Assembly (NCBI GenBank): GCA_003598085.1
Contig: QZKU01000107.1
Coordinates: forward strand, 1-37,904
Source of the DNA: Candidatus Abyssobacteria bacterium SURF_5
GTDB taxonomy: Bacteria > Abyssobacteria > SURF-5
Reading direction: 5' to 3'
DNA length: 37,904 bases
The notes below the pieces were generated by a model that saw nothing but the letters and a program-made list of their open reading frames with translations, had not been told where the DNA came from and did no database searches. Positions 1 to 37,904 of this stretch are shown piece after piece. The translations under genes were made by a program, and so were the position numbers. The stretch's first letter is position 1; every line of letters begins with the position of its first letter.

Positions 1-355
1 CACGAAATGAGTTATAGTATCAGTAACTATTATTGAGTATCATAATACTACAACCTTGTGGAGATGTCAAGCAAAAAATGCATTTGGGCAACACGCCGTA
101 ACGATTTGACCCAATCTATCGCAGCGATGAAGAGTTGTGATGAAAGGGTTGACGCCAGGCAAGCTAGAAATAAGTGCGATTTTAAAATAAAAACTGCAGG
201 TAGTCTTGATTGGCCCTCTGCTGACTGAAGTCTACCTAAAATTTTCACGAATACTGCCTGCATATGGTAAAATATTTTCAAATGTCATTCGTAGAAAATT
301 TCCACAAAATACTGATACCTTCTTGCTTTACCTGTGAAATCATCGATTTCCGATA
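1..355. other. AT-rich leader upstream of the Avs-like gene
   Basis: No convincing gene is seen here. Short minus-strand reading frames exist but have no ribosome-binding site and no family resemblance. A weak promoter-like pair (TTCACG at 244-249, TAAAAT at 268-273, 18-base spacer) could serve the large gene that starts at 356. A small palindrome with AGTAT/ATACT arms sits near positions 36-52. The base composition is clearly more AT-rich than most of the window, which fits an acquired defence island border. The left end is the window edge. Confidence 0.4.
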
Positions 356-3300
356 ATGCATCAAGAAACAGATACAGTTAGAGCATCTCGTGACGGGCAC
401 GAGTATCACGAGGCTTGGACGGCGCGTAAGGCTCTCCAACTTTTGTGGGCTGATAGCAAACTCGTTGGGATTGCTGTCGAAGGGCTCTCTCCAACCGATC
501 AGGCGCGTGCATCGGCAAAAACGGTTCAGATTGCTGATATCACCCTTTATTTCGGGGGGCATCCGGCTTTCAAGCAAGCCGACCGGCTTACTATTGCCCA
601 ATTCAAATATTCAATAGCTAACGAAGATGAGTATTTCCGCGCAAGCCGGGCGAAAGAGACAATTGAAAAATTCGGTAACGCGTACCGTGATCTTAAGACA
701 AGATATGGCGCTGAAGCAGTGCAGAAGAAACTGGATTTTCAACTCATTACCAATCAGCCGATCTATGAGCCGCTGCTTCAGGCCGTTGAGGCTATTGCGA
801 AGGGATTGCCGCGAACTGGAGAGGTCGAAAAACAAGCGAGACAATTTGAGAAGGCTTCCGGGCTTCAAGGAAAGCCACTGGTCTCATTTGCCGCAAAGTG
901 CAATTTCATCGGCCGCTCCAAAAATCTTGCTGCGACCAAATATGAGCTGGCATGCCTGCTTGTGGATTGGTCTGCCACCAAAGACGCACTTGCGAGAGCT
1001 CGACTTGCCGGTTTGAAGGAGTTGGTCAGGAATAAAGCAGGGCATGCAGGTTCGGGTCGTAACGTCATAAGGCGTACTGATATACTCGCCGCGCTGGAGG
1101 TCAGTGATCCTGATGATCTTTTGCCGTGCAAGCCTGCACTTACAGATGTCGGTCCGGTCGTTGAGCGCCACCAACTCTCTGATGCCGTTTCACAGATCGA
1201 ATCCTTACAGAAGCCCCTTCTTATCCACTCTGCCGGCGGCGTTGGCAAGACCGTCTTCATGGAGAGTTTAGCTGGTAAGATACAAGAGAACTATGAAGTA
1301 GTTTTCTTTGACTGCTTTGGAGGTGGAGCTTACCGGGCTCTTGAGGACGCCCGGCATTTGCCACGAAACGGGCTTATGCATATCGCTAACACGCTCGCTT
1401 TTCGCAGCTTGTGTGACCCAATACTTCCGCATAGTTCCGACCCGCAAACATTGCTGAAGACATTCAGGCGGCGCCTCACCCAATGCGTTGAGACGATTTC
1501 GAGGATGAACCCCGGACGGAGCCTAGCGCTCTTCATCGATGCCATTGATAACGCCGATATAGCTGCGAAGCAGCGCGGCGATGACTCGTTTCCTGTCGAG
1601 CTGATACAGAGTTTGGATACTGAACCCATTCCAGGTGTTAAATTGATAGTCTCCTGTAGAACAGAACGCAAACCCGATACCTACGCCGAATATGACGAGC
1701 TTGAATTGCAGCCATTCAACATAAATGAAACCTCGACGTTCTTACGCGCCAGAATGAATAACGTCTCCCAAGGAGAGATAAGTATTGCCCAAGCACGTTC
1801 TGGCGGCAATCCGCGCGTGCTGGACTATCTTCTCATGAGCGGTCGTGGTCTTCTTGATGAGTCGGAGGTCAACAAGAAATTTGAACTGAACGACCTGATC
1901 GAAAAAAGGATTAAAGATGCGCTCACTACTGCGAGAGTGCGCGGCTATAAAAAGAACCATATTGATGCCTTCCTCGCTGGCCTTGCCGTTCTGCCGCCCC
2001 CTGTACCCCTTAACGAATATGCTGGAATACATAAAATCGAACTGAGTGCGATTGAAAGCTTTGCCTCCGATTTATTTCCATTGCTTGAACGCACCAATCA
2101 GGGATTGATGTTTCGAGACGAACCTACGGAAACGCTCATTCAGAAACGTTATGCGTCCTCTAATGAGCTTTTGCGTCATCTCGCTGAAAACCTTCTCGTC
2201 CGTCAGGATGTATCCGTCTACGCGGCTCGAGCTCTTCCGGGGCTTCTGCATCAACTTGACGATGGCGAGCGGCTTTTTAAACTGGCTTTCGATGACCGAA
2301 TCCCTGCAACAATCACGAGCACAGTAGGCAAGAGAAACATACGCTTCGCGAGGCTCAAGGCGGCAACACTGCACGCCGCCATGAAAAAAGACTACGATCG
2401 GTTGGTAAAACTGCTAATGGAGTTGTCCACGATTGCTGTCGTGGATCAGCGCGGCGCCGCTTACATCCTCGATCATCCTGAGCTTGTTATAGCCCTAAAG
2501 GATATTGATGCGACTCGCCGCCTCTTTGAGACACGAAGTGCTTGGCAAGGCACTCGCCATGCCAGGCTCACGATCGCCAATACGCTTTCGGGTGATCTTG
2601 AAGAAGCGCGGCGGCATGCTCGTACAACGGACGAATGGCTCGCACACTGGAGAAACACGGATCGAAAAGATGGGATAGACGAACCCGGCCCCGAACTCCC
2701 TGATATTGCAGCGATACCGTTCTTCCTCATTTCAAAAGGCGGCGCACAGGATGCAGTGTGGTTCTTAGAAGGATGGAAAGACTGGTATGCGTTCGAAGTT
2801 TGCGAGTATATCTTCAACTACTGTTATCTTGCACAAGCAATAGGTTCACAGTCGCCAGACCTATTGTCGGAATTTGTTGACGCACTGACGCAAGTCGGAC
2901 CCCTCGCAGCAGCCTTGTCTTTTGCGAAGAATTTAGCACCCAGGCGTAGGAAGCTTATCATCAAACTGGCAGATGTCTGCCGCAAGGCGACCGAGCTTGA
3001 CGGATCAGATTACTATCGACGCGAGAGAACATACGTGCTACAGGACGGGCTCCTTAAGGCCGCCGCCGATGCATTGATGCTAGGCCTTAATGATGAAGCT
3101 CTCTCGATATCGCTCCGCGCAACTCACCAACGCCCCGGCATTTGGTCCTTCCGGGAAAGGTTCCATAACCATCGCGAAGTCTTCCCATTTATTTTCCGTG
3201 CGGCCCTTGTAGCCGCCGCGGAGAATTCATCCCTTCATGAGAAAGACGTTCTACCCAAGGAATTGGTGCCAATCTGTGCCCGCATCCGCAGGATTGACAC

Positions 3301-6300
3301 AGGTAAGGCATTCCACGACAAATTCAAAGCGAGGTTAGCGAGGTGGCCTCGGAAACAGATCAAAGAGGACGATGAGAAAATGCACCCGCATGCCCTGAGC
3401 GATGAAGGGCATAGGGAAGCCGAGAATTTTATCAATAGTTGTCTAGAGCCGCTTCTTTCATTGGCTAAAGCTCTTTCATCTACCCTCGCTGCACCCGAAA
3501 ATGTAGTTGACAAGGTCTTCGTAGAACTGATCGAAACTTGGGACCAAACAAGCAAGAAGCGCGATTCTTATCTCACGGACAAAATCGATCATTTTTTTCA
3601 CAAGCTCGGTCTCGATGTGGTGGTTTTCGCGCTTTGGGTTCGTACCGAGCTTAAAGCGGCATCGGTCAAATCCTTCCTTACAGCGGTTCACAGTCGTTAC
3701 ATAGACCCGGAGGATCTCATTCGGCTTGTTTCAATCCTCGCAGAGAGAGAGCCGCTGCAAACATTAGCTGGCGAACAAGCTCAACACGCGCGGAAGCTTA
3801 TTCAAGCCGCGGATGATGTGAGCTATCGGGCATCTCTATATTCGCGTCTCGCTCGTGCCTTGTTACCAGCCAGTATCCATGAGGCATCTAATTATTTTCG
3901 CGAGGGGCTTGAGCAGATGGATGCGATCGGTTCCGGAGACGATCAATTCACAAACGAGCTTCTCTTATTCGCATCCTCACTCAAGGGAGATGAACTCAGC
4001 GAGCGCGATTTCCACACCTTGAGCAATATTTCTGAACTTAATATGGGCGAGCAACCGGAGAAGTTCTTCTGGGGTGCCTTTGGGCGGGGCCTTTCCAAAA
4101 CCGCTGGAGTCAGAGGCTTGGCAAAATTGAGCCGGTGGGATGATCGTTCGAAGATATCCCTTAGCTATACCCTTCTTCCATATCTCACAGCGCTCTTGGA
4201 ACAAGGCAAGATCGAGCCCAAGGACGCGCTTGCTCTGAACCGCCTTGCCAGACCTGTCGGGCATTATCACGATCCTATGGAGGACTTTACCAAGGCGATC
4301 CACGATAGGGCAGGCCCAGACAGTGAGACTATCACTGCGCTCATTCAACAATTCGAAGATGACAATCCTGGTTTGTGGATGGGAAACACCATCGATCGGC
4401 TTGTGGCGCTTGCCGGAAACGTTCTCGGTTTTTCATCCAAGACGGCCCGTCATCTTCGCGCTGCCCGTAAACTCCATGAAGAAGTACGAAATAAGCGGAA
4501 TGAGCGGAATTACAATTGGGATGTGCCGAACGCCCATGTGCGAAAGCGAACAGAGAGAGGGAGTCGTGAGGACCGTGAAGCTTTGAAATGTATTGCCAAG
4601 TCCACCGACCCAACAGATCAGTCTTCTCTCAATCAGGCGATTACCACCCTCGATGGGCCACAACATACATACGAGCTAAAAGACAACTTTTTTGCAGTGC
4701 TTCGAGCCAAAGTCCCTTTTGGCGCGCGTGCGAAATATATCGAGAATATCTGCGAATTGGAGCATTTGCTTTTCGACCGGAAGATTGAGGAATTGAAGGG
4801 TTGCAAGCAGGCGTGGACACCATCATCCGCTTCGCTCAATCCGGTCTATGAGGGCGCGGGTATTCGCCTGATTCAGCTCCATGCCGATGAAATGATTGCC
4901 TATGGCATGCTCTCCGGTTCCAGGGTTAGGGAAATTTCTGATCTCACAGGCATTGCTGATTTCGACCTTGTTCTCGAGCTGATCAAGGTCTTTGGGCAGT
5001 TAGAAAACACCATTGCTGGGGCGGTATGGCTCACACTGGCTTCATTCATTTGCCGGAGAGCAAAGGCCGGCATGGGCGAAGATGCTCTTACAAGGCTACT
5101 GCGTAGTCCCGCTGCCGAGCTTGCCGATAATGTTGCCGATGGAAAATGGAAGGATGGACTTTATCCGAGGAATGACATCACAGCGGTTGCGGCCGGGCTT
5201 TTGTGGCGCGTGCTTGGTTCTCCCTACGCAGTAGCTAGATGGCGTGCCGCACATAGCATCCGCTGCTTAGCCGCATTTGGGCGATGGCAGATAATCGATC
5301 ACTTGGTTGGTAATATTGAGTCTCAAGAGGCCGGACCTTTCCAAGCGCCCGAACTCACCTTTTACTATTTGCACGCGCGTCTTTGGCTTCTTATTGCTCT
5401 CGCGCGGATGGCGCGCGATTATCCCGAAGCAATAGCCCGCTATAAAGACATCCTTTTTTCAATTGCTACGGAGCAAGAAAACCCGCATGCCCTTATGCGC
5501 CATTTCGCTGCGCAGGCATTGCTCACATGTGTGGATGCGGGAAGACTCCAATTGCAGGCAAATATGGAAAAACTCCTTCGAAACGTTAATCTATCACCGC
5601 ACCCACGCCTGAAAAAAAAGATTAGAACGCATGATTTTTACTCGGGACGTCCAAAAACTGCCCCCAGTCCGGAATTCAAATTCGACCTTGACTATGACTT
5701 TCATAAACATGATGTAGACAACTTGAGCCATGTCTTTGGCCAGCCGTGCTGGAAAGTCGTCGACATGATATCTGCAATTGTACATGAGCTTGATCCTAAT
5801 GTTACCAGCATGTATGAGTCAGGCGGAAGAGAATCGTACAATCACAGATTCCGGGGGATAACTACTCGATATCATGGATACGGTCAGCAACTGGGTTGGC
5901 ACGCGCTTTTCTTTGCCGCCGGTAAGCTTCTTGCGACCGCTCCGGTGACAGACGATTGGTGGTGTAAGGACGATCCCTGGGGTGAATGGCTCGGGCGCTA
6001 TCTTTTAACTCGCCAGGACGGGTTATGGCTTTCCGATGGCACCGAGAGGGTTCCACTTGACACAATTGAACCCCTGCTTGAAAAGAAGAAGGGGCTTGTA
6101 GTCACCAGTGACCGCGACACACTTTTGCGACTTGCTGGAGTAACCACGCGCATTGGCAAAGAGCTTGTTGTTGGGGGAAGATGGTTCTCAGCCGATGGTA
6201 TCAAAGTCGGAATTTCATCTGCGTTGGTTGCTCCTGATAAAGCTGTGCGGGCTGTAAGAAAGCTCATTCGTGAGGAGCCAATGCTTGTATGGATTCCTGC

Positions 6301-6805
6301 GTTTCATGGGGCCGAAGATGACCTCGATAATTCACCAAGCGAAGAAAAAAAGGAATATACACCTTGGATAGTGTGTCCGTACGGTGAGGCACGACTTGAC
6401 GAGCACGATCCCTACGGAGTGCCTTGCGCCAATTTCAGACCGCGCTTGGCACGGGCTCTTTCCGATTTATGTTCGATCACCAGCACTGATCCATTTGGCA
6501 GGGTATGGCGGGACAAGCGAGGAAGGTCGATTTTGCGCGCACAGGCTTGGGGTCGAGAGAATAGAGATTCTGGTGAAGACGTATATCCCGGCCATCGCCT
6601 GCTTTGTAGCTCATCCGTGCTCAAGAAGATACTCAACAAATATGATAAAAACCTGCTCTTGCTCATAAAGCTTGAGCGCTATGAGAAAAAATATCAGGAA
6701 CTTAGCAAGTGGACTCATACCATCGCTGTTGTTCGAATCACCAAGGCACTCAAACTTCAGTATTTCAAGGGCCGCATCAATCACCTTCACAAGTCTGAGT
6801 TCTGA
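356..6805 (+). CDS. Avs-type antiphage protein: Cap4/DUF4297-like nuclease - STAND NTPase - long C-terminal repeat sensor
   Basis: This is a 2149-residue protein with the architecture of Avs (AVAST) antiphage STAND proteins, closest in layout to type 3 (Avs3). Residues 14-135 look like a PD-(D/E)xK nuclease of the Cap4/DUF4297 type: GHEYHEAW near the start, E42, D61 in QIADITL, and Q82-x-K84 in QFKYS. The STAND NTPase follows, with Walker A GGVGKT (294-299), Walker B LALFIDAID (390-398) and VSCRTER at about 432-438. The remaining 1600 or so residues have no enzyme motif and look like mostly helical repeats, the usual target-sensing part. In known Avs proteins, binding of a phage terminase or portal causes tetramer formation and nuclease activation that degrades DNA and stops infection. 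The start is the first ATG; its ribosome-binding site is weak. The gene is more AT-rich than those further right. Membership of the wider family is firm; the exact subtype and the trigger are inferred. Confidence 0.85.
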   Translation: MHQETDTVRASRDGHEYHEAWTARKALQLLWADSKLVGIAVEGLSPTDQARASAKTVQIADITLYFGGHPAFKQADRLTIAQFKYSIANEDEYFRASRAKETIEKFGNAYRDLKTRYGAEAVQKKLDFQLITNQPIYEPLLQAVEAIAKGLPRTGEVEKQARQFEKASGLQGKPLVSFAAKCNFIGRSKNLAATKYELACLLVDWSATKDALARARLAGLKELVRNKAGHAGSGRNVIRRTDILAALEVSDPDDLLPCKPALTDVGPVVERHQLSDAVSQIESLQKPLLIHSAGGVGKTVFMESLAGKIQENYEVVFFDCFGGGAYRALEDARHLPRNGLMHIANTLAFRSLCDPILPHSSDPQTLLKTFRRRLTQCVETISRMNPGRSLALFIDAIDNADIAAKQRGDDSFPVELIQSLDTEPIPGVKLIVSCRTERKPDTYAEYDELELQPFNINETSTFLRARMNNVSQGEISIAQARSGGNPRVLDYLLMSGRGLLDESEVNKKFELNDLIEKRIKDALTTARVRGYKKNHIDAFLAGLAVLPPPVPLNEYAGIHKIELSAIESFASDLFPLLERTNQGLMFRDEPTETLIQKRYASSNELLRHLAENLLVRQDVSVYAARALPGLLHQLDDGERLFKLAFDDRIPATITSTVGKRNIRFARLKAATLHAAMKKDYDRLVKLLMELSTIAVVDQRGAAYILDHPELVIALKDIDATRRLFETRSAWQGTRHARLTIANTLSGDLEEARRHARTTDEWLAHWRNTDRKDGIDEPGPELPDIAAIPFFLISKGGAQDAVWFLEGWKDWYAFEVCEYIFNYCYLAQAIGSQSPDLLSEFVDALTQVGPLAAALSFAKNLAPRRRKLIIKLADVCRKATELDGSDYYRRERTYVLQDGLLKAAADALMLGLNDEALSISLRATHQRPGIWSFRERFHNHREVFPFIFRAALVAAAENSSLHEKDVLPKELVPICARIRRIDTGKAFHDKFKARLARWPRKQIKEDDEKMHPHALSDEGHREAENFINSCLEPLLSLAKALSSTLAAPENVVDKVFVELIETWDQTSKKRDSYLTDKIDHFFHKLGLDVVVFALWVRTELKAASVKSFLTAVHSRYIDPEDLIRLVSILAEREPLQTLAGEQAQHARKLIQAADDVSYRASLYSRLARALLPASIHEASNYFREGLEQMDAIGSGDDQFTNELLLFASSLKGDELSERDFHTLSNISELNMGEQPEKFFWGAFGRGLSKTAGVRGLAKLSRWDDRSKISLSYTLLPYLTALLEQGKIEPKDALALNRLARPVGHYHDPMEDFTKAIHDRAGPDSETITALIQQFEDDNPGLWMGNTIDRLVALAGNVLGFSSKTARHLRAARKLHEEVRNKRNERNYNWDVPNAHVRKRTERGSREDREALKCIAKSTDPTDQSSLNQAITTLDGPQHTYELKDNFFAVLRAKVPFGARAKYIENICELEHLLFDRKIEELKGCKQAWTPSSASLNPVYEGAGIRLIQLHADEMIAYGMLSGSRVREISDLTGIADFDLVLELIKVFGQLENTIAGAVWLTLASFICRRAKAGMGEDALTRLLRSPAAELADNVADGKWKDGLYPRNDITAVAAGLLWRVLGSPYAVARWRAAHSIRCLAAFGRWQIIDHLVGNIESQEAGPFQAPELTFYYLHARLWLLIALARMARDYPEAIARYKDILFSIATEQENPHALMRHFAAQALLTCVDAGRLQLQANMEKLLRNVNLSPHPRLKKKIRTHDFYSGRPKTAPSPEFKFDLDYDFHKHDVDNLSHVFGQPCWKVVDMISAIVHELDPNVTSMYESGGRESYNHRFRGITTRYHGYGQQLGWHALFFAAGKLLATAPVTDDWWCKDDPWGEWLGRYLLTRQDGLWLSDGTERVPLDTIEPLLEKKKGLVVTSDRDTLLRLAGVTTRIGKELVVGGRWFSADGIKVGISSALVAPDKAVRAVRKLIREEPMLVWIPAFHGAEDDLDNSPSEEKKEYTPWIVCPYGEARLDEHDPYGVPCANFRPRLARALSDLCSITSTDPFGRVWRDKRGRSILRAQAWGRENRDSGEDVYPGHRLLCSSSVLKKILNKYDKNLLLLIKLERYEKKYQELSKWTHTIAVVRITKALKLQYFKGRINHLHKSEF

Positions 6806-6924
6806 GCGTGGACAATTCCGTGCCGGTTTGGTAAATCAAGAGTGTCTCTGTTTCCACTTAGGGGAAGAAATGCTGTCAAGTCTATACATTCTACAAAGCG
6901 GTTTTTTGGCAATTGAATAACTGC

Positions 6925-6955
6925 GGTTCTCTTCCGGAACCTGCACTTCTTTTTC
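6925..6955 (+). terminator. weak terminator candidate after the Avs-like gene
   Basis: GGTTC (6925-6929) pairs with GAACC (6937-6941), followed by a pyrimidine-rich run ending in TTCTTTTTC. The stem is only five base pairs, so this is a guess. Confidence 0.25.
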
Positions 6956-7311
6956 CCACTCCAAAAAATCAACCTTCCGTTATCGAATCTTCACTCACGT
7001 TTACCATCCTCAAGGTGTGACCTCGAAGGAAGGGGTTGAAAATGGGGTCCATCTTTATTCTTTACTGTTCTACTCAGAGTGAAGAAGTTGCCTAGATGAC
7101 TGAAGCGCTTTTCCCAAAATCCATGCTTCCTCCCTCCCAGCCCCCTACTGCAGGAGACGGATGCAATCAAACGTTTAGCATCTCTTCTTCCTCCCTCTTC
7201 TCCGTTTCCTCCTGTTCAGGACTTATTCGCTTTAAGACAGTCGGAAAGAAAAACAATTCTTGGCAGCTCTCTTGATCGGTGTGAATCTGGGTGCATCTGT
7301 GGTTGATGAGA

Positions 7312-7538
7312 GGTTTCAAGTTCCAAGTTCCAGGTTCCAAGTCTGAAGGTTGAAGAAGGAATTCTCCGTTTCCTCGGTTTGCTCCTGTGAAGCTCCTTTC
7401 TAATCCGAGAAAATCAGCGGAATCTGCGGATAGGTAAGGCAGTCCTTAGACCGGAGTCTGAGCAAAGGCGGAATGATTTCTTTCCTTTCTCCGTGTCCCT
7501 CCGTGGTGATATCAGTTTCAGGTTTCAAGTTCCAAGTT
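7312..7538. repeat. direct repeat of an 18-base motif
   Basis: GGTTTCAAGTTCCAAGTT occurs exactly at 7312-7329 and at 7521-7538. The first copy runs on into further 7-base units (TTCCAGG, TTCCAAG), so the motif is itself a small tandem. A related unit appears in opposite orientation at 37086-37099 (CCTGGAACCTGGAA), in another gene-free stretch. This suggests a dispersed repeat family. Confidence 0.75.
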
Positions 7539-7592
7539 GGAAGAGATAAAGGCAGGTAACAGTCTACAGTCCGCAGTCCAGCCCGCGAGACG

Positions 7593-7608
7593 CCCTGCTG
7601 AAGCAGGG
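7593..7608. repeat. hairpin with 7-base arms
   Basis: CCCTGCT (7593-7599) and AGCAGGG (7602-7608) are perfect reverse complements with a two-base centre. No gene ends just upstream and there is no T-run, so it is part of the repeat-rich stretch and not a clear terminator. Confidence 0.6.
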
Positions 7609-7648
7609 TTAAGAAACTGTATTTCGCTTACGCTCGACTACTGTTTTC

Positions 7649-7669
7649 GGGCACGGCAATGCCGTGCCC
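7649..7669. repeat. perfect palindrome, 10-base arms
   Basis: GGGCACGGCA (7649-7658) and TGCCGTGCCC (7660-7669) flank a single A. The sequence continues CCTAC, the form in which this palindrome tends to be dispersed between genes in several environmental bacterial genomes (recalled, not checked). Confidence 0.7.
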
Positions 7670-7673
7670 CTAC

Positions 7674-7708
7674 AATCCGTGAAAATCCGGTTAATCCGTG
7701 AAAATCCG
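7674..7708. repeat. 16-base tandem-like repeat
   Basis: AATCCGTGAAAATCCG occurs at 7674-7689 and again at 7693-7708, separated by three bases. It lies next to the palindrome at 7649-7669. Confidence 0.75.
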
Positions 7709-7830
7709 TGGATTGCTTCATCTTCCGTTCTTCCTGACATTTCCGTTCACAACTTTGTCGTTGTTCAGGAGTCCGGCGCGTGGTTGAATAGCCTCAAAAG
7801 CGACTGACAAACGGTAAAGGGGAGGCTGAC

Positions 7831-9018
7831 ATGAAGCTGCTTGACCACATCGCGAAAATGCTTGGATACGAAAAGGCGCGCCACGTGCGCGAGATACTGG
7901 TTGACGAGTTCGAGGAGCGGCTGGGCAAGGACCGGCCGGAAAATTATGAAGACTATGCGATTGCCTACGGGCAGGTCGTTTGGGTGTATGCCTGCGTGAG
8001 CACGATCGCGACGGCCATCGCGGGCGTCCCCCTGCGCGCCTACCGCAAGAAGGCTGATGCTATCGAGGAAGTTTCCGACAGCCGGCTTGCCCGCCTGCTC
8101 TCCGACGTCAACCCGCACATGTCGTCTTACGACCTGTGGGAGGCGACGGCCTCATTCCTCGAGCTCTCCGGCAACTGCTACTGGGAGATCGAGAAAGACG
8201 AGAAGGGAGTGCCCTCCGCCATCTATCCGATGCGGCCCGACCGCGTCAAGATCGTGCCTGACCGCTCGAACTTCGTTATGGGCTACATCTATGAGATCAA
8301 CGGCCGCAGCGTCTCGCTCGAGGCTGACGAGGTCGTCCATTTCAGGTACTTCAACCCCGCCAACGAATACTACGGCCTCGGCCCGATCTCGGCCATCCGC
8401 AACTCGATCATCGTCGATCAGTATTCGGTCGCCTACAACAAGGCCTTCTTCAAGAACGGCGCGCATCCGGGGGGAGTCCTCGAAACCAGTTCGTCGTTGA
8501 GCGATGAGACGTTCAATCGCCTGAGAAAACAGTGGGAGGAGGGTCATAAGGGGTCCGCGCACGCGCATCGCATCGCCGTCCTGGAGGAGGGGCTCTCGTA
8601 CAAGCCGATCGGCCTCAGCCCGCGCGATATGGAGTTCCTCAACCAGCGCAAGTTCTGCCGCGAGGAGATCTGCGCCACGTTCAAGGTGCCGCCCGCGCTC
8701 GTCGGCGTCTATGAGTACGCCAACTACGCGAACGCCGAGCACCAGAACAAGGCGTTCTGGCAGAAGACGATCATCCCGAAACTGCGCAAGCTCGAGCTCA
8801 AGCTGGATAACTCGCTGCTGCCGAAGTTCGCTTCCGAGACGGATGGGGCCGACTTCGTCAGGTTCGATACATCCGCCGTCGATGCGCTCAAGGAGAACGA
8901 GAACGTCAAATCGCAGGTGCAGGAGCGGCTCGTGCGCGCCGGCATCATGACCATCAACGAGGTCCGCCGCCGCGAAAACCTGCCGCCCGTTACGTGGGGC
9001 GATAGCTTCGGAACATGA
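7831..9018 (+). CDS. phage portal protein, HK97 family (solitary)
   Basis: The 395-residue product is a full-length HK97/lambda-type portal protein (Phage_portal family). Portals form the dodecameric ring at one capsid vertex through which DNA enters and leaves. Family features seen: the early stretch VVWVYACVSTIATAIAGVPL, the central SGNCYWEIEKD region, VVHFRYFNPANEYYGLGPIS, and the C-terminal CREEICATFKVPPALVG with NYANAEHQNKAFW. Start: ATG with a strong GGGGAGG five bases upstream (7819-7825). No terminase, head protease, capsid or tail gene is present on either side, so this is a prophage remnant or a retained single gene. The reading frame is intact, and a terminator follows at 9091. Its position about 1 kb from an Avs-like gene is notable because portal proteins trigger Avs4. 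Confidence 0.93.
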   Translation: MKLLDHIAKMLGYEKARHVREILVDEFEERLGKDRPENYEDYAIAYGQVVWVYACVSTIATAIAGVPLRAYRKKADAIEEVSDSRLARLLSDVNPHMSSYDLWEATASFLELSGNCYWEIEKDEKGVPSAIYPMRPDRVKIVPDRSNFVMGYIYEINGRSVSLEADEVVHFRYFNPANEYYGLGPISAIRNSIIVDQYSVAYNKAFFKNGAHPGGVLETSSSLSDETFNRLRKQWEEGHKGSAHAHRIAVLEEGLSYKPIGLSPRDMEFLNQRKFCREEICATFKVPPALVGVYEYANYANAEHQNKAFWQKTIIPKLRKLELKLDNSLLPKFASETDGADFVRFDTSAVDALKENENVKSQVQERLVRAGIMTINEVRRRENLPPVTWGDSFGT

Positions 9019-9090
9019 GACAGAATGGTCAGGCGGAAAAAGATTCCGCGCGAGGATGCGTCCCGGGTTCGTCTGGCGGATTTGATAAAC

Positions 9091-9118
9091 AAGACGACGC
9101 CGGCGCGTCTTCTTTTTC
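9091..9118 (+). terminator. intrinsic terminator after the portal gene
   Basis: AAGACG (9091-9096) and CGTCTT (9106-9111) pair around a GC-rich core that can itself fold (GCCGGC), followed by CTTTTTC. It isolates the portal gene from the promoter that starts at 9124. Confidence 0.7.
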
Positions 9119-9123
9119 CATTC

Positions 9124-9152
9124 TTGACAACGCTTTCCGCAAAATCTATACT
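9124..9152 (+). promoter_or_regulatory. sigma-70-type promoter for the SGNH-MBOAT operon
   Basis: A consensus -35 box TTGACA (9124-9129) is followed after exactly 17 bases by TATACT (9147-9152). Transcription would begin near 9159, just upstream of the ATG at 9198. Confidence 0.7.
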
Positions 9153-9197
9153 TGAGGCCATCCCCAAATAGGTGGGTGAAGTAGCGAATTTTTGAAG

Positions 9198-9300
9198 ATG
9201 TCCCAAACGCAAAAAAAAAACGAGCAAGCTGGATTCGGCGACGACAAATATCACGGTTTTCTATTTCCTGTGGCTCTTTACATTCATCATCATCTGCACA
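9198..9300 (+). other. frameshifted N-terminus of the first SGNH gene (A10 tract)
   Basis: An ATG at 9198 opens a frame that meets ten consecutive A residues (9211-9220) and then goes out of frame with the downstream gene, ending at a stop soon after. If one A is removed, the ATG frame joins the downstream frame and gives a short Lys-rich cytosolic tail followed by a hydrophobic helix (ITVFYFLWLFTFIIICTLA) that leads directly into the SGNH domain. This is either a sequencing or assembly error in the homopolymer, a real frameshift, or transcriptional slippage. Confidence 0.65.
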
Positions 9301-10362
9301 TTGGCTGCAGGAAAAGAAACCATTTTGAGCAATAATGTCGAAACCAGTCCATATCCCGTTCTTTTCGGCAGGCGTTCATTCGCAAGGTCATCAAATAGTC
9401 GAGCCCGGAGAATGATAGCCCTGGGCGACAGCAACTCCTTCTATCCGTTCGATTGGTCATCTTACAGCGGGGATAAATCCAGGCATTTGCCGAACTTGAT
9501 CATTGAAGAACTCAAGGAGCATGAGGGCGATTTCGATGACTTGCAGTTGCTCGACTGGTCGTTTGCCGGCGCGGATATGTTCGACTTTTATTGCATGTTG
9601 CATAAGGCGCTGGAGCTGCAACCCGATCTTATCTTGATCCCCATCAACTTGCGAACGTTTTCTCCAAAATGGATCGGCTCTCAAAGCCTCCTCTGGTTCA
9701 ATCCGGAACTATCCGCCTTTACCCCTCTGTTCAGTCAGTTGCCTGCGACCTGCAGGGACCCGGTTGCGGCCAGAGGCATAACAAAAAAGAAACTGCTTGA
9801 ATACAAAGCGTCCGTCCTTTTTCTGAAGCCGGTTACCATTTACACTTCGGGAATCAAGACGTGGATTTCGAAAAGCTCCCGCCGTTTTACGATGCCGTTT
9901 TCCGAGGGACGCCCAAAGGAAGGGGACGAAAAAGTATCTCGGTCAGGTGATGATTTTAAGTACGATCCGTCCGAGCTGGCGGGCCTTTTCGTTTTCCCCG
10001 AGACAGAAACCAATCCCACTTTCAAGGATTTCCGCTCACTCGTGGAGCTGGCGTCGGGTCGCGAGATTGACATTCTTTTCTATATCTGGCCGGTGGACCA
10101 CGAGTTCCTCAGCAGCGTGAATAACTTCGATCAAGAGTCGCTCAGAGCGTCAACCGACCTTTTCCTAACTGTTTTGACCCAAGAGCAGTTTCATCTTCTG
10201 GACTGCTCAATGCTGCTCGAACATGACAAGTTTTATGACATCTACGGCCATTGCGGGGAAGAGGGAAAAAGCAAAGTCGCCGAGGCGATCGCGGATGCGG
10301 CGGCGGAAATTCTGGGAAGTAGGGGAATAACCGGTGCGCCGGAAACAGTGGTTGTGAACTAA
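9301..10362 (+). CDS. membrane-anchored SGNH/GDSL-like protein, partner of the MBOAT
   Basis: The in-frame part (353 residues from a TTG) is an SGNH-hydrolase-like domain: block I GDSNS (residues 42-46) holds the predicted nucleophile Ser44, and the C-terminal region has a YGHCGEEGKSKVAE segment that supplies the block V His. The TTG at 9301 is not a natural start, because the frame is open upstream through a hydrophobic segment; the likely true start is the ATG at 9198, reached across an A10 tract. With that, the protein is a type II membrane protein with an extracytoplasmic SGNH domain. Proteins of this kind partner MBOAT acyltransferases in acylating cell-surface polymers (compare AlgJ/AlgX with AlgI, DltD with DltB). 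The MBOAT gene begins 115 bases downstream, so the pairing is well supported. The polymer acylated is unknown. Confidence 0.75.
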   Translation: MAAGKETILSNNVETSPYPVLFGRRSFARSSNSRARRMIALGDSNSFYPFDWSSYSGDKSRHLPNLIIEELKEHEGDFDDLQLLDWSFAGADMFDFYCMLHKALELQPDLILIPINLRTFSPKWIGSQSLLWFNPELSAFTPLFSQLPATCRDPVAARGITKKKLLEYKASVLFLKPVTIYTSGIKTWISKSSRRFTMPFSEGRPKEGDEKVSRSGDDFKYDPSELAGLFVFPETETNPTFKDFRSLVELASGREIDILFYIWPVDHEFLSSVNNFDQESLRASTDLFLTVLTQEQFHLLDCSMLLEHDKFYDIYGHCGEEGKSKVAEAIADAAAEILGSRGITGAPETVVVN

Positions 10363-10391
10363 AACCGCCTTTTCGCCAAGAAAGGGCGGTT
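10363..10391 (+). terminator. stem-loop between SGNH and MBOAT genes
   Basis: AACCGCCTTT pairs with AAAGGGCGGTT (one bulged base) immediately after the SGNH stop codon. There is no T-run, so it may be a processing or attenuating hairpin and not a full terminator. Confidence 0.4.
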
Positions 10392-10477
10392 ACGGATGGC
10401 CTTGGGGCTTGACGCGAGCGCCTCGCAGGGACGTGTAACATAATTGGGTTTGAGAATAGGGGCAACAGAAAACCCGC

Positions 10478-11905
10478 ATGCGCCTCCTTTCCATTCATTT
10501 CTTTGCTCTTGTGGCCGCTGGACTCCTCCTGTTCCACGGCTATAATTCCCGCAATTGGCGGCGCGCCGTCTTACTCATCCTAAACGTGGCCTTCATCGCC
10601 AGCTTTGCCGGCGATTTTCTTGACCTGCTTCCCTTGATTGAATTCCTGTCGCTCGGGTATTTCTGTATCTGTTTTATTCATGCGCGGCCATCGAAATTGA
10701 ATTTCTTTGCCGCCATTTTTTTGCTGATAGCGACCTTCATCTATCTGAAGCAGTATTCGCTGGTCCATTTTCTCACGTCGGCGGTAAGCCCCGGCGTCAC
10801 CATCGGATTGTCCTTCATCTTTTTCCGCGTGCTCCAGGTGTTGGTGGACACATATCAGAGGGCGCTCGTGGAACGCATCTCCCCGTGGCAGATGCTCAAT
10901 TACTGCTGTAATTTCCTCACTTTCGTTTCCGGCCCGATTCAACGTTTCCAGGATTACCGGAAGCAGGAGGAGAGCCTTGGCGCCGTTGCCATCTCATCGG
11001 AAACCGCCTATCTCGCATTCTCGCGCATCACCAACGGCGTCATCAAGCTTGCGATCATATCCGCCGGTTTCCAGCTTGCGTTCCAGTGGGCGAGGTATGT
11101 GGCGTCGCCGAATTATCTATGGGCGACCTACGGCGCCGCGTGCCTGAGCTACCTGCTGCAGCTTTACTTCAATTTCGCCGGCTATATGGATATCGTCATC
11201 GGCGTCGGTCTCCTGTTCGGGTTCGAACTGCCGGAAAATTTTGATGCGCCGCTGGGCGCCGGAAACTTTCTCGATTTCTGGAGGCGCTGGCACATCACGC
11301 TTTCCGAATGGTTCAAACTGTACCTGTTCAACCCGATAATGAAATCGCTGGCGCATCGCTCGAGGCGGATGTCGCTGATCCCCTACTTCGGCGTCTTCGC
11401 ATATTTCATCACGTTCTTCCTCATGGGCGTATGGCACGGGACCACGTTCGTATTCGTGATCTACGGCCTGTTCCTGGGGCTCGGAATGAGCGTCAATAAA
11501 CTGTATGAGATCGAAATGCGCAAGCGGCTGGGCAAGGACCGCTTCAAGAAGCTTCGCGGCGCCACGCTCTACGGATATTTCACTCATGCCCTCACAATGA
11601 CCTATTTCGCGGTCTCGCTGACTGCACTCTGGACGGAATGGGACGGGTTCACAAAGATTCTCTCTCAGCTCGGCGTCCTCGGGATTTTTAAGAGCGCGGC
11701 ATTCTGTATCGCGCTTGTCATCGTGTCCCGACTGCTGATCGACAGCGCGCGCATCGCATCAATCCCGATCCGGAAACAGATTGAACGAGTGAATCAGGCA
11801 TTCCTCTTCCAGCAGGCGCACCTTGCCGCCCGCGCTATCGTTCTGCTGCTTTTCCTCGTCTCCTCACAAACGAAGATACCCGACCTGATCTACGGAGGCT
11901 TCTGA
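10478..11905 (+). CDS. MBOAT-family membrane O-acyltransferase
   Basis: This 475-residue polytopic membrane protein belongs to the MBOAT family (AlgI/DltB/PatA group). It moves acyl groups, usually acetyl, across the membrane to an extracytoplasmic acceptor. Diagnostic features: many hydrophobic helices from residue 4 onward, the conserved segment FWRRWHITLS (267-276) and the GVWHG motif with the catalytic His320. FNFAGYMDIVIGVGLLFGFELPENF (231-255 region) is also typical of the family. Length matches AlgI-like members. It starts at an ATG with a modest upstream AGGGG and ends in a TGATG overlap with the next SGNH gene, so the two are translationally coupled. Two SGNH partners flanking one MBOAT suggests a periplasmic acetylation relay. 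The acceptor (exopolysaccharide, lipid glycan or other) cannot be told. Confidence 0.92.
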   Translation: MRLLSIHFFALVAAGLLLFHGYNSRNWRRAVLLILNVAFIASFAGDFLDLLPLIEFLSLGYFCICFIHARPSKLNFFAAIFLLIATFIYLKQYSLVHFLTSAVSPGVTIGLSFIFFRVLQVLVDTYQRALVERISPWQMLNYCCNFLTFVSGPIQRFQDYRKQEESLGAVAISSETAYLAFSRITNGVIKLAIISAGFQLAFQWARYVASPNYLWATYGAACLSYLLQLYFNFAGYMDIVIGVGLLFGFELPENFDAPLGAGNFLDFWRRWHITLSEWFKLYLFNPIMKSLAHRSRRMSLIPYFGVFAYFITFFLMGVWHGTTFVFVIYGLFLGLGMSVNKLYEIEMRKRLGKDRFKKLRGATLYGYFTHALTMTYFAVSLTALWTEWDGFTKILSQLGVLGIFKSAAFCIALVIVSRLLIDSARIASIPIRKQIERVNQAFLFQQAHLAARAIVLLLFLVSSQTKIPDLIYGGF

Positions 11906-12993
11906 TGAAATCGATCCTCCGGCAAGCGGGCCTGCTCGTGGTGTTCGCGGCGCTCTGGTACCTGATCCTTTATGCCGGCTATTATATCTATGAGGAATGG
12001 ACGAGGCCCCCCGTTGACACGATTTGTTTCGTCGAGGCGTATCGCACCCTCTCGTTGGACGCATGCAGGCTGCAGCGGAATGAGAGACCGAAGCTGATTG
12101 TTCTCGGCTCCTCGAACGCCTTATTCGGCTTTCGTCCCGATGAGTTGCAGCCTCTTTTTCCGCAATATGAAGCGGCAAACCTTTCGCTGCCCGGCTCAAA
12201 CATGACCGACACGCGCCAGGTAATCGAACTGCTTGAACAGCTTCTGCCGGCGCACGTGAAAGACAAATCGCTGTTCGTCATTGGCATCTTTTACGGGTCC
12301 GTCTATGGAAATGGGCATAACGTGAACGAAGCGTTGGTGGAGTCGAGGCTCTACCGGTGGAATGGCGACGGAATCCGGCCGATCGTGCCTGCTCAAAGAG
12401 TCGATCTCCTCGTGCGGGTGCTCCGGCCTGTGCTGGTGCTGAATCGGCCGTTAAAAAATTCCCTCTCCTTTTTCCACTCGCTCTCGTCTAACCGACCCGC
12501 CGCCGCGGAAGCCGCACCTCCCGCCGTTATCCGTCAGCCGTCCGGGGAGAAGATCGTTCAAATAGACAGGAACCAATGGAAGCAGCGCACGGATAACACC
12601 GATTCCCGATGCAGATTCGAGAACGAAGAACGCGGATTTGAAGAGTTGGTCAGGGTCTGCGACTTGATTCAATCGTGCGGCGGAAAGCTTCTCCTCGTGG
12701 ACCTCCCGCTGCCCGAGTGGCATCAGAACGTCTCGGAATACCACGAGAAATATCAGGCGCAAAAGCAACAACACCTCGCGGAGGCGCTCAGGTATCCCTC
12801 TGTTTACTACGTGAATCTTCTGGAAAATGAAAAGCTGTGCGATGAGCGGAACTATCTGGACGCCACGCATCCGGGACCTGTCGCGGCGACCTTGTGGAGC
12901 AAGACTCTCAGACAAAGATGGGAGGATTTCAGTGTCGCCGCATCCGGCGACCCGCACGACTCAGGAGCTGTACAGAAATCAGGACTCTTTTGA
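11905..12993 (+). CDS. membrane-anchored SGNH-family protein, second MBOAT partner
   Basis: The 362-residue protein begins with one membrane helix (about residues 8-29) followed by an extracytoplasmic SGNH-like domain. Block I is GSSN (68-71, predicted nucleophile Ser70) and block V is the canonical DATH near residue 330, so the catalytic set looks intact. This differs from the first SGNH protein, whose block V is less regular. The start codon overlaps the MBOAT stop by one base (TGATG), which implies coupled translation. The likely role is transfer of the acyl group delivered by the MBOAT to a surface polymer, or its removal. A Pro/Ala-rich segment around residues 200-215 looks like a flexible linker. 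Confidence 0.82.
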   Translation: MKSILRQAGLLVVFAALWYLILYAGYYIYEEWTRPPVDTICFVEAYRTLSLDACRLQRNERPKLIVLGSSNALFGFRPDELQPLFPQYEAANLSLPGSNMTDTRQVIELLEQLLPAHVKDKSLFVIGIFYGSVYGNGHNVNEALVESRLYRWNGDGIRPIVPAQRVDLLVRVLRPVLVLNRPLKNSLSFFHSLSSNRPAAAEAAPPAVIRQPSGEKIVQIDRNQWKQRTDNTDSRCRFENEERGFEELVRVCDLIQSCGGKLLLVDLPLPEWHQNVSEYHEKYQAQKQQHLAEALRYPSVYYVNLLENEKLCDERNYLDATHPGPVAATLWSKTLRQRWEDFSVAASGDPHDSGAVQKSGLF

Positions 12994-13031
12994 GTCTTCT
13001 CTTCGGGCGAGGCGCATCCCTGCGTCCGAGC

Positions 13032-13391
13032 CTATCCTGCCGTCAGCTTCTTCAGCGTCTCCACCAGCCTGCGCGAATCGAGCGGCCTCGGGAAATAATC
13101 ATGGTTGCCTTCAGCCGAATTCTGGATGTCGCTGGTGAACACGATCGGCGTCCGCGAAAGGAGCGGGTCGGCCTGCATCCGGGCGGCGAGCTCGAACCCC
13201 GAGCGGCCGGGCATGACTACCTCGAGCACCACCGCGCCGGGGCGCTCGCGCCGCATCAGCCCCATCGCCTTCAGCGGCTGATCACAGACGGAAGCCTGAA
13301 ACCCGTTCTGCTTAAGAAGCGCCCCCACCTTGCCGGCGCGGGTGCCATCCGTATCAACGATCATCACCTTTATCTGTCTCGCAATTGACAA
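13032..13391 (-). CDS. single-domain receiver-like protein lacking the phospho-acceptor Asp
   Basis: The 119-residue product has the full CheY-like receiver fold pattern and no output domain. The acidic pocket is present (D13 and D15 in IVDTDG) and so is the switch Thr (T86 in IVFTSD). The phospho-acceptor position in VVLEVVMPG is Glu57 instead of Asp, and the conserved Lys is Arg102 (FPRPL). Asp-to-Glu at this position often mimics the phosphorylated state, so a constitutive or phosphorylation-independent regulator is likely. The start is a TTG preceded by AAGGAG at good spacing. It follows the CI-like repressor gene by 32 bases on the same strand, so the two probably share the leftward promoter at 14057-14085. 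The role of this pairing is unknown. Confidence 0.85.
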   Translation of the reverse strand: MSIARQIKVMIVDTDGTRAGKVGALLKQNGFQASVCDQPLKAMGLMRRERPGAVVLEVVMPGRSGFELAARMQADPLLSRTPIVFTSDIQNSAEGNHDYFPRPLDSRRLVETLKKLTAG

Positions 13392-13423
13392 ACCGAATTT
13401 TTCTCCTTCCGAATCATCGGCCC

Positions 13424-14035
13424 TCAGAGCGGTATCTTTATCTCCGCGATCCGGTAAAACTTCACGTCGCTTCCTTCTTTGATCACGATGCCTTTGTACT
13501 TCGAATTGAGCGGCTCGAGCACGATCTGGTTACCGCGTTTCATGAACCGCTTGATGGTGACTCCCTGCTCCGATTTGGCCAGCACGATGTCGCCCGGGTC
13601 GCACTGCAGGTTCGGCGACACCAGGAGATAATCCCCCTCCTGGATTCTTCCGCCGACCATGCTATCGCCTTCAGCAATTACATAAAAGGCGTTCGGGTCC
13701 TGCGAGTCGGTAAGCTTGTAATCCGCGCCGAAACCCGGCGGAAACTCCAGATCGCCGGCATCCATCCACTCGCCGCAGGACACCCGATTGATCACCGGTA
13801 TATACCGGTACCTGGTGGGAACGACCGGCGAGACCGGGCCTATGATGATCTCTGAAAGCGATACATTCAAAGCCTTGGCTATCCTCTCTAGAACCTCGAG
13901 CGATGGATTCTTTTTCCCGCTCTCTATCTCGATGACGTACGATTGAGAGATGCCGGCCTTCTGCGCGAGCTCCGAACTGGTCATTTTCGGGACCCGCGAC
14001 TTCCGCAAAAACCTTATTTTTTCGCCAATTCTCAT
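13424..14035 (-). CDS. CI/LexA-like phage-type repressor (XRE helix-turn-helix + S24 peptidase)
   Basis: The 203-residue repressor has an N-terminal XRE helix-turn-helix (SSELAQKAGISQSYVIEIESG) and a C-terminal S24 self-cleaving domain. Numbered from the chosen start, the catalytic dyad is Ser125 (EGDSMVG) and Lys162 (VTIKRF), and the probable cleavage site is Cys87-Gly88 (VSCGEW), so RecA-stimulated autocleavage is expected. The frame extends seven codons upstream to 14056, but the ATG at 14035 is preferred: it has GGGAG eight bases upstream, and the TTGACA/TAAAAT promoter (14057-14085) leaves no room for the earlier one. It is divergent from the small gene at 14186 and probably binds the palindrome at 14133-14170. 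No phage structural genes lie nearby. Confidence 0.93.
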   Translation of the reverse strand: MRIGEKIRFLRKSRVPKMTSSELAQKAGISQSYVIEIESGKKNPSLEVLERIAKALNVSLSEIIIGPVSPVVPTRYRYIPVINRVSCGEWMDAGDLEFPPGFGADYKLTDSQDPNAFYVIAEGDSMVGGRIQEGDYLLVSPNLQCDPGDIVLAKSEQGVTIKRFMKRGNQIVLEPLNSKYKGIVIKEGSDVKFYRIAEIKIPL

Positions 14036-14056
14036 GGCAATAACTCCCTGCGCCAT

Positions 14057-14085
14057 ATTTTACACGCGAACGCCCGATTTGTCAA
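14057..14085 (-). promoter_or_regulatory. leftward promoter for the CI-like gene
   Basis: On the minus strand, TTGACA (14085-14080) and TAAAAT (14062-14057) are 17 bases apart. Transcription would start near 14050, giving a short leader before the ATG at 14035. Confidence 0.7.
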
Positions 14086-14123
14086 TTGTCCCTGATATTT
14101 TTCTTTTTTCTTCTACTTCCCTC

Positions 14124-14152
14124 TTGACAAATATATCGCTATATGCTATTAT
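14124..14152 (+). promoter_or_regulatory. rightward promoter of the CI/Mor module
   Basis: TTGACA (14124-14129) and TATTAT (14147-14152) are separated by 17 bases. The -10 box lies inside the palindromic operator, so repressor binding should block RNA polymerase. The expected start near 14159 precedes the ATG at 14186. Confidence 0.75.
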
Positions 14153-14170
14153 TATAGCTATAAGCGATAT
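14133..14170. promoter_or_regulatory. palindromic operator of the CI-like repressor
   Basis: A 38-base imperfect palindrome: the left arm 14133-14148 begins ATATCGCT and ends GCTA, and the right arm 14155-14170 is its reverse complement except for the central TATA/ATAT-type bases, around a six-base centre. It overlaps the rightward -10 box and sits between two divergent genes, one of which encodes a CI-like protein. Binding by that protein is inferred. Confidence 0.75.
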
Positions 14171-14185
14171 AACGGAGTGCGGGTA

Positions 14186-14407
14186 ATGGACGAGCACCAG
14201 CAAAACCTCACGACGCTCAAGCGCCAGCTCCGAGCGTGGGAACGCCACATCGGGGCGCTCGACATCGGCGACAGGAAAGAGTTCTCAAGCTGGCTCGCGC
14301 AGGCGCTCGACGCCGGCGAATTCGCCCTGCTCGTGGACGCCGAGATCGACAGGCGATCGCTGTGGGAGATATATCTCAATGAGCGGTTCGGCGTCTGGAG
14401 CGCTTGA
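14186..14407 (+). CDS. small protein of unknown function, first gene under the CI operator
   Basis: I do not recognise this 73-residue protein. It is charged, probably all helical, and begins MDEHQQNLTTLKRQ. It has no membrane segment, no Cys motif and no clear helix-turn-helix. Start: ATG with GGAG eight bases upstream, 27 bases after the predicted transcription start. Its place directly behind the CI-controlled promoter is that of Cro or another early regulator in phages, but no sequence feature confirms this. A GTG nine bases upstream is in frame and less likely. A Mor-like gene follows after 40 bases, so the two probably form an operon. Confidence 0.7.
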   Translation: MDEHQQNLTTLKRQLRAWERHIGALDIGDRKEFSSWLAQALDAGEFALLVDAEIDRRSLWEIYLNERFGVWSA

Positions 14408-14447
14408 ACATCGTGCGGTCACGGTGCTACCTCTGGAGGAAAGGAAG

Positions 14448-14807
14448 ATGCCGGCATACTTCAATGCAGAGAAACTGCTCTCGCCCGAGTTGCTGAGCGC
14501 GGTCCTGCAATGCATTCCCGAGCACGGCAGGAGCGGCGCAGTCCTCTATTTCGGCGAGGACTATTATGCGAAGCGCAACGGGCAGGTCATCGCGCTGTTT
14601 CGGATTTATCAGGACGACCCTCATTTTGGGAGCGTCTCGGAGATCCATGAGGCTCTCTCGGAGCAGTTCGGGCTTACCTGCCGGCAGATCTGCAGGATTC
14701 TCCAAGGCAATCGCGAGGCGGGCGCCAAACGCAAATTGATGCGGCGGCGGCCGGCCATCCTGCGCGTCAACAAGCCGGCGACGCCGAAGGAGCTTTCCTC
14801 GACGTGA
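14448..14807 (+). CDS. Mor-like transcription activator homologue
   Basis: The 119-residue product resembles the Mor/C family of Mu-like phage middle and late transcription activators. An N-terminal dimerisation-type segment (residues 1-60) is followed by a helix-turn-helix near residues 65-90 (EIHEALSEQFGLTCRQICRI) and a strongly basic tail. The frame is open further upstream, but the ATG at 14448 has a clear GGAGG (14435-14439) and is chosen. It is the second gene behind the CI-controlled promoter, matching a repressor to early gene to activator circuit. The similarity to Mor is moderate and was judged by eye; a generic DNA-binding protein is the alternative. Confidence 0.65.
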   Translation: MPAYFNAEKLLSPELLSAVLQCIPEHGRSGAVLYFGEDYYAKRNGQVIALFRIYQDDPHFGSVSEIHEALSEQFGLTCRQICRILQGNREAGAKRKLMRRRPAILRVNKPATPKELSST

Positions 14808-14887
14808 TGCAGTCCCTTCCCGTAGCGATCCTGACGACCGGCGGCAGCTTCTTTCTCGACTTTCTCCACCTTCCCTACAGAAAAAGA

Positions 14888-14921
14888 ATGGGCCGCGGAG
14901 GAATTTTTCCCCGCGGCCCAT
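14888..14921. terminator. strong bidirectional terminator between Mor-like gene and pilQ
   Basis: ATGGGCCGCGG (14888-14898) and CCGCGGCCCAT (14911-14921) are a perfect 11-base inverted repeat with a 12-base loop. Read on the minus strand it is followed by TTCTTTTT and ends the pil operon. Read on the plus strand it is followed by a T-rich stretch and can end the Mor-like operon. Confidence 0.9.
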
Positions 14922-14938
14922 CCACTTTTCTTTCTCTA

Positions 14939-17227
14939 TCAGCGGATAAGGTCGATCGATACCGACGGCTTGCGCGGCAGGTTTGCGAGTTCGTCGAATT
15001 TGATTTCCTGGCTCGGAATCAGCGGCGGACTCTCGACGATATGCACGGTCAGGAACACGAGCAACTCGGTGTCCCTATCCGAGGAGCCGACGTTTCTGAA
15101 GGCGTATTTCACTCCCGGCAGGTCTCCCAGGAAGGGCACCTTGCTCACGCTGAGAAGCTTGCGGTTTTCCCTCAGGCCGCCGAGAACCACCGTCTGGTGA
15201 TCTCGCACGATCAATGTGGTTTCGGCCCGTCTGGTGTCGACAATCGGCACCCCGGTAATCGTCGTGCCGGCAATCGAGTTCTGTTCGGGCTCGACCCTCA
15301 GGATTACGTATCCGTCGTGGGTTATCTGGGGGAGGACCTCCAGTTTTGTTCCGATCTCCTTGAAGGTGATATTCGAGAGCTGACCTCCCGAACTGGTCTG
15401 GGTTACGTCGTTGTAAGGGAATTCCTCGATGATCTCGATGCTCGCGGACTCGTTGTTCAGCGTCAGCACCTTCGGGTTGGCGAGAATGCGCGAGTCCGAA
15501 TTCTCCACGAGCGCCTGGATCATTACGCTCAGATTGATGTCGTCTATCAATGTTCCGACGCTGATATCCAAGCCGCCGAACGGCTTTGGCAGCAGCACGC
15601 CGGCGATGTCATTTCCATCGAAGCCCGGGCTGTTGTCATTGGTGTTGGTGAGATACCAGGTGATGCCGAGGTCGGCCTCGTCGGAAAGCACGGAATCGAG
15701 AATCAGCACCTCGATCAGCACCTGTTGCACGCGCCGGTCGATCTGGGGAATCAGTTCTCGAAGGCGATCGAGATTGGACGGAACATCGGTGATCAGCAGC
15801 ATGTTTGTTCGTTCGTCAACCTCGATTTTGCCGTTCGGCGACAGCAAAGTCTGAAATGTAGTTTTCGCTTGTTTAGCCTCCGCATAGCTCAGCGTGTACG
15901 TTTCGGTCCGCGTTTCGACCTGCGTTCCGAGCTGCGACAGCGGAACCACCCTGACGATGTTGTCGGTTTTTATATACCCGTAGCCGTTCACATTAAGGAC
16001 CGCATTCAGCGCCACGTCAAACGGGACATCGACAAGCCGTACCGTGACATTGCCGCGCACGTCTTTCCCGGCGAGAATATTCAAGTTCCCTTTCCTGGCG
16101 AGAATATCCAGGACGGCACTGAGGTCGGCATCCCGGAAATTCAGGGTGACCAGATTATTCATCTTCACCGCTTCAGGCTCCTTGGCGACGGCCGGAGCTG
16201 TCTCAGTCTCGGCGACCAGCTTTGCCTCTAGGACGGGCTGCTCGATCTTTTCGACTGGAACCTCGACTATCTGGTCTTTCGGTTCAACGCTTACCTCCGC
16301 AGTCGCAGGCTCTTCGACCTCCTGGACGGCGGGTTCATTCTCGGTCACAACTTCCGCGGTCGCGGTTTCTGTCTCGACAGCATCCGGAGCGGCCGCGACT
16401 TCTTCGACGGCCTCTTCTTCTATCATCTCATCGAGAGGAGCTTCTTCGGCTGCGGTTGCGGCAAGGATTTCTCCTATCTCGTCGACTTCCTGAACCTCGG
16501 GGGCAGCCTCATTCACCGGTTCCGCCATCTCGAGCGAGGGGGCGGAATCCTCCACAGGCGCCTCGACCGGCGCCGGCTCAGTCGGTTCTACCTGCGCAAG
16601 CATGAGATCGACTTTGGGGGAATCGGCGTTCACTTTGACGGCCGGCACCGCGACTATCTGAGCGGGCGCCTCCTCTTTCGGGAAATAGGCTTTTACGTTT
16701 TCTTCGCGTTTTTCGGGATCGTCAAGAGGAGTGCTGATGATGATATTATTGCCGTCACTCGTGATCGCGGGCGTTTTATCTTCGTCAAGATCAAGGACGA
16801 TCCGGGAGATGAGGGTCGGACTCACCCGATACTGACTGTTGCGCACCTCTTTTATCGGATCATCTTGCTTGAACGAATATGCCGGCGACGGCGACAGGTT
16901 TATGGTATCCCGAAGATCCACGACCAGGCGCCTGTTTTCCTTATACAGGTACGAGTCGTAGGCGGGCAAGCCGCTGAGCTGGAGAATGACCGAAACGCTT
17001 TCCGCTCCCGGCACAATATCTACTGAGTACAGAGTGTGTGCTTTCTGTGCAGCCTGAACGACCGTCGGATCTGCTCCATCCAGCCCAAGCAGTTCCAGCA
17101 ATTGAACCTTTCTCTGTTCAAGGCTGCCGCCCGCCGTCAGCGGCGGCGAGAGGAAGCCGACAAGAACAAACGCTGCGACTGCAATCAGAAGGACCCGGGA
17201 CATCTTTCTACTCACGAGGCTGCCCAT
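14939..17227 (-). CDS. pilQ: type IV pilus secretin PilQ
   Basis: This 762-residue protein is the outer-membrane secretin through which the type IV pilus passes. In order: signal peptide (about 10-32), one AMIN domain that anchors to peptidoglycan (about 65-168), a long Glu/Ala/Val/Pro-rich low-complexity linker (about 180-355), an STN domain (about 357-425, NLVTLNFRDADLSAVLDILA), a secretin N domain (about 435-500) and the C-terminal secretin barrel domain (about 540-745). The start follows GAGGAG, and pilQ begins seven bases after pilP ends. It is the last gene of pilMNOPQ and is followed by a strong terminator. The acidic linker of about 175 residues is unusually long and may span the periplasm. 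Confidence 0.95.
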   Translation of the reverse strand: MGSLVSRKMSRVLLIAVAAFVLVGFLSPPLTAGGSLEQRKVQLLELLGLDGADPTVVQAAQKAHTLYSVDIVPGAESVSVILQLSGLPAYDSYLYKENRRLVVDLRDTINLSPSPAYSFKQDDPIKEVRNSQYRVSPTLISRIVLDLDEDKTPAITSDGNNIIISTPLDDPEKREENVKAYFPKEEAPAQIVAVPAVKVNADSPKVDLMLAQVEPTEPAPVEAPVEDSAPSLEMAEPVNEAAPEVQEVDEIGEILAATAAEEAPLDEMIEEEAVEEVAAAPDAVETETATAEVVTENEPAVQEVEEPATAEVSVEPKDQIVEVPVEKIEQPVLEAKLVAETETAPAVAKEPEAVKMNNLVTLNFRDADLSAVLDILARKGNLNILAGKDVRGNVTVRLVDVPFDVALNAVLNVNGYGYIKTDNIVRVVPLSQLGTQVETRTETYTLSYAEAKQAKTTFQTLLSPNGKIEVDERTNMLLITDVPSNLDRLRELIPQIDRRVQQVLIEVLILDSVLSDEADLGITWYLTNTNDNSPGFDGNDIAGVLLPKPFGGLDISVGTLIDDINLSVMIQALVENSDSRILANPKVLTLNNESASIEIIEEFPYNDVTQTSSGGQLSNITFKEIGTKLEVLPQITHDGYVILRVEPEQNSIAGTTITGVPIVDTRRAETTLIVRDHQTVVLGGLRENRKLLSVSKVPFLGDLPGVKYAFRNVGSSDRDTELLVFLTVHIVESPPLIPSQEIKFDELANLPRKPSVSIDLIR

Positions 17228-17234
17228 TTTTCAT

Positions 17235-17768
17235 TTACTCCTCTCTCAGAACCAAAACGTACTTGTTTCCCCGTTTCGTAAATTTCACGGAATTCGAATG
17301 TATCTCGGTTATAAGCGCTCCATCGTCAAGGCGCTCGCCGATACCCACGACCTGATCGTTAATAAGGGCAAGCGGCGCGTCCTCATTCCAGATGATCCCC
17401 TTGACGTGATATCCCGCCGAGGAGAGCTTTGCCGCTTCCTCCGCGGCCTTATTCGTGGCGCATGTCTCGGCCACCAGCGGCGACATCGGGTTCCTGAACC
17501 CCGGCTTCCGGTAGGCCAGATCGCGCTCGGCAACCTTCTCCAACAGGGACTCATACGGGCTCAGTTGCGGTTCCGCCGGCTGTCCCTGCGGGCCCCTCAT
17601 TTGAGCGGCGGCTGCAGGCTGAAGCGGCGCCGGTGTCGGGGCCGCAATAGCGGTTTTGGTTGCATGTTTGACGGGAGATGCAGTTCCCAGAATCTGGTAC
17701 GCAACCACCCCGACCGCCGCGGCCACGAGCACGACGGCGAGGATTGTTTTCTTCATATCGCCTTTCAT
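17235..17768 (-). CDS. pilP: PilP-like type IV pilus periplasmic protein
   Basis: The 177-residue protein has an N-terminal membrane helix (about residues 5-24), an Ala/Pro/Gln-rich linker, and a C-terminal PilP/GspC-like beta domain (FRNPMSP near 92-98, then VKGIIWNEDAPLALINDQVV). PilP links the inner-membrane PilN-PilO dimer to the secretin PilQ. Canonical PilP is a lipoprotein with an N-terminal Cys; here there is a membrane anchor and no lipobox. The start overlaps the pilO stop (ATGA), so translation is coupled; a second Met four codons on is also possible. Assignment rests on the domain pattern and the conserved gene order. Confidence 0.87.
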   Translation of the reverse strand: MKGDMKKTILAVVLVAAAVGVVAYQILGTASPVKHATKTAIAAPTPAPLQPAAAAQMRGPQGQPAEPQLSPYESLLEKVAERDLAYRKPGFRNPMSPLVAETCATNKAAEEAAKLSSAGYHVKGIIWNEDAPLALINDQVVGIGERLDDGALITEIHSNSVKFTKRGNKYVLVLREE

Positions 17769-18352
17769 GACTGCGTCACCCCGCTTTCGCTGGTTTTCTC
17801 TTTATTGACGAACATATACGTGCTGACGACGAAATTCGCTTCACTCGCGCCTTTCTGCTGCGGTCCGATATCGAGATCTTCGATCTTGATGAACCGGTTG
17901 CCGAATTCAAGGCTCCGGAGGAATTCGCCGATGACCGGGTACGTCCCCTCTATTTTCACCTTGAAAGGAATCCGCACGTACAGGTCCTTCTCGTCTATCG
18001 GCTCTGCATTGATCAATTGATATTTCACTCCGCTCAGCTCAGCGATCTGCTGAAACTGATTCAGAAGCCTCGGGATCTCTTTATCCGTAGGAAGCTTCTC
18101 TTCGAAGCGCACGATCTTCTCCCGCACCTGGTCGATCTCGGCGAGCAGCCCGTCTTTTCTCGCAGCCACCGCCCGAGCCTCAGTGACTTCCTGCTGCTTT
18201 GCGGTTATCTGAACGTGCAACTGTTCGATCTGTTCTCCCACGAAGCTCTTCACCACAAAGTACAGGAGCGTGATCAGAACGAGCAGGAACAGAGAGGATC
18301 CGATGATGATCCAATCAAGCTTGGTAACTGTCCTGTCCTTGAAGAAGTTCAT
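17765..18352 (-). CDS. pilO: type IV pilus inner-membrane alignment protein PilO
   Basis: The 195-residue product has one membrane helix (about 14-36), a coiled coil (about 40-95) and a ferredoxin-like C-terminal domain (about 100-180), the standard PilO layout. It pairs with PilN in the inner membrane and, with PilP, joins the PilM platform to the secretin. GGTGGAAG precedes the ATG. It starts 13 bases after pilN and overlaps pilP by four bases, as expected in pilMNOPQ. Confidence 0.93.
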   Translation of the reverse strand: MNFFKDRTVTKLDWIIIGSSLFLLVLITLLYFVVKSFVGEQIEQLHVQITAKQQEVTEARAVAARKDGLLAEIDQVREKIVRFEEKLPTDKEIPRLLNQFQQIAELSGVKYQLINAEPIDEKDLYVRIPFKVKIEGTYPVIGEFLRSLEFGNRFIKIEDLDIGPQQKGASEANFVVSTYMFVNKEKTSESGVTQS

Positions 18353-18365
18353 AATCTTCCACCTT

Positions 18366-19022
18366 TCATATCGAAATTTCGCAATCCATGACGAACTTCA
18401 TGACGGTGCTGCCCCTGAATTCCTGTCGTTCGATGGATTTCAATTCGGGAGAAACAAACCTGACGGAAAATTCATCGTCCAGCTTGATATTGTTGATAAG
18501 TTTTCCCACCAGCTCCAGCCCCTTTTCCCGGTGCGGCGACAGCGCATATCCACTGAGGCGAATAGCCGGAAACGATTGCACAACCGTTTTCTGTATCGTT
18601 GGCGGCTGGCCCGGATTGCGGTTCGGGTTGGGAACTTCAACGGTCACCGGGCGGCGGCGCGTGCTCATATTCACCCGCTCCAGCCAGAGTCCGTCCGGCA
18701 CCAGGCCGGCGAGCACATACAGTTCGTGCGACCAGACCGTGCGGCCCGTTGTGATCTGAACGACCGCTTGCTCTTTCTGCGACAGGAGCTCTTTGTCTTT
18801 TTCAAGCTGTTTCACCTGCGCCACGGCTTCCTGAAGGCTGTCCAATTCCTCTTCGATGAGCACAAGGCGTTTTTGATCCTGATCGAGTTGCGAATACGAC
18901 GCCGCCAGGCTGCTGCCGAACCACAGCAGAAGCACGCCGGCAAGCACGGCCACGGCGAAGTGAGGCAACAAGTTCCTCTTTTTGGGTACCAGTTCTCTGG
19001 GTATGAGATTGATCTTGATCAT
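18366..19022 (-). CDS. pilN: type IV pilus inner-membrane protein PilN
   Basis: The 218-residue protein opens with the conserved cytoplasmic motif IKINLIPRE, which binds the groove of PilM. A membrane helix (about 22-42), a coiled coil (about 43-90) and a periplasmic ferredoxin-like domain follow. A Pro/Asn-rich insertion (about 128-145, PNPNRNPGQPP) is not typical of PilN and may be a surface loop. The start overlaps the pilM stop by one base. Confidence 0.93.
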   Translation of the reverse strand: MIKINLIPRELVPKKRNLLPHFAVAVLAGVLLLWFGSSLAASYSQLDQDQKRLVLIEEELDSLQEAVAQVKQLEKDKELLSQKEQAVVQITTGRTVWSHELYVLAGLVPDGLWLERVNMSTRRRPVTVEVPNPNRNPGQPPTIQKTVVQSFPAIRLSGYALSPHREKGLELVGKLINNIKLDDEFSVRFVSPELKSIERQEFRGSTVMKFVMDCEISI

Positions 19023-20203
19023 TATTCCGCAAACCCCCTGGCCGCTAAACCGACCGCCACATTAAACTGAGCCCGATTCTCTATCAAATCCTTGATGCCT
19101 GGAGCACCTTCCTCAACTATCAGCGACTGCACCGGGTCCACGATCTCAACCGGCACGCCGGTCGCATCCGCCAGCGACTGGTCCAGTCCGGGGAACATCG
19201 CCGTTCCACCGCTCAGCACCAGCCTGCCCACATTCTTCTCATACAACTGTTTCTCGTAATAATCGATCGAGCGCCGGATCTCACCGATCAGGCGGTTCAG
19301 CGCCGGCCGCGTCGCGTTCACGATCCGGCTGCCATCGTCCATTTTCACGCTCTTCATCGGCTCGGTCGGCTCATCCGTCGCTTCCCCGCCCGCACCGACG
19401 TCAAGTGAAAGATCGTCCGACTCGACCGTCTCGACGTCGTCGAATCCTGCACTTTCGCCGTTGGCCTTCCCAAAGTTTTTCCGCGCATAATCGGTCTTCA
19501 GTCGCTCCGCCTCATCGTACGTAACTTTCAGCATTTTCTGGATTGCGGACGTCAGGTCTCTTCCGCCGCGAGAGATGTCGCGCGTGAAATTCGACACCCC
19601 GTCGCGACAGAAATGAATATTGGTGGAGGACGCCCCGATGTTGATCAGCGCCACCGTCTCGTCCGGCTGGAATCCGCTGTTCGCCTCGAAAGCGTCGGCA
19701 ATGGCCAGCGTCGTGATCCCGAGTATGCTTGTCGCCAGCCCCACGCTGCGCAGCAGGTCGAGCGTCTTGTTGATCATCTCGTTTTTCGCCGCGACCAGCA
19801 GGATCTTCATGATGGTTTCGTTGCGCTCGGTTATCTCTTCCAGCACGACCGAATCGGTCGATACTTCGGTCAAATCATAGGGGAGATTCTGATCGGCCTC
19901 GAGTTCGATGGAATTCTTCAGCTCTTCCGGCGGCATCTTGGGAAAACGCAGGTAACGGATAAAGGTATCCTGGCCCGGCAAGGCCGTGATAATCGTGGCT
20001 TTCTTGACGTGAAACACCGTGGCAACTGTCCGCAGAGCGCGTACGAGTTCCTCGCTCCGCCTATCCTCGTTGGTCCCATCCGTATGCAGCCTCACCAGCG
20101 CCGCTCGCTCCACCTTCAATCCGTTGCCGAAGTTGGAAACCTGCACGGCTTTCACTGAGTGAGTGCCAAGATCGATTCCTATTGTCGTTTTTGGTTTGGC
20201 CAT
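19022..20203 (-). CDS. pilM: type IV pilus actin-like protein PilM
   Basis: The 393-residue protein is the cytoplasmic actin-like PilM. It has the phosphate-1 motif IGIDLGTHSVKAVQV (8-22), a central NIGASSTNIHF phosphate-2 region and the adenosine motif VLSGGTAMFPGL near residue 330. It holds the N-terminus of PilN and connects the alignment complex to the assembly motor. An acidic insertion (about 250-285, Asp/Glu-rich) is longer than in well-known PilM proteins. Start: ATG with GGGGAGA seven bases upstream, about 60 bases after the predicted sigma-54 transcription start. First gene of the operon. Confidence 0.95.
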   Translation of the reverse strand: MAKPKTTIGIDLGTHSVKAVQVSNFGNGLKVERAALVRLHTDGTNEDRRSEELVRALRTVATVFHVKKATIITALPGQDTFIRYLRFPKMPPEELKNSIELEADQNLPYDLTEVSTDSVVLEEITERNETIMKILLVAAKNEMINKTLDLLRSVGLATSILGITTLAIADAFEANSGFQPDETVALINIGASSTNIHFCRDGVSNFTRDISRGGRDLTSAIQKMLKVTYDEAERLKTDYARKNFGKANGESAGFDDVETVESDDLSLDVGAGGEATDEPTEPMKSVKMDDGSRIVNATRPALNRLIGEIRRSIDYYEKQLYEKNVGRLVLSGGTAMFPGLDQSLADATGVPVEIVDPVQSLIVEEGAPGIKDLIENRAQFNVAVGLAARGFAE

Positions 20204-20273
20204 TTATTGTCTCCCCTTTTCACAACCGGCGCATTTTGCGGCTTATCGCCTTTTTACAGACGAGTTGCATTCG

Positions 20274-20290
20274 AGCAAGAAGGGTGCCAA
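20274..20290 (-). promoter_or_regulatory. sigma-54 (RpoN) promoter of pilMNOPQ
   Basis: On the minus strand the sequence is TTGGCAC, five bases, TTGCT, matching the RpoN -24/-12 consensus including the essential GG (20288-20287) and GC (20276-20275) at the right spacing. Transcription would start near 20263, some 60 bases before the pilM ATG. It implies an ATP-dependent NtrC-family activator such as PilR, which is not in this window. Confidence 0.8.
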
Positions 20291-20753
20291 GATCTTGATA
20301 TACCCATAAGCTGCGTCCAATCAATGACTTATATTCTTCGGAAAGAACGGTAACAATTTTTGTCGAATTACAAAGTTGTACATCTGCGGTCGCAGGAACT
20401 AGGAAAAAATGACATCGCTTAACAGGCTCTCTCTTCCTGTCAATGGCGCATCCCGTTGAACGCTGCTTGTGCAAGGGGTGAACCACCCACGGAAACGCAG
20501 TTGGTTCGCAACCGTAGCAATAGGAATGGAATACACGATGGACAGCGCCGGTTTTCGCGCGTTTTCCGCTTTCTTTATGAGCGGTGGGCCGCGGCAAAGG
20601 CAATGGCTTTTTTTGTTGCTGTTCCGATAATTGTCATTGTCGTCGTACAAATTTCCGCACCGGCGTTTGACCGGATTCGCCTGAAACACGCGCAAAACGA
20701 ACTGCGGACCGAATTAACCGATTGAACGCGCGCCCGGCCGGCGATTCAAAAGC

Positions 20754-20783
20754 TTGACGAGCACGAAAAAAGGGTGGTAATAT
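20754..20783 (+). promoter_or_regulatory. probable promoter of the GDPD-DUF362 operon
   Basis: TTGACG (20754-20759) and TAATAT (20778-20783) are 18 bases apart; an overlapping TATAAT (20781-20786) is closer to consensus but spaced 21 bases from the same -35. Start near 20790. Confidence 0.5.
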
Positions 20784-20798
20784 AATGTTCTGTTAATC

Positions 20799-21596
20799 TT
20801 GTCTTTTGGCTGGTGGTACTTGAAACTGCTGGATCGAGTCGGGCACGAGCGGCTTTTGTTTGGCCACAGGGGAGTCCCCCGGGAGGCTCCGGAGAACACG
20901 ATCGCCGGATTTCGGCGGGCACTCGAGTTGGGGCTGGACGGAGTCGAACTCGATGTTTGCTCGTGCAACTCGGCTGAATTGGTTATCTTTCACGACGAAG
21001 ACGTATCCCGCCTGACGGACGGCACGGGCCGCGTGCAAGAACTTACGTTTACCGAATTGCGACGTCTGGATGCAGGAATCAAATTTGGACGACAATTTCA
21101 AGGAGAACGAATCCCCATTCTCGATGAGGTGCTCGAGCTTCTTGGCGGAAAGATGCTGGTTAACATCGAATTGAAGACCAAATCGATTCGCGATGACGGG
21201 CTCGAAGGAAAAGTCGTCGCCCTCATCCAAAAGATGAAGCTCCAATCTTCGATTATCTTGTCTTCGTTCAATCCAACGTCTCTTCGGCGGGTAAAACGAC
21301 ACGATCCTTCTCTTGTGACCGCTCTGCTCTTTTCGGACGACCAGCCCATTCACCTGCGGCAGGCATGGGCTGCCCGCATCCTGACGCTCGAGGGAATCCA
21401 TCCGCGCTTCCCGCTGGTTACGCGAAAAATGGTGCAGAAGGCTCGGTCAAAAAAATGGTTTCTCGGCACCTGGACGGTTGATTCGGCGGCCGAGGCCGCG
21501 CGCCTTTATGATGCGGGTATTGATATCATTATTAGCAACCGGCCTGCTCAGCTTCGGGAGAAGCTCAGCCGAAATCGGGAGGTTCAACGGTTTTGA
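20799..21596 (+). CDS. glycerophosphodiester phosphodiesterase family protein
   Basis: The product (265 residues from the TTG at 20799) has the GDPD TIM-barrel signature: FGHRGVPREAPENT (catalytic His and Arg), the metal ligands in GVELDV and FHDEDVSRLTDGTG, VNIELK, and a C-terminal GTWTV and DIIISNRP. Such enzymes cut glycerophosphodiesters into glycerol 3-phosphate and an alcohol; some have lipid or polyisoprenoid substrates. Start choice is open: a TTG at 20820 preceded by GGTGG would shorten the protein by seven residues and leaves more room after the promoter. The length and absence of a signal peptide fit the cytosolic UgpQ-type. The gene overlaps the DUF362 gene by four bases, so its substrate may belong to that operon's pathway. 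Confidence 0.9.
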   Translation: MSFGWWYLKLLDRVGHERLLFGHRGVPREAPENTIAGFRRALELGLDGVELDVCSCNSAELVIFHDEDVSRLTDGTGRVQELTFTELRRLDAGIKFGRQFQGERIPILDEVLELLGGKMLVNIELKTKSIRDDGLEGKVVALIQKMKLQSSIILSSFNPTSLRRVKRHDPSLVTALLFSDDQPIHLRQAWAARILTLEGIHPRFPLVTRKMVQKARSKKWFLGTWTVDSAAEAARLYDAGIDIIISNRPAQLREKLSRNREVQRF

Positions 21597-22621
21597 ATTC
21601 TCGTTCCACAGTCAGTATCGTACGGGTGAAAAACAGCGTCCAGGATTCCGTCACGGAGGCGATGGAACTCGCCCGCTGGCGCGAATTCATTCCGCAAGGA
21701 GTCGATGTCGCTCTGAAGGTGAACCTGGGCTGGGACCTGTTCCTGCCGGGCGCCGTAACCGGGCCGTGGGTGCTCGAGGGCGTCATCCAAACGATCCGCG
21801 ACCATGTGGGAAAGATATTCGTGGTCGAATCCGATCAGGTGGTCGTCGATGTCGAAAAAGCGCTGAGGCAAACGCGCATCGATAAGGTGTGCGAGCGCTA
21901 CGGCGTTCAGTGGGTTAACATGACCGGCATGGAGATGCGCACGGTTCACCTGCCCGACGGCCTCGCTCTGAAGGAGATCCGGGTTCCTGAAATCCTCCTG
22001 AGAACGCATCTGATCACCATCCCCACGATCAAGACGCACAATAAAACCACGATAACCGGCGCAATCAAGAACCAATGGGGATGCCTCCCCAAGCTCCGGC
22101 ACAACTATCATCTCGTTTTGAACGATGCGCTTGCCGACATCAACAATGCCGCCCGACCTCGATTTGCCGTGATGGATGCGACTGTCGGCCTCGAAGGAAA
22201 CAGCCCGAAGTCGGGCCGCCCGCGCGTGGTCGACCGCGTGCTCGCATCCGGCGATTTTGTTGCGCTGGATGCCGTCGTGGCGAAAATACTTGGATTCGAT
22301 CCTCACGTGATCCAGCACATTCAAAACTGTCACCGGCTCAACTTCGGTATTGGACAACTTGAGCGAATAGACGTGGTGGGCGATGATAATCTGAGCCTGA
22401 ACCTGCAGTTCGAGCCGGCAAAACATAATCTGGTGTCGTGGCTCGAACTGGCGCTTCGCAAATCCTTCATGAAGTGGCTGTTCTTCGACACGCCCGTTTT
22501 TCCCATCTGCTGTTGGGGCGCGCGCATGTGGTACTATGGCTGGTATTATCTCATCAAAGGAAAGCGGCTTCGCGACCAGATCGTCAAAGGAACCCCGTAC
22601 GGCAAGCAATGGCAGGAATGA
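21593..22621 (+). CDS. DUF362 domain protein
   Basis: The 342-residue protein belongs to the DUF362 family, whose biochemical role is not settled. Typical features seen: ALKVNLGWD near residue 40, the central IPTIKTHNKTTITGAIKNQWGCLP (about 143-166), and a C-terminal VALDAVVAKILGF. No ferredoxin cluster motif is present, although some DUF362 proteins carry one. The tail (about 295-325) is aromatic and hydrophobic, including FPICCWGARMWYYGWYY, and may sit on the membrane. Start: TTG overlapping the upstream stop by four bases, with GGGAGG ten bases before. It overlaps the FAD oxidoreductase by four bases, which indicates close functional coupling. Confidence 0.88.
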   Translation: MNSRSTVSIVRVKNSVQDSVTEAMELARWREFIPQGVDVALKVNLGWDLFLPGAVTGPWVLEGVIQTIRDHVGKIFVVESDQVVVDVEKALRQTRIDKVCERYGVQWVNMTGMEMRTVHLPDGLALKEIRVPEILLRTHLITIPTIKTHNKTTITGAIKNQWGCLPKLRHNYHLVLNDALADINNAARPRFAVMDATVGLEGNSPKSGRPRVVDRVLASGDFVALDAVVAKILGFDPHVIQHIQNCHRLNFGIGQLERIDVVGDDNLSLNLQFEPAKHNLVSWLELALRKSFMKWLFFDTPVFPICCWGARMWYYGWYYLIKGKRLRDQIVKGTPYGKQWQE

Positions 22622-23934
22622 AAAGCGGCGGCCAAACCAGGACAGCGGTTGTGGGCGGCGGTATCGCCGGCCTCAGCGCCGCATACTATCTCCTGAAACA
22701 GGGGCATCAGGTCAGCCTCTATGAGCGCGACAAGACGCTCGGAGGCCTCGCGGGCTCTTTCGATTTTGGCGGCGGCTTGATCGAGAAGTACTACCACTTC
22801 ATCTGCATGGGCGACGACGACCTGATCGACCTGTGCGAAGAGGTCGGGCTCGGCCGCAAGATTTTCTGGCGGCCGACCAGGATGAGTTTTTTCTATGATG
22901 GCAAACTATATCCCTTCGGGACGCCGCTCGACCTGCTCTTCTTCAGGCCGGTGAGCATTCCCGGGCGGCTCCGGTTCGGCTTCAATATTATCTATTCGCG
23001 CTCGCTGAAGTATTGGCAGGCGCTCGAGAACGAGCCCGCGCACCAGTGGCTTTCCCGTCACATTGGAAGGCAGGCGTACGACGTCATCTGGAAACCGCTG
23101 CTCAAGATCAAATTCGGCGAATGCGCCGAAGAGGTCTCGGCATCCTGGATGTGGCACCGCATCCACCGCGTCGCGAAGTCGCGAAAGAAATTGCTTCAGC
23201 GGGAGATGCTCGGTTACCTGACCGGCGGAACGCAAACGCTGGTCGACACGCTCGCACAAAAGATCCGGCAGATGGGCGGGACGATCCATACATCGACTGC
23301 GGTCACAAGCCTTCATCTTGATAAGGGCGGAGTGTCGGGGGTGCAGGCGGACGGGCGGATCGTGCCGTACGATCGAGTCGTCTCCACGCTGGCCCTCCCG
23401 CTGGTCTCAAGGCTGCTGCCCGAGAGCTGCGCCGACTACCGCAACCAGCTTGCGCGCATCAAATATATCGGCGTCGTCTGCGTCATCCTCAAGCTTTCGC
23501 GCCCGATCACCGACAGCTTCTGGGTCAATATCAACGATACCCGCATCTCATTCAACGGCATCATCGAATATACCAATCTGAACCCGAGGCCCGACTTCAA
23601 CGGCAACAAGATCGCATATATCCCCTATTACCTTATGACCAGCAATCCTCGCTACTCGTTCGACAAGGAGGATATCCTCAAGGAATATGCGGCCGCCCTG
23701 CGGGTGATATCGAAGGATTTCCTGCCGACCGAGATCGAGGACTACCGCGTCTTCCGCGACCCCTTTGCGCAGGCGGTTTGCACGACCAATTTCTCGCAGA
23801 TCATTCCGCAGCAGAAAGCGCCGATCAAGGGGCTCTACATCCTTGATTCAACGCAGCTTTATCCTTCCGACAGAACCATCAGCGGCATGATCGGGCTGGC
23901 GAAAAAGCTTTCCGGCGCCATGCGGGAGGAATAA
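22618..23934 (+). CDS. FAD-dependent oxidoreductase (amine oxidase/protoporphyrinogen oxidase-like)
   Basis: The 438-residue product starts with a Rossmann dinucleotide-binding motif (VVGGGIAGLSAAYYLL, beginning near residue 11), followed by the ERDKTLGGLAGSF segment typical of the flavin monoamine oxidase, phytoene desaturase and UDP-galactopyranose mutase superfamily. A C-terminal FAD-contact segment (SDRTISGMIGLAKKL) is present. The frame is open far upstream across the DUF362 gene; the ATG at 22618 that overlaps its stop (ATGA) is chosen, and the ATG at 22609 is also possible. The methyltransferase gene follows after one base. The substrate is unknown; the neighbours point to a lipid or glycolipid. 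Confidence 0.88.
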   Translation: MKSGGQTRTAVVGGGIAGLSAAYYLLKQGHQVSLYERDKTLGGLAGSFDFGGGLIEKYYHFICMGDDDLIDLCEEVGLGRKIFWRPTRMSFFYDGKLYPFGTPLDLLFFRPVSIPGRLRFGFNIIYSRSLKYWQALENEPAHQWLSRHIGRQAYDVIWKPLLKIKFGECAEEVSASWMWHRIHRVAKSRKKLLQREMLGYLTGGTQTLVDTLAQKIRQMGGTIHTSTAVTSLHLDKGGVSGVQADGRIVPYDRVVSTLALPLVSRLLPESCADYRNQLARIKYIGVVCVILKLSRPITDSFWVNINDTRISFNGIIEYTNLNPRPDFNGNKIAYIPYYLMTSNPRYSFDKEDILKEYAAALRVISKDFLPTEIEDYRVFRDPFAQAVCTTNFSQIIPQQKAPIKGLYILDSTQLYPSDRTISGMIGLAKKLSGAMREE

Positions 23935-23935
23935 C

Positions 23936-24616
23936 ATGCCTGGCTTGAAAAACGCCCCGCTCAGCACGATCTCCGATATCTACCGCAACCGGTTCGACGA
24001 GAAAGCGCTTCATCAAAAGAACCAGGTGTGGCGGATTATCTGCCGAGAATACCTGCAGAAGTTCATTGCACCATCGGCTTCCGTTGTCGATCTTGGGGCG
24101 GGAACCTGCGAGTTCATCAACAACATCACGTGCTCCAAAAAATACGCCGTCGATCTGAATCCCGACACCGCAAATTTCGCGGCCGAGGGAGTGCAGGTGA
24201 TCAAAGCAAATCCGGACGCACCGCTCGAATTGGATGACGGCGCGGTGGACGTCGTTTTCGCCTCAAACTTTTTCGAGCATCTTTCCAGCCGGCAGCAGAT
24301 TATTGATATGCTTGCAGACATCAGGCGCGTGCTCGCTCCGAACGGAAAGCTGATCGTCGTCCAGCCGAATATCAAATATCTCTATACGCACTACTGGGAC
24401 TATTTCGACCACCAGATCGCGCTGAGCGATGAGAGCATGCGAGAGGCCATAGTCGCGGCGGGCTTGATTGTCGAAGTGCTCAAAGGGCGCTTTCTGCCCT
24501 ATACCTTCCGCAGCCGCTTTCCCAAGGGAAGCTTCTTCGTTAAGACCTACCTCCGCTTCCCCTGCTTCCACCGCATCTTTGGCAAGCAGATGTTCATCGT
24601 CGCGCGCAAGCCCTGA
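23936..24616 (+). CDS. class I SAM-dependent methyltransferase
   Basis: The 226-residue protein has the class I methyltransferase fold: motif I VVDLGAGTCEF (about residues 50-60) for SAM binding, an acidic post-motif AVDLNPD, and VDVVFASNFFEHL with LADIRRVLAPNGKLIVVQPN, as in Methyltransf_11. The acceptor cannot be read from sequence. It starts one base after the oxidoreductase stop. The C-terminal third (YTFRSRFPKGSFFVKTYLRFP) is basic and aromatic, compatible with membrane-associated substrates. Confidence 0.9.
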   Translation: MPGLKNAPLSTISDIYRNRFDEKALHQKNQVWRIICREYLQKFIAPSASVVDLGAGTCEFINNITCSKKYAVDLNPDTANFAAEGVQVIKANPDAPLELDDGAVDVVFASNFFEHLSSRQQIIDMLADIRRVLAPNGKLIVVQPNIKYLYTHYWDYFDHQIALSDESMREAIVAAGLIVEVLKGRFLPYTFRSRFPKGSFFVKTYLRFPCFHRIFGKQMFIVARKP

Positions 24617-24644
24617 AACAATTCTTCTGAAGAAGGAGCATTCC

Positions 24645-25013
24645 ATGCCGGAAAAGAGATTCGTTGTGGAAATTGGAATGGGAGTGGATCTGCATGGCCA
24701 GGATGTCACGACAGCGGCCGCGCGGGCGGTACGCGACGCGATCTCGCGCAACTGCCTCTGCGGGCTCTCCGAGATCTGCGGCCTGACGCACCCCGACCAG
24801 ATGCATGTCCATGTGCTTATCGCGTGCCCTAAACCAGCCGAGGTCGACAAAGAGGCTGTGCTGAAAGAACTGCCGCTGGGAAAGAAGACGATTACGGTGC
24901 GTGAGGGAGGAATGACTTCTCCGGGTCTTTATGTTCCGCAACTGGGCGATGCCTCCGAGGACATCGTCGTCGCAAATGCATCGGTGATCGTATCAGTGGA
25001 CGCGCCTTCCTGA
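24645..25013 (+). CDS. Lin0512-family protein
   Basis: The 122-residue protein matches my recollection of the Lin0512 family of unknown function: IGMGVDLHGQDVTTAAARAVRDAI at residues 8-31 is its hallmark. Starting at the ATG with AAGGAG eight bases upstream is preferred to longer readings that run into the methyltransferase gene. It lies 28 bases after that gene and is the last of the five-gene run. No catalytic motif is known. The small size and two repeated ferredoxin-like segments suggest an oligomeric small-molecule-binding protein. Confidence 0.85.
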   Translation: MPEKRFVVEIGMGVDLHGQDVTTAAARAVRDAISRNCLCGLSEICGLTHPDQMHVHVLIACPKPAEVDKEAVLKELPLGKKTITVREGGMTSPGLYVPQLGDASEDIVVANASVIVSVDAPS

Positions 25014-25120
25014 TTTTCAGGAGGCCCGGCCAAGAAAGCTTTCCGTTCAAGATCAGCCGTAGCGATATGGACGCAAAAATGCTCCCCTCCAAAAGATTAT
25101 CGGCATAAAAGCTTGTTGTG

Positions 25121-25137
25121 TCTGCCATCCCGGCAGA
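25121..25137. terminator. weak hairpin between convergent operons
   Basis: TCTGCC (25121-25126) and GGCAGA (25132-25137) flank a five-base loop between the convergent Lin0512 and radical SAM genes. No strong T-run follows on either strand, so its role as a terminator is uncertain. Confidence 0.35.
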
Positions 25138-25234
25138 TAGCATGTTTCAATCTTCAATTCAATTTTTTATCGAATGAGCCGCCGGAAAAAGAAGTCCTGC
25201 AGCGAACGCGAAGAATCATCTGGCGCCGTTTCAA

Positions 25235-27331
25235 TCAGGTGATGGCGGCCACCGCGTCGAGTGTGGCCTTGGCGAAATCTCTCGCCGGCGGATGCGTGAG
25301 CAGTTTCTTCAGCCCGTCGCCTCCCTGCAGGCGCCTGGCGTAGTATTCCAGTAACAGCGCGACGTTTTCTTTTGCTTGCTGGACATTGAAGTCGATTTCA
25401 TTTTGCGGGTCTTCCCCTGCGGCAATCGCCTTTGCGGCCAACTCGACGATGCCTTCCTTCAGCTTGGCCAGGGCTTCGGCGCTATTCAGTTTCGGCTTCC
25501 GTAATTGGGTAGCGAGGTCAGCCAACATCGAGGAAGCGTCCCGGCGCAGCTCCTTTGCGACATTGTGCAGGTTGGAGTCGGGATAATCGAGCACCTGCGC
25601 GACCGCATGCCAGACGCCCAGCAGCGACTGTTCCGCAGCCTGCAAATTCATGTCCCTGATGTACAGCGGGTCCTCGTTCAGATACTCTTTCCGGTAGGGC
25701 AGGCTGCCGTCGTCCTTGATGTCTTTGCCGAAGAAATGATACCGCTTGGCAGGCGGAATCTTGATGTGACGGTTTGCCGGATCAACGATCTCCTTCAGTG
25801 TCGCCCAGCCGGCCTTCAGTTCGGTGTATCTGGACTGTACCTTGAGGAACGTCGAAGGCTCGCCGAAATGCTGCTTCCACCGCTGCTCGGCTTCCTTGAT
25901 CATCTTCCTCACGCGGCCGTTCGGAGCGAACCGCTCCATTGCGGCAAGCATCGCGTAGCTCTGATAGGCGATCTGCCGGTGTCGCTCGGCCCTTTGCTGG
26001 AAATGCTTGTCCTCGTATTCCTTGTATCGTTCATATCCATTGAACTGGACCTTGAACATACGGAGCATGCTCGTCCCCCACGTGTGCAGCAGACGCTCGT
26101 CACCTTTGCGGATGTATTCGAGGATCTCGTGTTCGTACAGATGCTTGTGCATCATGCCGCCGCCGTAAAAGCTCACGTCCTCCCACTTGAACGGCTTGAT
26201 TCGGCCCTCCTCTTTCAGGCGATTGTACAGGGGCGTGCCCGGATAGGGGGTGACCCGGGTGAGCTGGGCCGTGGTCGGCTCGCACTCCAGGAAGTACTGA
26301 AAATCTTCCTCGAGCGTCTCGCGCGTGTGAAAATCGAAACCGGCCATCCACCCGACGGTCGCGCTGATGCCGCGCTTGTAGAGTTCGTGAAAAATCTCCT
26401 TGGCATCGCCCACCCGTTTTCCGTATCCTTGGTCCGGCGCGAATTTCGATTCGAGCCCGATGAAGATGTTGCCCACGTTGCAATGCGCCAGATCGTCCAG
26501 GTCCCGGTATTTCGAGAGCGTGTTGATGCTGGTCAAAATCGTGATGCTGAACTGCGAGAAATCGAGCGCTGGGTCCTCGCGCAGCAATCGGCCCACCTCG
26601 AGAATGAATTCCTTGTCCTGGTCTTCCTCATAGATGATGAAGCGCGTGCCGGGTTTGTACTCCTGCCACATCTTGATCTCGTTCTTCACCTGCTCGGGCG
26701 TCACCAGCACGTGGCGTTTGCCGCCGAAGTGAGTGGTGGTCGTACAGAAGTCGCAGCCGCGGTCGCATCCCACCGCCGCAATCAGAGCCGCAAAATTTCC
26801 TTCCGGCCATCGGTCCAGCCACGGCGGAGAGCCGAACGCGCACCGGGGCAAAAAATGCTGGCGAACGGGGGCGCCCACATCATCGCCCAGCAGCCGGCGA
26901 AACCACATGACTCCGTCGCCGAGAACGACGTGATCCACGAGCTTCTTCCATTCCTCCTCCGGATAGTACGCCCCCACGCTCTGCGCAACAAAGCTCCCCA
27001 GAATGATTTCGCTCTTCGGAGAATGCGTCCTCACCATGCGGCACATCTCCATAACGCTCTCCAGGTTCGGCGTGAGCGCTGAAATGCCCACATAGTCGTA
27101 CCCTTTTTTCACTTCCTCGATCCAGTTCTCCATCGTGGGATGGTCGAGCACAACGCACGGGGCGGATACATTTTGAGCTATGATGAAGGAGCCGACAAGG
27201 TGCATATGCCCTTCATTGGTAAAAATGCCCTGTCCCTTCATGAAGCGCTGGCGAACGATATCGGTCGGAGTGTCGTGCCAGGGCTGGATCGGATATGGAG
27301 TGACCGGCGTGGAAAGCAGGATACGTTTCAT
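25235..27331 (-). CDS. B12-binding-type radical SAM protein with long C-terminal extension
   Basis: The 698-residue enzyme has an N-terminal cobalamin-binding-like Rossmann region (about 60-150, YVGISALTPNLESVMEMC), a radical SAM core with the cluster motif C189-xxx-C193-xx-C196 (GCDRGCDFC), and TPYPGTPLYNRL near residue 360, typical of the B12 radical SAM (MiaB/Elp3-like) group. The N-terminal part lacks the DxHxxG cobalamin motif, so B12 may not be bound. A charged helical C-terminal extension of about 250 residues has no assigned family. The start is an ATG. The gene lies 58 bases after the DUF2284 gene and probably shares its promoter. The reaction is unknown; methyl or alkyl transfer to an unactivated carbon is typical of relatives. 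Confidence 0.9.
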   Translation of the reverse strand: MKRILLSTPVTPYPIQPWHDTPTDIVRQRFMKGQGIFTNEGHMHLVGSFIIAQNVSAPCVVLDHPTMENWIEEVKKGYDYVGISALTPNLESVMEMCRMVRTHSPKSEIILGSFVAQSVGAYYPEEEWKKLVDHVVLGDGVMWFRRLLGDDVGAPVRQHFLPRCAFGSPPWLDRWPEGNFAALIAAVGCDRGCDFCTTTTHFGGKRHVLVTPEQVKNEIKMWQEYKPGTRFIIYEEDQDKEFILEVGRLLREDPALDFSQFSITILTSINTLSKYRDLDDLAHCNVGNIFIGLESKFAPDQGYGKRVGDAKEIFHELYKRGISATVGWMAGFDFHTRETLEEDFQYFLECEPTTAQLTRVTPYPGTPLYNRLKEEGRIKPFKWEDVSFYGGGMMHKHLYEHEILEYIRKGDERLLHTWGTSMLRMFKVQFNGYERYKEYEDKHFQQRAERHRQIAYQSYAMLAAMERFAPNGRVRKMIKEAEQRWKQHFGEPSTFLKVQSRYTELKAGWATLKEIVDPANRHIKIPPAKRYHFFGKDIKDDGSLPYRKEYLNEDPLYIRDMNLQAAEQSLLGVWHAVAQVLDYPDSNLHNVAKELRRDASSMLADLATQLRKPKLNSAEALAKLKEGIVELAAKAIAAGEDPQNEIDFNVQQAKENVALLLEYYARRLQGGDGLKKLLTHPPARDFAKATLDAVAAIT

Positions 27332-27389
27332 GAGAATAGCCCCCCTCTTTTCTCAGTCTCGTCGGACAACGCGCGGCTTGAATTTTTCT

Positions 27390-27992
27390 CTATTCCACCA
27401 GGACCAATCCGAAATACTGCGCCGGACAATCGTAATCCTTTACCACTTCCAGCTTGTAGCCGTTGTTCGCGACCGTCTGGAAGACGTCTATGCCGGAAGC
27501 CTCCATCGATGGGCGCAGTTGCTGAGGAAAACGACAGCCGGCTTTCAGCGCGCACGCATCGCACTTGTGGCAGGGGCCCTCGCCGAGCGACCACGCCTTG
27601 TAGTTGCCGTCGAGGAATATCTCGCGCTCGAGCGCGAGCATGATGGGGTTCACTTGCCAGAGCGGGCCCTTCATGAGAATCGCCCATTTATAGGAATCGA
27701 CAATCTGGCGCGTCTGCTCGGGCGTCGGAGAAAACGGCGGGCACGACAGCCTGCGGCCGTATCCGGCGCAGCCGTATTGGCAGCGCATCCGCACCCAGGG
27801 CGCTGTAACCACAGTTTTCGTCAAGATCGCCTTTGCATCGAGCGCCCCGAGTTCGAGCGCGCGCTCGCGATATCGCTCGAGTTTCGCCGCAATCGCGTTT
27901 TTCCGCGGCGCGGCAGTGACAACGCCGGCACGCTTCGACACCGGAGCGGCGCTTTTCCGCTTCGGCACTATTATCTCTTTCCGCTTCGCCAT
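27390..27992 (-). CDS. DUF2284 metal-binding protein
   Basis: The 200-residue protein is a DUF2284 member. A basic Ala/Lys-rich N-terminus (1-45) is followed by a Cys-rich domain with MRCQYGCAGYGRRLSCPPFSP and, later, GPCHKCDACALKAGC, likely to hold an iron-sulfur cluster or zinc. The start at 27992 follows AAAGGAGAG and lies just downstream of a predicted promoter (28036-28064), so the longer open frame up to 28139 is rejected. DUF2284 proteins often occur beside corrinoid or radical SAM enzymes, as here. Confidence 0.88.
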   Translation of the reverse strand: MAKRKEIIVPKRKSAAPVSKRAGVVTAAPRKNAIAAKLERYRERALELGALDAKAILTKTVVTAPWVRMRCQYGCAGYGRRLSCPPFSPTPEQTRQIVDSYKWAILMKGPLWQVNPIMLALEREIFLDGNYKAWSLGEGPCHKCDACALKAGCRFPQQLRPSMEASGIDVFQTVANNGYKLEVVKDYDCPAQYFGLVLVE

Positions 27993-28035
27993 ATGCCTCT
28001 CCTTTTTGCATTGCTCCAGTGGGTGACGCCTCGCC

Positions 28036-28064
28036 AGTTTATCACGAACAAAAGAACCGGTCAA
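28036..28064 (-). promoter_or_regulatory. promoter of the DUF2284-radical SAM operon
   Basis: On the minus strand, TTGACC (28064-28059) and TAAACT (28041-28036) are 17 bases apart. The start near 28029 is 37 bases before the ATG at 27992. Confidence 0.6.
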
Positions 28065-28146
28065 ACCGAATTCAGAGAGATACAGGCGGATTTTTCCGCC
28101 GCCTGAATGAGCCGTCATTTTTTTTCGGAAATGCTGCATTGTTTTA

Positions 28147-28175
28147 TTGACAGGATAACCCTTCCGTATTATATT
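28147..28175 (+). promoter_or_regulatory. promoter of the C39-like gene
   Basis: TTGACA (28147-28152) and TATATT (28170-28175) are 17 bases apart. Transcription would start near 28182, with a 55-base leader before the ATG at 28237. Confidence 0.7.
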
Positions 28176-28236
28176 TACCAGTACTCCAAGATTTTCCTCT
28201 GAACGGTCATCATTCCATCGGAAAAGGAGGCTTCTT

Positions 28237-29412
28237 ATGAGCCGCGCGAAAAAATCATTTCATTGTTTGACGATTACCTTTGTCCTTCTAGTGCTCCCCT
28301 TTGCAGTTTCGATTGCGGACGAAGTCCTTCTTCAAGAGTTGTCGCCGGATGCCCAGAGCACCACCGGCCCTGTGCCTCCTGAAGGGACTTTTCCCGGATT
28401 CGCGCCGGCTGCCCTCGATTATGAAGTCGTGATACCCGATGTCCCGGCATACCTGTGGACCAACGGCTGCGGCCCGACCGCCGCCGGAATGGTCGTTGGA
28501 TATTGGGATGGCCAGGGATTCGATGAGCTGGTTGAAGGAGACGCCTCAACGCAGACGGCGGCAGTCGATGCCATGATCTCGAGCTCGGGAAATTACAGCG
28601 ACTATTGCCTGCCTCTGGATTCGGCGCCCGGTCCGCTGCTGCCGGATCTGTCCGAACCGCCCGCCGGCGATGAGCATCCACACGACAGCGTCGCCGATTT
28701 CATGAAGACCTCTCAGAGCGCTTCGAGCAATTATTACGGCTGGAGCTGGTTCTCGCACGTCGATGACGCGCTCGCCGGATACATCGCTCTGGCCGGTCCG
28801 CAATATACCGCTCACATGGAAAACCTGGTTTTGGACCTTTTCACCTGGGCCCGGTTCTGCGAGGAAATAGATGCTGGCCAGCCGGTCATCCTGCTCGTTG
28901 ACACCGGCGGAGACGGTTCCACGGATCATTTTGTGACCGCCGTCGGCTACGGCGAGTTTGGCGGAACTCAGATGTATGCGTGTCTGAATACCTGGGACAG
29001 GTCGATCCACTGGTTTGCCTTCGAAAGAATAGGTGTCGGCCAGCCCTGGGGCATCTTCGGGGCGACCCTTTTCTACCTCGAACCGCCACCGCTCACCGGC
29101 ATTCAATTGTCGTCACCGGCGGACGGGAGCGCCATATCGTCGCCGCCTGAATTCGCATGGACCGCCGATGGCGGAGTGGACAATGTGTTCGCTGTCGACG
29201 GCAGCCTCTCGGCCGACTTCAGCACGTATTGGTCGACATACGAGGATATGCATCAGTTGATTGCCGGTACAAGCTGGCTCATGCCGGCCGCGGTCTGGAA
29301 CAAAATTCCGGCAGGAAGAACAATATACTGGCGCGTTCGCGGCGCCGATCTTTCCCAGACGCCTCTGACTGTCATCAGCAGCGACCAGGTGTGGTCTTTC
29401 GTGAAACAATAG
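28237..29412 (+). CDS. secreted C39-like cysteine peptidase with C-terminal beta domain
   Basis: The 391-residue protein has a signal peptide (1-27, cleavage near SIA-DE), then a C39-like/papain-fold domain: catalytic Cys78 in TNGCGPTAAGMVVGYW, His231 in TDHFVTAVGYG and probably Asp254 in CLNTWD. The rest (about 285-391) looks like a fibronectin-type or sugar-binding-like beta domain (LSSPADGSAISSPPEFAWT ... VWSFV). ATG with AGGAGG at good spacing; its own promoter is at 28147. There is no ABC transporter or double-glycine peptide nearby, so a bacteriocin-processing role is unlikely; an extracellular protease or adhesin-like function is more probable. Confidence 0.82.
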   Translation: MSRAKKSFHCLTITFVLLVLPFAVSIADEVLLQELSPDAQSTTGPVPPEGTFPGFAPAALDYEVVIPDVPAYLWTNGCGPTAAGMVVGYWDGQGFDELVEGDASTQTAAVDAMISSSGNYSDYCLPLDSAPGPLLPDLSEPPAGDEHPHDSVADFMKTSQSASSNYYGWSWFSHVDDALAGYIALAGPQYTAHMENLVLDLFTWARFCEEIDAGQPVILLVDTGGDGSTDHFVTAVGYGEFGGTQMYACLNTWDRSIHWFAFERIGVGQPWGIFGATLFYLEPPPLTGIQLSSPADGSAISSPPEFAWTADGGVDNVFAVDGSLSADFSTYWSTYEDMHQLIAGTSWLMPAAVWNKIPAGRTIYWRVRGADLSQTPLTVISSDQVWSFVKQ

Positions 29413-29440
29413 GAGATGTTACACCGGATAGAATTGTCGT

Positions 29441-29674
29441 ATGACTGAGCATGAACCGCTGATTCTGAAGCATGGTGGTTATCGAAAGCTGAAGAGTTTT
29501 CAAATCGCGCAGTTGGTCTATGACGTGACGGCGCGCTTTTGTGACCGCTATATTGACAAAAGCAGCCGGACTCATGATCAGATGGTCCAAGCTGCGCGAA
29601 GCGGCGTGCAGAACATCGCCGAAGGATGGTGCATGGGATTGATGAAGAGAGAACCAATCAAACTGCCGACCTGA
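29441..29674 (+). pseudogene. truncated four-helix-bundle (suffix-domain type) protein
   Basis: The first 60 or so residues match the four-helix-bundle family related to the S23/intervening-sequence proteins: GGYRKLKSFQIAQLVYDV and QMVQAARSGVQNIAEG are hallmark segments. Full-length relatives continue for at least another 60 residues (a serine/threonine-lysine stretch and the helices after it). Here the frame departs right after NIAEG and ends at 77 residues. The missing half is not found in the other frames downstream, so a deletion is more likely than a simple frameshift. The start has a poor ribosome-binding site, 28 bases after the C39-like gene. It is probably a broken remnant. Confidence 0.65.
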
Positions 29675-29713
29675 AACCTATCTTCGGTGGTCGACAGAAA
29701 GACCCAGAGTCTG

Positions 29714-32113
29714 TCAAGGTATTTCCTCTATCACATCAAAGTCGACGACCTCGACGGGAAATCCGGTCCCGATCGTAGTTCCGTTGCCCAATTGGCCGTA
29801 AGTATTCCCTCCCCAGGCCCAGAGTGTGCCGTCATTCTTCAGCGCAAGGCTGTGTTTTTCTCCCCCCGCTGGTTCGGACACGTCTTCGATGCTCAGCAGC
29901 ACAGGAGTTGATCTGTCGATTACGGTTCCATCTGCCAATTGGCCATATTCGTTCGATCCCCATGCCCAGACCGTGCCGTCATTCTTAAGAGCAAAACAGT
30001 GGCAATGACCGGCAGAAATTGTGGCCACATTGCTGAGAGCGCTCACCGGCACAGGGGTAAATCTATCGATTGTGCTTCCATCCCCCAATTGACCATAAAA
30101 ATTCGAACCCCAGGCCCAGATCGTGCCATCACACTTGAGCGCATGGCTGAAACCGCCACCTGTATAAATTGCAGCTACGTTATTCAGGCCGGTTACCTGC
30201 ACAGGAGCATATCTATGGGTGCTGGTTCCATCCCCTAACTGGCCGGAGTCATTATATCCCGTAGCCCAGACCGTGCCATCATACTTGAGCGCCATGCTGA
30301 AAAAAAGACCTGCAGAAATTGCTGCTACATCGGTAAGTGAGTTCACTCGTATTGGAGTATGCCGATCTTCCCCGGTTCCATCTCCCAACTGACCATATCT
30401 GTTCCGTCCCCATGCCCAGACCGTGCCGTCATCTCCAAGCGCAAGGCTGTGCCAACCACCTGCGGAAATTGCGACTACGTTACTGACGACGTTTACCTGC
30501 ACAGGGGTATGCTTCTCAATCGTTGTTCCATCTCCAAGTTGCCCATATATATTCTGTCCCCATGCCCATACAGTGCCGTCACTTCTAAGTGCAAGGTTGA
30601 AAAAACTTCCTGAAGAAACTGCGACTACATTGGTGAGGCCGGTCACTTGCCCAGGAATGTTTCTGTCGGTTGTGGTTCCATCCCCCAACTGTCCTAAAAG
30701 GTTGTTTCCCCAACTCCAGGCTGTACCATCTCTCTTGATCCCAAGGCTGTGGCGAGTGCCTGCAGAAATGGTATGAATGCCTGGTGTTGGAAAGCAGTAA
30801 GGAGCGACATCCTTCAGCTTGGTCTTGACATCATCTATTATTTGTGGCTCAAGGAGGATGAGATTATCACAAAGAGCATATATCGTAATATCAGGAATCA
30901 GCTCCCCATCAAAAGTCGCACTTTGCAGCGGCGCCAGCCCATCGTTTTCGATGTACGGCTTGATATCGCCCTCTCCGATGTCGCCCGCGATGATATCGGA
31001 GAGATTCGCGGCGGAAAACCCGAGCAGGTGATGCTCGGTAAGCGTTCCTGCCGTGTAAAGAGTCATCAATTCAGCCAGAGTGTCGACCCAAGCTTCCGGC
31101 GGACTCTCTCCGGCATAGAGGATAAGGCGGTCCATGTACGCATCGGTGCTGTTGAGAGCCGCAAGGTATGGTGAGTTAATGGACTCCAGATGCTGGTCGC
31201 GCCCGCCGCCCACCTTGTCTGCCATTTCCGCGAAAAGGCTTCTGTTATTGTACATATCCTGTATCGGCAGGGCGTCATCGTAGTTATCCCAGGCCAGATC
31301 GAACTCCCCCGGATACGGATCGAATCCAAAATGCCTGACATATGCGAAATTGAATTCCGTTCCCGTTATGCCGGAATTCCTCCACACGCTGTCATACACC
31401 CAGAGCGGGACAGCCAAAGGTGAGCCGCGGTGCGGTGTCCCGAGAGTGGCAAGCTTGATTACATGGTCGCCGAAGAAATGACCCGCGTCTCCTCCAATAC
31501 TGAATTGCTTGTTCATCGCTGCGCGGGCAATGAGTCCGCCCATGCCGTGAGCAAGCACCATGATCTGTTTTCCATCAAGAGTCTCGGTCTCCCAGCCGGG
31601 ATAACTTTGTATGCTGTCAATCACAGCGACAAGGTCCGACGCATTCGCATCGATTCCGGAACGGCTGTCATAAACGAACCTGTAGACTTTATAGAGGGAG
31701 GAGAATGCCGGGTCGGCATTGAAAGCATCGAGGTAGTGAATCCACCGTTCCTTATCGTCGAGAGGCCTGCCGAGCGAGCCATCACTCACAATATCGCTGC
31801 CGCCGCCGTGAACGAGAATCAGGGGCGTCCTGTTTCCGAGAGGGATAGTCCTGTCCGTGGCGGAGCCGGCCGAATCATAAAATCCGACCATGATGCTCGG
31901 TTGCTCCCGCGTCTCGGCTTTGGGTTCGATGAGGAATCGATAGAACTTTTCAACCTGCTCGGGCGTCAGCGGATTGCCAGCCTTCAGGTTCTCCTGCAGG
32001 AGTTTACTTTTCAAGTCAGAGCCGGAGAGAGTTTGCGCGTGTGGTGGAAGTGCGGGCAGGAGGCATACTACGATTAACAACAAAACACTTGGAAAACTTT
32101 TCTTCCTAACCAT
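29714..32113 (-). CDS. secreted lipase-like alpha/beta-hydrolase fused to a seven-repeat RCC1 propeller
   Basis: The 799-residue protein has a signal peptide (1-27), an alpha/beta-hydrolase region (about 95-440) of the LCAT/PGAP1-like lipase type, and seven RCC1 repeats (about 455-790) that should form a beta-propeller. The hydrolase has the oxyanion-type LILVHGGG (98-105) and LGTPHRGSPLA, but the nucleophile elbow reads AHGMGG (188-193), so the Ser of GHSMGG is Gly190. The enzyme is therefore probably inactive, or a single base change (AGC to GGC) lies in the sequence. RCC1 repeats share DGTVWAWG and YGQLGDGT. ATG with AGGGGG upstream; promoter at 32215-32243. A binding or scaffolding role at the surface is likely. 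Confidence 0.85.
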   Translation of the reverse strand: MVRKKSFPSVLLLIVVCLLPALPPHAQTLSGSDLKSKLLQENLKAGNPLTPEQVEKFYRFLIEPKAETREQPSIMVGFYDSAGSATDRTIPLGNRTPLILVHGGGSDIVSDGSLGRPLDDKERWIHYLDAFNADPAFSSLYKVYRFVYDSRSGIDANASDLVAVIDSIQSYPGWETETLDGKQIMVLAHGMGGLIARAAMNKQFSIGGDAGHFFGDHVIKLATLGTPHRGSPLAVPLWVYDSVWRNSGITGTEFNFAYVRHFGFDPYPGEFDLAWDNYDDALPIQDMYNNRSLFAEMADKVGGGRDQHLESINSPYLAALNSTDAYMDRLILYAGESPPEAWVDTLAELMTLYTAGTLTEHHLLGFSAANLSDIIAGDIGEGDIKPYIENDGLAPLQSATFDGELIPDITIYALCDNLILLEPQIIDDVKTKLKDVAPYCFPTPGIHTISAGTRHSLGIKRDGTAWSWGNNLLGQLGDGTTTDRNIPGQVTGLTNVVAVSSGSFFNLALRSDGTVWAWGQNIYGQLGDGTTIEKHTPVQVNVVSNVVAISAGGWHSLALGDDGTVWAWGRNRYGQLGDGTGEDRHTPIRVNSLTDVAAISAGLFFSMALKYDGTVWATGYNDSGQLGDGTSTHRYAPVQVTGLNNVAAIYTGGGFSHALKCDGTIWAWGSNFYGQLGDGSTIDRFTPVPVSALSNVATISAGHCHCFALKNDGTVWAWGSNEYGQLADGTVIDRSTPVLLSIEDVSEPAGGEKHSLALKNDGTLWAWGGNTYGQLGNGTTIGTGFPVEVVDFDVIEEIP
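29740..30775 (-). repeat. seven tandem RCC1-encoding units of about 150 bases
   Basis: The motif coding for DGT(V/I/L)WAWG...YGQLGDGT recurs seven times at roughly 150-base intervals. Anchor copies lie near 29816, 29965, 30114, 30266, 30414, 30567 and 30715. The units are conserved at the DNA level (the plus-strand text GCCCAGACCGTGCCGTCAT recurs with few changes), which suggests recent duplication or gene conversion. Confidence 0.85.
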
Positions 32114-32214
32114 GGTGTCCCCCTATGAAAGAGATTTATGCTGCCAGACAAAAATCTATATCTATTCCGGGGCTCGTCTTTAGGCCACCACGACTAGCTT
32201 GATTAATACTACAG

Positions 32215-32243
32215 TTTATATCACATGAGTCAATACTTGTCAA
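32215..32243 (-). promoter_or_regulatory. promoter of the lipase-RCC1 gene
   Basis: On the minus strand, TTGACA (32243-32238) and TATAAA (32220-32215) are 17 bases apart. Transcription would start near 32208, about 95 bases before the ATG. Confidence 0.7.
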
Positions 32244-32539
32244 ACCGAAAATGGGGACAGAGCCTATTTTTTGGCTGTAAGTTATGTCTTAACAGTAGGT
32301 TGCGAGGACGCCTTTTCGACTTTAGTCCCTTCCCCCGGGCTCTCAATGATTCCAATTCCGGCGCAGGAGCGTGATCTCGGTCCGGCAGGGACAATGAAGC
32401 GCCCGCATGCCATCAATGGCGATAGATACTTTTTCCGTATCGCTTTTCGGATGAGCGCTGACCGCAAGGTCGGTTGCGGCTGTGTTCCAAACTGGGTTTC
32501 GATTCAGGCCGCGAAGAATTCCCGTCCAGTCTTCACTGT

Positions 32540-32568
32540 TTGACTTTTCCTGGTTGGGGGATTATGAT
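32540..32568 (+). promoter_or_regulatory. promoter of the TrmO-like gene
   Basis: TTGACT (32540-32545) and TATGAT (32563-32568) are 17 bases apart. The start near 32575 lies upstream of the GTG at 32633, so the N-terminal extension of the gene can be transcribed and translated. Confidence 0.6.
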
Positions 32569-32632
32569 TTCCGCACATTCTGCCATCATATAAGGATGCG
32601 GGGGAGTACGCCGAATCTGAAAGGCAAGCGTT

Positions 32633-33145
32633 GTGAAAGGGAAACTGTTTTGGCTGTATGTTATGATAATCGCGATGACGGTGGCGAACTGCGCCAAGCA
32701 AAATGTGAGTAGTTTGTCTTCAAATAATACGACGGAAACGTATATGCTGGAACCAATCGGAGTTGTGCGATCGGAACTCCGAAATCTGGAGGACGCGCCC
32801 CGCCAGGGGTATGAGGGAGCTCCCGATGCCTGGCTGGAAATCTATCCGCCGTTTCGCAATGCACTCGAAGGGATTTCTCCGAATTCCGAGGTCATCATCC
32901 TCACGTGGCTTCACCTTGCCGACCGCGACGTCCTGCAGGTTCATCCGCGCGGCGACCCCAGTAGACCGCTGACCGGCGTTTTCGCGACACGCTCGCCCGC
33001 CCGGCCAAACCCCATCGGACTGCACAGAGTCACCGTGCTCGAAATCGATAAAAAGCGCGGCATCAGAGTGCATCCTCTGGAGGCAATCGACGGCACGCCG
33101 GTCCTCGACATCAAGCCCGTTCTGGTTCAGTCGCGAGACGAGTAA
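32633..33145 (+). CDS. TrmO (TsaA/UPF0066)-family protein with an N-terminal export-like segment
   Basis: The main part (about 40-165) is a TrmO/TsaA-fold domain: PIGVVRSEL, RSPARPNPIGLHRVTVLEI and LEAIDGTPVLDIKP are family hallmarks. TrmO methylates t6A37 in some tRNAs using SAM, in the cytosol. Here the frame begins at a GTG some 41 codons earlier and reads MKGKLFWLYVMIIAMTVANC, a hydrophobic segment ending at Cys20, like a lipoprotein signal (Asn at -1 is atypical). The upstream promoter supports the long form. If translated, the domain would be exported, away from tRNA. The alternative is internal initiation at the ATG at 32744, giving a normal short TrmO. Family assignment is sure; location and function are open. 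Confidence 0.85.
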   Translation: MKGKLFWLYVMIIAMTVANCAKQNVSSLSSNNTTETYMLEPIGVVRSELRNLEDAPRQGYEGAPDAWLEIYPPFRNALEGISPNSEVIILTWLHLADRDVLQVHPRGDPSRPLTGVFATRSPARPNPIGLHRVTVLEIDKKRGIRVHPLEAIDGTPVLDIKPVLVQSRDE

Positions 33146-33223
33146 CCGATCAGGAGCCACAGCGACAGGTTTTCTGGAACTATTGGAAATTTGAACAGCT
33201 TCTTTACCAACAGCGGCTCGAGC

Positions 33224-34024
33224 CTAATGCCTGCTTCTTTCTCGATCGGCAACCGCGTGTATTGTCCCGTCCAGACGCAATTCGTAATGGAAGCGCCACG
33301 GGAAGACGTGGTTGCCCTTTGATTCGATGATGATACACTCATCGTGCGGATTCTCGCTCTGCGGATCAACTCCGCGAACGTAGCTGTAATCCTGCTCGAA
33401 ATCCTGAAACTCGCCCCCGCCGACGGGACAGACAAACACCTGCTTATCCTGAACGTAATCCGGATACAACTCCTCGAGACTGTCCGGCATGCGCTCATGC
33501 TCCTTCATATATAGACCGATCGCACGGTTGATCGCCTCGAGATTCTGCATGCACGCGTTGTTGAGGTCGCCCACCTTGTTTTCCCGGGTGATTCGTTCTG
33601 CCTCTTCCTTGGTGGCTCGTTCGACCGTGAACTCCCTCACCTCGTCCGTGTTGGGATCGAGGGCTCGAATAAGAATACCGCCTTCGCCGTTCTTGATCGC
33701 CTCGGCATACACAGGTGAGCGCTCACCATCAGAAAAATATATCTTGCCGCCCTCTAGTTTTCCCCAGTAATAATGCTCTTTGTTCGGCGTCTCGAGGACA
33801 TAGACCCTTACGGAGTCGGTGGGCATTTTGACAACCTCTTGTCCGATCCGCCTGGTTCTTCCTTCACCGGGTACGATCCTGAAGGCATACGTGTTTCCGT
33901 CCCAAAACGCGAATTTGTAGTATCCCGACAGGTCTTCAGGAGTCCAGTTGATTTTGGCGCCCGCCGGCGCCGCGGTCAGAAAGATTCCCGCCAGCAGCAG
34001 TGCGAATTTGATGAACTGTTTCAT
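33224..34024 (-). CDS. periplasmic protein with C-terminal pseudopilin-like (GspG-like) domain
   Basis: The 266-residue product starts with a signal peptide (about 1-22, ...TAAPAGA) preceded by GGGGGGAGAG. The middle (30-140) is beta-rich and matches no family I know. The C-terminal part (about 165-260) resembles the globular domain of major pseudopilins and of many Planctomycetota-type prepilins: NLEAINRAIGLYMKEHERMPDSLEELYP, then VFVCPVGGGEF. It has no N-terminal prepilin helix, so it is a soluble relative that could interact with a secretion or pilus system. The open frame extends upstream to 34258 but the ATG at 34024 is preferred because of the signal peptide and ribosome-binding site. 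Confidence 0.75.
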   Translation of the reverse strand: MKQFIKFALLLAGIFLTAAPAGAKINWTPEDLSGYYKFAFWDGNTYAFRIVPGEGRTRRIGQEVVKMPTDSVRVYVLETPNKEHYYWGKLEGGKIYFSDGERSPVYAEAIKNGEGGILIRALDPNTDEVREFTVERATKEEAERITRENKVGDLNNACMQNLEAINRAIGLYMKEHERMPDSLEELYPDYVQDKQVFVCPVGGGEFQDFEQDYSYVRGVDPQSENPHDECIIIESKGNHVFPWRFHYELRLDGTIHAVADRERSRH

Positions 34025-34310
34025 TTCTCTCCCCCCTTGTTCGCGGCCTCTCATGGAGTTCTGAGCCGATGAGCCATCAAATCTGCATCCTCGCTTTCTT
34101 CTTTTTAATGGGACGACTTTAGCCGTATCATACCAAATTGCGCCTCCTGAAGCGAATCGAGCGTGGCTATGCGTCACAACTGCCGCCTGCCTCATCAAAG
34201 GATTATGGAACACCGACCGCCCCACCTCAGTCTCCGGTTGCCGTTTCCCGATTGACAAAGGGCGTCACGTCAGCCGCTGTCAAACAGTACATGCGCCCCT
34301 CGTTTTCCCC

Positions 34311-36719
34311 TTATGCTTCTGTTTTATTTTCTCCATTGATAGGCAGGCTTATTTTCACTGTCGTTCCCTTACCTGGTCGGCTTTTTATAGATATCTTCCC
34401 GGAATGGGCTTCGATGATCTTCTTCGAAATGGAGAGACCGAGGCCTGTTCCGGTGGCCTTGGTGGTATAGAAAGGCTCGAAAAGATTTCTGACGGTCTCG
34501 GCAGTCATTCCTTGCCCTGTATCGCTGATAGCCAATGTAAGGTTCCCCTGAGTTGATGTCTGAGAGCCAATCTCCAGCTTTCCTCCTGCCGGCATTGCCT
34601 CCGCCGCATTTTGGATGATATTTATAAGAGCCCGCTTCATCTTCGATCTATCCAGGAATAACGTTCTTTTCTCATCTTCCAGTCTTATCTCAACATCAAT
34701 ATTTTCAAGCTTATATCGCATCTCCTTCAGAGCATCCTGGATGATTTCACCAAGCCCGGTCATTTCGTTCTCAAGTCTGATTGGGCGGGCATAATTCAAC
34801 AGATCATTTACCGAGGTGCGGAGCAAGTCCGCTCCGTAATTGATCTCGTCCAAAACCTCCAACGCTTCATTATTGTCCGCCATCATGTTGCGAAGGGAAG
34901 CGGCGCCCAGAAGAATATTCAGGAGCGGATTACGAATTTCATGGGCGACAACCGAGACCATCCTCCCGACGGCGGCCAGACTCTCCACCTGCCGGAGCTG
35001 CTCCACCTGTTCCTTCACGGTTTTCTTAAGACTCTTTGTTATCTCGCGGTATTTTTCCTCGTTTTCCCGCAGCTCATCCTCGATCCTTCTGAGTTCGGTT
35101 ATATCCTGGGCTACACAGGCCGCGCCAATAATCTTTCCGGTCGTGTCACGAATGGGCGCGGCGCTCTTGATAATAAAACCGATGGCGCCGTCGAATCGTC
35201 TTATCTCCATCACTTGTCCAACGACTGTTTCTCCTTTTCGCGCCGCTCTTGCAGACGCCCATTCCTGAGGCTGAACACGGTTGCCCGTATCCGGCCACCA
35301 GGCAACATACGGGTGAAATTCATCGAATGAAAAGTTTGGGGGCAGTGGACCGACCTTGGCTCCATTCCAGATATTCCTAAAGGCGCTGTTATGAAGCGTA
35401 AGGCGGCCGTGCTCGTTTACTATGGAGAGACCTACCGGCAGCGCCTCCATTACCGCTTCCAATCGATGTCTCTCATTTTCGGCTTCATCTCTTGCTTCTT
35501 TAAGCGCCTCTTCCGTCATCTTCCGCTCGGTTACATCCTGGACTATACCCGCGAGTTGCAGCACTTTGCCCGTTTCATCGAAAGCGGTCGCTCCCCCTTC
35601 GGAATGAATCCACCGATTTGAACCGTCTTTTATGATACGGAAGTCGATGCTGTACGATTTGCCGGTGCGATCCAGATCTGCGATGGATTCTACAAAAGAT
35701 TCACGATCGTGAGGATGAACAATTTTGGAAAGCTCCTCAAGAGTTGGCTCGACAGCCGGCGAAATGCCATAGATGCGGAACAATTCATCGGACCAGGTGA
35801 GCTTTCTCGTGTTTACATTCCATTGCCAACTTCCCATTCTGCCCATTCGCTGGCCTTCTGCCAGATTGCGCTCGCTCTCACGCAATGCCTCCTCCATCTT
35901 TTTCCGGCCCGTGATGTTATAGAAAATCGCAGTGAAATAGCCTTTTTTCGAACTGTAGGCGTTAACGTCCAGCCAGCGTTTCAGCGAAGGCAAATAAACC
36001 TCGAAACGTTCATCTTTTCCGGTCAAGGCTACCCGTCCAACGCGCTCAATTACAGCTTTTGAAAGGTCAGGCACAACCTGGGTCGCTGTCTTGCCTATTA
36101 CATCTTCTTTTCTCAACCCGACGACAGCCTCATAGGTGTCGTTAACCTCCAAATGCACATAATTTACCGGCTCGTCCAGATCATTCAGAACGACTTTACA
36201 GTGTGCTATTCCTGCGCTCTTGTTGTGAAAGAGGCCTTCGTAGTTCCTCTCGATCTCCTGCAAGCGCTCTTCCATCTGCTTCCGCTCAGTGATATCTCTG
36301 AATATGGCTGCGAATTGTCCATGAACAGGGCTATATGCGAAAACATCATAGGACCTGTCCTCAAACGTATTTTCAAAATGAGTCGGCTGTCCGGTGAGAG
36401 CTACGCTTCCGACAACCTCAATCAGATGCTTTGGGAACTCGTATGTCAACTCGCGCATGGTCTTGCCAATCACCTCACTGCGCTTAAGTCCGGTAATAAG
36501 CTCAAAGGCAGGATTCACTTCGAGAAAACGAAAATCGATTGGTGCGCCCTCATCGTCACATACTATTTCATGAAGGGCAAAGCCCTCGGTCATCGTTTCA
36601 AACAGAGATCGGAAACGTGTCGCAATTTCCGCCATTTCACTTTCAAGTTTCCTGATACGAGCAAAAGAAGCTTCGAGCTCTTGAGACAATTCTTCTTCTG
36701 TCTTTTCCTGAACTTTCAT
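34311..36719 (-). CDS. cytosolic four-PAS sensor histidine kinase
   Basis: The 802-residue kinase has no membrane helix. Four PAS domains lie at about 35-150, 160-275, 285-400 and 425-545, each followed by a PAC-like DITER segment. A HisKA dimerisation domain has the phospho-acceptor His593 (VVAHEIRNPLL), and the ATPase domain (about 690-796) has the N box (NIIQNAAEAM), G1 DTGQGM and G2 GTGLGLSISKK. It resembles PilS/NtrB-type kinases in its H box and ATPase, which often serve sigma-54 activators. No response regulator is adjacent; the receiver-like protein at 13032 lacks its Asp and cannot be its partner. PAS signals are unknown. Confidence 0.93.
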   Translation of the reverse strand: MKVQEKTEEELSQELEASFARIRKLESEMAEIATRFRSLFETMTEGFALHEIVCDDEGAPIDFRFLEVNPAFELITGLKRSEVIGKTMRELTYEFPKHLIEVVGSVALTGQPTHFENTFEDRSYDVFAYSPVHGQFAAIFRDITERKQMEERLQEIERNYEGLFHNKSAGIAHCKVVLNDLDEPVNYVHLEVNDTYEAVVGLRKEDVIGKTATQVVPDLSKAVIERVGRVALTGKDERFEVYLPSLKRWLDVNAYSSKKGYFTAIFYNITGRKKMEEALRESERNLAEGQRMGRMGSWQWNVNTRKLTWSDELFRIYGISPAVEPTLEELSKIVHPHDRESFVESIADLDRTGKSYSIDFRIIKDGSNRWIHSEGGATAFDETGKVLQLAGIVQDVTERKMTEEALKEARDEAENERHRLEAVMEALPVGLSIVNEHGRLTLHNSAFRNIWNGAKVGPLPPNFSFDEFHPYVAWWPDTGNRVQPQEWASARAARKGETVVGQVMEIRRFDGAIGFIIKSAAPIRDTTGKIIGAACVAQDITELRRIEDELRENEEKYREITKSLKKTVKEQVEQLRQVESLAAVGRMVSVVAHEIRNPLLNILLGAASLRNMMADNNEALEVLDEINYGADLLRTSVNDLLNYARPIRLENEMTGLGEIIQDALKEMRYKLENIDVEIRLEDEKRTLFLDRSKMKRALINIIQNAAEAMPAGGKLEIGSQTSTQGNLTLAISDTGQGMTAETVRNLFEPFYTTKATGTGLGLSISKKIIEAHSGKISIKSRPGKGTTVKISLPINGENKTEA

Positions 36720-37110
36720 TGCCGTATCCTCCGGCTAGCGAGGGCCCTCCTCTTCTTCCGTTTGCAGTAAACAAGTTGCCTTATCTGACATAGTATGTCG
36801 CATTGAAGTAAAATATTAAACCAAACCCTTGCCGGATAAGGCGGCATTTCAGTTATAGCTACACGAGCGCCTTTGACAGGACACGTCGAAAATCAGGAGT
36901 CCTCCATGGTGTCCACGGCGATACAGAAATAAAGACAGGTGAAACATAGAAGGCAGTCTCTGCTTTACCGACGGACGGGAGTCTCCTGAGAGAACTGAAT
37001 TTACAAACCATTCGCATGGAAACATGAACTGTTAGTCAGCAACGTGAGAAGGAGGTGGGGATACGAGCGGAAAAGGAAGTGGGAGCCTGGAACCTGGAAA
37101 TGTCAAATTG
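36720..37110. other. intergenic region upstream of the histidine kinase
   Basis: About 390 bases with no credible gene. The left part should carry the histidine kinase promoter, but no convincing pair of boxes is seen. Near the right end CCTGGAACCTGGAA (37086-37099) is the reverse complement of the repeat unit found at 7312-7344. Confidence 0.4.
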
Positions 37111-37893
37111 TCACAAACAATGCCCACTGACAAATTCCAGAACGTCTTTCACCACGGCATCCCGCTCTTCGGTCATGAAGCCGTGTCCTACGCCTGCATA
37201 ACGCTTGAGAACTGAATTCGGAATCTGCGATGCAAGCAAGTCGGAGTTCTCCGGCGGGATCAAAATGTCTTCGGCGCCCGTCAAAACGAGCACCGGACAT
37301 GCTATCTCAGGCAGGCGGCTGTAAGAATTGTGCATCATTGCCGCCGCCATCTGCCGCTTGAATGAGAATGCGGGCGCGCTGTATGCTATCTCGCGCCGCA
37401 TCTTTTCTTCGAGCCAGTTTCGGTTGTTCTCCATGAAAGTTTTGGTGAAGCTCAGCGGCCAATTTTTGCGAGTGATTTCCTCGTCACTGAGGCCATCCAC
37501 TGTGGACAGAGTTTCGAGGACCTCCGCGGAAGGAGGAATCATCCGATGGCTTCCCGGCGAAGTACAGCAGAGAATGGCCGCGTCTGTTTTCGCCGGATGT
37601 CTCAGCGCGAACTCCTGCGCGATCATGCCGCCCATGGATGCGCCGAGAATATTGGTATGTTCAATGTCGAGATAGTTCAGCAATCCGGCCGCATCGTCGG
37701 CAAGCATCGCCATGGTGTACTCGCAGTCGGGCTTGTCGCTTCGGCCTGCGCCCCGATTGTCGAACAGGAGCAGCTTCGTTTCACGCGACAGCGCTTCCAC
37801 CAACTCCTGGTAATGTGAAAAAAAGGGCATCCTGGTGGTGAAGTTGGTATAAGATGTATTTGCACGTGTACAAAATACCCAACTATTCAACAC
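37111..37893 (-). CDS. alpha/beta-hydrolase, N-terminus missing or beyond the window
   Basis: The product (260 residues as read from a GTG) is a cofactor-free alpha/beta-hydrolase, the group of 3-oxoadipate enol-lactonase and related esterases. It has FDNRGAGRSDKP, the nucleophile elbow GASMGGMIAQE, the acid in TGAEDILIPPENS, and the catalytic His in VGHGFM. The first 30 or so residues do not show the beta-strand and HG oxyanion motif expected before FDNRG, and the frame is open up to the window edge at 37904. So the gene is either 5'-partial at the window end or disrupted near its start. Substrate unknown. Confidence 0.82.
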   Translation of the reverse strand: MLNSWVFCTRANTSYTNFTTRMPFFSHYQELVEALSRETKLLLFDNRGAGRSDKPDCEYTMAMLADDAAGLLNYLDIEHTNILGASMGGMIAQEFALRHPAKTDAAILCCTSPGSHRMIPPSAEVLETLSTVDGLSDEEITRKNWPLSFTKTFMENNRNWLEEKMRREIAYSAPAFSFKRQMAAAMMHNSYSRLPEIACPVLVLTGAEDILIPPENSDLLASQIPNSVLKRYAGVGHGFMTEERDAVVKDVLEFVSGHCL

Positions 37894-37904
37894 GGAGGAA
37901 GCCC

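Follow-up and report, generated by a model that had tools for sequence, protein, structure and literature searches.

Well-studied proteobacteria use phage-derived repressor-activator switches (AlpR/AlpA, PrtR/PrtN, RogA/GafYZ) to control tailocins, gene transfer agents and cell death. In the pyocin control system of Pseudomonas aeruginosa, the CI-like repressor PrtR stands over PrtN, an activator of phage-tail-type genes. P. aeruginosa also has AlpR, whose autocleavage frees AlpA, a positive regulator of other operons (PMC7969949). In Caulobacter crescentus the free-standing HTH and S24-like repressor RogA acts directly on the operon of the activator GafYZ, which turns on phage-derived gene-transfer-agent genes elsewhere in the chromosome (PMC9632790). 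The core genome of Streptococcus mutans encodes IrvR, a phage-repressor-like, LexA-like and RecA-independent repressor set over one adjacent gene (PMC7101444). On the side of the activator, the Mor protein of phage Mu recognises a pair of 5-bp inverted repeats, 6 bp apart and centred at -43.5, in place of the -35 element (PMC4390567).

Here we describe a candidate switch of this type in a stretch of 37,904 nucleotides from Candidatus Abyssobacteria bacterium SURF_5 (contig QZKU01000107.1), which we refer to as the window. The window's genome (G000) was compared with G001 and G002, the three representing three genera of the family, and about 383 other genomes were sampled. We consider it probable (about 0.72) that the locus is a host-encoded one-way derepression switch, in which an S24 repressor is placed over a Mor-like operon whose activator acts on promoters elsewhere. 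The features on which the analysis draws are listed by their position in the window.

7746..7789, plus strand: promoter-like motif upstream of the portal gene, ACAAC-TTTGTC-GTTGT, 17 nt, TGG-TTGAAT
7831..9018, plus strand: orphan HK97-type portal, 395 aa, 4.4 kb left of the switch and the nearest phage gene to it
13032..13391, minus strand: single-domain receiver (pseudo-response regulator), PF00072 E 1e-11, 33 bp downstream of the repressor
13424..14035, minus strand: HTH_3 and Peptidase_S24 repressor, 203 aa, predicted cleavage at Cys87-Gly88, catalytic Ser125 and Lys162
14057..14085, minus strand: repressor promoter, TTGACA-17-TAAAAT, with no copy of the operator
14124..14152, plus strand: rightward promoter, TTGACA-17-TATTAT
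14134..14150, unstranded: upstream operator, half-site TATCGCTA and a degenerate half, between -35 and -10
14153..14169, unstranded: main operator, TATAGCTATAAGCGATA, immediately 3' of the -10
14186..14407, plus strand: small first gene, 73 aa, predicted helical at low confidence, no family match
14448..14807, plus strand: Mor-like HTH protein, 119 aa, candidate transcription activator, start set by the conserved N-terminus
14886..14923, minus strand: hairpin terminator, scored on the pilQ strand
14939..17227, minus strand: pilQ, right of the hairpin

A repressor and its operators at one promoter

The repressor scored 58.9 bits against HTH_3 (cut-off 23) and 72 bits against Peptidase_S24 (cut-off 23.3) in Pfam. 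An earlier note on this DNA had read it as an S24 repressor with Ser125, Lys162 and a Cys-Gly site, and this was confirmed, as Cys87-Gly88 and both catalytic residues are invariant across the three genera. The Ser and Lys align with those of UmuD, and the C-terminal domain is nearest to those of UmuD and LexA. The start of the gene, formerly placed at 14056, was corrected to 14035 because 14056 adjoins the -10 box, which ends at 14057, such that a start there could not be used from this promoter, and because the orthologues start at the methionine of 14035. These orthologues, in G001 and G002, are 71-72% identical to the window copy, and third-position codon changes far outnumber those at first and second positions. 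The protein resembles phage repressors (phrog_4), its closest phage relatives being about 33% identical.

Against the LexA equivalog the repressor reached 59.9 bits, below the cut-off of 110.95. G000 encodes two distinct LexA equivalogs (222 and 203 bits; L003 1261-1884 and L005 1462-2073), and the repressor is therefore not the SOS LexA. The intact S24 active site suggests a response to DNA damage, with RecA most likely the trigger of autocleavage; no feature of the sequence marks that cleavage as RecA-dependent. A defence-system reading of the repressor was rejected, as the PADLOC matches span the HTH only. A relative of the repressor also occurs in G347, in a different context.

The divergent near-consensus promoters described previously were borne out, with 11 of 12 sigma70-type matches on each side (leftward, 14085-14057; rightward, 14124-14152). 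The hexamers and spacing of the rightward promoter are the same in all three genera. The equivalents of the repressor promoter are TTGACA-17-TAGAAT in G002 and TTGACA-17-TAATAT in G001, such that TTGACA-17-TAnnnT is common to the three. The intergenic stretch between the two promoters is longer in G001 and G002 than in the window.

The rightward -10 had been reported to carry a 38-base palindrome. An inverted repeat is indeed present at 14132-14171, with 18-nt arms that are 78% complementary, and an equally good repeat arose only once when the intergenic region was subjected to 400 dinucleotide shuffles. However, it is better read as two operators of about 17 bp, 19 bp apart (14134-14150 and 14153-14169), which flank the -10; a single palindrome is apparent because the outer half-sites of both operators are the good ones. 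The counterparts of the main operator are TATCGCTAATAGCGATA in G001, a perfect 17-bp palindrome, and AATCGCCACTAGCGATT in G002, while the upstream, weaker operator is found in the window and G002 and is weak in G001. When the three rightward promoters were aligned, a conserved block ran from TTGACA through TATTAT to the palindrome directly after it, in surrounding DNA that has diverged. In keeping with this conserved operator, the HTH stretch ISQSYVIEIESG of the repressor is invariant in the three genera.

Scanning for the operator 17-mer with up to three mismatches returned seven to eight places in each of the three genomes, fewer than in the control. The best match in each genome was the switch locus itself, and the 13 other sites that were checked all lay inside long open frames. 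A wider direct regulon of the repressor was rejected on these grounds, and the search for further copies of the palindrome that the earlier note had proposed yielded no outstanding second copy in G000, G001 or G002. Only one promoter is thus an evident target of the repressor. The proposal that the switch controls genes elsewhere fits if the control is exerted via the activator, the operator itself having no evident second target in the three genomes.

The Mor-like gene and the conserved module

The small first gene was confirmed at 14186-14407 as a gene matching no known family. A homologue with 46% identity was found in G002, and none was seen at the G001 locus.

The second gene had been called a Mor-like activator, a description that profile-profile comparison supports but that misses the Pfam threshold: against PF08765 the protein scored 12.4 bits (E 0.16), under the curated cut-off of 24.9, and a search of the whole genome with PF08765 returned nothing at E 0.05. 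With hhalign the Mor probability was 87-90%, versus 0.1-0.7% for three control alignments. Two of the three orthologues match Mor weakly (best E 0.013). The G001 and G002 proteins share 48% identity with the Mor-like protein of the window. Structure prediction (pLDDT 71) gave a helical model with an HTH, which is not diagnostic; its similarity to Mor (Z 4.8 and 4.3) was no better than that to unrelated HTH proteins, and Foldseek returned nothing at E < 0.001. The protein is accordingly named Mor-like and is not counted as a member of the Mor/C family. No homologue was found in 50,697 phage records, in viral contigs or in the other approximately 383 genomes; the single match among genome contigs, from an Oscillospiraceae genome, was set aside as it covered only the HTH.

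A gene absent from the earlier note adjoins the repressor in the window, and in G001 and G002 too. It encodes a single-domain receiver whose orthologues are 46-52% identical. In an alignment to MtrA, Glu57 stands where the phosphoacceptor Asp is expected and Arg102 takes the place of the conserved Lys; E57, T86 and R102 are invariant among the three genera. Based on these substitutions, the usual phosphorylation of this pseudo-receiver is probably not possible. Given the 33-bp gap, it is probably co-transcribed with the repressor.

The module of repressor, operator-promoter, Mor-like gene and pseudo-receiver is present in all three family genomes. The G002 locus comprises receiver, repressor, operator, small gene and Mor-like gene, and that of G001 is alike except for the small-gene homologue. 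At the end of the pil genes of G000 and G001, the Mor-like gene and pilQ are convergent; G001 has retained pilMNOPQ beside the switch, and the G002 module lies elsewhere, away from these genes. A terminator-like hairpin and pilQ do follow to the right of the switch, as the earlier note said; the hairpin was scored as a terminator on the pilQ strand and may act in both directions. Beside the switch, no integrase, structural or lysis gene could be recognised in any of the three genera, and Rfam had no match in the window. Elsewhere in G000, four tandem paralogous genes for HTH-cupin-type regulators were observed (L026 5596-8070, plus strand).

The description of the locus as a free-standing, domesticated switch was supported by its presence in three genera, with pilQ as neighbour in two, and by the lack of close phage relatives. 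Vertical inheritance rather than a recent prophage is what this distribution speaks for, since the module occurs in three genera while the phage relatives of the repressor are only about 33% identical and the Mor-like protein has none.

Scattered head genes and a shared promoter motif

The switch had been described as being without a phage. This was only partly right: no phage gene was recognised beside it, but the window contains a portal gene and there are head genes elsewhere in the genome. Each of the three genomes has a single portal gene. The orthologues are 81-82% identical with dN/dS of about 0.11-0.12, and in G001 and G002 the gene shares neighbours that are NmrA-like and MarR-like (named by sequence). 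Because of this identity, this constraint and the neighbours common to G001 and G002, the portal has most likely been inherited as part of the chromosome. An Avs3a-like gene (window 356-6805, plus strand) precedes the portal by about 1 kb; its 2149-aa product matches PADLOC Avs3a over the first approximately 800 residues (E 2e-213).

HK97-type capsid genes were identified at scattered chromosomal sites, one or two per genome in the three genomes, and the capsid loci include a protease and a head-tail adaptor. As expected of a gene transfer agent regulon, these chromosomes carry vertically inherited phage head genes. Tail-like matches near the head genes are weak, and no large terminase was found in about 2.2 of the 5.1 Mb of G000, searched with few queries. 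In the G000 head cluster (contig C31, L079 4617-14572, minus strand), protease, capsid and head-tail adaptor are accompanied by two large genes with weak baseplate/tail matches and by non-coding stretches between genes. A D5-type primase is located upstream of the G001 portal (L071 17978-19639, minus strand), and the promoter motif described below lies ahead of the primase.

The regions upstream of the G000 portal and the G000 prohead protease, which are on different contigs, are 88% identical over 65 bp. The same arrangement precedes the G001 protease, the G001 primase-portal operon, the G002 portal and the second G002 capsid, and these four sites have in common an 18-bp core, TTAACAAAAAGTTCSTTG. 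The motif was therefore found before six of the seven head-gene operons identified; at the seventh, the first G002 protease-capsid locus, it was absent from the stretch examined. The core is followed after 17-18 nt by TGG or TGA (ACG in one site) and a -10-like hexamer. In G000 the core reads ACAAC-N6-GTTGT or GTTGA, i.e., two 5-bp inverted repeats with 6 bp between them, while the repeats of the G001 and G002 motifs agree at only three of five positions.

The full pattern occurred five times, against zero in the control, in the approximately 2.2 Mb of the 5.1-Mb G000 that this count covers: at the portal, at the protease and at three repeat copies. The latter belong to an element without a long reading frame that starts with the head-gene promoter motif (L118 14684 to end, L123 1-237, and L172 about 1950-2457, minus strand); the two copies that were compared are about 96% identical, and there was no Rfam match. 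A matrix built from G001 and G002 ranked two of three checked G000 sites about 20th-45th among 4.4 million positions, and the G000 portal site scored below the listing threshold. Because of these rankings, the motif appears only moderately equivalent across genera, whereas the case for it within each lineage is strong. It is possible that this shared motif would be the target of the Mor-like protein.

Proposed mechanism and its relation to known switches

In the mechanism that we infer, from binding, signal and cleavage to activation and targets, the HTH-S24 repressor would be expressed constitutively, together with the pseudo-receiver protein. It would occupy both operators at the rightward promoter and so silence the operon that ends in the Mor-like gene. 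Self-cleavage at Cys87-Gly88, most likely on activation of RecA, would derepress the operon, and the Mor-like protein could then activate target promoters elsewhere in the chromosome. The best candidate targets would be the scattered phage head-gene promoters. That the Mor-like protein switches on dispersed phage-derived genes is less certain than that autocleavage releases it: what ties the switch to the head genes is circumstantial and consists of their joint presence in three genomes, the promoter layout and precedent. We offer only tentatively, at well under even odds, the idea that a dispersed, domesticated phage gene set, gene-transfer-agent-like or making defective particles, is under the master control of the switch via a Mor-type promoter shared by unlinked portal, protease-capsid and primase operons.

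A rather different possibility, to which we would likewise give well under even odds, is that the switch serves a local or host function, such as type IV pili or stress, and has no connection with phage genes. In that case host genes would be the targets of the Mor-like protein, and a signal other than DNA damage would reach the repressor via the pseudo-receiver. The adjoining pilQ of two genera, the Glu at the phosphoacceptor of the co-encoded pseudo-receiver and the precedent of IrvR for RecA-independent, LexA-like control (PMC7101444) are all consistent with this. However, the linkage to pil is gone in G002, the genes converge on pilQ and therefore are not co-transcribed with it, and no copy of the operator was found elsewhere in the three genomes.

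It is improbable that the locus is a decaying prophage remnant, i.e., the immunity region of a lost phage that is drifting and has no current role. The likeness of the repressor to phage repressors, the fact that the named family closest to the Mor-like protein is typical of phages, and the portal gene in the same window would agree with such an origin, yet module, operator and promoter spacing have persisted in three genera despite protein divergence of 28-52%, the repressor is under strong constraint, pilQ adjoins the switch in two genera, and no integrase or other phage gene was recognised beside it. Least credible, and in our view very improbable, is the bistable switch of the earlier note, in which mutual repression of the CI/Cro type would be expected. 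The divergent arrangement of the promoters, with a CI-like repressor on one side and a small first gene on the other, does recall such a circuit, but no Cro-like counter-repressor is present, the small gene has no HTH family and was not seen at the G001 locus, and the promoters are further apart in G001 and G002. Moreover, the repressor promoter lacks an operator, and neither autorepression nor a mutual-repression circuit is therefore indicated. One-way derepression fits these features better.

If the proposed control of head genes is correct, a catalytically intact SOS-type repressor would be combined with a Mor-type activator over dispersed head genes. A phage-derived particle system under DNA-damage control would then have a further origin, and the promoter motif would serve to find all genes of that system. 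The candidate switch is also of interest as it lies in a family without a relative closer than domain level among the other sampled genomes.

Compared with PrtR/PrtN, the activator differs, as PrtN belongs to another family than the Mor-like protein. The target genes differ also: a match to the tail-sheath family (PF04984) was found in none of the three genomes, and a tailocin was rejected on that basis. AlpR/AlpA is similar in its release of a positive regulator by autocleavage; however, AlpA is an antiterminator and not Mor-like, and its lysis genes are within the alpRABCDE set, whereas the window switch has no adjoining lysis gene (PMC7969949). IrvR cleaves at Ala-Gly, as opposed to the predicted Cys87-Gly88 here, and IrvA differs in resembling a Cro regulator and working partly via its own mRNA (PMC7101444). 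The likeness to Mor/C of Mu is a profile-level similarity of the Mor-like protein over the HTH, together with candidate sites in G000 that, as in the Mu middle promoter, consist of two 5-bp inverted repeats 6 bp apart and overlap the -35 (PMC4390567). These sites are centred near -40, if the hexamer is the -10, versus -43.5 in Mu; the protein falls under the Pfam cut-off, and the matching of the repeats in G001 and G002 is incomplete. RogA/GafYZ shares the free-standing repressor set on an activator operon and activation at a distance, which we propose likewise here; GafYZ is not Mor-like, RogA lacks the key catalytic residues that the window repressor retains (PMC9632790), and no large terminase was found in the part of G000 searched. 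The switch described here is marked by a precisely conserved operator and a co-encoded pseudo-receiver.
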